From Opisthocomus hoazin (taxonomy: Eukaryota; Chordata; Aves; Opisthocomiformes; Opisthocomidae), in NCBI RefSeq assembly GCF_030867145.1, contig NC_134429.1, positions 18,523,115-18,587,114 of the forward strand: a DNA stretch of 64,000 bases, written 5' to 3'. This document shows, in pieces, positions 1 to 64,000 of this stretch; within the stretch, counting starts at the first letter, position 1; each line of letters opens with the position of its first letter. Under the pieces are notes generated by a model that did no database searches, was not told the origin of the DNA, and worked only from the letters and a program-made list of their open reading frames with translations. A program made the translations under genes and the position numbers.

Positions 1-94
1 CAATACCCCCAGGGATTCGGGAACTATTTTTTTTGAGGGGGAAGATTATCTTTCTGTTATTGAAAGTGGTTCCTATTCTGTCTTCATCCTTCAG

Positions 95-3000
95 CCATTC
101 AATGCCACGCGCATCAACGCAGCTAACATCGAGAACAGAGTGAAGGAGCTGAACAAAATGGCAGATCACACGGAGAAGGCCAAGCAAGGGTTCTGGGAAG
201 AGTTCGAGGTACAGGATGCTCCTGTGCTCTGTCCCGCTTGTGCCTGTGGGTGAAGAATACCACGTTTGCATGGGAGTGTCATGGTTTTCCAGCGCTGAGG
301 ACCTTTTCTCAACACTGTTTCTCCTTTCCCTGTTTTCTGTGTTCAGCTGAGTTACTTCGTGGCCCTTTTATTCATTGCTTTTTCTCATCTTCAAGGCCGT
401 TTCTCCTTCCTCATCCTAGAAATGCATGCCTTTTTTTCCCTGCAAGGATTTGTGCCTTCTCCCCTCATTAACTCTCTCATCAAGCTGCTTCTTGGCTCCC
501 TTTCCCTTCCTGCCGGCACTCCCTCTGCTCTTCTCAGCATTAGGAAGCCAAGCAGCTAGTCGAAAGAGCCCTTCCTTTGCTTCTGACTCTCCTTATCTCC
601 TAGAACAGTTTGTTCTTGTGTGCTTTGCTCCACAGATGCTGCAGCAGCAAGAGTGCAAGCTCCTCTACCCCAGGAAGGAGGGACAGCGACCAGAGAACAA
701 GGCTAAGAATCGCTACAAGAACATCCTTCCCTGTAAGGAGACGCTGAATACTGGTTTGGGTTTTTTTTCACTGCAGTTTCTGCAGCCTTCTCCGGGGCTA
801 TTTAGCCCTGCAGAGCTTTGTGATCATAGCTGAGTTGGAAAGAGGTGCGCACTGTCCTAGGGGAGCGGCCCAGTTAGTTGGCCTTCTCCATCCCCTTTCT
901 AACCTGGTCCTTCCCTTTTGCGTGAGAAACAACTGATAAATTGCTCTCCTGTCTGTGTGCTGTGAGTCCAAATATGCTTCAGAGCTCAAGTGTAGCTCAA
1001 AAGTCACAAGCCAGAGCTTCCAAAGGAAATACTGGAAAACTTGAGCTCGGGTCAGCCTGCAACACTCCCTATCCCTAATGTCCATCCAAGCTACTAGCCT
1101 GGCCGCAGAGCTGTGAGCCAGGTAGTGAGGAGCACTGCTGAGTGTCATGAGAAGAGCATTTTCCACCCTTTTTTGCAGTGGTTACCCGTGTGACTTCACA
1201 GTAAGAGCCTTGTGGGAGCCCTTGCTGGGAGCTGCTGTGACCGCGCTGCCCTGCAGCAAAGCCCATGGGTGCTCCTGTGTGTGTGACTCCCTCCCGTGTT
1301 CATTCTGGCCTCTCTTCTCCTGCAGTCGATACCACACGGGTGGCACTCCGAGACGTAGATGAGAGCGTGCCTGGCTCAGACTACATCAATGCCAACTATA
1401 TCAAGGTACGTGGGAAAGGGAAGGGGCCGTGTGGGGGCTGTCTTCAGCCTGGTGCTAGGCTTCTGGTGGGTGAGTGCAGTCATGGTGTAAGCCTTGAGGG
1501 AATGCCCTGTCAGGAACCCGTATCTTTCACTGGGTCCAGGCCAAACGCTGGATTTTTCTACTGTATCCCAAGGGATCTCGTCATTCTACCATGTCCTGTT
1601 TGCCCCTATCTAAGAGCTTATTTCAGTCCCCTCCTTTCCTTCCCTGTTCAGGAGGTCCTAGGGAACTGACCCAGACTCTCTGTCATTGACCACTATCTCT
1701 GAGGTCAAATTGCAATTGTAAGCTAAGAGCTGCTTGAAGCCTTTGGGAAACCTTCAAGGTAGCTTCATTCCAGCCACGTCCACCCACAACTTCTGCAGCT
1801 GCCTGTGGGCAAGAGCCTGTTGCGCAGTACTGTGCACTACAGCAGCATGAAGGTCCCTGGAGGCAGGCAGACCGTTTTGCTGGTGACTCTGTTGAAGCCA
1901 GTGATGAGCGGTTCGTGTCCGTAGGTCTGACGAACAGAGGAAAATCAGCTAGCTCAGAAATCCTGCATGGTGAGGTGGGCTGGCTTTGCTGCCCAAGGTG
2001 CACTAAGGCAGTTCTCAATTCCTCACTCCAGCGTTGTTGGCTTCCCCCCCCCTCCCTTCTCCTTTGCTCCTCAGAGCATCCCTGAAGATGGAAGGAACTC
2101 GGAGCACTGCAAGATCTATATAGCCACCCAGGGCTGCCTGCAGACAACGGTGAATGACTTCTGGGCCATGGTGTATCAAGAGAACAGCCACGTCATTGTC
2201 ATGACAACCAAGGAGGTGGAGCGGGGCAGGGTGAGCGCTTGTAGGGTGCTGTCTCCAAGCCTGACCATTACCTGCTTCTCATGCCAGCCACTTTGGTTGG
2301 ATACAAGAACTAGTTCCAAAGCCAGGCCTTCGAACCTGAGAGGTTGGTGCAGCAGCTGCTACGTGCACCAAGCTGGGTAGTTATTAGGGGATTGTATTAA
2401 AATGTGAAGCAGAATCAGTAATGACTTAATCCTGAGCAGTCAACCTATGTTCTCCTGCCTGGACAATTGCAGGTCCCTGTCCATAATGACAGGGATCCAA
2501 GTGACAAACTCTCATTTCAGAATGGACTCTATTGCAAATCTGTGTTGCTTTCCACACAGGAGTGGCTCGGACAGGACTGGGATGCTTGAGAGTTTTTCCA
2601 TAGATTTAGAGAGCCTGACTTTGCTCTGACCATGACAAAGCATAACCCCTAGGAAGCTGCTTGTCCTAATTGTGTTTAGTTATCTCTGGCCAGCTTTCAT
2701 TTCATTCCTTCTATCTCCTGTAATGTTGCTTTAGCTCTTCTTCGTGAAAGAAGCATACCACTTTGCTCTGCACAGCCAAGCTCCCCAGCCCCATAAATAC
2801 TAATTGGGTGTCCCTCGTATGACATGCTTCAAGGCTCTGGGGAATGACAGGTGCCAGAGAGGGAATGCATCGTGCTACAGCCAAGCTGGAAAGCGGAGGG
2901 GGGCATTGCAAGCTGGCTGTGTGAGGGACAGAAGTGATTCTACAACCTATCTGTACACCGCCTGGATGCCTTTCACTAAGAGAGGGTTGGTAGAGGCCAA

Positions 3001-6000
3001 GGAACATGGTGAAATACCACGCAGAGCCGTTTTCCAGCACAGCCTTCCCTGGTAAAGAGAGGAGCGAATTATAATTGGCACTGGCAGTTTTGCTTAGGGA
3101 TGAGGGGAGGCTGGGCTTGCAGCAGCCTGGTGCAGAGATGAGATAAAGATAGCTCGACTCGCACGCCTGCTTTTATATTGGCAAAGTCACTATAGCAAAG
3201 AGGGGGTGGGCTGGAGAACAGGAGGGGTATGGGCAGGCTACGTGGCCCCTGGGGTGGAGATTTGGCTCAGGAGTTAGCGAATGACCAGACCAACAGCTCA
3301 GGTGCCTTTGGCAAAGCAATGCCTAGCTGAGGCTGGATGTAGCTGAGGAGGATGATTCCCCTGGGGATCATGTCCTTCATGTAGGAACAACCCTTTCCGA
3401 TGCATCCCCCATTCAAAGGAAATGCTCTGTGCGTATGGCTCTGCTTTAAACCTCTACGCTGGGGCTGCACGCCCTTCGCTGCATCCCTGCGCAAGGCGTT
3501 GAGGGCTTCGTCCCCCAGCATCCCTGTCCTGACTAACGAGCCGCTCTCTGATGTTGCTGCAGAACAAGTGCTTCCGTTACTGGCCAGACAAGGGCTGCAC
3601 CAAGGAATATGGGTGCATCTCTGTGCGTAACGTGAGCGAGCGTGAGGCCCAGGGCTACTACCTTCGGGAGCTGGAGATCTCGCGGACTGACAGGGTGAGT
3701 CCTCTGCTGCTGTCTGCCCGCTGTGCTGGGACCGGGCTGGCGCTGGAACCCCTGGGGAAGGAGCTGTGGCTTTTCTGGTTGTTTTTTTTTCTATATAATA
3801 ATCCCACTGCTTAAGTTCTGGGCCACTTTGCCCCAGCTTTGATAAAAAGAAAGGATGGAGAAGCAGGAGGGGGTTTCTGACCGGGTGGTGGGTCTCTGCT
3901 CCCCGCAGGATGAGCGCCCAAGACTGGTGAAGCACTATCAGTATTTTAGCTGGCCAGACCACGGGGTGCCCAATGAACCAGGAGGGGTTCTGAGCTTTCT
4001 GGACCAAGTGAATCGGGCACAGCGAAGCATTCCAGACACGGGGCCGATCATAGTGCACTGCAGGTACGAGCCCGTGGGCCCTCAGTGGGGCACTGCAGTG
4101 GGGATGATGATGATGATGATGATAAAAATGGGTCTCTTCTTTTTAGTTACACCTGCAGCTGGGTCTTTACATGAGCTGGTGGTGGGCAATTGGGATAGAA
4201 GTACACACATGGGAAAAGACAGCCCTCCTCCAGAGCCTCACTGGTGATAGCGCAGGGAAGAGCAGGCCTGGTCTGGAGCTGGTAGCTCTGGTGCAGCCTG
4301 CTGGGCTCTGACCTCCCAAGGGTCAGCATTTGGCCGGGGTTGTCTCATAGCAGCCGTGCCACATCTGACCAGGATGGACCAGGCAGCGGATGAGTGTGGG
4401 AGCTGAGCTGACTGACTCTGCGGAACGGTTCCTCCTGCAATGATTTTTTTTTTTTTTCCCTTTTCTCTTTCCAGTGCTGGAATAGGACGCACAGGCACCA
4501 TCATAGTGATAGATATTCTGGTGGATATTATTCACAGGCAAGGTATGTCTCCCTGTCTGTCTCGTGGCTTTCACCGTTTGCCTTGCGCTGGCCAGTTATG
4601 GGATAACCTTGCTCTTGTGCAAGCACTGGGTACTTGATCTCCAAGCAGTGGGTTTGACTGGTCTGGGAACAGTTGGGCATAGGCTTAGCCTGAATGCAGG
4701 GTGAGAAGGGGAACTTGTGCCCAGTTCCCTGTTGCTCTGTGGGCCAAGAAATGGAGCTGTATTGCAATGAAGAGTGAACCTACTCCCTCTAGTAAGGGAG
4801 ATGGAGAATCTTCTCGTTGGCATCAACAGGGCCAGGACTTCAGGCTTTCCTGGACAACCCTCTTTTATTGAGGGTGGAGGGAAACAGGTTCAGTAAGGGT
4901 GTGACTCCAGTAGCCCATTTAGAAGGAAGTCCCCCAGACTCTGCTGTGTGGAAAGGCTGTCACCCTTACCTGAAGTTCTAGAGCTGCTATGGAACTCCCC
5001 ATGGTATCTCTGGGTCTGTTCTGGGAGCCTTGAGGCAGGTGGACCCTTTTCAGCAGTGGTTGTACCTTATTTCATAAACCACACAAAGTGGGTAAGTCTG
5101 GATCTGTAGGACCTGCCGCAGAACAGATGTAATTCCCCTCCCCGTGCTCCAAGCAAGTCAGCCCTGCCTCAGCCATTCTCAGTCCAGGGTGCTCTGGCAG
5201 GGATAAAACAGGAAAAAAAAAAAAAATCTCCTAGGCACAGAGATGCACCAAATTCTTTAATAATATTCTGGGGCTTTGCTGACACTGTGTGCAGGGAGAT
5301 ACTGAAAACTTTTGAAGTTATCTTAAGAAAATAATTTTTTCAACCTAATTCCCATTCCCTAAACCTCTTGGGCAGGTTTGGACTGCGATATCGACATCCC
5401 CAAAACCATCCAGATGGTACGCAGGCAGCGCTCGGGCATGGTGCAGACGGAGGCGCAGTACAAGTTCGTTTACATGGCTGTTCAGCAGTACATCGAGGCC
5501 GAGCAGAAGAGGTTGGAGGAAGAGCAGGTGAGTCCCCTTCGGCTCGGTTGGAAAAGCAAGGGCAGAACGTGGCCCACACCGAACGCCGCTTCCACCTTCT
5601 CCCTGGAGCTCAAATACTGCCCTGAACGCGTGAGAATAAACCCACGCCCGCCGCTGCCCTGCTGGCTTGCGGGATCTCGTAAGGCTTTCTTCTGTAGCTG
5701 CTTTGAGTGGGATTTTATTGTCTTTTGCTTTCTTTTTCAGAGGAATAAAAGGAAAGAGCGAGACTACTTGAATATCGGCTACTCTCCTATGGAAAAAGGC
5801 AGAGCCAAAGGGCAGCCCCCATCGCCGCGGGCCCCGTCTGTGTAAGCTCGATGTCTCTCGAGGAACTTGCGTAGCAGCAGAGAGAACGGCTTGGGCAGAG
5901 CCCCAGTATTTACCCTTTGCCAGCCTGCCTCTCGCACACCTGAAACCTGACCAGTTGCTGGCTGCCCTATGGGAATGGCTAAAAATAAACTGGTGATCCC

Positions 6001-6347
6001 ACCGCGCTGGTGGCAGCGGCGGTGGCAGCCCACCTTGCTTGTGTGCTGAGCTCTGGGAAGGGAGAGGAGGCAGTCGCTCCGAGCCTTGGGCGAGTAGTGC
6101 CACGTATCCTTGGCGCTGGGGACTCAGCTGGAGAGTGAGACTGTGCTGCTGCTGAGGGACCTTTACAGCAAAAGCTGAAGAAAGATGAGAAGAGAGCAGA
6201 GGGAGGTGGAAAAAGATCCAGAGCAGTGAGGCTGTTAATAACAAGGCTTTGTTTCTTGACAGGGTTGATGATGAGTCGGCTTCCGTCTACGAGAACCTGA
6301 ACATCAAAAGCCCAAAGGTTTCAGGGATGAGTAATACAGGGCGATAA
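95..6347 (+). CDS. PTPN6/PTPN11-like: SHP-family non-receptor tyrosine phosphatase, catalytic domain and tail (5' end off window)
   Basis: Ten exons with GT-AG borders and matching phases: 95-208, 636-732, 1326-1405, 2075-2230, 3563-3694, 3909-4063, 4475-4542, 5376-5527, 5741-5841, 6263-6347 (TAA at 6345-6347). They give 379 residues. SHP proteins are about 595 residues, so the two SH2 domains and the start lie left of the window. Catalytic parts are intact: the substrate loop KNRYKNILP (exon 2), WPDHGVP with the general-acid Asp (exon 6), the P-loop HCSAGIGRT with Cys and Arg, split by the 4064-4474 intron, and the Q-loop QRSGMVQTE (exon 8). The tail keeps two tyrosines, DYLNIGY and VYENLNI, matching the regulated tail tyrosines of SHP-1 and SHP-2. 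Known family role: cytosolic dephosphorylation of phosphotyrosine proteins recruited through SH2 domains. An active enzyme is inferred. Family assignment is near certain. The paralogue is not: exons 2, 4, 5, 7 and 8 look closer to PTPN11, while exon 6 and the last Tyr motif look closer to PTPN6. Confidence 0.95.
4103..4123 (+). repeat. (GAT)7 microsatellite in phosphatase intron
   Basis: Seven perfect GAT units just inside the intron that splits the P-loop codons. No functional role is seen. Confidence 0.9.
5840..5989 (+). other. In-frame stop at exon 9 donor plus intronic poly(A) signal
   Basis: Reading through the exon 9 donor (5842) gives Val then TAA at 5843-5845. An AATAAA lies downstream at 5984-5989, still inside the intron. 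Intron retention or intronic polyadenylation would give a protein ending after ...PRAPSV, without the last exon and its VYENL tyrosine. The stop and the signal are seen directly; their use is inferred. Confidence 0.35.
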
Positions 6348-8235
6348 AGGAGCCGGAGGTGAGCCGTGCGGAGGCTGTACAGGTAGGAATGCTGCCCTTG
6401 ATTAACTGCGAGTGTCACCGCAGTCTGTTGACGCTGCGTTTGACCCAGCTCCTCTGCAGCTCGGCTTGTGCAGGTCTGTGTGGCTCTGCCTGCAGCAGGG
6501 AGGGCAGCTCCGCTTCGATGATATTTAACAGAGCCTAGAGAGGTGGCTGTGGCCAGCTGCCGATGGGAGAACGGGGGGAATGGGGAATGAGATCTCAGCA
6601 GGGAAACTCACTTACAGCATCGCCAGTGATGGGGGGGGAGATCTGCTTTGGGGACTGTTATGTCAGGGAGCTGTCGGACTGGGAGAGCAAGGCTGCGCTG
6701 GGTGTGCAAACAAGTGGGAGAGCCTTCACAGGCTGGGAGTCTCTCAGCTCTGTAACCTTATCAGTGCGCTTTGCTCCCAGGTATAAACCAGGCCACCCTT
6801 CTCCCTTCTTGTTTTGGAATGCAGGATTTACAGTGTTTACGTCCCCCCTTTCCAAGTTCTGCAACTGCGGACAATTTTTTTTTGCCCGTTCTTGCCTTCC
6901 CCAAGCACCTTGGACTCAGCGAGGAAGTAAGAAGCAAGCAGAGTCTGCGCCTTAAGAACACGCCTTGAACCTAACTTATTCATGAGAAGGATCTTCTCCT
7001 GTTATCCCCTGTACCTGTAGGTTAATATTTATGTGGAAGTGCCTCTGGACATTCATTAGGGCATCAAGGCTCAGTTTTAATTGTTTTCTCTTTTTTTTTT
7101 TTTTTTTTTTAATTTAAGATTCTTATTTTTTACACACAAATTGTTAAAAGGAACGGAAATGACTGTTTGCTTAGGAGCTTTCCCAGGGTTGCCTGCTTTA
7201 GGGCATTAGTAAAATGTTAGTACACTTCAATGTTTTCATTAGGTTGATCATTTCTAAGCTAGAAGTGTTTTTAGACTAAATCCTGGAGTAACTTTTCTGC
7301 CTGTGAGGGTGAGAAACAGAGCACTGCCTGCACCCCAGGTATTTGCACCTCTGTTGATTCTGTTTCTCACTTCCTTTTGGCCGTACCAGTTCTAGATTTC
7401 TATGCAACCCTGCCAAAGCACAGCGAGCAGTCCCTGCTGCGGCAGCACAGCAGAGGCGTGTGTGTGTGCGTACCTGAGAGCCTGCCAGCCGCTCTGCACG
7501 TGGGTTTCGCAGCAGAACTGGGAGACGGAGGTGAGCATCTCCATCTCTGACTGTGTGGGTCTGAACGTCGAGCTAAATGAAATCCCACCTAGCTGCTGGG
7601 TGCTGAAGAGTAGGAGAGCAGCTTTGGCTGCGCGCTGTGCTTTTAGCCACCCCTAGTGAGTAACAGCCTAGGATACCAATCTGAGCTGAACTTCTTGAGC
7701 TGGGCCCCTCTAAGCTTGATGCAGCTCTGCCGTTACCTTGCTGCACGAGCTCTTTTTCCCCTCCCTGTAACTATATGACAAGGCAAGCGTTGTGCCTGCT
7801 GAGTAGGGGTGTTGTAGGAGTGTTTGCAGCTTGACCAGTGCCGTGAAGATGAGTGTGTCACCAAGTGGAGCATTCCAGCTCGCTTGATAAGTCTGGACTT
7901 GTGACTGCCAGTGCTTCCTGCTGGTCCAGCCTGCTGGTCCTTCCTGCAGGACTCGTCAGTGTCTGAAGGTGTGCTCTGTGGGGAGCCTGGGCTCCGGGTG
8001 CCAGCGCCTGAGCCTCCGGAGCACGCGTGGGGCTGGCACTGGAGTCCTCCCGGGTCTCTGGAAGGGGACGAACTTGCTGCGTGGTTGGGGTCTGAGTGCC
8101 TGGAGTCTCGGCTCCAAGCGCTGAGCAGAAGGGGTTGGCTGTATTTCCTGGCTGGTCTTTCTAGTCCCTTGTCGCAGGGACAGGAGAACTGTTTATTTTT
8201 ATTGCACTTTTAATAAATGTTGAATATTCTCAAGG
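6348..8235 (+). other. Probable 3' UTR of the SHP-family phosphatase gene
   Basis: After the stop at 6345-6347 no further coding exon of the family is expected. The first good poly(A) signal at the end of an open run is AATAAA at 8212-8217, followed by a T-rich stretch. A strong donor-like CCGGAG|GTGAGC at 6358/6359 could allow splicing within the 3' UTR. The UTR contains a 20-base T run at 7091-7110. The exact 3' end is inferred. Confidence 0.5.
7091..7110 (+). repeat. T20 homopolymer
   Basis: Twenty consecutive T in the probable 3' UTR. It could be a simple repeat or the reversed A-tail of an old retroelement. No retroelement body was recognised beside it. Confidence 0.8.
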
Positions 8236-10049
8236 CTTTTTTTTTCCCCCCCCTCCTTTCTTTTTAAGTAGTTTGCTTTTTGGGAAAGTGCCTGACAGTT
8301 TGTGTGGACAATGGGGCATCCTGAATGTCTCCCATCACCAAATGCTACTGTTCAGGGCCCTGTTTTCACTTGCTTTTAATTTTCTTTCTGACTATGCACG
8401 AGTGAGAGGCTCAGCTGCGTGTTAGCTAAACCTTCCACCTTGGTTTCTAAGTATGTGGTGAGAAGGGGCAGTGCAGAGGGACAGCCCCCACAAGGATGCT
8501 GTGGCAGACTGCTGGGAGCAGTTGGAACTGTGGGAACATCTCTGTGGCCGATTTGCTACCATAACAATGATTTTATGATTCTGGAGATGTTATTTCCCTC
8601 TCTCCTGCCCTTAGGCCTCATCAGTGGGAGCTGAATGGTAACAGAGATGTAATGACAAAGCACTTCATCTCTACTAGTGTCTGTTTGCTGGGCTGAGTCC
8701 CAAACACACCTGGGGTAAAACGGAAGTGCCTTCTCTGCCTTAAGTCTTGGCGAGTCGCTTTTTCCAGGAGCACACTTAAACTGGTGCTGTGAAGATGATC
8801 CTTCCAGCGGCAAGCACGGGGGAGCGGACAGGGTGATACGAGCGAGAATCCCCATCAAGCCCGATGACTTTGGCAGAAGTCGTCGCAGTGCCTGGAGTCG
8901 TTTCTGCAGACGTGTGGTTGGCGCAGATAATACCAGCCCGCAGCTGAACAAGGAAGGTGTTGAGATACAGCACACACAGCAGCTTTCTGCAGAAGTTTTC
9001 CATAGCAACAGACTGGAGTTACTGCTGCCATTGCTTCAGCCTTTCCTCTTTCAAATTAGAATTTCTGGAAAGGGAGGCTGGAAGTGTCTTTCATCCAGCT
9101 GGGAAGAAGAAAAATATGAGCGGTCTTTGCAGCTCTTCATTTTTTAGGTCAAATCAGGTAAACACAGAGGGAAGCAGCACCTGGGATAACACCGCCTAAA
9201 TGGTAGTAAGTATGAATCTACGGGATAAAGCTGTCCCCCTGTGCAGGATTGTGCAGCACTGGGGCAGCTGGTGCACGGACCGGAGTCCAGATGTGCCAGC
9301 TGCTGTGGACCTGCTGTGATCTGGGAATGCAGCTGGACTCGGGACTGCAAGTAAGAAGGGAAAAGTGGAGCAGTTGCTACAAATTGACACCTTGCATTGT
9401 ATAAAACATAATTTAATACATACACATATGGTACTTGCATACAATACTGTCTTACATCCATGTGTTTGAATAGAAAACATTTAATTGTAAGCCGCCTTCA
9501 TCATGAAGACTTTTGATAATCACTGTCAGAAAATCACTTCTTTAAATAAAAAATATAGTGTAAGCAACTGGCCTGTGTCTTAATACTGACACATTTTAAG
9601 ATTAGGAGGGTAGAGCTGTCAAAAGATGGAACTTCTGTTTTGGCAACAGTTTGCCTGTGAGAAGTATGAATGAAGTTCGCTGCTGAAGGAGCTTAAGGGG
9701 CCGGGTTAGGGTGCTGTGTCAGTGTGCCTAACGGAGCGCAGCCCCTGTGCTCAGAATCGCCTTCCAGGTAGGGATGAGTGGTTTTTAAGCATCTTCTTAA
9801 GAAAAACGAGTGGAACGGCTACTCTGTTCTGTTCAAAAGCTCCTCGGGGCGGTCACAGAGGTGGTGGGTAGCAGTGGTACATCCATGCTTTGTCAGCAGG
9901 AGGCAGCATTTCCACCTCCAACATTGAATAACACAACGGAAATGCTTTAAGCGCATGGAATAAGGTTAATTTTCATCTACTTATACGACTTTGACATGTC
10001 TTTACCCTCCCAATCCCAGCTCCTCTTAGGAATAATCATGTAGATCCTT
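8236..10049. other. Intergenic stretch between convergent genes, no gene seen
   Basis: This lies between the 3' ends of the phosphatase gene (plus) and RNF223 (minus). Open frames here are short and unrelated to known families. A second AATAAA at 9545-9550 on the plus strand could be a distal poly(A) signal. A short degenerate run near 8565-8582 resembles the ATTCTATG-type tail of avian CR1 elements, but no CR1 body is evident. Confidence 0.5.
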
Positions 10050-10478
10050 CAATTTGCAAAAATAGCCCTTTATTCCCTAAGGGAGTTAGAGGAACTGCAC
10101 CCACTGTCATCTGGTATCCAGCCAAGACAGCACACGGCCGTGTGCCGCTCGAGGCAAACAGTCCTAGAAACCTGTCTGTGGCTTTCCAAGCTCTGGTTTC
10201 CATGGAGAGTTTGGCAGCAGGACGCTGAGGCAGCTCCTTGGAGCATTCCTGGGCTGGAGACAGCTTGGCAGGCAAGTATTTCAGCAGAGCTCCTGGAAGC
10301 GGACCCATGTGTTCAAGTGCAGGCACAGACCAAATGTGGGGAGTGGGCCACGGGGTCTACCAGCAAATCATGGAATGCCTTCGGGGCAGCGGGCCCTGGT
10401 CCTGCCTCCCTGATGTGCCACAGGGATGGAGCAAGGGGCTCGGGAGAAGGCCTCGGAAGGAGCAGGGCTGCCTTGCTG
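10050..10478 (-). other. RNF223: 3' UTR and poly(A) signal of RNF223
   Basis: On the minus strand AATAAA occurs at 10074-10069, about 405 bases past the RNF223 stop codon. This gives a compact 3' UTR. The cleavage point is inferred to lie about 15-25 bases beyond. Confidence 0.65.
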
Positions 10479-11288
10479 CTACTGGAAAGGGAGTTGTGTC
10501 GTGGGTGCTGCCGCTGTGGTGGGCTTAGGGGAGAGATACTCCGGTCTGCTCATCGCAACAGTCCTTGTGAAGCAGCGGAGGTTCCCCGTCTTCAGGGCGC
10601 ACTGGACCGGCCACAGAATGATGCAGAACAGGATGATGATCAACGCAGAGAGGAGGACTATGCGTTTCCAGTCGTCGCACATGTCGCAGCGGGACAGCCT
10701 CCCAGCTAACCCAGCCGGGGGGACCTCCGGACTTTCTGGCTTGCTCATGGCAACGTCAATGGAGATACACGAGTCTGGATTCTCAGGGTCATCAGACGAC
10801 TGACGGCAGCAGAGCTTGGTCCCTTCCATCCAGAGCACCTTCTCCTGCTGAAGTTCAGGCGGCAGCGTGGCAAGGAGCTCCTTGCTGGTCTCAAGTGCTG
10901 GAGCACCTTCCAGAGGGATGCTGGTCAGCTGCCTGCAGAAGGGGCAAGGGAGCTGGTCCTCTGGTTGGTTTGGTGGCAGCCCTGTGCTCAGGCGGGCCAC
11001 GCACTCCAGGCAGAAAACGTGGGAGCACTGGAGCAGCTTGGGTGTCTTGAAGGTGTTGTCATAGGTGTTGAAGCAAATGGAGCACTCAACAGGGGAGGCT
11101 GGCTTCGGAGACGTTGGATTTGGAGAGCCTGGCTTGTCGGTTGGGGACCTCGCCTTCCTCTTGCCATCTCCTGGGGAGGTGACAACAATGGGGCTGATGG
11201 GGATGGGGATTTCGCTTGGAGATGCAGGGACTGGGCTGGTGGGAGAGTCCGGCGTGCTGGAGTGCCACAGCTGCGTGAAGCACGACAT
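10479..11288 (-). CDS. RNF223: RING finger protein 223, membrane-anchored E3 ubiquitin ligase
   Basis: An intact single-exon 269-residue protein. Residues 1-67 are Ser/Pro-rich with many SP and TP sites. A C3HC4 RING spans about residues 69-118, with spacing C-x2-C-x15-C-x-H-x2-C-x2-C-x18-C-x2-C and the signatures ECSICFNTYDNTF and CSHVFCLEC. A single hydrophobic helix spans about 210-228 (IVLLSALIIILFCIILWPV), with a short polar C-terminus. The layout of N-terminal RING and C-terminal anchor fits the RNF183/186/223-like group of membrane E3 ligases. Adjacency to C1orf159 points to RNF223 specifically, since the two are neighbours at human 1p36.33. Role inferred from family: transfer of ubiquitin from an E2 at an internal membrane; substrates unknown. 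The start is the first ATG after a splice acceptor (AG at 11328-11327, minus). The gene is convergent with the upstream phosphatase gene. Confidence 0.88.
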   Translation of the reverse strand: MSCFTQLWHSSTPDSPTSPVPASPSEIPIPISPIVVTSPGDGKRKARSPTDKPGSPNPTSPKPASPVECSICFNTYDNTFKTPKLLQCSHVFCLECVARLSTGLPPNQPEDQLPCPFCRQLTSIPLEGAPALETSKELLATLPPELQQEKVLWMEGTKLCCRQSSDDPENPDSCISIDVAMSKPESPEVPPAGLAGRLSRCDMCDDWKRIVLLSALIIILFCIILWPVQCALKTGNLRCFTRTVAMSRPEYLSPKPTTAAAPTTQLPFQ

Positions 11289-11326
11289 GACGGAGCTCGG
11301 GGAAATAAATAGAGCCCTGGGAGACT
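11289..11326 (-). other. RNF223: RNF223 5' UTR portion of the coding exon
   Basis: On the minus strand a pyrimidine-rich acceptor (TTTTCTTCTCTTCCAG, ending at 11327) precedes 38 bases leading to the ATG at 11288. The coding exon therefore receives an upstream non-coding exon by splicing. Confidence 0.7.
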
Positions 11327-11329
11327 CTG

Positions 11330-14300
11330 GAAGAGAAGAAAACCACAGCCTTCATTTCAAACAATGTGAAGATGCCCATCACCAGACCTATGCTTAACCC
11401 CTTAAAAGGAACAAAGAGCAAGTTCATGACTTCTACTGCATCCTGAGCCTGGAATAGACCCCTGCTAGAGGCGAGAATGACACAGGTAGCCTGTTTGAAG
11501 CTGCATACTGAAGGTGAAATAAAACATCCTGCAAAGAAGCAAGCAACCAGCAGAGATCCAGAATCCAGCCAAAGCCTTTTCACCAGAACCACCATGGCAT
11601 TATAGATGGGTGCAGTCTTTCCCCGTACATGCCTCCCTCTGGGCAGGAAAAAACACAATAAAAACCTACCCCGGCTGGTGCTCCCCGAGACCTGAAGAGG
11701 GAGGAGAGCAGAAGACTCCATGAGGTCAAGTAGGGACCTCGCTATGGCAGTCTATTAGTCTGGGAGGCACTCAGATATTATGGTGGCAGCATGGGCAAGG
11801 CCTAAGAGACAGATAACACCATTCAGTTGTGGAGGTAGCAGAGGGGGCGAATCTCTTCTCTTTGGTGTGCTCAGAGCGAGCTTTGTGCCTTGAATTGTGG
11901 TTCTGCATGCTGCCTAGGAGGCAAGGGAGACACTGCCCAAGGATGCTGCCTGGTTTTGTCTGTCCACAGTGGGTTCTGAACTCCCTCGTGTCGCAGGAGA
12001 ACCCAAGGGAGGTGAGGAAACACTGTTATCTTGCAAGGTTTGTTCCACCCTCTGCCTTCAAGCAGCACAAGAAGCATCTCTGTCTTGTCACCGTGACACA
12101 GCAAGAAAAGCAACGATGCTGGAGGAAACGGCGTTGGTGCCAGACGGAGGGCAAGTCTCCGCTGTTTCCTCGTTGCTCTGGTTTCCCCGGGGAAGCGCAG
12201 TTTTTCCCTGTCCTCAGCCCTGGAGGAGTGCCAGCACGGCCCAAGCCTCGCCGTGTGCTGCCATACGCTCTCTGCTTTGTGGTGGTGTGCAAGCAGGAGC
12301 CTTGGCTTGCACGGCTAATACGCCGGTTCCACCACATTGGTCTACAACTTACGCCACGCTTTTCAGCAGCCTAAGGATTACCTCGAATTCCAGTTATCCT
12401 AGGCCAGACGTGCAGCTTTGTGTACATTCTGATATTCAGATATATGACTTTTCAGCTATTGAGCACTTGTACCTGAAAGCAAGCGTTTAGCTGGAGGAAA
12501 TTGCCAGCGCCAGCCCTGGTGCTGTATGCCTGGGGAAAATTTTTTTTAGGATGTGTCACCTAACTAGCTAGGCTTGATTCTTTGTGTTAGGAGATCTACC
12601 GATGACAAGCCAGAAACCTGTAGATTGCTGCTGTAATTATAAGTCTCCAGTCAATCCTGCAGTGGCTCACCAGCACGGGCTAGAGACTCCACATCTCAGT
12701 ATAAAATGCTAATTTAAGGTATCAGAAAGACCATGTGTCCTCACATTGCACAAGAAAGTCTCCATTATTTAAAGAATGAAGCATTCTCCCCTCTCCCGTC
12801 ACAGCTAGCATTGCCAGAGCTGAAACCAGCTTTAAGAACCTTGCTTCTTCTCCTATTCTAAATGAAGAAATTTTTGTGCAGTGTCTCCTCAAGTCACATT
12901 TTCAGTCACAGACTATCTGCACTTTTCCGCAAGCTGTAATGTTGGGGGGTTTTTTAATGTATTTTTTTCAGACTGCAGATCACCATGCGTGTTTTAGCAC
13001 AATCTGGCAGATGCTGATGAATTACAAATCCAAGCCCAGGCTGGCACAGAACTGAGGAAAATCCCTGGTTTGTTTTTCTTTTTTACTAAATCTGCTGTTT
13101 TGCACAACTCCATGCCCTACGCCCAGTTCTTTGCAGTCCCTCAGCCTGGAGTGGCTGTCAGAAATTATCAGCAGCAAAGCCAGTGGCAGGAGGTAACCTC
13201 AGAAAGAGAGAGCCTTTGCTTGTGCAAACTGTTACTTCATAACCTAGGTGAAAAAGCTGTTCTGTTGGGGTTTTTACTAGTCTGTAAAATGCCAGCTATA
13301 GCAACAGCGGTATCTGGATGGTAAACTTGAGGAAGTTTGCTTACAGCAGTTGCTTTTAAATGAAGATCCAAGCTTTTGCCCACATTTTCCCTTTGCTAAA
13401 GATGATCGCAACATTATAGATGCCTGTTAGCTTTAATAAAGTTAGAGTCTACTTATTTTTATCAGCATCTTGGTGTTATATGGCACCTTGATCAGGCACG
13501 ACGCAGGTAGTTGACTTAAACTGGGGAGATATGAAGAGCAGGGCACACAGCCAAGGCACGGAAAAGAGAGCTTTAATCCGTCCTCTGCCTCACTGGACAG
13601 GTCAGCCTCTGCCTGCTTCTTGTGTCTTTTGCTCTGTTGCCGTAGTGCTGATGCTCGGAAAGCTAAACTGGGTTTGGGCAGCAGCTAGCGCAGGGACCGA
13701 GATTTCTCCTGGGTGCTACTGCTGTACGACTAAAGGAGAGCCAGGCACTAAAGCTGGAGGGACCCAAGGAAGACGCACAGTGTGCAATCTCAACAGAATT
13801 AGTTAGGGTTTGGGGGTTTTGTTTGTTTTTCTATCAGGTTTGTTTTCTACTACACGATCACTGGCTTTCTTTTTTTTTAATACGAGACAGTATCTTCAAG
13901 TGTTCCGACCTCCACAGTCGCACTGCATTTCCTCAGACTCTGCAGCTATTTACCTTGCTTTCCCAGCTATTTACCTGGGCTTTCCAGAAACTTTGGAAAC
14001 CTTGATAAATAACTAAACCGTTCAGGAGAGACACATAAACTCAGATTTAAAATTAGTTAAGTATTTTTTACTTCCCAACAAGTTCTAGAAAACTTTCCAT
14101 ACCATAAAACCAGACAACAGCAAACACACAGTTAGGGCAGTGGCCAACTGTAATAAGCTTCCCTAATGGTATCCTTAACTCAGAGCAACTGAACACACAG
14201 AAAGTTAAGAGGTATACAGCAGATAAAAGTCTATAAATACCTGTTCAGAGTGCCGTTTAGAAGGAGAAAAGCATGTTCTGGGCTCTTGATTTCTACCCCT

Positions 14301-14510
14301 GAAGAGTCTTCTCTCCAGAGGATAGTCTTAGGCTCAGGGTCTTTTGTATTTGTAAGCTGCCTTCTGGTATTCAAGCTCCGCGGTATCGTCCTGAGTTGTT
14401 CCCGAGCATGGTAGGTCTGGCAAAGACTCGTCTAACAGCTCCCTGCGCACAAGTGGCCCTGCCGCTGTAATTCAAGTATCTTTTATACCTTCCTGTCTAG
14501 AGGTGACTTA
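11330..14510. other. Probable RNF223 intron, no other gene seen
   Basis: Open frames in this interval are short, overlap on both strands and show no recognisable domain. No tRNA or other RNA gene was recognised. Confidence 0.45.
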
Positions 14511-14511
14511 C

Positions 14512-14800
14512 TTGCTCCACCTGCCTTTCCCCATCCCCACTGAATCACCGCATTGGCTGCAAGCGCACTCCCGCTCCGGCCGGTTCCCGTGACAAACAGG
14601 GCAGGTTGGAATGCTCCCGATAAGGGCCAGGACGCCCGCCTGCCTCTGCCCTCGGGAAGCGCTGTGAGAAATGTTTCTTCCTCTTCATCTCCTCCGGGCT
14701 AGGGAAGGCCGCCTGCTTTCTGGGAAATACTCGCGGTTCTTCGACCAGCTTTGAGGTTTTTTTTGAAGCGCCCTTCGGAATCTGGTCCAGTTTGTGCAGA
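14512..14800 (-). promoter_or_regulatory. RNF223: Candidate RNF223 promoter and first non-coding exon
   Basis: This is a small CpG-dense patch in otherwise AT-rich DNA. On the minus strand it has a CCAAT box (AGCCAATGCGG, complement of about 14550-14560) and then a strong donor, GAGCAA|GTAAGT, with the intron beginning at 14511. Joining it to the acceptor at 11327 would make an intron of about 3.2 kb, upstream of the RNF223 ATG. The pairing is inferred. Confidence 0.35.
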
Positions 14801-16942
14801 TGTACTGGCCACGTTTTCACAGGGCAGCAAATCTTCTGAAAGAAAATTTCAGGGCATCTGAAAATGGCAGTTACTGTTCTCTTGTTTCTTCATGCAGAAC
14901 AAATAATTTGAAAGTGCCTTAGATTAACAGCAGAAACAAGATTCTGACAGTCCAATTTCTTGTGATGGGTGCAGAAAAAAATTGTTGCAATAGAAAAATC
15001 CAGTGTAAGTTTGAAAGCCATTCATAAATTAATGGAACCACTCTATACAATCATACGTCTGCTTCAAGCCCCTATACAATTGTTTGAAATAATACTGTAT
15101 GGATTGTCACAGAGAAGGAGTTTCATTCTTTGCAGCTTTTGGCAGTAATTGACACAGAGAAATATTATTTGACCTGCAAACCTTTTGTGGTTCAAAGGAC
15201 ATCAGTCCATGATCCAGAAAAGAAGAGCCAACAAATCTACACTCACATGCAGATAAGGAAACGGGGGGGGGTGTGTATGGGAAGTAACAGACAAATGTGC
15301 AAAATTTAGGCTAGGTCTTATTTGTTGCAAATACTACTTTTCTTTGTTCAGTTTCTCAAAAAAACAACACAAGACGGTCTGTGGATTTTTTCAGGATGGT
15401 ATCAGGAAGTCCCTTCTTAAAAAATCATTGAGAAACTTCACTCTAAAAGTGTATGGAACTGTATTCATCTCTTGGGACAAAGAAGTGTCTAAATCCCGTA
15501 GATTTTAGTGGCAGTCAGATATAGCTTGCTTTGGCTTCCACATTCCTCTACTTCAGGTCACACTGTTCTGTTCCAGCGAGCTGGAATCCAAAAGCTGGCT
15601 TTTAAGAGCAAGAGAAGCACGTTCGAATTACCAAAGTTTTAAATCAGTTTTAAGATTAAAACTAAGGTTTTCTGATCCTTCCACAGCTAGAAGGATCCGA
15701 TCTAGAGCCTTGCTCCTCCAGTGGATTCATGATGAGCTCCATGGGTGACTCTGGAAGACAAACACCACAATGGAGAATGCAGGGTGAGACTAAACTTTCC
15801 CAGCTCTGCATCTCAATGGTGTAGCTGCCTCAGTGGAGCGCGTATATACCATAGGAATAACGATCCATACGCTGAGCACGCAGTACCGGCACGCTGTGCT
15901 CCCTCATCTATTTATGTTGCTGTTCAGGGACGGGTGAGGCTGGGAGCAAACACTGTCTACGGCTGACAAAGCAGGATGTTCGATGAATGGATGTAAATCA
16001 GATTTTTAAAAGTCTTGCTCACTTAGTCATTTGCATAAACACTTTGGTAAACTGGACTTAAAATTAACAACGTTTCAGTAACATACTGGGGTATGTTACA
16101 TTCAGTAACACACTGAGGAACAGAAGTCCTTGGTTTGGGTCCAGCTGAGCCCCTCTGCCCTGGTAGTCAGTGGAGCAACACTGATTCACTTTTTGATCAT
16201 GCTCTAAAGAAAGACTTGGGCTCATTTTAAGCCCTTTATCCACCGGCAAGACCAGGACTGCTGAACTGCAGCGTGAGCAGACTGTTGCCATTTCGGTGTT
16301 TCTGAGGCTGCGTTTCGACACGACGACTGCGTGCAGCGGGTTGAGTCCAACCCAGAAGCCGAGAGCCTGGGGCAAACTGGGCCGCCCCACACATGCCCGC
16401 ACACTCCTCCCTCTGCGAGGAATCACCAGGCACGCACGGCACGGAGCATGCTGAGACCTCGCGCCGTACCAGGATGATGAGGAGGGCTGGGCTTGCAAAA
16501 GTGAGTGGGAGGCTTGCTGTTATTTTTATCTTCTGCTTGGAGGAATGGACTGAGCATGTCAGGAGCTGCAGCCGGTCTTGGGTGGATCTCAGAGGACTGG
16601 GAGCAATCAGTTGTGGGAGCACATACTGCCATGGCTACACTTAAAGAAACAGTAGTTCTAATTAGAAAGGGTTACTTTATTAATGCTGTCATTTCCTTGA
16701 ACTTGCATTACACGTGCACAACTCAGGAGCTTCTCAAAGGTGTTCTCTGTGTACAGGTGTAGGGATATGCAAACAGCAGTCTGAAAAGACTTGTTCTAAA
16801 TTGATTTTTGCTAAGCCATCCAGGAATGAAGATGATGTGACTGGAACGCTGGGACAAGATGTAGGTGATACATATCTCTGGTATAAACACTGTGACCTCG
16901 AGCAAAACACTGAATTTCCATCGGCTGCTGCATCTCATTTCC

Positions 16943-16960
16943 TAAATAAATAAATAAATA
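16943..16960 (+). repeat. (TAAA)n microsatellite
   Basis: Short perfect run of TAAA units followed by AT-rich DNA. Confidence 0.85.
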
Positions 16961-19602
16961 GATACATTAAATTAAATGAAGAAAATTAATTATAAGCCTT
17001 TGTTTTTGGTCGCAGTTGTCGTGTGGATTGTGTATTTAGAGGGGAAGCTGGGAGGGGTGGGTGGTGCCTAGCACCTGGGGCTGGTTACAGGGCTTCAGCC
17101 AGAGAGACCTCATGCAGGATCCCACCTGCAGAGAGTAACCGTGATTGAAACTTCGCAGCTTTCCCTTGTCAGACCCTTCCCACCACCACCTCTCCTTATT
17201 TTCCCAGCAGCAGTCGTCGTTGCCATCTCATCCAGGACTGTGGGTGAAGTGATGAGATCTTCTAAAGGGTATGTATTCTTTTTAGGGGGATACAGGAGGG
17301 TTTGTAACGAAAAAGATTATTTCTAACACCAGCTCCCAACTGGTTGAGGACACAACCATCTGAAGGTTTGCAAGCCAGGCTCCTTAGTGTGAAGAGAAGC
17401 AAGAATGCTGCAGAGTAATAAAACCAGACTTCTGATTATAGCTTTAGGATATTTCCTCAGCTTGTCTTTACCTCCACTACTGCCCAAGTATCTCTTGTCA
17501 TTCTCTGTGCAGTTCATCTCAGTGGATAAACTAAAGCTACCAAATATAGATGGGTGGAAAAAAAATTCAAAGTCAAAAACCCCCAAGCAATGAACAACAG
17601 GCTTCCTCTGATCTCTGTCTCCTTTCATCCAAGACTAGCTAGTTTCTCATTGCTATGTGCCACTTAGCACATCTGGGGGTGCCACCTTTTTGTTCATGTT
17701 TTGGATATTGTTTACAGCTCTGATTTGTTGGGCTACATCTTAAGGCCATGTATAAAGCCTGGGAGGGCTTTAGAAAGCCTTTTGTGCTGGGAGAAACCCA
17801 AGGGAGCAGTTGCTACAGAAGCACAACAGTGTCAAGCGCCAAACTGCTTTGGACTCAGCCTTTGCAGGACAGAACTCCAACGTATGTAATGTTATTCCTG
17901 CCTACAAAAGACTTGTCTACCACGCTCATGGAGCTGTCAAGGGAAAGAATAAGGATATGGCTTAGGACAGATGTGCTGGTTTTAACTGGCTGAAAACAAG
18001 CCTGTCTAAATACCCTTGTGCAACATAGAATAGAAGTCTCTGCAGGGTTAAATGCTTACAGCAGGAGGATACTACTTAGACTACATTTTCTATTAGCTCA
18101 CACATTCGTGTGCCTTCTCCCAAGCTACTGAAAGCCAGTGAAAATAAACACACGCACACACACCTGCTCCCCACACCCTCCCTCACAGATTCTGTGACTT
18201 TTGACACAGGTCCAGCTCAGTAGCTGAGCTCTCCACTTGTTATAATCTGTTAATCAGATGCAGAAGAAGAGGTGAGACCCAATAGTTCCTGAATTTTGCT
18301 GGCAAACAATTCTTTGGCCTCGAGCTAGCATCACTTCTTGATCCTACAGTGTTCCTCAGAGTCAGAAGGCCTGATGTTCTGTGCAATTAATGCTCCAGGG
18401 TGGTAAACAGCCCCATTAAGTGATGTTTCCCATGCTAACTCATGGAGCTCCTGTATTTGTCTGGCTCCACGTGCAGCTAGCTGCCTAACCAGGTGTTCGC
18501 TGTGAAGTCTTATCATTGGTGCAGTAGTTTGCACCTACGGCTAGACTGGGCTATTTAAATTCCAAAGTATATATTATGTACTGTCAGGAAAGAGCCTTGG
18601 TGAGTCATCAGATAAGCTAGATGGGAACTCACTGTGGGATACTTTTAACATAATTATATTTTATCCTTCTCTAACTGTTTCTATCAGACAATCTCCAGAC
18701 ACTTAGCAGACATAGTGAACTGAGCCTTCCAATAGCTAATGTTTATTGAGGATGTTATCTCATTTCACAGCTGGGCAAGTTTTGTGGTGCATGGGAAGCC
18801 CAGGCAACATTGAGAAATGCTGCTGTGACCTCTGTGCAGCAGCAATTTCTGGACAAGCTGTGCCCCTTAGCATGGCAGAGTGACTTGCCAGAGCAGAGGG
18901 ACGGAGATTTCAAACAGGCGGTGGAGTGGGAAACACCATCAGAGTTGTGCATTACTGATAAACATCCACTAAGGTAGCTTGATAGAGATTTAGAGAAAAA
19001 ATGTTGTTATTAGAGCCACAGATTGTGCTCCTCGGGTGACTCCTGTCCTCTAAGTGATGCCCGTCCATACGGACTAGGCCAAGCCCAAGTTCTGGAACCA
19101 TGTGCCTCTGTAGTTTAATCTCACTCAAACACTGGATCCACCCGGCACCTAACTCCGCACTGTTCTTCATTTCCTGTAGTCACCACGAAAGCACCATGAT
19201 TAGATAATCATTACGAGGTACGGATGCAATGTAGCAATTTTCCTGATACTCTGTAACTCATGTGCCTATTACTCCTCAGTGGCTTGAGGCTGTATGATTC
19301 AGCCACTCGCAGCTATATTCTCGAATAGCAAGAATAGCATCCATTCCCTGGACATAAGGTCAGGTCTTTTTTTCTCGCCTATTTATTTCTGAAGGAGTAA
19401 GTGACTTGGCCCAATGGCTAAACTGTGGTCTATAAATCATTGGTGATCCGTGATACCATGCCTAGGAGAGTCCTGGCTTTCCAAATGTCTGTGCTGCTTC
19501 TGTAGTGGTTTGCAATGAAAGTTTGATGTCAACAATCATAAACAGTGGCTCAAAGGAAGAGTAAATCACACCAGAATTAAGGTCCTTGGAACTATTCAGT
19601 GA

Positions 19603-19654
19603 GTGTGGCAGTTCTTTCTGTTAAGATAGTGTGGCTGTTATTTCTGTTAAGATA
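19603..19654 (+). repeat. 26-bp tandem duplication, imperfect
   Basis: Two adjacent 26-base units begin GTGTGGC and end CTGTTAAGATA, differing at two positions. This looks like a small local duplication that has since diverged. Confidence 0.85.
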
Positions 19655-22600
19655 ACATCATGATGTGGCCCGTAAAAGGAGTGGGTTTAGTTGAGGGGTT
19701 CTTAGATGTTCCCAAGAACAGCAGCAGTAGCTCCTTTTGCTGCTGTAAGTGGCTCAAGTGCAGCTGGAGTTGAGATGTAGTGCATGTAAAATGCATGGAA
19801 ACCAGTCATCCCTCTCCTGAAACACAAAAGGGATGCGCTTCCCATGGACCAGTAAGATAGCTGTTGCTGTTGCCAGCCCTAGAATAAGTTATCCAGAGGC
19901 AGCTGCAGGTTACTGAGGAGGGAGACTCTCAGCAGGACTAGGGGAGATGGCAACAGAAGCGAGGTGAAGGGCAAAGTTAACAAGCTCTCACCATCACATT
20001 GTTAATTGCTCTCATGATTGTCCCACAGCGGTCATGTTCCGGCAGTGTTACTCACTTCCCGGCCCGGTGTAGTGACATGAAGAACTTGGGAAATGGCCTG
20101 TGATGTCAGAGCTGAGGAGTCAGCATCTGCGGGGATGTCTTGTTGCTCGTCTCTGGTGACTTTTGCCTATGGAACAAGCCACCTGTGGTCTGCTGAGTGG
20201 ATTCTCCTCTTCTACATGTGAACTGTGCTCAGCTCGACTCACATCTATACACCATCTATACACTGGGACAGATGCCTCAGCCCACAGCGGGGGTGGTTCG
20301 CACTCACCGGAGCACATCCAGCCAGGAAGCGGGTGTTGGGATGCTAATGCATCTGACCAGGGACACCTTCTGGTGCACCAGACCTGAATTCCAGCATGTG
20401 GCTCCCCATCAGATTGCTAAAAAAAGATCTGATGTTGGCGGTGATGAGGGACAGGGTTCTCTGGTGTCTGTGGTAAGTGCGCACACCGTGAGAGCTCTCT
20501 ACCAATACTGGTCTTTTCAGGTTACAGATAGCACATTCTGAGTTGATCCCTTTTGCTCTCTTCACCCTGCACCAACCAACTTGAGAAGGATCAGATGACT
20601 GACATGCCTTCTCAGATCTCAGACTGTATTTCTCTTGCACTGAGCAAACACAGGACTCCACCTACTGTCTCCTTCCCTTGCCCATCCCAGAAGCTTAATT
20701 ATCACTGAGCCGCGTCATAGTTCTAAAACTTTGTGGTAAGGAAATGCTTCTTATCTTTTTCTTTTTTGTTTCCTGGTGACATGTCATTGTAGCTGTCCTT
20801 TTTAAACTCTGACCATTTTATATCCCTATTTTATATCTGCTGTCTATATTTGCTTTGCATTCCTTAAGTTTCTGAAGTACTGATAGAGTTGATCTTCTCC
20901 AGACAGTGTTTGAATGCTTTTTCAAGTGTGACACCAGTTATGGTCAGTGTGTAATAGGTTTAGTTCTTGTAATTATATCTGCAGTTGGATATTCATTTGT
21001 GCTACTAACATTTATAGTTAATCATTCAACTGCTTAAGGGAATATAGGATAATATCCCAGATGTGAGACTGGCTAGAAGCACAGTAAGAAAAATATCTCA
21101 GTGAGTTGTCCATGGTGAAGAGGACAATTTATCTTTCAACCCTAAAGAATGCAGTGGGACAAGAATGCAAAATATATCCTCGTATGCATTTGTATATACA
21201 TTAATAGATGCAGAGATGTAAACTGAGTTCCAGTAAGATAAGGCAAAGTCAAAAGCAGTCAGTGTTGGCACAAGGGTAAAATGTCCTTCTAGTGCATCAG
21301 ATAATTTATCACCATCACCCTTATATGGAAGATATAAAAAGAATGTAGGGATGTTCTTTGTGCCTTCATAAAAGTTTAATTTATAACTTCATCCCTGGGT
21401 CTGGTTCTGTCCCCAAACACTTTCTGACACACGGATCTGAGCTGGAGAAGCACTCTCATGCTTTGTGTTCCATCAAGAGGCATCATTTCAGTTAATGATT
21501 CAAAAGGAAAGAGCAATCATGAGAGATGTCCTTTTAACATATTTCTACTATTTTCCATATATGTATTTATTATGCTATTTTAGCAAAGTAGGACACTAGA
21601 GCCCTTGGCAGCTCTCACCTCCAGCTCCAAGTCCCTTGGTGCTCACTCCAGGGAGTGGTAGAGTCACCAAAGCTGGTGTTTCGTAAGTGTGTGACTGGAG
21701 AGAACACCACTAGGAGATCACTCACCAGATCCTCGGCAGATACAAGCGGGTTTTACACTGGGCAGCTCTGGAGTTCCCCAGTGTGCTGACAATGGCTGAG
21801 GATCCAGGGATCAGAGGAATAAGCAGACCGGTGCTTGAGAAGCCTTGGTGTCTCCTGGGGCAGCTCCTCACCTTCCATGCACATACGCAGGAGTGAGTAC
21901 AACTGCACAGATAAATGCTGCACTCGCTCTGGTTCCATCATCCTGCTACAGTCTTTCTGCACTGCGTGCTCTAAATTATGTGCCCTGGACCCGTTGCTCA
22001 GCACTTCACACAGCACAGAGCGCTAGAACAACAATATTCCAGGGAAAGTACTGGACAGGAACTCTGTCCAGACAGGGGCTGTCTGTCCCTGCACAGGGGA
22101 AGCAGGAACTTGGAAGAGGGTTGTGGGATTTGGCCCTCTGCAAATAATGGAAAGGCAGAATCCCTTATGCATGTCATAAAACACCGAGGAACATTACAAT
22201 ATTTGTATTCACAGTGCAAACCACTTTCCATCTGTTAATACAGATACTAACTCTAGTTTACGTATAAAATGCAAATGTTTGTGGATTTTTTTACACTCCC
22301 TTCCTTCAAGCCTAATCCTATGCTAAACAACAACTACGTACAGTGAGGTCAGTGGAAAATGAGGAGACTCAGCAGCTTCCGGGAACAGAGCTTTGGCTCT
22401 TGGACAAATTCAGCATCGTGCCCTTCACTCCTTCTGAGTCAAAAAACTACACTCCAACAGAAGAATGAAATCTTTTAAAGTTGAAATATAATTGCTGCAC
22501 ATTCTCCATAGAAACCCTCCATTTAGTCAGCAGGATGAAAGATCGAGTTCCAGATGGTGGAGCTGAGGTAGAAAACCCCCAGAGACCTGATTGCGAGTTC

Positions 22601-24490
22601 AGTTTCCAAGGATGTCATACGGACGTACATGCCTTGAGATACTACATGAACTGCATGCCTCAGAGATTCCTCCTGCCACTACTCCATCTCTGTGAAATGC
22701 ATCCGTGAAGATATTGAAGCTTTCTTGCTTAGCTGTGGACCTTTTGTGAAAGGGAAATATCAGAACATCTATGACGATCAAACTTACGCCAGGGAAGGAC
22801 TGGCCTCCAGCCTTCCCACAATTAGTTTGTGTTGCAGGCTTCCCATGCCTGTGCCCGGACCTTCTCCCAAGTGTGGAATTACCCAGGCAACATCCCCTGG
22901 AAGGTCAACACCTGGATTTGAGTAGTCCACAAGTCAATAGTTCTCACTGACCAAAACATGAAGGGAGAGAAGACCTCCTCTGGAGGGACTTTGATGTATT
23001 TTTAATGTACCTAATGCAGACAGTGAGTGTTTTAGTAATGGATATGCTATTAACAGCTAAACTAATTGTGTACCAATTTGCTTTTCCTAAGTGCAATCTT
23101 AAATGTTTGTAGAATCAACATGGAATAAATAATTAAGTTTCTCTAATCCTTCCTGCCATTCTAGCTAATGATCAATATTTATGGTATAAAACTATTTTTT
23201 TGAAGAGCATCAAGCTTCCCTGGGTCTCCTGATTGCCTCTCTTTTCCACATCTTGTGCCTCCTGACCTGTGAACCGCCTAAGTTAGGCTTGACACAGTTT
23301 TCACTAGGGAAATAAATATTGGCTATGATGCAGGTGTCGGGGTGGGCACGTGTTATAAAAGGGCTTTTGATCAAAACTGACAGCAGGGAGACAGCGATGA
23401 AGAAAAAACCTAGGAAGGTCTCAGTGAAATCTGACAACAGTGACAAAAAATGGAGACGAAAACAAATCAAGCATATGTCTACTGCTTTGCAGATGTGTGA
23501 CATGCACTACAAATTCATCACTGCTGTGTTTCTTCAGACCTGTGGCATAATAAATGTGTCTCAGTCCTCCATGCCATGTGTAAGACAGTGCTAAAGGGGT
23601 TGGTTCATGGCTCCAGTGCTGGTCCAGTACTGGACATACTGACCAGGCTAAATGACTGCTCTATTAGCACTGCTCAGTCCATCATGGACCTCTTCACACA
23701 GAGTAGCAGAAACAAAAATTTAAAAAGCTCTAGAACAAGTTGAAGTTCTTTTTCTTCCCTGACCTGAAAATTATTTGGATAATATTCAATGGAAACTTTT
23801 TGAGTTGCTATTTAGATTAAACCTAATATTTCAAATTAATAGTCCTGTTAACTTCATTGCACTCTCTTCACAACAGGAAAGTTAAATACTGGCAGGTCTG
23901 GCATCTCTGAAGGGAGGCAGGAATGTTGGGGCTTCAATTTCTCAAACGTAAGGAAGATTTGTCTTTCCATTTCGTGCTTTTTTGCTATTATTTATAATCG
24001 AGAATTCCACAACAAAATGTATTGTAACTATTTTTTGCTGTGCACTTTTTATGTTGTGCATCATTCATATTATTTTAAGTGTTCTTGGGATAGTTCAGAT
24101 GACATACAGCTGCCTTCCTCGCCCAACAATACCTACTCCTCTCATGTTTTGAATGCAGTGCAATCACAATGCTGAGCTGATGGGTGATGGGAGGATTATA
24201 GTCCTGGAAACAGACTGCAACGTCGTAAAAACAAGATCTTGTTCCAGTGGGATAAATGGTGCTGCATCACTTACAAACCACATTAGTTTAGAAAAAATAG
24301 ATGAAGAATTTACAGAAGAGACAGGCCATTTCCATGCTTATTCTTTAAACTGTGGAATATCCTACTTAATCTTCTTATTAGTAACAAAGAGAGAGTGCAG
24401 CAGTTTTTATTTTTGTGATTGTGGTGCTCACATGTGGTGAGCTATAAGACCCACAGAATGCCTGGTTTGTCCCTGTAGTATTTACAGTGC

Positions 24491-24528
24491 AAGAGAAAGA
24501 GAAAGAGAAAGAGAAAGAAGAAGAAAAG
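24491..24528 (+). repeat. (GAAA)n purine tract
   Basis: An uninterrupted A/G run built of GAGAAA units followed by GAAGAA. It could form triplex-type structure; no function is seen. Confidence 0.85.
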
Positions 24529-25744
24529 CTTTTCAATCCATAAGCTGAGAGCTCAAACGTGACAGGCTCCAAGATTCTTGTGTTTAGGAACCTCTGTTCT
24601 ACCTGGAGCATGGCGATTCAGAGATTTTGATCCCGTGCTCACCTCCCCAAAGCACCCACCCCGAGGAAACTAAAACACGCCTCGCTTCATTCTGCTTTTT
24701 TGTTTATAACGAGATTGTTATTGGTGGTTGTGAGGGAGGTCTTTAAAGCTGCACTGTTGGCTGTGTGCTGAGGCAGTTTAAAGGACTACTGCCCTCAAAG
24801 TGGTCATCTTGGGCACGGTAGCCTCCAGCAAGCGGGAGATCACAAGTGCCATATTCTGGTATTGTAAGTATGGATTTTACACCCATGAGTGGGTGTCTGG
24901 AAAATCACAGGTTCCTCTGCTCACGTCCTGTGGATGCAAGGATGCACATTATGTGCTGGATTTCCAGCCTGGATAAACACACACTGCCTCACCTCTCCCA
25001 TGCCCCCAGGTGATGGGGAAGGAATACCAAGGTAGGGAAGGAGGAGCAGCCTGGTTTAGGGATCTGGGTTCCCAGCTGGATTGGTGCACGTTGTAGGATG
25101 GGAACAAGCAGCCAGCACAAACCCCACAGGGTGCTGGTGCCTGCCAAACCCCTACAGAGCCCCAGTGGAGCTATGGCCTGGGGCAGAGCAGAAATCCTCA
25201 GAGCCATGATTAGAAAATACCTTCCCCATCACCCATCCCATCCTCAGTTCTTGAGATAAAATGCTAACAATTACACCAGGGTGAGCATTCACTTTCATTC
25301 TCTGAAGGGTTAAACACACATTTTTATAAACCGGCAGATGGATTCCTTAATTTTTTCATCACATTATACTGATTTGCCACATTCTTTTTTATGCTTTTCC
25401 CTGGGTCTAGTTATTTACTTTTCCTTGTAGAATCTTTATCAACATTCAGATACTCAGAGAACACCTTTTTTGTTTATTTTACTTTTTTATTTGTATTCAC
25501 TGTGATCAAAGTACTATTTAAATACTACTGCATGTGGAGATGATGTTGCTTCCAGACACAGAGAACTGGAGGTATGGAATGAGAGAATTAATAGCTGTTA
25601 AATAAAAGAGAAGGGGGGAAAATAGTTGTATCTTTTGCTTAATACAAGGCAAGCATAGGGTTAAAAAGTTCCAGATCAGAGATCTGATTAGCAAGTTCCT
25701 GCAGATGTGCCCACTGAGTAGGTGTTAATTTGGGAGGACTGGAG

Positions 25745-25752
25745 TATAAATA
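25745..25752 (+). promoter_or_regulatory. TATA box of a candidate unassigned transcript
   Basis: TATAAATA lies about 30 bases upstream of a pyrimidine-rich start region near 25776. A TCF/LEF-like TGATCAAAG lies further upstream near 25502. The transcript that follows has a strong-context ATG and a good donor, described in the next entry. Confidence 0.4.
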
Positions 25753-25775
25753 GGAAAGCCCAAGGCCGGGGAGGA

Positions 25776-26736
25776 TTTTTGCTTTTTTCTCCTGTGTTCT
25801 TTTCTTTCATAAACTGAAGACAGGATAGTGCTAATCAAGTGCTGGAAGGTTAACTTGAAGAAAGTGAGTTGTAACTGTAATTTTGATGTCCGTTAATGTC
25901 TTATCTGACAGTCTGTGAACTGCAGGATGGAAGCTGGTGGTGAATTCTCTTTCATGGAAGGTATGTCACTCAGCAAACTCTTGTGGAAGATGGTATGAGG
26001 TTGCCATGACTGACTCTTCAAAGAGAATTTCCTTTATAGTATGTGTATTGGGTAGCAAAACCTAGTGAACAGTTGTTTTCTATAAGCCATAAGTTCTTGC
26101 CATAAGCTGAACTAATTTAAACCAAAATATAAGTTTTAAAGCTAGCAATGGATTTCTCCTGTTATTCAAGGCAACAGTTTAAAGTTGAATTTGTGGGAGA
26201 GTCTGGGAATCCAAAAGTGAGGTTTTTGTAGGAAGAGGTAATAGCTTTTTATAGACAAATTCTGTTAAGCTTTCAGCTGTGAGAATAGCTGAAAGAAAAT
26301 TGCCCTGAGCTTTAATGGAGAAATCCAGAGATATGGATCTGAGGCTTGGTGTCATGTGCTCCTCTCAAAAAACATGGGAATTGCTTTCATAAAAGCAATA
26401 AAAAAAGATGCCAGACTCCTTCCTCTTTCTGCAGCTACATGCATGCCTTTTGAAGTATGTCGTGAATTTCCTGGGTATGAGAAAGGTATTTACAAAGCAT
26501 CAACTGCTTGCTTCAGGAACGGCAAACCTAAGCCCCCAGGGATAGCTGAATAAATGACAGAAACCTCATACTCCCTGCTCCTGTGAGTAGGAGAGCCATC
26601 AAATTACCCGGTTCCAGTGGCTTCAACAGAAGCCTCCCAGCAGGAAATCCTGTTGTGCAAACTTGTTTCCTTGTTGCTTCCTGTCCTGTAATTTTTTTCA
26701 GAAACAATCCAGTTCTTGAATGCTGTGAAGGACTGA
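25776..26736 (+). CDS. Candidate small spliced gene, function unknown
   Basis: I do not recognise this. Exon 1 would run from about 25776 to 25960, with an ATG at 25927 in strong context (A at -3, G at +4) and a donor ATGGAAG|GTATGT. A second exon at 26435-26485 has a pyrimidine-rich acceptor (CTCTTTCTGCAG) and a weaker donor GAAAG|GTATTT. A third starts at 26702 after a long pyrimidine run ending TTTTTTTCAG and reaches TGA at 26734-26736. All phases agree and give about 39 residues. AATAAA at 27569-27574 could end the RNA. One short out-of-frame upstream ORF (ATG at 25886) is present. The peptide has no recognised domain, so a tissue-specific lncRNA is at least as likely as a protein, and chance cannot be excluded. 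Confidence 0.25.
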
Positions 26737-27229
26737 GGGGACTGAGTTTTTGCTGTGTCTTGATTTATTCCTTGCCTGACTTTGCTTTCAGGTCCTTTGG
26801 AGAAATTCTAAAGCTATGCTTGTTCTCTCCAAGATGCTCTAGTGCTCTTTCTGCTTGCTCTGGAAAATTTGGAAGTATTGAATTGTGAGCTGATTGAATC
26901 TTCTGTGACTCAGCAATTGAGTTGTCTGTGAACAGAGCACAGATGTGAAAGAGGTGCTGACAAAGGAGGAATGTGTTGAGTTGTGACAATGCAAAAGGCA
27001 GTGAGAAAATGCAGGAGTTCACATCAGTACAGAAAAAGCAGCTCTTCAGGAGAGCAGAGCAGATTCTGCTCACAGCTTGTGAAGTTGTGCCGCTCTGATA
27101 ATTGCTCAGATGTGCCTGGGGTGCGTGAGGGGCCTTTCTCTGGTGCAAAAGCAAAGAGGAGTTGCTTCTGTACATGTGACCGTATGATTCATGTATTGAA
27201 AGGACTGATCTTTTCTGGTTTTACATGTA

Positions 27230-27300
27230 CATACACACACATATGTGAAGATACATATATAAAACAATATATATGTATATTTTATATATAAAAAATAAGT
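27230..27300 (+). repeat. CA/TA-rich microsatellite region
   Basis: Low-complexity stretch of ACACAC and ATATAT runs. Confidence 0.75.
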
Positions 27301-27630
27301 TCCTATTGACTGAATCATTGCTCTAAATAATTGCTGAGGAGATAAAAATACACATGTAGTAGATGTATGTCCACCTTGTTTAACAGTTGTATTCTCCTAT
27401 AGCCCAAATGGCCTCAAAGCCCAAACTCCCTGAGGAGCAGTGACTTTGGGGGATACGCTGTGGGCGCAGGTCGTATTTAACAGTACTTCTGGATGATTTA
27501 GATTCAAATGCAAATGTCGCCATGTTCTGAATGCGCTGTAGAATGTCATGGAGCTACAGAGTTTGTAAAATAAAAGCAGATGCCCAGTTTATCCTGTTAT
27601 GTGGAGAGTGGAAGATGACTGGACCACATG

Positions 27631-27646
27631 GAGAGAGAGAGAGAGA
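27631..27646 (+). repeat. (GA)8 microsatellite
   Basis: Perfect GA dinucleotide run. Confidence 0.85.
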
Positions 27647-27649
27647 AAT

Positions 27650-29460
27650 AAATGCAGCGTTCCTCTAATGGACTCCAACCAGTAAAAAGGAGCCCTTAGA
27701 GCTGCGGAGCTACTTTGCTTGTGGACTCTTTCTTGCATGTCTAGGCTTCTCAGTCCAGTTAGGCCTTTAGGAACAGCCATGAAACAAGAGTAATCTCCCT
27801 AGCTTTCTACAGCCTCTGCTCCAAAGGCTCATCCGTAATCTTGCATTGATAATGGCTAGTGAAATTGTAAATGCAGGCCTTAAGACCACAATTTATCTTG
27901 TTAAAAAGTACAAAGCAATTCTCCAGTAAATGAATCAATGGCCAAGAAAAAACCCAATTCAACAAACCCCAAAAACTCCAGGAGCTGCAGAAATTATGTC
28001 ACTATCTTTTTAAAATGCAGTAGCAATTCTTCTGATTGTTCAAGAATATTATGCTCTTGCTCCTGCCCTTCACTGCCGTTCATCTTGCCCAGATATTGCT
28101 CATTCATTCACAAACACATTGTAGTTAATTTTATAGCACGTGATGCATGCCAGCACATATTACGTTCTGGGATACCTATGCAATATAGCAATCTCTTCAG
28201 ACTGCTAAAATACACTTTCACTGACGTCGATTTTTGTGCTTATCAAGCCAAATGAAAAATCCTACCAAAGAGGAATGCAATTTGCTTTTTAATAAAACTT
28301 CAATGGAAATCAATAGATCATTGAAAATCTCCTTTCAATGTGATAGTAATTAAAGCTATATACTACTGGAAGCATTAAAGCTTTAATACACTTTCATCCA
28401 TATTTATATAACTTATATTTAATCTTTGTACTCACAGCAAGAGCCTCCAGAGTGATTCCTCACCCTGCTTTTTTCCCCCTCCCCTTCTCCCTGTGTGAAA
28501 GGTATAGATAATGTTAGCAAAGCCACGGAAATTGAACAAGATTTAAACCTTATTAGCTGTAATTCATATAATTATCATATTCAATAAATTTACTTTCAAC
28601 TAAGCATGCAGAAATAAGTGTTTCATTAAGAATGATGAATATTTATGTCTTTTCTACCTCCTACCTTTGGGTGCTTTACAAATATTTGCATATGAAGACA
28701 CTGTTTTCTTTTATAACAAAGAACAAAAGCCTAAGGAGAGAAGAAAACCCAGCTCTGTGATACCACCTGTACCACTTGCAGAGTACAACTTCTAGTACTA
28801 GAAAAGTTTAGCTAACACACATCATAAATTGCCATGAATCTCTTCCATGTCCTCATAGAAATAGTTTCAGTGGAAAGCTCGATTCTCCTCATGTTACAAA
28901 TCTGCAGACAGTTGGGAGGGGGAATTTGTTTAAATACAGTGGAATCTACAGGATTTTTATCAGTATTACATTCATCTATACAAAGTGCTTACTTCTGTAA
29001 ACTCTTTCTGTACCTGGATAATGTTTTTCAATACTTTTTTCCAGGCAAACATTGTCCTTAATATTTAGGATATGACAAACTGCCTTGGAGGTTATGGTGC
29101 TTTGGTTACGCATAGTTGTACAGAGTGATTAAACTACATAATATTTATAGTCTGAAATCTCTAAGCAGGAATTATAGTTCCTTACCAAAGAAAATACAAA
29201 AGTGCTTACTTGTCATGTTTTGACCTTCAACTACAAGGTTGTTTTATACATTTAAAAGCTGCATTTTACAGTTGTCATTTATACGGTGTCAAAATTTCAA
29301 AATTGTTTATCAGCATTTATTGGGTCAAAAAGCACCTATGATCGTTGTATTGCAATATGGGAGAAAGCTTTTTCTAAGACTGCTAGAAATCTATGTTAAT
29401 ACCTAAGATTCTGTCATAAATCTAGACAAAGCTAACGAATACCATTTTGTTTCAGGTATG
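27650..29460. other. AT-rich non-coding stretch
   Basis: No gene recognised. The part at about 28260-28640 is dense in ATTA/TAAT cores (the type bound by homeodomain proteins) without being simple repeat. It may be a conserved non-coding element, but this cannot be judged without an alignment. Confidence 0.35.
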
Positions 29461-29471
29461 AATGATCCAAG

Positions 29472-29726
29472 TCAGGATGTAATGACATTGAGGTTCCTTC
29501 CAGCCTGGTTCTTCTTGCCAAGGTCGTACACCGGGCAGTACTTCACAGCACGGTGGCTGCGCTCAGAATCGGGCACAAAGTATGCACAGCAGTCACAAAA
29601 GCGAGACAGCAGCTCTTGGGTCTTACTAGCACGCTGCAGGTACAGGGCAAAGGCAAGCTGAAGGTGATGAGCAATTCCCAGCATGTCTAACTTCCAAATG
29701 AAGCCTAAAAGGATTTTAATTTGCAT
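29472..29726 (-). pseudogene. Coding-like island, possible exon or retrocopy fragment (unrecognised)
   Basis: The minus strand is open for 84 residues with protein-like composition, including LQLAFALYLQRASKTQELL and the Cys-rich FCDCCAYFVP followed by KYCPVYDLGKK. About 150 bases of it are clearly richer in CpG than the AT-rich flanks. On the minus strand a possible acceptor CCTTTTAG precedes GCTTCATTTGGAAG. No matching exons, donor or poly(A) tail were found nearby. I do not recognise the family. It could be an isolated exon, a processed pseudogene fragment or a chance open frame; the plus strand is also open for 67 codons. Confidence 0.25.
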
Positions 29727-29739
29727 GCCACAACTCTGC

Positions 29740-32700
29740 TGTTAACCTGCAACTTCTAGGCTTTCACTGTGAGATTAACAAGCAGGAAGGAGGTTCTAGC
29801 TTGGGGAAAAAAAGGACTTGAATTCTTCTGTCAGAAATTATAGCAACCCTGGACGTAAGAATCATTTATTGGTGTTTTTGAATGCCTTTTGTTCATTATC
29901 AGAGTACATGTAGCCTGTCAGTTGCTTCTCTTATACCCTACTGTAACCCAGCTAGCTATTGTGCCCATCTGTTGTTTTCTTTAGAACTCTGGAAAAGTCT
30001 CCTGTATGCATCAAGTCTGTGACTGCTTTTCATTTGTCTTCTACTTTTGAACTTCCAGGATTTACCATAAAAACCAGGTGTGAGTTCATTTTCCTTTCTA
30101 GAGCACTGCCTTAAGGGCAAACAATATCTGAAGGAAACTTAAATAAAATAGAGCTGGTAAGTCAAGTGACGTGTATGCTCATCCTGGTAGTATTAAAAAT
30201 CCCAGTTTAACAAGAATAGTAGAGCAAGTTACTTTGGTGGTACTACATTAGTTACAAACTGTCTCGGAAAATTGGTCTGGAATTTCCCCCTCCCCACAAA
30301 ATGTCAGCAAATGAAAGAAGGGTGTATTGGGATCAAAAAAATCTTGAGCAAAGGGCTTCTGCTTGACAGGAGCATCATACACAGGAGTAGATGGACCCAT
30401 AGGTTTTAGTTCAGTTGGCTAACATTTGAAATACCCTTTGGCATCACTGAAAAGTGCTCCTCAAGGAGGTCTTTAATTCCCATAAACCACACAATGAGAA
30501 GTCAGGGAATCCTCTTCATATTTCTCAATTAACAGTTCAGTAATCTCAGAAAGACAACTGTTAAACTGCTTCAATCTATCCAATTACACCGGTAATATAG
30601 TTCTGATGGACGGGCTGTTACATGTGTCAGGAATATATCAACATGTTTCCCCAGTTAACAGAAATATTGCCAGTGGATTAGCAGACCATAAAATTATGTC
30701 AGTCCTAGCAGTGATTCTCTCGACAAGGCAACTAATGTTTTTACTTCTGTTCCGTAGCTCATATCTGCTCAACACCAATAACTTTCTGCTTGACTGCCTA
30801 GCTGTGTGCCACCCAGGTGATCCTCCAGGAATAGCACAAGATGAGCAAATGTACTGGTGAAAGGGGCTATTCTTTGCCATCTGGTATGCATTGTTTGTGT
30901 CCTGTTACAAGTAACTTGTATATTCTTCTTAAAACCAGAAAGCTTTTGAGCTTTTACTCACTATTAATGCAAATCTACCAGGAGACTTTACTCATTTAAA
31001 GCTGATTTGAGATAGAAAATGCTTAAGCCTTCCTATTCCCACTTTGATCAAAAGCAGACCTTTGAATCCGTCAATATGAAATCAGCAGTGCTTGCTTAGC
31101 GAAGAGAAACCCTGCATATTGGACATAATGTTATTTAGAGGCACTGTCAGGGCTAATGGCCTAATAGATAGAATTCTGGATTAGAAGATTAAAGATCATG
31201 ACTAATTTCGGGCAGTTTGAATAGGACAGAGTACATGTAAGAATGGATGCTTTAATTTACTTATAGTAGGTCAGATCTGGGAAAACTTGTTAGCATTGGT
31301 CCAGATGGTGTTATTCTCCACACGAGTCAATATTCCAAGCTTTTTCCATAAGGATATGGTATCCACTGAAAAGTCTCGTTGGTCAAAGAAATAAGGCATA
31401 GCGTATGCTCAGAGGCAGCCACCTTTCTACAGTCACCTGTAGTCTCCCCCCTGTTCTCCAAACCTATCAAAGTGTCCTTTCAGGCAACAGTATCAGAAAG
31501 CAGCTGGCCATCGGCTCTGCTGCAGGTGAAAGGAATGAGGTTACCTGCTAGTGCACTTTTAGCAGCTTCACAGAACGTCTTTCTGCAACAGCTGCTGTTG
31601 CAGAGAGCAGAAACCTCTCTGAAGAAAAGCATTGCCTGAATAACTGTGCACTGTGTTTTCTGCTTTGTTTCAGAGCTGCTGTGTAATGTGCAAAGTGAGA
31701 GTGTTCTCATTTTGTCTCTTAGGGGAAATCTTGGTAACTGCCTCAACCAATTATTCAAAGCCACAAATCAGGAAATGTAAATGACAGAACACGTTGGTGC
31801 CAATTGCATGCAGAAAGAGACGAGTAAGGAAGCTATGTATAGAACTTGAATTAATATAACCCCTGCAAATGCAAGGCTGGAATTAACTTGCAGGATGCTG
31901 AAGTACCCTCCAAACATAGCAGAAACAGTGCAGTTTCCTCCCATCTATACAAACTTCTGGAGATGCCTACATATTACACAGATATAGTGGAAATACCCTA
32001 CACAGAAAATAGATAATACGATCTAAAGAGTATTTTGTTTTCCTTTCTCGTAGCCTGACGATAGAGTTGATAGATTAGATCTTTCCATTAAGCAACATGC
32101 AATAATATTTGTTTTGTTTATTTTGAGGCAATTTGTAATACTCTGTCTACTAAAGGAATGATAATTTCGACACCTTTTCTGCCAAGCACTCAAAGTAATA
32201 TGCAACAGTTTAAACCACGGCAAAGTTATGTTTGCCAACATCACTTCGAAGAGATGTCTGGACATGTTGCGTGAAAAACCTGAATAAACAGAGCTGAATG
32301 GAATAATTCAAAAAAAAGTAAGAATTATTTTAAAAGCACCACTGAGGTACAGGAGACACATTTGGAAAAGATTTTATTAATCGTGTATCTGGTTGTAGTT
32401 AATTGTCATAGTAGCTTGCACTTTTGCATCATGAAACTTTCCATAACCTCCCACTTTTCCCCCACCCTCAGACTGGAAAGGTCATCGCAAAAAGCTGTTT
32501 AAACTGTATGTCCTGTTCACTTATTCACTCTTTTGTCCTGGTAAAATATGTGCTTGTGAGCAGGAACCTACTTTTGAAGGTCTGCACTTCAGTTTAGTGC
32601 TGCAGTGGCAATAATTAGGGGATCGTTTAGAAAGACAGATATTTAGTGTATTCTCCTTTTTTTTGCCAGCATCTGCAACTCTTTTCCAGCAATTTTATTT

Positions 32701-34600
32701 TACAGTAGTGCTGCCCTCTGAATTACCAAAAAAAAAAACCAAAACCCCACGCCAAAAAACCTAGCTATGCTTGGCTATATGCACAACTTTCTTCTGCTTT
32801 GTAAATTCTTTGTCGACCCTAAATTCAAAACTCTCGATTTCCACCTCTCCTTCCTCCATCTATAAACCTGAAAGTAGCGTATCTTGTCCTGCACAGGCAT
32901 GCTGTAGAGAAAGATACCGAGTTTTACAGCATAACTGGTTGTGGAGAAATGTAATATGTTTGGGTGTCAACTACTAAACTATTCATAGGATTGAAATCAC
33001 AGCCTTTTACATGCATTGAATCTGTGAGGCAAGAAAAATTCCAGTCACACTGTCACACACTATGTATTCAGCCAAGTGTCCTATTTTGTGAAACGCTGAT
33101 AGAAGGCTGGGGTGGGAAGGGATCACAAAAAGCTTATGAAGCTGCAGAACAAATTTCAAGTGACACATTTCTGAAGCAATGCAAACCACAATACACAGCT
33201 AAGAAAAGAAAGCGAGAAATGTTTTTCCTGGCTATGAAGTCATTGTAAGTTTTATAGCTCGTGAACAGAATAAAAGGCAGAAGGCTTAATCTTTGAAGAG
33301 ATAAGGGTGAATTTCATATTGAGATGAAGTAGTGCTTTTTAAGTCAAAATACTTTGTCATAGTATAATTTTATGTGTGTTTCTGCATGCAGTAACTTACT
33401 GAATCCCAAGCTATTTGAGAATTGCTTTAACTGTTAAGCTAATGTGCGAATTATGCCTCTCTGAAAGTTCTGTGTAACCACAAATGAAACCAACCATAAC
33501 AATTCGCTTGCAGTTTCAGCACTTTAGCTACTCTGTATACTTAACAGAAGCTGCATTCTGTGTACCATCGGGTGCTACACACAAAGAGCAGAAAGCAAAC
33601 AAGTCTGTCCACCCACTCCCTCATTTTCATCTCTCTTCAGCAAAGTGTACTGAACTATACCATGCATCCATGCTTTGCGGTAGAAACGCTAGGGCTGCTG
33701 TATTAAAAGTTCCGTGAAAGGTTTTTCCTGCTGACTTCTTCAGGCTTGAGAATAAGTAGTGCACTTCAAGTCTTTCTCTGATATTCTAGGTTCTGCTCTG
33801 AAACATTGCTCCCACTTTGGTAAAAAAGATTACAGTAAATCGCAGTGCTTCTGTGGTATCCAGATCAGGAAATCAGTATGGAGCTGCATTTAGTTTTCAT
33901 CTGCGCAGTTATATAAATATTCAGTAAAACTGAACATGATTTTTCTTGTGAAATATTTTTATTCTTTATTACACTCAACTAGGTAGTTTCTTCCTTACTG
34001 GAAAAAATTTCCATATGTGGTGCAGGAGAGAGCAACTTTCAAAGAATTTAAGTATGTCAAAATCTTTTATAAAAAAAAAAGGCATTCTATAGATTTGATA
34101 TCTTTACCCAAATGACGTTTGGCGTTGTCTATGATCTTTGTATTTTAAGCTTGTTACAAAATGTACTGCCATGTCAAACTTGGAACAAGTTTCAGTTCTC
34201 CTCTTCAGGAGCTAGCTAACATCTGCTGCACGAAGGCGTGGATTTCAGACCAGAAGCCCAGCTTTCATCTTGCCTCCCATCTCGAGCCTTAGATTTTGCC
34301 AAGAGATCCTGCCCTTTCCCCGCGTTTCAGTGGGAGCTGTTAATTGGGCTGAGATGTGATGGTATCGGAGCGCGCTGAGGTGAGCAGCTCTGCAGTGGCA
34401 GCAGCCTGCTGGATGCCAGCTTGGCACTGCATTTCTCCAGGCTTCATTTATTTTTCTGGGCTTCATTTATTTCTTCAAAATCCCGGTGCTTGTCAGGAGG
34501 CTGCTGCCAGGCGATGTCAAAGGACTCGTGTAAAGGCTTGGGAGGAGTTCAGCCGCGCCGTGGCCTCCTTGTGCCCCCTACCCTGGCACTTCTTTCATGA
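29740..34600. other. Non-coding stretch upstream of the CpG island
   Basis: No gene recognised on either strand; open frames are short and lack domains. DNA is AT-rich until about 34200, then becomes GC-rich towards the island. Confidence 0.5.
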
Positions 34601-34639
34601 AATCTTTAATCCTTCTGTCGTGACACCCCTTGCTCGGAT

Positions 34640-35480
34640 GACTCGAGGGACGGTGACCGGGCCTTCCCCTCCCGTCGTCCCTCCCGGGGCGTCCGCGTCG
34701 CCGAGCAACGCCCAAAATGGCGGCGCCCGCGCCAGGCCCGCCCGTTCCTCCGGCCGGCTGCGAGCGCGAGACTCCCGCTCCCAGGAGGCCCCGCGCGCGG
34801 GAGAGCGGCGCCGCGGGAAAGGGCCGAGGGAGGGGATTTACCTGCGGGGAGGAGGGCGCAGGTAGGGCGCGGCGCGGAGGCTGCTGGGACTTGTAGTTCC
34901 GAGCGAAGGGCCCGTTCTGGGAAGCTGCGCGTCGGCCGGCAGGAGGGCGGAACTACAACTCCCAGGGCGCCGCGGGGAGGAGCGGGCAGGGCGCCGCCTG
35001 AGGGCGGGGGGTACGAAAGGGAACCTGCCCGCCGGTGCTGCCGGAGGCTGCTTCCTCAGGTGAGGCGGCGGCGGGCGGGGCCGGGCAGGCCGGCCCCTGA
35101 GGCGGCGGGAGGAACGGAGGGCAGCGAGCCCCCGAGCGAGCAGCGAGCCCCCGGGCGTTGCCCCATTGTTCGGGGCGCCGGAGGCGCCGGCGGGCAGGTG
35201 AGGCGAGGCGGCGAAGGCGCCGGGCGGGGAAGGGAGCGGTCTGTCAGCCCCCGGTGTCCCGCTGGCGGTGTGGGGAGGGGTGTTGGGGCCGGTCCCGGGG
35301 GTGAGCAGCGGCGGCAGGAGCACGTTCACCGAGCGGCGGGGACGGGGAGGGCCCGTTCCTGCGGGAAAAGCCCCCGAGGGGAGCAGCGGCCGTGGCCGGC
35401 GGCGTCGGGTGAAGCCGGGGAAGAGCCGCCCCTCGTTCCGCCCTCTTGCCCGGCTGTCTCAGGGCTCTTGGGTTCCCGGT
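34640..35480 (+). promoter_or_regulatory. C1orf159: CpG-island promoter of C1orf159
   Basis: Strongly GC- and CpG-rich, the only large island in the window, and upstream of C1orf159. It holds two ZNF143/THAP11-type motifs, at 34881-34897 (minus orientation) and 34952-34965 (ACTACAACTCCCAG, plus). It also has a YY1-type AAAATGGCGGC at 34714-34724 and an X-box-like GTCGCCGAGCAAC at 34697-34709. Donor sites CTCAG|GTGAGG (intron from 35060) and GGCAG|GTGAGG (from 35198) could end the first non-coding exon of C1orf159. No TATA box is seen. Confidence 0.75.
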
Positions 35481-36203
35481 GCGTTTTACGTTGAAGAGCG
35501 GTGTTCTCCAGGCGCGTTTGGAAACGAATCGTCTCTTCCTCATGGTCCAGTAAAACTCTGGAGACTTTCCTGATGAACTAACTCTGTTTACTACAGATTT
35601 TGGCTATCTGAGACTTTTCAGGGGTTTGGTGGTTATTTCTCTGGGGTTTGTTGGGGTTTTTTTTGCTTTTTTTCTGGATAAACTTCAAGCAAATACACAC
35701 CTCTATAACGTAGATTTTTGTTGCACTCTTGAGGGGAAGAAAAAGCCTACAGAGGCCATGCGTATGTCGAAGTTTCCGAAGCATCTTTGCCTGTAGTGTA
35801 TAGCTGTGCTATTGGCAACTAAATTGCACCAGTCCTCAGTGCTGCTCTCGGTTTTTAAGGCTGCGATGACTGTTGTAACAGCAGAAGGTGTTACTGCCAA
35901 ATTTCTGTTGACTGAAGAACAGTAACTGTTGGTGCTAACTAGTGTTTGCTCTAGGCACATTCCGAGTGCATGAGTGCTTTTGAAGCAAAGCTTAGCCTAA
36001 AGTAGATATCTTTATTGTCTTCAGCAGAAGGTGTGTGTTTTTAATTGTTGGTTGTTGGCCTATTACCTAATCGTTTTGATGTAAGGATAGGGATAGCAGT
36101 TCTTTTCATGGGTGCAGAAAGCTGGCAGAACAAGTCCTCCTTCAGCTTTAATTTATAAAAGACTGTTCTAAGCACAGCCCATATCTGTTATTCTACCCTG
36201 CAG

Positions 36204-36309
36204 GTTTATTGTGAAACAGTTGCAGCATCAGTGAGAATTTAGCAGTAAACCACATACTGTGAGTGTTCGGGAAGATGCGGTGCTCTAGTGTGTACCTCTG
36301 AAGGAGCTG
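36204..36309 (+). other. C1orf159: Candidate second 5' UTR exon of C1orf159
   Basis: The exon is bounded by a good acceptor (ATTCTACCCTGCAG) and a strong donor (GGAGCTG|GTAAGTG). It contains a short upstream ORF (ATG at 36274, eight codons, stop TGA) that would precede the main start. The borders are seen directly; inclusion in C1orf159 mRNA is inferred. Confidence 0.4.
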
Positions 36310-36319
36310 GTAAGTGAGA

Positions 36320-39300
36320 GTTTAGGCCTTCACAAGTCTGTTGTTTGTGAGACTGCATTTCGAGTTTTCTGTTTTATCATGGCTTATTCGAGGTCTCATC
36401 AGAATTAAGAAGCATTGGGCAGTGGAATGAGTGTGATAGTTTCAAACTCTGATCTGCTGAGTGAATTATAAAACCACCTGAAATCCAGACAATGTTTCGT
36501 TTTACTGCCGTCTTTTTCCATGTACCTGAAAAAATTACCTCTCTCAAACAATTCTCTGGTAACACTTAAGCAAGAAAAATACTGATAATGCAACAGAAAT
36601 AATAGATACACAGCTATATGTCTGGAAAATGTAGACATAAAGATGAATTAAAGAACACTTGCTTCCAGGAGTGGGAGGGAAAAGTCTTCTAGTGCTCAGT
36701 GTTCATGAATTGTTTGCATTCCTTTCTTTTGAAAAGCAAGGAGAGGAAGAATTCCCTGAGTGAATCTTGATGTATTTAGTTTATATGTATTGTGGCACTT
36801 CAGATCCAAGTTGACAGTGATTTGAAATTTGTTTCAAATGTGGAACTCTGGTGTGAAATACTTGTTTTAATTAGAATGTCTGTGTTCTCAAAACTGTGCT
36901 GGCATCTCGAGCATGAATACTTTCTAATTTGGGCTCAAGTTTGTGCATGACATTATCTTTTTTTCCATAATCCAAAGAGAAAATGCTGCCAAACATGAAA
37001 CATATTCCATGGACTTGTAAATTGTTTTGCTGTGGGTGTCTGATCTTGAGCAAATTCACATACTCAATTTAAAAAATAAAGCTTCAGCTACCTCATTCAG
37101 ATCATGGTTAGTATTCATGTGTATTGAAGATCTTGGACGCTCTAGGGCTCTTTCTTTTCTAAAGTTAAAATTATGGTGTGAAAAATCGTTCAGGTTGGCA
37201 ATAGAATGGTTATGATTGACTTGTGGCTGGAAAGCAGTAAAATGAATTGTATTAATTCCGTGGTTTTTTTTATGGGGAGAGCAATTATCGGTACAAATCC
37301 CTGCTGGAAGCTGCTGTCTCTTTTGGAAGTGCTGCACTTGATTTATTCTTTGACTTGAAAGTCACAAGCTCTTTCCAAACTTGCGGAGGTGTGGCACAAC
37401 TAGACTTTAGGAACACTATGGAAGTTTTTCATATATACTGCGTATAAAGAATATGGATTATTCAATCTGTCTGATAGCCTTCGTGGGCATTACTGTAAAA
37501 AAAAAAAGGTAGATATCTCATATTACCTTCATGGCTTGAATTTTTGCCTCATTCGAACAGATGTTATTTATATATTGTGTTAATAGGCTTCTAATTTTTA
37601 CTGGCCAATAGAGAATCCAGCAGGATGTGAAGAAGTGGTTCTGGGACCTAGAGTAAAACGTAAATTGCATAAATATAGCATACACCTCATACGTCTGGAA
37701 GCTTTAAAGCAGCTTGTTCATCTCTGCTTTCCTTTTCCTGCAGTTAAAACTGGTTCAAACAAAAAACAACCAACCAACAACAAATATGTATATGTAAAGA
37801 TTAGATATTGTCTCTCTCTGTCACAGAAATAAAAAATATTGGCTGATGGTTTGGGGGCAAATAGATCTCGTGTCCTACTTCTGCTGGAACAGCTGCAGGG
37901 CAGATGTTCTAGTTTTTTAGAATCACTAGTGGCTGTGAACAAATATCTGCCCATAAATGCAGCAGTATTGTTGATTGGTGTCTTGATTTATTTCAGGAAT
38001 GGAAATACAACCAATATGGAGCTTATACTGTACAGCTATTCGCATTCACAAAGAGGAGGATCAGGCACTTAGAAGTGGCTGTTTTCACAAATGTTTTCTT
38101 GTTTAGTATGACTTGTTCCTGAAAACAAGTATTTTTCTAGATAACAAGAATGTACTTGTTTAAACAAATGCCTTTTTCATCTGTTTTCTTAGTATTTACA
38201 GCTATTATAATAATCTCAGGTATTGACAAAAATCTGTGCATAGCATCCAAAACGTGAAGAATTTATCAGCAAATGTCTTTACCAACTCTTAACTACTTTC
38301 CCTAGAGGAAGTCGTTCTCAGTATCTCATTTCTGAAGACAGATTGTAGAAAACTGATAGGTAATAAAACAAACTCTGTTCATGTGTTTGTTTAAAATACA
38401 TCCATCCATATGCACATCCTGAGGATTCTTTTAATGCTAGATGCTGCTGGACTGCCTTGAAAAACCCTAAAGTTGTGTTACTCAACATTTACTGCAATAG
38501 AAAGGCATATAAAGAAAAAAACCTCTGTTTTTAAGAGGTTAAATGTGCAAATTAAAGTTATACCCAATGTGATCTAAACCATAATTATTCCTGGCATTTA
38601 CGTAAGTACTCTTATACTGTCATACACAAGTGGAAATCTCTCTGTCAAACTAGAAAACTGCAATGCCTACATCAGCAATCATTTACTAAGTCCTAAGTAG
38701 CTTCTGTTCTGCTCAAAGGTGTTCAAGAAGAAACTGTTACCATCAAAGCTATAAGCTAGGTGTGCTTGGCTTTTGGGGGTACATACTGCACTCTAGGCAG
38801 GTTGTCTCCTTTCATCTTCTGAGGTGACTTCACATCTTTGTTAAAACAGATCTTTGCACATGAGATGTCTTGTCACTTCAGCTACTGTTGAAAAATAACA
38901 TTAAAGCTGTTTAGTCAGCAATTTATAAGCTTAATTGTAGGTTAGAAATGTATCTTTCCATCCTTCTGTAAAATTTCCAGAGCTAAATTTTCCCTGCTGT
39001 TTTTGGCTGTGCCATCACTTTCCAGCAGTTCTGTAAACTGCCATAATCCATGTTAATTTTCACTCCAGGATGTGGTGGTGGTAGCTTTTCCAAAGCTAAC
39101 TAGCTCTTAGTATCTCATTCTGGAGAAGGTCTGTACGTACTGCTGATGTTCCTTGATTCCTGTAATCTCCATTGCCAACAGCAAGGCTAATCAGGCGCTG
39201 TCTTGGCCTTTGTCAGCTACCGTCACGCGCACAGTGCACTCACTTTGCCTGCTTTTCATTTTAGTATCGGTGTTCGCTTTATTTAGATGTATGTAAATGT

Positions 39301-40700
39301 GAACTGATGGAATTGTGGATGGTGCAGCTTGACACTGACAGACTTGACATCCAGTGGTATGTGTGAACTGGAAGGTATCGTGACAGTGCAAGCTTTTCCT
39401 GCTCTGCCTCAGTCCCCACTACATGTAGAAATTAGTTGTAGCAGTAAGACTGGAGTTTCATTTTCAGTGTTTTCAGTCCTTGATCTTAGAGCTTTCAGCT
39501 GATAGCAGGAGATGGTAATAAGTTTTCCCACCAAGCTGAACTAATCTTAGTTTGAAGTTGAGGCAACAGGCTATGTGTAAGTGATTTAAAAAACTGAACG
39601 GAAATTAATCATAGGAACTGCTCAATGGTTTTGTTCTTCAGAAAAACAACTTGCCAAGGGTCATGATACCTATTTTACACTAATTTAAAACTCACCCGCT
39701 GGAATTTTATTTAACAAAAATAGCAACAAATTTCAGTTTGTGAGGTGAGTCACTAAAGGAGTTTCCCCTACAGTTTAAGACTTTTTTTGGACAGTTTCCT
39801 CCTATTAATGTCCTATTAATGTAGAGGCCCTTGTCTGTCCCTGTGTTTTGTTTATAATATAAAAGACTATGTTTTCCTAAAGCTACCGTGCTGCAGGTAC
39901 TGCAGGGTCTGAGAACTGGATGTGGCTTCCAACATTATATTGACTAGTGAATAGGCAGATATTATAATATTGACATAGGGAGAGTCTGAGCCATGCCAAC
40001 CAAGCATGACATAGTGCCTAAAAAGAACAATTTAATGTAAGAAATGGAGGCTTTCTTTAGGTTATGTCTGGAGTTATATAGCAAAAGCGGAGGGGGAGGC
40101 AGGGGGGAAAACAAGGCTTGTAGCAGCCTGTTCAAAGTATTCTGTTCCACATTGAGCAGGTCTGTTCTCAGGCAGTTGAGAAATACTACTTATTAACAGA
40201 CAGGCTTCATTAATGCTTCATGTCTGTGCTGTCATGGGAGAAATTAATTACAGTATTGCCTTTTCAAAGTGGCGTGTGCTCTGTGTCCTGATACGAATCC
40301 ATCACAGTTCACTGCCACAGCCAGAGGAGCCTGAAACTGTGGGGAAGCTTATCAGCAGTGGTGCCAGGCAGTAACCGTTCTATTGCAATCACATTGATTT
40401 TTAGATCCTGGGTGTGGAATAGTCTCTGCATGGCCCAGTTTGGAGCAGACTGATAAGGCTCCTTGTTTCTTAGCAACCACAGTCTGCCATAACCAGAAAC
40501 CTGCCCCTCTGCAGCTGGAGGGAAAATTCTGAATGTCTCGAATTTGTATCTTGAACCAAGGTAAGTCATGCCCCCCTGGCATATTTAATTTAAAGGCCTT
40601 TGCATTCAAATAAAAGGAATGTGTTGGCAAAAGTTCCTTACGAAGGGAATGCATAACTTCCCTGTTGTGAATAAGACATTCTAATTTCTTCCCCTGTTCT
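36320..40700. other. C1orf159 5' intron sequence
   Basis: Intronic, AT-rich, with no independent gene, RNA gene or clear mobile element recognised. Confidence 0.5.
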
Positions 40701-40726
40701 TGTTTAGACCTGTGTCTTTCCTGGGC

Positions 40727-49846
<9,120 letters not shown>

Positions 49847-52525
49847 CCTTCATTCTTGACTGAGGACTTTGTAAGTGTGCACAGTGTCGAAGAAACTTTT
49901 TCTGAATCCATTGAAGTGCCAGGAAAACATCGCAAGCAGCTGACCTAAATGGAAGCCAAATTACTGTGTCAAAGGGTTTGTGCCAAATGTTAACAGAGAA
50001 ATGAACTGATGCAAAGACACTGATGGCAGGATGCATCCAGTTCGGTGAACTGCTTTGGTGATCTTGAAATGCACTATTCCAGCTCTGTGGTTTCATTTGT
50101 CTCCTACAGATGCTGTGTTTAAAATCCTTAAAGAATCTGCCTTTCTCTGGTACACTTTCAGTCTTGGCAAGTTCTTCTTCCTGCGTTGTGATGTGTTCTG
50201 TGTCCCCGGAGCTGAAGGTCTCAGTGCTGCAGGCCAACACAAATTACTGGGATTACTCAAGGATGTGGACTTGCTTGAAGGACCCACTTGTAAATGCCAA
50301 CACTAAGTGCCACTGCTTAAACGTTGTAGGACAGTATAACAATACTTAACATGCAGTATCCTTCTGAAGCAAAAAATGAGGCCTCTTGGAGTATCCTCTT
50401 CAGCCTATGGCATAGCTGACCCTTGTTTTTAACTGTGAATATAGACCCAGTGTCCAGATACTGTTGTTCTTGGTGCTTTTGAAGGCTGTGGTCAGTATGG
50501 GTCCAGTCCCACGTGTGGGAATTTGTTGGGAAGCTTTTCTGATGGCTTCAGCTCAGTCCCTGGATAAAGAGCCATTTGCTGTGGCTTTGTAACTGATAGG
50601 CTGCTATGTCTGTCCTGCAAAGACTGTCTCTGCTAGCGTCCTTCCCTTAACGCAGCAGCTGAGGGAAACCAAAATTCCTGCAGGGTAGCTGTGCATCCGT
50701 TAGACATGTCAGTGAGCGTTGAGATGAACTGGCGAGGTCAGGTGAATTTCTCCCAATGCAATAAGGGGTTGCTTTGGCCAAGCCCTTCGTTAACATGCCT
50801 GAGATCTGCAGGCCAGCACCTTATGACAGACCTCAACAAGTATTTCCTTGTTGAAAGTGCCAGCCTAAATAGCCTCCACTCTCAGATGCTTGTTCTTGCC
50901 CATCGTATGCCAGCTGTGTGGCTGAGTAGTCACTTGATCAGGAAACTAAAGTAGCTGTAAAATAAATTTTTTTTTCTTATTGGCTAGGTTATCCTTCACC
51001 ATATTTATTTTTTTTCTGGCATGGTTGACTCTGTTGCCATGTGAACACGTATTTCAGCATAATGGGCACAGTGGTATGGGCATAAGAGTGGGTGACTGGG
51101 GGGGAAAAAAGTGAAAAACCTGAGGTTGCTAAATTGGTTGAAGCATCACTGTTACCATATGTGACATTATAACTATGCAGCTTGTGCATTCCCACCTACC
51201 TGTGTTGCTGTTGCCTGTTTTGGTTTAGCTGGCACTCCATTATGTGTGTGCTCCTAAAATAAATGACTTGGAAGCTCTTCATCAGCATTCACTGGCACGA
51301 ACGTAAACTGGAACAGTCAGTTCTCTTTTTCAGGAAAATGTGAACATAACTGTCTTGAGCTGACATGACACCCATATGGAGAGTCCAAGCCTTGTCATCC
51401 AGATTCCCTTTTCTCTGTGGTTAAAAGTTTATTCAGAGCTAAAAGATGAGAACTGGGATAGGAGGAGATATATTCATCTTATTGAACAGACCTGGTTTTA
51501 TGTAAGTTTCAGTATTTACTTTTATCTCTTTACTTACAAGGTAGTGAGATCTCTTGTAGCATCCAAACAAGCTAGGGCAAAGACTGGGGATAAAGAGCAA
51601 ACCATGAAGAGGTCCCCATGCCCTCCAAAGAAAGCCTGAATTGCTGTATGAAGAAACTTAAGATTGTCTTTCTGTCGCAATGATAAAGAAAATTTTTGTG
51701 CTACTGAACAAAACTAAAGACAGCAGACAATGCCATTTTGAGACCCTTCAGCTTTCAATATGAAATGTGCTTTATAATTCGTATGTTCCAAGTTCAGGAG
51801 GTGGTGGGTTTGTTTCTGTCATTTTGATATCTTTTTATCTCTGTGCTGCTGCAGTTTTCCCCAGGTAGAAATTATGTCTGGAGGTCATAGGTTTTTCCTG
51901 AACTTAATTTCTGAATATTTTCCTAACCTCTAAGGAAAAGGAGTAACTATGCAAATAATGCCAAGAAACTGCACCTTTGAAAGCAGGGAGTTTCTGCTTG
52001 CGAATTTGTCAATGATAGTGCATTCTTGTATTGCTTAGTTGCTAATGTATTCTTTTTACACGTAAATTATTGAAGGATCATTCCTGTCGTACTGTCTGAA
52101 CCCTATCTTATCCTCAAGTGCATATTGTAACTTAACGTCAAGCGTCTACTGCTCTAACTTCTGTGCAGTCAAGTTTTTCTCGATGATAACATCTCTCTTC
52201 CCCCTCTCATACTCTTTCCCTCCTCATCCCCCAAAAAAACTCTTTTAAATGCAGCAGATATTTTTACTATTTTATTTTGTTTCAGGAACTGTTCAGCTTC
52301 TGTTATTGCTGTCTGACCACAGTGGACTCCTGGTCTAAACAGTTTCTCATTTGTTTTGCACTGTCAAATTAAATATATAATGTTGTGGTTTGGTTTCCAT
52401 CTCCCTTCAAAATAATAATACATACCTATATATATTTTAAAAAATTGGCTTTAATGAACCCTGATATTTAATGTATTTGTATATTTTTAAATTGTGCCAA
52501 AATAAACAATTTGAGCTTTTTTTTT
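49847..52525 (+). other. C1orf159: C1orf159 3' UTR
   Basis: AATAAA occurs at 50961-50966, near 51259 and at 52501-52506. The last one is followed by a T/GT-rich stretch and would give a UTR of about 2.7 kb; shorter isoforms are possible from the earlier signals. Confidence 0.6.
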
Positions 52526-55500
52526 AAATAACTGGAGGTCATTCATGTGTTTCCTTTTCAAGCACAGAATGAAGGGAGCGAAATTAGGAACCAAAGCAGA
52601 TCCTTGTTTCAGATCATATGGCATGTTGCCTCCACCAGAACTGAGGTTAAAAAAAAAGGTCTGCTGAATGATCCTGCCTGGTTCTACAGTAGGGTAGGCA
52701 GGCTGTTCGTCTGCAGGCTGTATCTTCACACCTTGCAACCACGTGGCAAAAGCCATCCATAATGGCCTTACCTGCAGTGGGGTGAAAGTAACTCCTTGGC
52801 AGAGAATGTAGCTTTAGTAAATGACAGAATTTTTACATCAGCATATATTTACTCATTCAAAGAAGACAGCAGGAGTAGCAAGAAAACCGTAAAGGCAGAG
52901 GCTGCTAAGCGGTGCCAAATGTACCAGAAGTTGAGATAATCAGGATCATTTCTTACCAATCGGAGTGAAGATTATGATCTTGGGGGTTTGGACATCTTCC
53001 CCCATCTGATCTCTTGTTAATTTTAAAATGTGTGTTCTTTTTCTCCTTCCCCTCCTTCCCTGGGGTTTTGGTACTCTTGATGGACTGCTTTCTTGCAAAT
53101 GTAACCTGTGTTCTTAACTCCAGTTGCCAAAATGATCCATAATAAGGAGAGCTGAGCCAAAGGAGATTGGGATGCTGAGCCACATGGTCTGAAATACTAG
53201 GAGTTAAATTTGGCAGCGCTCTTTTCCCTTGCAAAGCTAACTGAAGTAGCCTGATATATGAGAAAGATGCTGCTTTTAGTGAAGTATGCAGATGAGGAAG
53301 GAGAAGCCAAATGCTTTCATACCTACTGTGCATGCACTGTGGAAAGTCTAATAAACTTTGTTGTCAAAGCCAAGGTGACAGTGTTGCGTACAAAGAGAAA
53401 CTGACCTGGAAAATGATCCCACTGGGAGAGGAGGACTTCAAAGAGGATTTGTCAGTTAAATGGACTCTGACCACCATGCACACCAGAATTGAACAGCCTT
53501 TGGGAAGAGGGAGTACTGTGTCCTTGCCATTAGTCACCCGAGTGAATTCAGTCGGTGCAACTGGCAGTGAGTGAACTGGGGAGAGCGGTCAGTGGCTGTA
53601 CAGCAACAGGGAACGATTCGAGACTGTATTTTGCACAGCTGCGAGGAGCTGTCTCCCTTAGCCATATGTCACCATCTGAAGGTGAGTGCATCGTAGATGG
53701 AAGACTGTGACAATCATTGCTTAAAATTCTAAAAATTCTAAGTCTAAAATATTGTGTTTCAGTAGAATCTGTTACCCAGTTATAGGCCCTCCAGAAGGCT
53801 GGTGTCATGTGCATAAAGAACGAAACAGAAATGATATTGCATACAGACACTCCGAAGTATTTTGCTGCATGAAACTGCATGAAATTTGCTAGATTAATGA
53901 TAAAGCTTTGTGCAAACATAATGACTTAGGTTCAGCCTCCCTTGCCCTAGTTCACAGAAACTGTTCTGAAGTTGTCTCTTGGTCTTTATCTACACTCTTT
54001 TTCTCTCCTGTGCCTCCATCAAAACCTTCTTGGGAATGTTGCTTGGAAATACACCTTTGATTGTGGGCGCAAGTCTGTAACATCCTGACAGTAAGATCTG
54101 AAGGCTGAAAGCTGTTAAACTATAGAAGAAAATTGAAAGAAAAAGAAGCTGGGGGACAACTGAGACGCTCACTGGGAAAAAGGAACAATAAGGTTTTTGC
54201 TCTTGTCCCTCTACAGTTACACAGGATGCGATCTAAGATGCCAAGTCAAAGAGTATGGAAGAGTAGGAAAGAATACGGACGTTGATACAAAAGTTTGAGG
54301 CGCTCTCATGTACTTGAGATTTGTAGGTGGCTGGGTGGAGAGGTTCAGCTGTGTGTGGTGTGACTGCATGGAAATGCTGAGTGCCACAAATGGCTGAGCT
54401 CAGCAGGAAAGCATAGCTGTGCTGTGCCAAGCTAGTGCCTACAATATTGTGATAGTAACTTTGATTTAAAAAACAAAGAAACAAAAGTTGTACCTGCTCG
54501 CACTTGAAGTTAATTTGGTTGTCACTTGAAGTTTTTTGAAAGAATGTGCTTAAGATACAGTCGATATCTGAAGTGTGCGTGCATTGCTCTTGCTACCAAC
54601 ACTGTGAGGTCTGTTGAATGTCTAAAGGCTGCTTTGCATTTTTGTCATTTATCTTTAATGCTCCCTGGTGAGAAAAAAGAAGAAATGATACCATGTTTAT
54701 CATTCTAATAGCCTTGACACATTTTTATTGCTAACTGATTAGAAGCAATAGTATTCAGATAATTGCACTTCCTGTTTCGGAGCCTGGTGATTTATGTCCA
54801 TTACTAAAGTGCTGAAAGTGTTTTAAAATGATAGTTTTAATAAGATGTGGTGCAGCTGTGAGGTATCTGCTCCAAACGGTTAGGTCTTTACCATTAAGAT
54901 TGTTGTATTCTGTAACGGGACTAATATAGTAGGGGTTAGGGTTGAGTCATGTCATATTGATTTTGTAATGAGTGTTGTTTATGAGCAAGTCATCTGTTTT
55001 GTTGCAATTTTACATCCATCAAACTGAAATGTTCTCCTCTGCTTCTCGATCCCAGTCCCCACAGGAATGCAGTCATCTGGAGCAGAGCACTGAACTTCCT
55101 AAAACACGCAGGCTGTTCCACAGTGTTGTGGTGTAGTCCATTAGGTTACTATTACTTGATGTCAGTGCCTGTAAAACTCCAGTAATTTTCTGATGGCAAT
55201 TATTCACCTTTAAGTACCATTATGTGACTGTTCTTTCCTAGAGCATGATCTTTTACAAATTTATATCTCATTCTGCTGCTCTCTGTCTGTTACCTCCATT
55301 GTGTTCACAGTGCAGGCCCCTGAGATACAGCCTACAAAGGACAGGACGTGGCACCAACATTTGTATGTGCTCCTTATGATACGAAGAATTCTCAGGCTTG
55401 CATAATGAAATCTGAAACTTTCGATGGGGTAAGGAAAAGGGAGACCTGCAAAAAGAATACATTTAGAAATATATGTATATGCACATGTACATACACACGC

Positions 55501-58500
55501 ACGCACAAAACAAAGCTAATTTTAAATGCTGCTCAAACTGTTTTTGGCAGAGCTTAAAACAGCTACGGAAATGTTTTTTAGCAGTAATTGTGCTGAGGAT
55601 AGCTATTTAGGAAGAAGTTAACTATGGGGAGGCATCTTGTGTGCATGCAACTTTATATATTGCATAATGAACTGTTAGTTTATAATGTATAGAGAAATGA
55701 GCTGTGAGTAGTAAGGTTCAGGACCTTACTTGACTAAGAGCACTTGCAATTAGGTGTGTTACAATGAGGGTAAAATGCTTTTCATCAGCATCTGCTGCCA
55801 ATTCACCTCAAGCTATAATCATTACTGACTGGAAGTTTCTGCAGCTCGACTGCTGTGAAATGAGTCTGGCAGGCCACTTCCCAGCACAAACTGACCATAT
55901 CCCAGGCCTCCAGAACTGGGGTGTTTGGTTGATATCGCTGCTGCCCTCCCAGCAGAATTGTGTCACATCCTCTGCATTCATGAATAAGGCTGGGATTTGC
56001 ATTCCTCATCACAGTGACCCCCTTCTGTGTGAAAATTGAGTATGTATAACAGCTGGCAAAAAAAAAAAAAAAAAATCTAGAAAAACCAAAAGTGGCAGCC
56101 AGTCATATTTCAGTGGTGAGCATCCCAGCTGTGGGACAACCACTCCTCCCAATAGAAGGCCAAGCAGAGGAGGATCTGGGATGCTGAACATCCCGTGGTC
56201 GCTGAAGCACAGGCAGTCTGAGTGTTCCACGTTGTGTTGCCTGTTTGACGTGTATGGCTTTTTCGTGTAATGCAGTGGAGCTTTAGGAGGCTCCAGGTGG
56301 TGTTCAGCGCTGTGAGTGAAGGCTGGTGCTTTTATCTGAGGTTTAAATCTTGCCTGACTACAAACCCTGCACTGCTCACTCAGCTCAGGGCTGTGCCAGC
56401 TCTGCAACCTGTGACTGAGCAATGCAGGCCTTCAGAATTACTGGAATTGGTGTTCTGGAAGCGGTCTTCAAAAATCTGCACGAATGTCGCAGTCCTGAGA
56501 ACACGAGGGACTCAGTCCGAAGGGGCTCACTGCTCACTTTGGTGTCTGCAGCTTGATTTCTGGAGTGTGCTGCACAGTGAGAAGCTGGAGGCTGGTGCTG
56601 TGGGGGCTGCAGGTCTGACCCAGGCTGGGGCCGTTGGTGGCTTTTGGTGGGGACAGGTCCCTCTGCGGAGCATGGGGCAGGTCAGGTAAAACTGCTCAGG
56701 GTGCTTGGCTTGTGCCTCCATGTTGCTCTCGGTGCTGGGGCAGGTTGTGGGTCTGAGCGTGGCACTGGGCTGTTCTGCAGCCTGGCCTCATCCCTGCCAA
56801 GGGAGGCTGAGTCAACTGCGAGGCTGGGGAGCAGTGGGAGATACCTTGAGAGGCTGCAAAGAACATGAGCAGAGACTGCGGTACCTTGCCAGGGGCTGTG
56901 AAAGGACCTTTGAGCTCATCCCTTTACGTGTGAGGTTGGTTTAGCCGTGTGGATCCAGCCTGCCTGTATTCCCTTGGCCTGAGCTTGCCTGGAGCCTTTC
57001 CCTTGGCTCCAGCATGAGCTGCAAGCAGCTACAGAGCGTGGCTGTGAAGTCTGGGCAGCCCTAGGCATGGTGGGCAGCTCTGGTTTGTGGCATGCTTTAG
57101 CTTCTCCATGGATTTGCTCTGTGTCTGTCTGGGTGGTTTTAATGGTTTGTCCCACTGAAGTAAAGCAAGGCTGCCTGCTGGTTTCAGTGAGATGTAAAGC
57201 AGGTCCTAAATCCATCCAGACAAGAATGGTTTTAGGCTGGAGTACTTGCACTATCCTCCCCCCCCAAAGAAACAGCAGCAGAATTTAAACCCTGATTTTT
57301 CTAGCATTTAGCTGCACTTTCCATACAATCTCTTGTGTCTGAACTTGGGTTTTGTATCATGAGGGAGCATGGAGAGCGAGCAGGGAAAACATAATTGGTG
57401 AATGCTCTTCTCTAACGTGTTACTGATGGGTGGCATCAAGAAAATTACTGCTGGGTGACATCACTCTACTTCCAAATGCACTGCTTCACTTGGACTTTCA
57501 TTTGGTTTTGAATTGGTCTCCAGCTGGGTGGTGTCTTTGTGTGGGCCTGGCTTTATGAAGCACCGTTACTCCTGGGCAAAATGGCTTGGGGCTATTTTCC
57601 AGTCCTGGGAAAGTCTTGCTGACTGTAAACCCTTTTCAAATTTATTTACCTTGGCAATCCTGAATCTGAGAGGGTTGCTATTTTGCAGTTAGACTTCCTT
57701 TATGTTTTACATAATTAGGAAGGCAGGTTTTATCAAAATAAAATAGGGTGGTGTTTTCTTAAGAAAATCCCTGGCAAGTTCAGTCAGCCCAATGCCAATG
57801 ACAGTTTTATGCTCCTGGTAGAAATCAAAGTCTGACTCGCAGAAAGTAATGGTATAATTCTTTGTTTAGGTTTAACATTCTCAATCTTGAAGAAGGGAAG
57901 TGAAGAAGTGGTGAAAAGAATGAGAAGACTTCATGGAGAAGTACATCCTATTGCAAATATATGACTGCAGGAGAGCTTATTTTTCATTTTCACTGCCTAA
58001 TCTTATTTTGGTATGCCAGAAAACAGCTGAACTCCCTAGTGCCAGGAGTTGTATTGGTCAATCCTTTAGATAACAATATTGTAGCTCTTCAAATTAGGCG
58101 AGGGGAGGTGGTTAGCTAAAGGTAGTTAATTTAATGCTAGTTACAAAAAAATTAAAAAAAAAAAATCCCTGACACCTGATTAGGATGCCCTGGATTTAGC
58201 CCGTAGGCAGGTAGTGCTGTCCTAATGTGGCTGGAAGGCTCTGTTATATGTTTTTTTGACTTGGGCATTTAGTTGACAGTGTTAAAAATCCTTACCTTGC
58301 CTTTCTCCTCTTCTGGAGTTTGTGATGAAGGTGCTGTTAGTGATTCTGCCTGCCCTGCAACAAGTTGTGAACATGGTGTAGAAAGGAGCGGTGACTGTCT
58401 CTTCATTCCTGCAAATCACCAACAGTGCTGGATGCCTTGGATTGCCAGCCCAAACCTGGGCTGGGCCAGGGCAGCGTTGACGTTTGATAACTCTGCAGGT

Positions 58501-61500
58501 GTCGAGCCTGGGAATCTCAGACAGGATCCAGATTCACACGCAGTGGAAATGAGAACTGCAAATAACTTGCTGGCTGCTGTCTTAGTTTCTCAGCCGTGGT
58601 CAGAAACCAGGTAGGCTACCAACTGGGATGGATTTTATTGCCTGTGAGGCACAAATTTTTGTGCTGGCAAAACAGTAGGCTCTGTTCATATTGTTGCTGC
58701 TCTGTACACAGAAGCACTTGCGTTCTTCACAGGCTGTCAGTCATCCTGGCAGCTTTTAGCAGCTGTAAGTAAGCATCCGTTGCTAATTACTTTTTCATCA
58801 ATTTCCAAGGAGGGTGGCAAAGATCCTAACCAAGGTAATTGCGTGATAGATTAGGGTGTGCTCTGAACCACATAGAGTATTTCATTACTGAAAACCTTTG
58901 GAGCATTAGCGTTTTTCTTCCTTTTCATTTAAAAATAATTAATAAAAAAAAAATTCAATGCAATCTAAAAGAAGCACTGGTTAAGAAAACCAAACCCAAA
59001 AAACCTACCCAGAGAAACCAAGAAATTCCAAGTGGAAGTTGATGTTCTGGTCTACTAACTGTACTATTGCAGTTCTGCTTTCATAATGCGGGGGACATTT
59101 TAATTGTTATCGCTTGTGAGACATCAGCTGAATCTGTTCTCAGTAATGCTTTTTCTTCTTGTTTGTGTGCATCAGTGAAGTTTTATCATTTTCACAGCCC
59201 ATTGGAGCATGGGCCAGGGATTTAGGTTGGGTAAGAAACATGGAAATGGAGAACTGCATCAGGCTTTCTGTACTCAGAATAGATAGCATTGAAGCAAGTT
59301 TGCAGCAGCTTTCATGAGCTGATGAATTTGAAGAGTGTTTACATGCCTGTTGATATGAATGTTGTCCTGAAACTGTTGTTTATGTTGCAATTTGTGCCTT
59401 CGCGTCAGGGTTGGGAAATGTATCCTGCAAGCTTCACCCCCTTGCTCTTATCCCTTCCATTGTGCTTCAGTGTTAGAGTTATTGTGTTATGCTCAGAACA
59501 ATATCCAGAATGAACGAGAGCATATTGCTTTTCTGTACAGATTCAGGGTGAGCAGAGGGATAGTACTGTGACTGCAATGCAAGAGGCTTTCCTTTAGGCT
59601 TTCCTCATTGACCTTGAACGAGTTACTTGAGAACAAAAAGGCAGCATTATTTTCAGACGTACTGGAGAGCACATTAAGGGCTGAGAAGTGCTCAGGCTCC
59701 ACAGAAGTGTGTGACATGGTATCTAGCCTTTCTAGCTCTCTGGTGTTAGAAAATGCAATGCAAATAGGGAATTTAAGCACCACTTGAAAACTCGGGGAGT
59801 GAGGAGTAAATGGGAGCAGCTTCAGATGTATATGCCTATGAGTGTCATCCCACAATAGCTTGGTCTGTGAGCCAGTGTCCCTGCCCTCCTTGACATATCT
59901 GAGTCCCATTTTAACTGCAAAGGAATGCTGAAGTACTGGTGAAGAAAAAGTGTCAACAGGAAGATCCGTTATCAAGAGCAACTTACCCTGAAGCTTGCTA
60001 AATCCAGTGCTGGGCAAACAACAGAAGTCAGGGGAGTGAGAGAGAAAAACAATAGTTAAAATATTGCTCCACAGGGAGCCAGGTCACAGAGGAAACACTT
60101 GAGGGAGGTGGCTTTTTCTTGAGGAGCTGTAGTTGCTTGTTATTCTGTGGAGGACTGCTGTACTCTGTGACAGAGATCTCTGTTTGGAGAATGGACTCTG
60201 GTGCTGATCTGAAAAATGGGCAGGAGATCTGGAGAATGACAGGTAGCATGCATATCATACACCAGACCCATGGACTGCAGATTTGAACCAGGACTTAACG
60301 TGTATCTATTTTGAGATACCAAGCAGGTTGTTTACTCTCCCATATACTCAGTGTGATTGCCTTGACTTTCTGTTTGAAACACTAAAAGCTGTACCCCGTG
60401 ATGAGGAGATGCTCCAGCCCAAGTTCTCAGTAGATCTCGCATGAGAAGGTCTATGATGAGGAGACTGGGTGACTTAGCAGAAGGGATTTGACGTGCTAGT
60501 TTTATGCATTTAACTTGCTATGGACTTCCAAAATCAGGATTGTTGAAGCTTCTTTAGAGTATTGCTCTTCGTAGTTTACTTTGTTGCATTTGAAGCACTG
60601 CCTGCATTCCTCTGGCTTGTTGTTCACAGTTAGAACAAAGCTGTTTGTTGCTCTTGGTGTTCAAAATATGCATCACTATAAATTAAGTACAACTATATCA
60701 GCAACACTTCGAGTCTTCTGTCTTATATCACAGCAAACAAGCGCTAATTAGTTTTTAAGGCTTCCTATAACACAGCCAGGCTGCTGAACAGCATCTCCAG
60801 ATTCATCAGATGGGACCCAACTTCAGACACAGGGGTAGGGGATTGGGTGCAGACTCAGTCTTAGGACAGGTGTATTTAAAATACAGAGTGCATAGAAAGG
60901 ATTTCTCTAGCTGTCCATTGGATTTATGTAACTGAACTAAGATTTGTCCTTTAACAGCAGAAATGCCCTTGTGAGTGTACTGATTTTACTGAGGCCAGAC
61001 AAGCTCAAGGAGAAAAGAGGACTTGTCCTTTATATCTGTCTTTCCGGACAAAGATTTTAGCTATTGATATCTGATTGATAACCTGGTTTCTCTAATAATA
61101 CCTGGTACCTCTGCTATTCTTCCAAGTATTTCGCAAGGAAAACTAAAGAGTCTGAGAAGCTCTGCGAGACTGGTACCGTAAGTGCCCATAACGAATCTGG
61201 AATACCCAGTCTCACCATGGATAATGATGAAATTGGATTCTGTTTGTTGTCCTGCTACAACCTGGGAGGCTTGCATGCATCTTCCAGAAATAAATGCATG
61301 TGAGGAAATATCATTTCAGTGATGAATCTATGGCTGTGAAGCCCTAAGAATACTGATAGCAGGGTCTTTCTGAAAATCTGTAATCTTAGGTGGACTTTTT
61401 ATGTGTGGGAGTCTTAAGCCCTGTTCTTCTACACCAGAACCCTGACAGTTATCTTTGGTTTACTGAATTGCACATGGGCAAACTGTGCTGCTTACCAGCT

Positions 61501-64000
61501 TTCTGTATTACACAGGACTTCCAGTCTGTCACTGCATACTGGGTTTATGACCTGCTGGTGCACGCACACCCCGAGTACTCAGTCTCACACAACCAAGACT
61601 GTTGCTGGCTTTTCAGCTTTGCTACTAACAAGGAACTCTGATCTGTTGTGCATTGCCACCCGACTCCTTACTTGTACAAGGCGGTTTCCACTGCCTCAGG
61701 CACTATCTGTGAGGCCTGTCTGAGTCTGATTATTCTTGCTTTTACCAGCATCCCAGTAAATATTGTTTGAAGGCAAGGTATATATTACTGGTGTGCCACT
61801 TTACGGCACGCCACACAGCTCTTTATTGCTGGGTGACACGAAGTCCAGGACCATGACCTTTGGAAAGCTCTCACTCTCCCCTAAGGAATTTCACGAGTAA
61901 ATCACTGACTTTTTTTACTGATTGTTGCAGTTAAGCAGTGGGGAACAAGTCCCCTGCTTAATTTTTTTATATAGCTTTCTATCCAGTGAAGTATCAGGTA
62001 TATGTCGGTGGCTGTCAGTTGATCTGTGTGTCTCAAAAGTTAGATTTTATTTGAAATCTTAATGTTGGAGGCTTCCATTTCCTTCAAAGCTGACTTGGAG
62101 CAATTGTCAAACTGTTCTAAGTATGATTTATGAAAATCATGATTCATGCCAGCTGTAAGAAAGATCCCCTTTATGCCTTATATACTTTCTGTGAGATATG
62201 TATGCTTTGCTAAAAATGCACTTTTGAAAGACAAGACGGGTGAATGAGAATTTTGCCTCTCCAGAACAAAACTTAGTTTGAAGAGTCCTCATGCAGGAGC
62301 ACATTGAAAGAGCTTAACTGAATGCTTGCTGGAAGGGCAGTTTCTGCCCCTTCTGGAGGCAGGACTCTTCCCTGCTGCCATAATATCTAACTAGATATCG
62401 CTCAAACCAAATGCTAGTCCTGCTCACAAGTGCTTTCACTCATGACTTGTTTCTAAGAATACTCTTCTTGTTGAAAGAGCTGAATCAGTCTGAAAACAAG
62501 TTTTACAGCTAAGTCCCAGGGAAGAGATGACTGGAGATACTTGTTCTTGTTTACATTTTAAACACTGTGTAACTGCGTCAGTTCTTGAATGAGTTTTCTT
62601 TAACAATGATGGCTTGAAGCGATAAGCGCTTTCTTTATAGCCTGTGGCTTAGACAAGTAAACAAAAAGCTGGTTCTGACCAGTATGGAAACAGGACTGGT
62701 CCTGTTGCAGTGAAATCGCGTTCCAGCCAGATCTGCAGTTCTTGGGCTCTAAGAACTATTGGCCTAAAAGGGCAGGTGGCAGACACAGGGAGTATGTGTG
62801 TTCGTTTGGTCATGCCCACCTAAGGAGCAAGGGTTCTGATAAGCTCCCAGTGCTGATGGTGTTCACTGTAACTAAAGGAAAGGGTCTTTCGTTGTGTTCA
62901 CGTTACATGAAAACTGTAAGAGGGCTGTGATGCTGAATGTGTGGAAGCTGTGGCATGTGTAAGAAACGGATTCTAGTGATTGTAGTTTGTGCCACTTAGT
63001 ATTTTTCTTTGCATATAGATCTTTGGTGTCTCTTGTTTTAAAGTAAAAGCTGTGGGCTGATACTGGTAGCCAATTCTGTCTCTAATCTGTATTGTAGTAC
63101 AAACCTGCCTTCCCTGGAAGGCAGGTGATGGCCCATGCAAGTAGGGTGTCAGGTATTGAGGAGTTCATGCAGCACGTCTTTTCTTTAGGCTCCTGGTGCC
63201 CTTCCTCAGGCCGTGGAAGAGAGCTAATTCCCATTTTTACAGATCAGGAGACTTTTTGTCCATGCAGCCCCTCTGGCTTGGACCCCAGCCTGTTTGATTT
63301 CCAGTGGCTGTTCAGCAGAAGATGGATTATGTGCTAAAGCACTCCGCTGAACACTCGAACCTCGGGGCCGAGTCCTGCTGTCCTTTAGAGTTCAGCAGGA
63401 GTTAGCAGGGCTCACGAGCGTCACTTCCACTAGCTGGACGGAGTTTCCTCCCAAAGCCCGTGCATCTTGCATCTGTGCAGCAGGAGGTGGGGCCTAGTGA
63501 GGAGGAGAGGTTGCTCTTTATCTGATGTTCACATGGCTGTTGGAGGAGAGGTTGCTCTTTATCTGATGTTCACATGGCTGTTGCTCCACCCCTTCCCCAT
63601 TGTTCTGCCAGCACATAACAGGGTCTTTTTCTGGTTCTCCGCTCCAGCCCTGCGTTCGAGGCCTCCGCTTTTCCTGGGAGGCGCAGAGTCCTGCGGTCGT
63701 ATTTATATGCAGGAAGAAAGGCAGGCCTGTTCGGTCGGACAAAGCTGGCATTGTGCTACGTGCTCAAGCAGAGGCTTGTCAAAGGCTTCGTGCTCTAAAC
63801 ATCCCCTGGGCAGTGCTTGCTCAGAAACCCCAGGCAGCTGAACAGAGAGAGTGCCACTTCCATGAGGATTCTTTGTCTTCAGGGGAAGGAGAAGGCAGTC
63901 TCTAATCGGTTTAATGCACTCTACTACCTGATGGAGTTGGTGTCCAGTGTTTCCAAAGAGTGCTGTAACAGCACTAGGGCAGTGAGGAGGATTTGATATA
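52526..64000. other. Downstream intergenic region, no gene recognised
   Basis: Only short open frames without recognisable domains. A somewhat GC-richer segment at about 56250-57250 and an A18-like run near 56059-56076 were seen but not assigned to any element. I looked for miR-200b/200a/429 seed-like mature sequences, because in human that cluster lies next to C1orf159, and did not find them here. Confidence 0.45.
63501..63582 (+). repeat. Perfect 41-bp tandem duplication
   Basis: Two identical 41-base units lie directly adjacent (63501-63541 and 63542-63582), each starting GGAGGAGAGGTTGCTC and ending CATGGCTGTT. Perfect identity suggests a recent duplication or a polymorphic minisatellite. 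Confidence 0.95.

What the first reader, a model, noticed from the sequence alone, without database searches (positions are those of the whole stretch)
95..6347. Possible third SHP phosphatase (ohnologue of PTPN6 and PTPN11) in a 1p36-like block
The encoded catalytic domain mixes residues diagnostic of the two known vertebrate SHPs. [10 protein letters not shown] and KEVERG match PTPN11; [26 protein letters not shown] and VYENL match PTPN6. By eye against the human proteins as I recall them, exons 2, 4, 5, 7 and 8 are nearer PTPN11 and exon 6 is nearer PTPN6. PTPN6 lies at human 12p13 with GNB3, ENO2 and SCNN1A, whose paralogues GNB1, ENO1 and SCNN1D are at 1p36. A SHP gene beside RNF223 and C1orf159 (1p36.33) is what a retained whole-genome-duplication copy, lost in mammals, would look like. 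Catalytic residues are intact, so it would be a working enzyme.
Basis: partly seen in the sequence, partly recalled or inferred. Interest (0 to 1): 0.7.

Follow-up and report, generated by a model that had tools for sequence, protein, structure and literature searches.

The report
Known third SHP phosphatase gene (SHP3)

Summary
Window 95-6347 (+) is the 3' part of an intact SHP phosphatase gene (10 of the 14 coding exons read; the two SH2 domains lie just upstream of the window). The same genome has two other SHP genes: PTPN6 (C1, near an atrophin gene; 487 of 588 residues identical to the human chain used) and PTPN11 (C13; 524 of 533). In a five-sequence maximum-likelihood tree the PTPN6 pair and the PTPN11 pair each get 100/100 support and the window gene lies outside both. 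Agrin lies upstream on the same contig. Enolase and atrophin pairs link this contig to the PTPN6 region, as a whole-genome-duplication block would. It is not new: Liongue et al. 2012 named this third clade SHP3 (zebrafish, chicken, toad; mammalian pseudogene by HES4/AGRN), and Kondo et al. 2025 named it SHP-2L (sharks to mammals, lost in higher primates and glires). "Lost in mammals" is therefore too broad. What stays open is whether its sister is SHP1 (2012 view, supported by the gene pairs here) or SHP2 (2025 naming, supported by overall similarity). I could not root the tree.

The parts
95..208 (+). coding exon 6: linker between C-SH2 and PTP domain
   Evidence: AG/GT borders, in frame; 67% to the PTPN11 locus and 62% to the PTPN6 locus of the same genome
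636..732 (+). coding exon 7: start of PTP domain ([17 protein letters not shown])
1326..1405 (+). coding exon 8
2075..2230 (+). coding exon 9 (KEVERG)
   Evidence: 76% to the PTPN11 locus over query residues 104-152
3563..3694 (+). coding exon 10, the least shared exon (12 of 15 diagnostic sites in a state of its own)
3909..4063 (+). coding exon 11: WPD loop and catalytic cysteine; nearest PTPN6 (10 of 15 diagnostic sites)
4475..4542 (+). coding exon 12: rest of the [11 protein letters not shown] signature loop
5376..5527 (+). coding exon 13: Q loop, end of PTP domain
5741..5841 (+). coding exon 14: tail with first tyrosine motif (DYLNI)
6263..6347 (+). coding exon 15: second tyrosine motif (VYENL) and stop TAA

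Best explanation
The gene is the SHP3 / SHP-2L orthologue (zebrafish ptpn11b): a cytosolic tyrosine phosphatase with two SH2 domains, a PTP domain and a tail with two tyrosine motifs. It most likely works like SHP2. At rest the N-SH2 domain blocks the active site. Binding of the two SH2 domains to a receptor or adaptor tail with two phosphotyrosine motifs (ITIM/ITSM type) opens the enzyme, which then removes phosphate from nearby tyrosines and feeds into ERK-type signalling, possibly with a T-cell bias. Shown here: gene structure, domains, conserved catalytic, phosphotyrosine-binding and autoinhibition residues, agrin on the same contig, and the presence of separate PTPN6 and PTPN11 genes. Inferred from the literature on orthologues and on SHP2: activity, regulation and partners.
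For: 14 coding exons spliced with AG/GT borders and no internal stop, 589 residues from the first SH2 tryptophan. Pfam: two SH2 stretches and one PTP domain, E 1.2e-53 and 1.3e-79. The 14 exons correspond one to one with those read for PTPN6 and PTPN11 of the same genome, with the same length in all three genes for 9 of 14. Of 19 SHP2 positions checked (among them R32, R138, N58, D61, E76, K366, D425, C459, R465, Q506, Q510), 18 are as in SHP2; the one change is L210 to V (roles recalled), the change that Kondo et al. report for SHP-2L. Tree: outside both clades, 100/100 for each pair. Agrin N-terminal domain on the same contig and strand, C16:18324407-18333821; Liongue et al. give HES4 and AGRN as flanks of the mammalian pseudogene, Kondo et al. 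show AGRN as landmark. Zebrafish Shp2b is an active phosphatase, more active with D61G, and ptpn11b RNA largely rescues ptpn11 mutants (passages of PMC3988099).
Against: No SHP3 / SHP-2L sequence from another species was available, so orthology rests on the published description, synteny and one residue, not on a tree with SHP3 sequences. The position-210 valine is also found in both PTPN6 sequences, so alone it is weak. About 176 kb separate the agrin N-terminal exons from the first SHP exon read; what lies between was not worked out, and a motif scan of the nearest 60 kb showed no clear agrin exon. HES4 was not looked for. No expression data. In cattle Kondo et al. saw no T-cell bias.
Confidence: 0.95

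Rival explanations
1. It is simply this genome's PTPN6 or PTPN11, fast evolving or displaced.
For: Mixed residues could come from a diverged copy.
Against: Both other genes are present on other contigs, 82.8% and 98.3% identical to the human chains; tree support 100/100 for both pairs without the window gene.
Confidence: 0.01
2. It is a recent lineage-specific duplicate of PTPN11.
For: It is nearer PTPN11 (409 of 580 identical) than PTPN6 (361 of 578) of its own genome, and nearer by path in the tree (0.56 against 0.94).
Against: Human and own-genome PTPN11 are identical at 524 of 533, so the window gene's split from PTPN11 is far older than the split of the species; agrin landmark and published presence from shark to mammal.
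Confidence: 0.01
3. It is a decaying pseudogene, as reported for human.
For: Liongue et al. report a mammalian and Kondo et al. a human pseudogene.
Against: 14 exons in frame, AG/GT borders, no internal stop, catalytic residues intact. A lesion in exon 1 or the promoter was not excluded.
Confidence: 0.03

Closest known systems
SHP3 (Liongue et al. 2012, PMC3296744)
   Same: Third clade apart from SHP1 and SHP2, in zebrafish with related genes in chicken and toad; mammalian pseudogene flanked by HES4 and AGRN. Here too a gene outside both clades, with agrin on the same contig.
   Different: Nothing found that sets it apart; HES4 was not looked for and no SHP3 sequence was compared.
SHP-2L (Kondo et al. 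2025, PMC12151841)
   Same: Third SHP with AGRN as landmark, >60% identical to SHP2, valine at SHP2 position 210, divergent tail with two YxN motifs.
   Different: Kondo et al. treat it as a second SHP2; the gene pairs seen here point rather to SHP1 as its duplicate.
zebrafish ptpn11b / Shp2b (Bonetti et al. 2014, PMC3988099)
   Same: Given there as 64% to human SHP2; an active phosphatase; Kondo et al. identify it with SHP-2L.
   Different: Bonetti et al. discussed it in the light of the teleost duplication. The species of the present genome was not determined.
PTPN6 (SHP1) and PTPN11 (SHP2)
   Same: Domain order, exon order, catalytic residues.
   Different: 62.4-62.5% and 70.5-74.0% identity; separate genes in the same genome.

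Membership tests
SHP family (tandem SH2 + PTP) | two SH2 domains followed by one PTP domain | tested here: met
   Pfam PF00017 two stretches, PF00102 one
SHP family (tandem SH2 + PTP) | intact PTP signature HC(X5)R, WPD aspartate, Q-loop glutamines | tested here: met
   VHCSAGIGRT; D425, Q506, Q510 equivalents
SHP family (tandem SH2 + PTP) | two tyrosine motifs in the tail | tested here: met
   DYLNI and VYENL
SHP family (tandem SH2 + PTP) | phosphatase activity released by SH2 binding | not testable with these tools
   needs purified protein
SHP3 / SHP-2L | outside the PTPN6 and PTPN11 clades | tested here: met
   five-sequence ML tree, 100/100 for both pairs; no SHP3 sequence of another species in the tree
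SHP3 / SHP-2L | coexists with PTPN6 and PTPN11 on different chromosomes | tested here: met
   contigs C16, C1, C13
SHP3 / SHP-2L | agrin as neighbour or landmark | tested here: met
   NtA domain at C16:18324407-18333821, + strand; met as a landmark on the same contig, direct adjacency not shown
SHP3 / SHP-2L | HES4 as neighbour | not tested
   -
SHP3 / SHP-2L | valine in place of SHP2 L210 | tested here: met
   V in window gene, L in both PTPN11, V also in both PTPN6
SHP3 / SHP-2L | groups with known SHP3/SHP-2L proteins | not testable with these tools
   no vertebrate SHP sequences beyond this genome and the human chains of the PDB were at hand
PTPN6 orthologue | groups with human PTPN6 | tested here: not met
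PTPN11 orthologue | groups with human PTPN11 | tested here: not met

The most novel reading that the evidence does not exclude
SHP3 / SHP-2L is the whole-genome-duplication twin of SHP1, not of SHP2, and looks SHP2-like only because SHP1 changed faster. In this genome the enolase and atrophin matches above cut-off all lie either on the SHP3 contig or within about 45 kb of PTPN6, and none on the PTPN11 contig. The 2025 name SHP-2L would then mislead.
Probability: 0.55. Interest if true: 0.3.

Novelty: already known. Interest (0 to 1): 0.2.

Why it matters
It confirms, in one genome and by an independent route, that some vertebrates carry three SHP phosphatases where humans and mice have two. 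That matters for carrying results on SHP1/SHP2 and PD-1 signalling between mouse or human and other species. The gene itself is already in print, so the gain here is a clean case and gene-pair evidence on its origin.

Tried and rejected
Rejected: PTPN6 or PTPN11 displaced (both found elsewhere); recent PTPN11 copy; pseudogene. Rooting the tree: no invertebrate SHP was at hand. I looked at another PTP of the genome as an outgroup (L002; it looks PTPN13-like by recall) and dropped it as partial and too distant. A motif scan for agrin in the 60 kb upstream gave nothing convincing; the Pfam search then placed the agrin N-terminal domain further upstream. No other SHP genes were sought by their SH2 domains.

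Papers. Searches: 0 papers; 291 papers, 15 listed, none opened; 10 listed, two opened; 3 papers, 2 listed; 9 listed, one opened; 1 paper; 0 papers. Seen: PMC3296744, passages and section 7; PMC12151841, outline, passages and section 14; PMC3988099, passages. No supplements or figures seen. The names RNF223, C1orf159, ATN1, RERE and ENO1/2, the human map positions and the roles of numbered SHP2 residues are recalled.

Full report
The gene. Window 95-6347 on the + strand holds ten coding exons of a SHP-type phosphatase, ending in TAA at 6345-6347. The window cuts the gene. The window is C16:18523115-18587114 of a 1.48 Gb genome in 415 contigs, and in the 13.3 kb upstream I read four more exons (C16:18509844-18522912) that encode the two SH2 domains. 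Spliced together, 14 exons give 589 residues from the first SH2 tryptophan, with no internal stop and AG/GT borders. The first exon was not located. Pfam finds two SH2 stretches and one PTP domain.

Other copies in the genome. A search of the whole genome with the window part of the protein gave 72 matches (108 of 137 candidates scored; counts are lower bounds). Only three loci match the linker exon (query 1-42): C16, C13 and C1. I spliced the other two genes. The C1 gene (C1:140617014-140625700) scores 1106 bits against human PTPN6 and 716 against the best PTPN11 chain, and is identical at 487 of 588 residues to the human PTPN6 chain 3ps5. The C13 gene (from C13:27527900) is identical at 524 of 533 to the human PTPN11 chain 4nwg. 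The window gene is identical at 361 of 578 and 409 of 580 to these two genes of its own genome. The PDB chains may carry engineered or disease changes (3ps5 has S at the catalytic cysteine), which hardly matters here.

Mixed residues. Of 140 sites that separate PTPN6 from PTPN11 in both human and this genome, the window gene is PTPN11-like at 58, PTPN6-like at 38 and different from both at 44. Exons 2-5 (SH2 domains) lean to PTPN11 (34 PTPN11-like, 12 PTPN6-like of 56 sites); exon 11 (window 3909-4063) leans to PTPN6 (10 against 2 of 15).

Tree. IQ-TREE on the five proteins (604 of 626 columns kept) gives 100/100 for the PTPN6 pair and 100/100 for the PTPN11 pair; the window gene is outside both, on an end branch of 0.15. 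By path it is nearer PTPN11 (0.56) than PTPN6 (0.94), and the midpoint drawing joins it to PTPN11; the root was not inferred.

Surroundings. Within the window lie a RING gene at 10482-11351 on the - strand (Pfam zf-RING_5) and a DUF4501 exon at 45709-45999 on the + strand; these fit RNF223 and C1orf159 by recall. Agrin's N-terminal domain lies at C16:18324407-18333821 on the + strand (2 of 2 matches in the genome), about 176 kb before the first SHP exon read. The 10 enolase matches lie on two loci: C16:17.53 Mb and C1:140.57 Mb, the latter about 44 kb from PTPN6. Of 12 atrophin matches, 11 lie on two loci: C16:17.79 Mb and C1:140.604-140.607 Mb, about 10 kb from PTPN6; the twelfth (C9) is below the family cut-off. 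None of these matches lies on the PTPN11 contig. This is what a duplicated block shared by SHP3 and PTPN6 would look like. GNB, SCNN1 and others were not tested, and no comparable search was made for families around PTPN11, so the contrast is one-sided.

What is known. Liongue et al. 2012 found three SHP genes in zebrafish and related genes in chicken and toad, named the third clade SHP3, and reported a mammalian pseudogene flanked by HES4 and AGRN; they derive SHP1 and SHP3 from one intermediate. Kondo et al. 2025 found the gene from sharks to mammals, named it SHP-2L, gave AGRN as landmark, and reported intact frames in cattle, platypus, tree shrew and flying lemur, with loss in glires and higher primates. 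They report valine at the position of SHP2 L210; the window gene has it, though PTPN6 does too. Zebrafish ptpn11b, which Kondo et al. equate with SHP-2L, encodes an active phosphatase, and its RNA largely rescues mutants that lack Shp2a.

How it works. Of 19 SHP2 positions checked, for phosphotyrosine binding, autoinhibition and catalysis among others, 18 are unchanged and L210 is V (roles recalled); two tail tyrosine motifs are present. The most likely mode is therefore that of SHP2: closed at rest, opened when both SH2 domains bind a doubly phosphorylated tail. This is inferred, not shown.

Verdict. A correct observation of a gene that is already in print. What remains of interest is its origin: overall similarity favours SHP2 as nearest relative, the gene pairs favour SHP1 as its duplicate. 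Since PTPN6 has changed faster than PTPN11 (human against this genome 82.8% and 98.3%), similarity is the weaker guide.

Noticed in passing
window 45709-45999 (+) and 10482-11351 (-): The DUF4501 (C1orf159-like) exon is on the + strand while the RING gene is on the - strand; by recall both human genes lie on the same strand, so a local inversion is possible.
   Followed up: no
L013 (C1:140620705-140620927): The PTPN6 gene of this genome has a C-SH2 exon of 223 bases against 193 in PTPN11 and the window gene; the alignment with human PTPN6 shows 11 extra residues there.
   Followed up: partly
window 3563-3694: Exon 10 of the window gene is in a state of its own at 12 of 15 PTPN6/PTPN11 diagnostic sites, the highest share of any exon (next: exon 14 with 2 of 3, exon 8 with 4 of 8); this could mark a changed surface of the PTP domain.
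   Followed up: no
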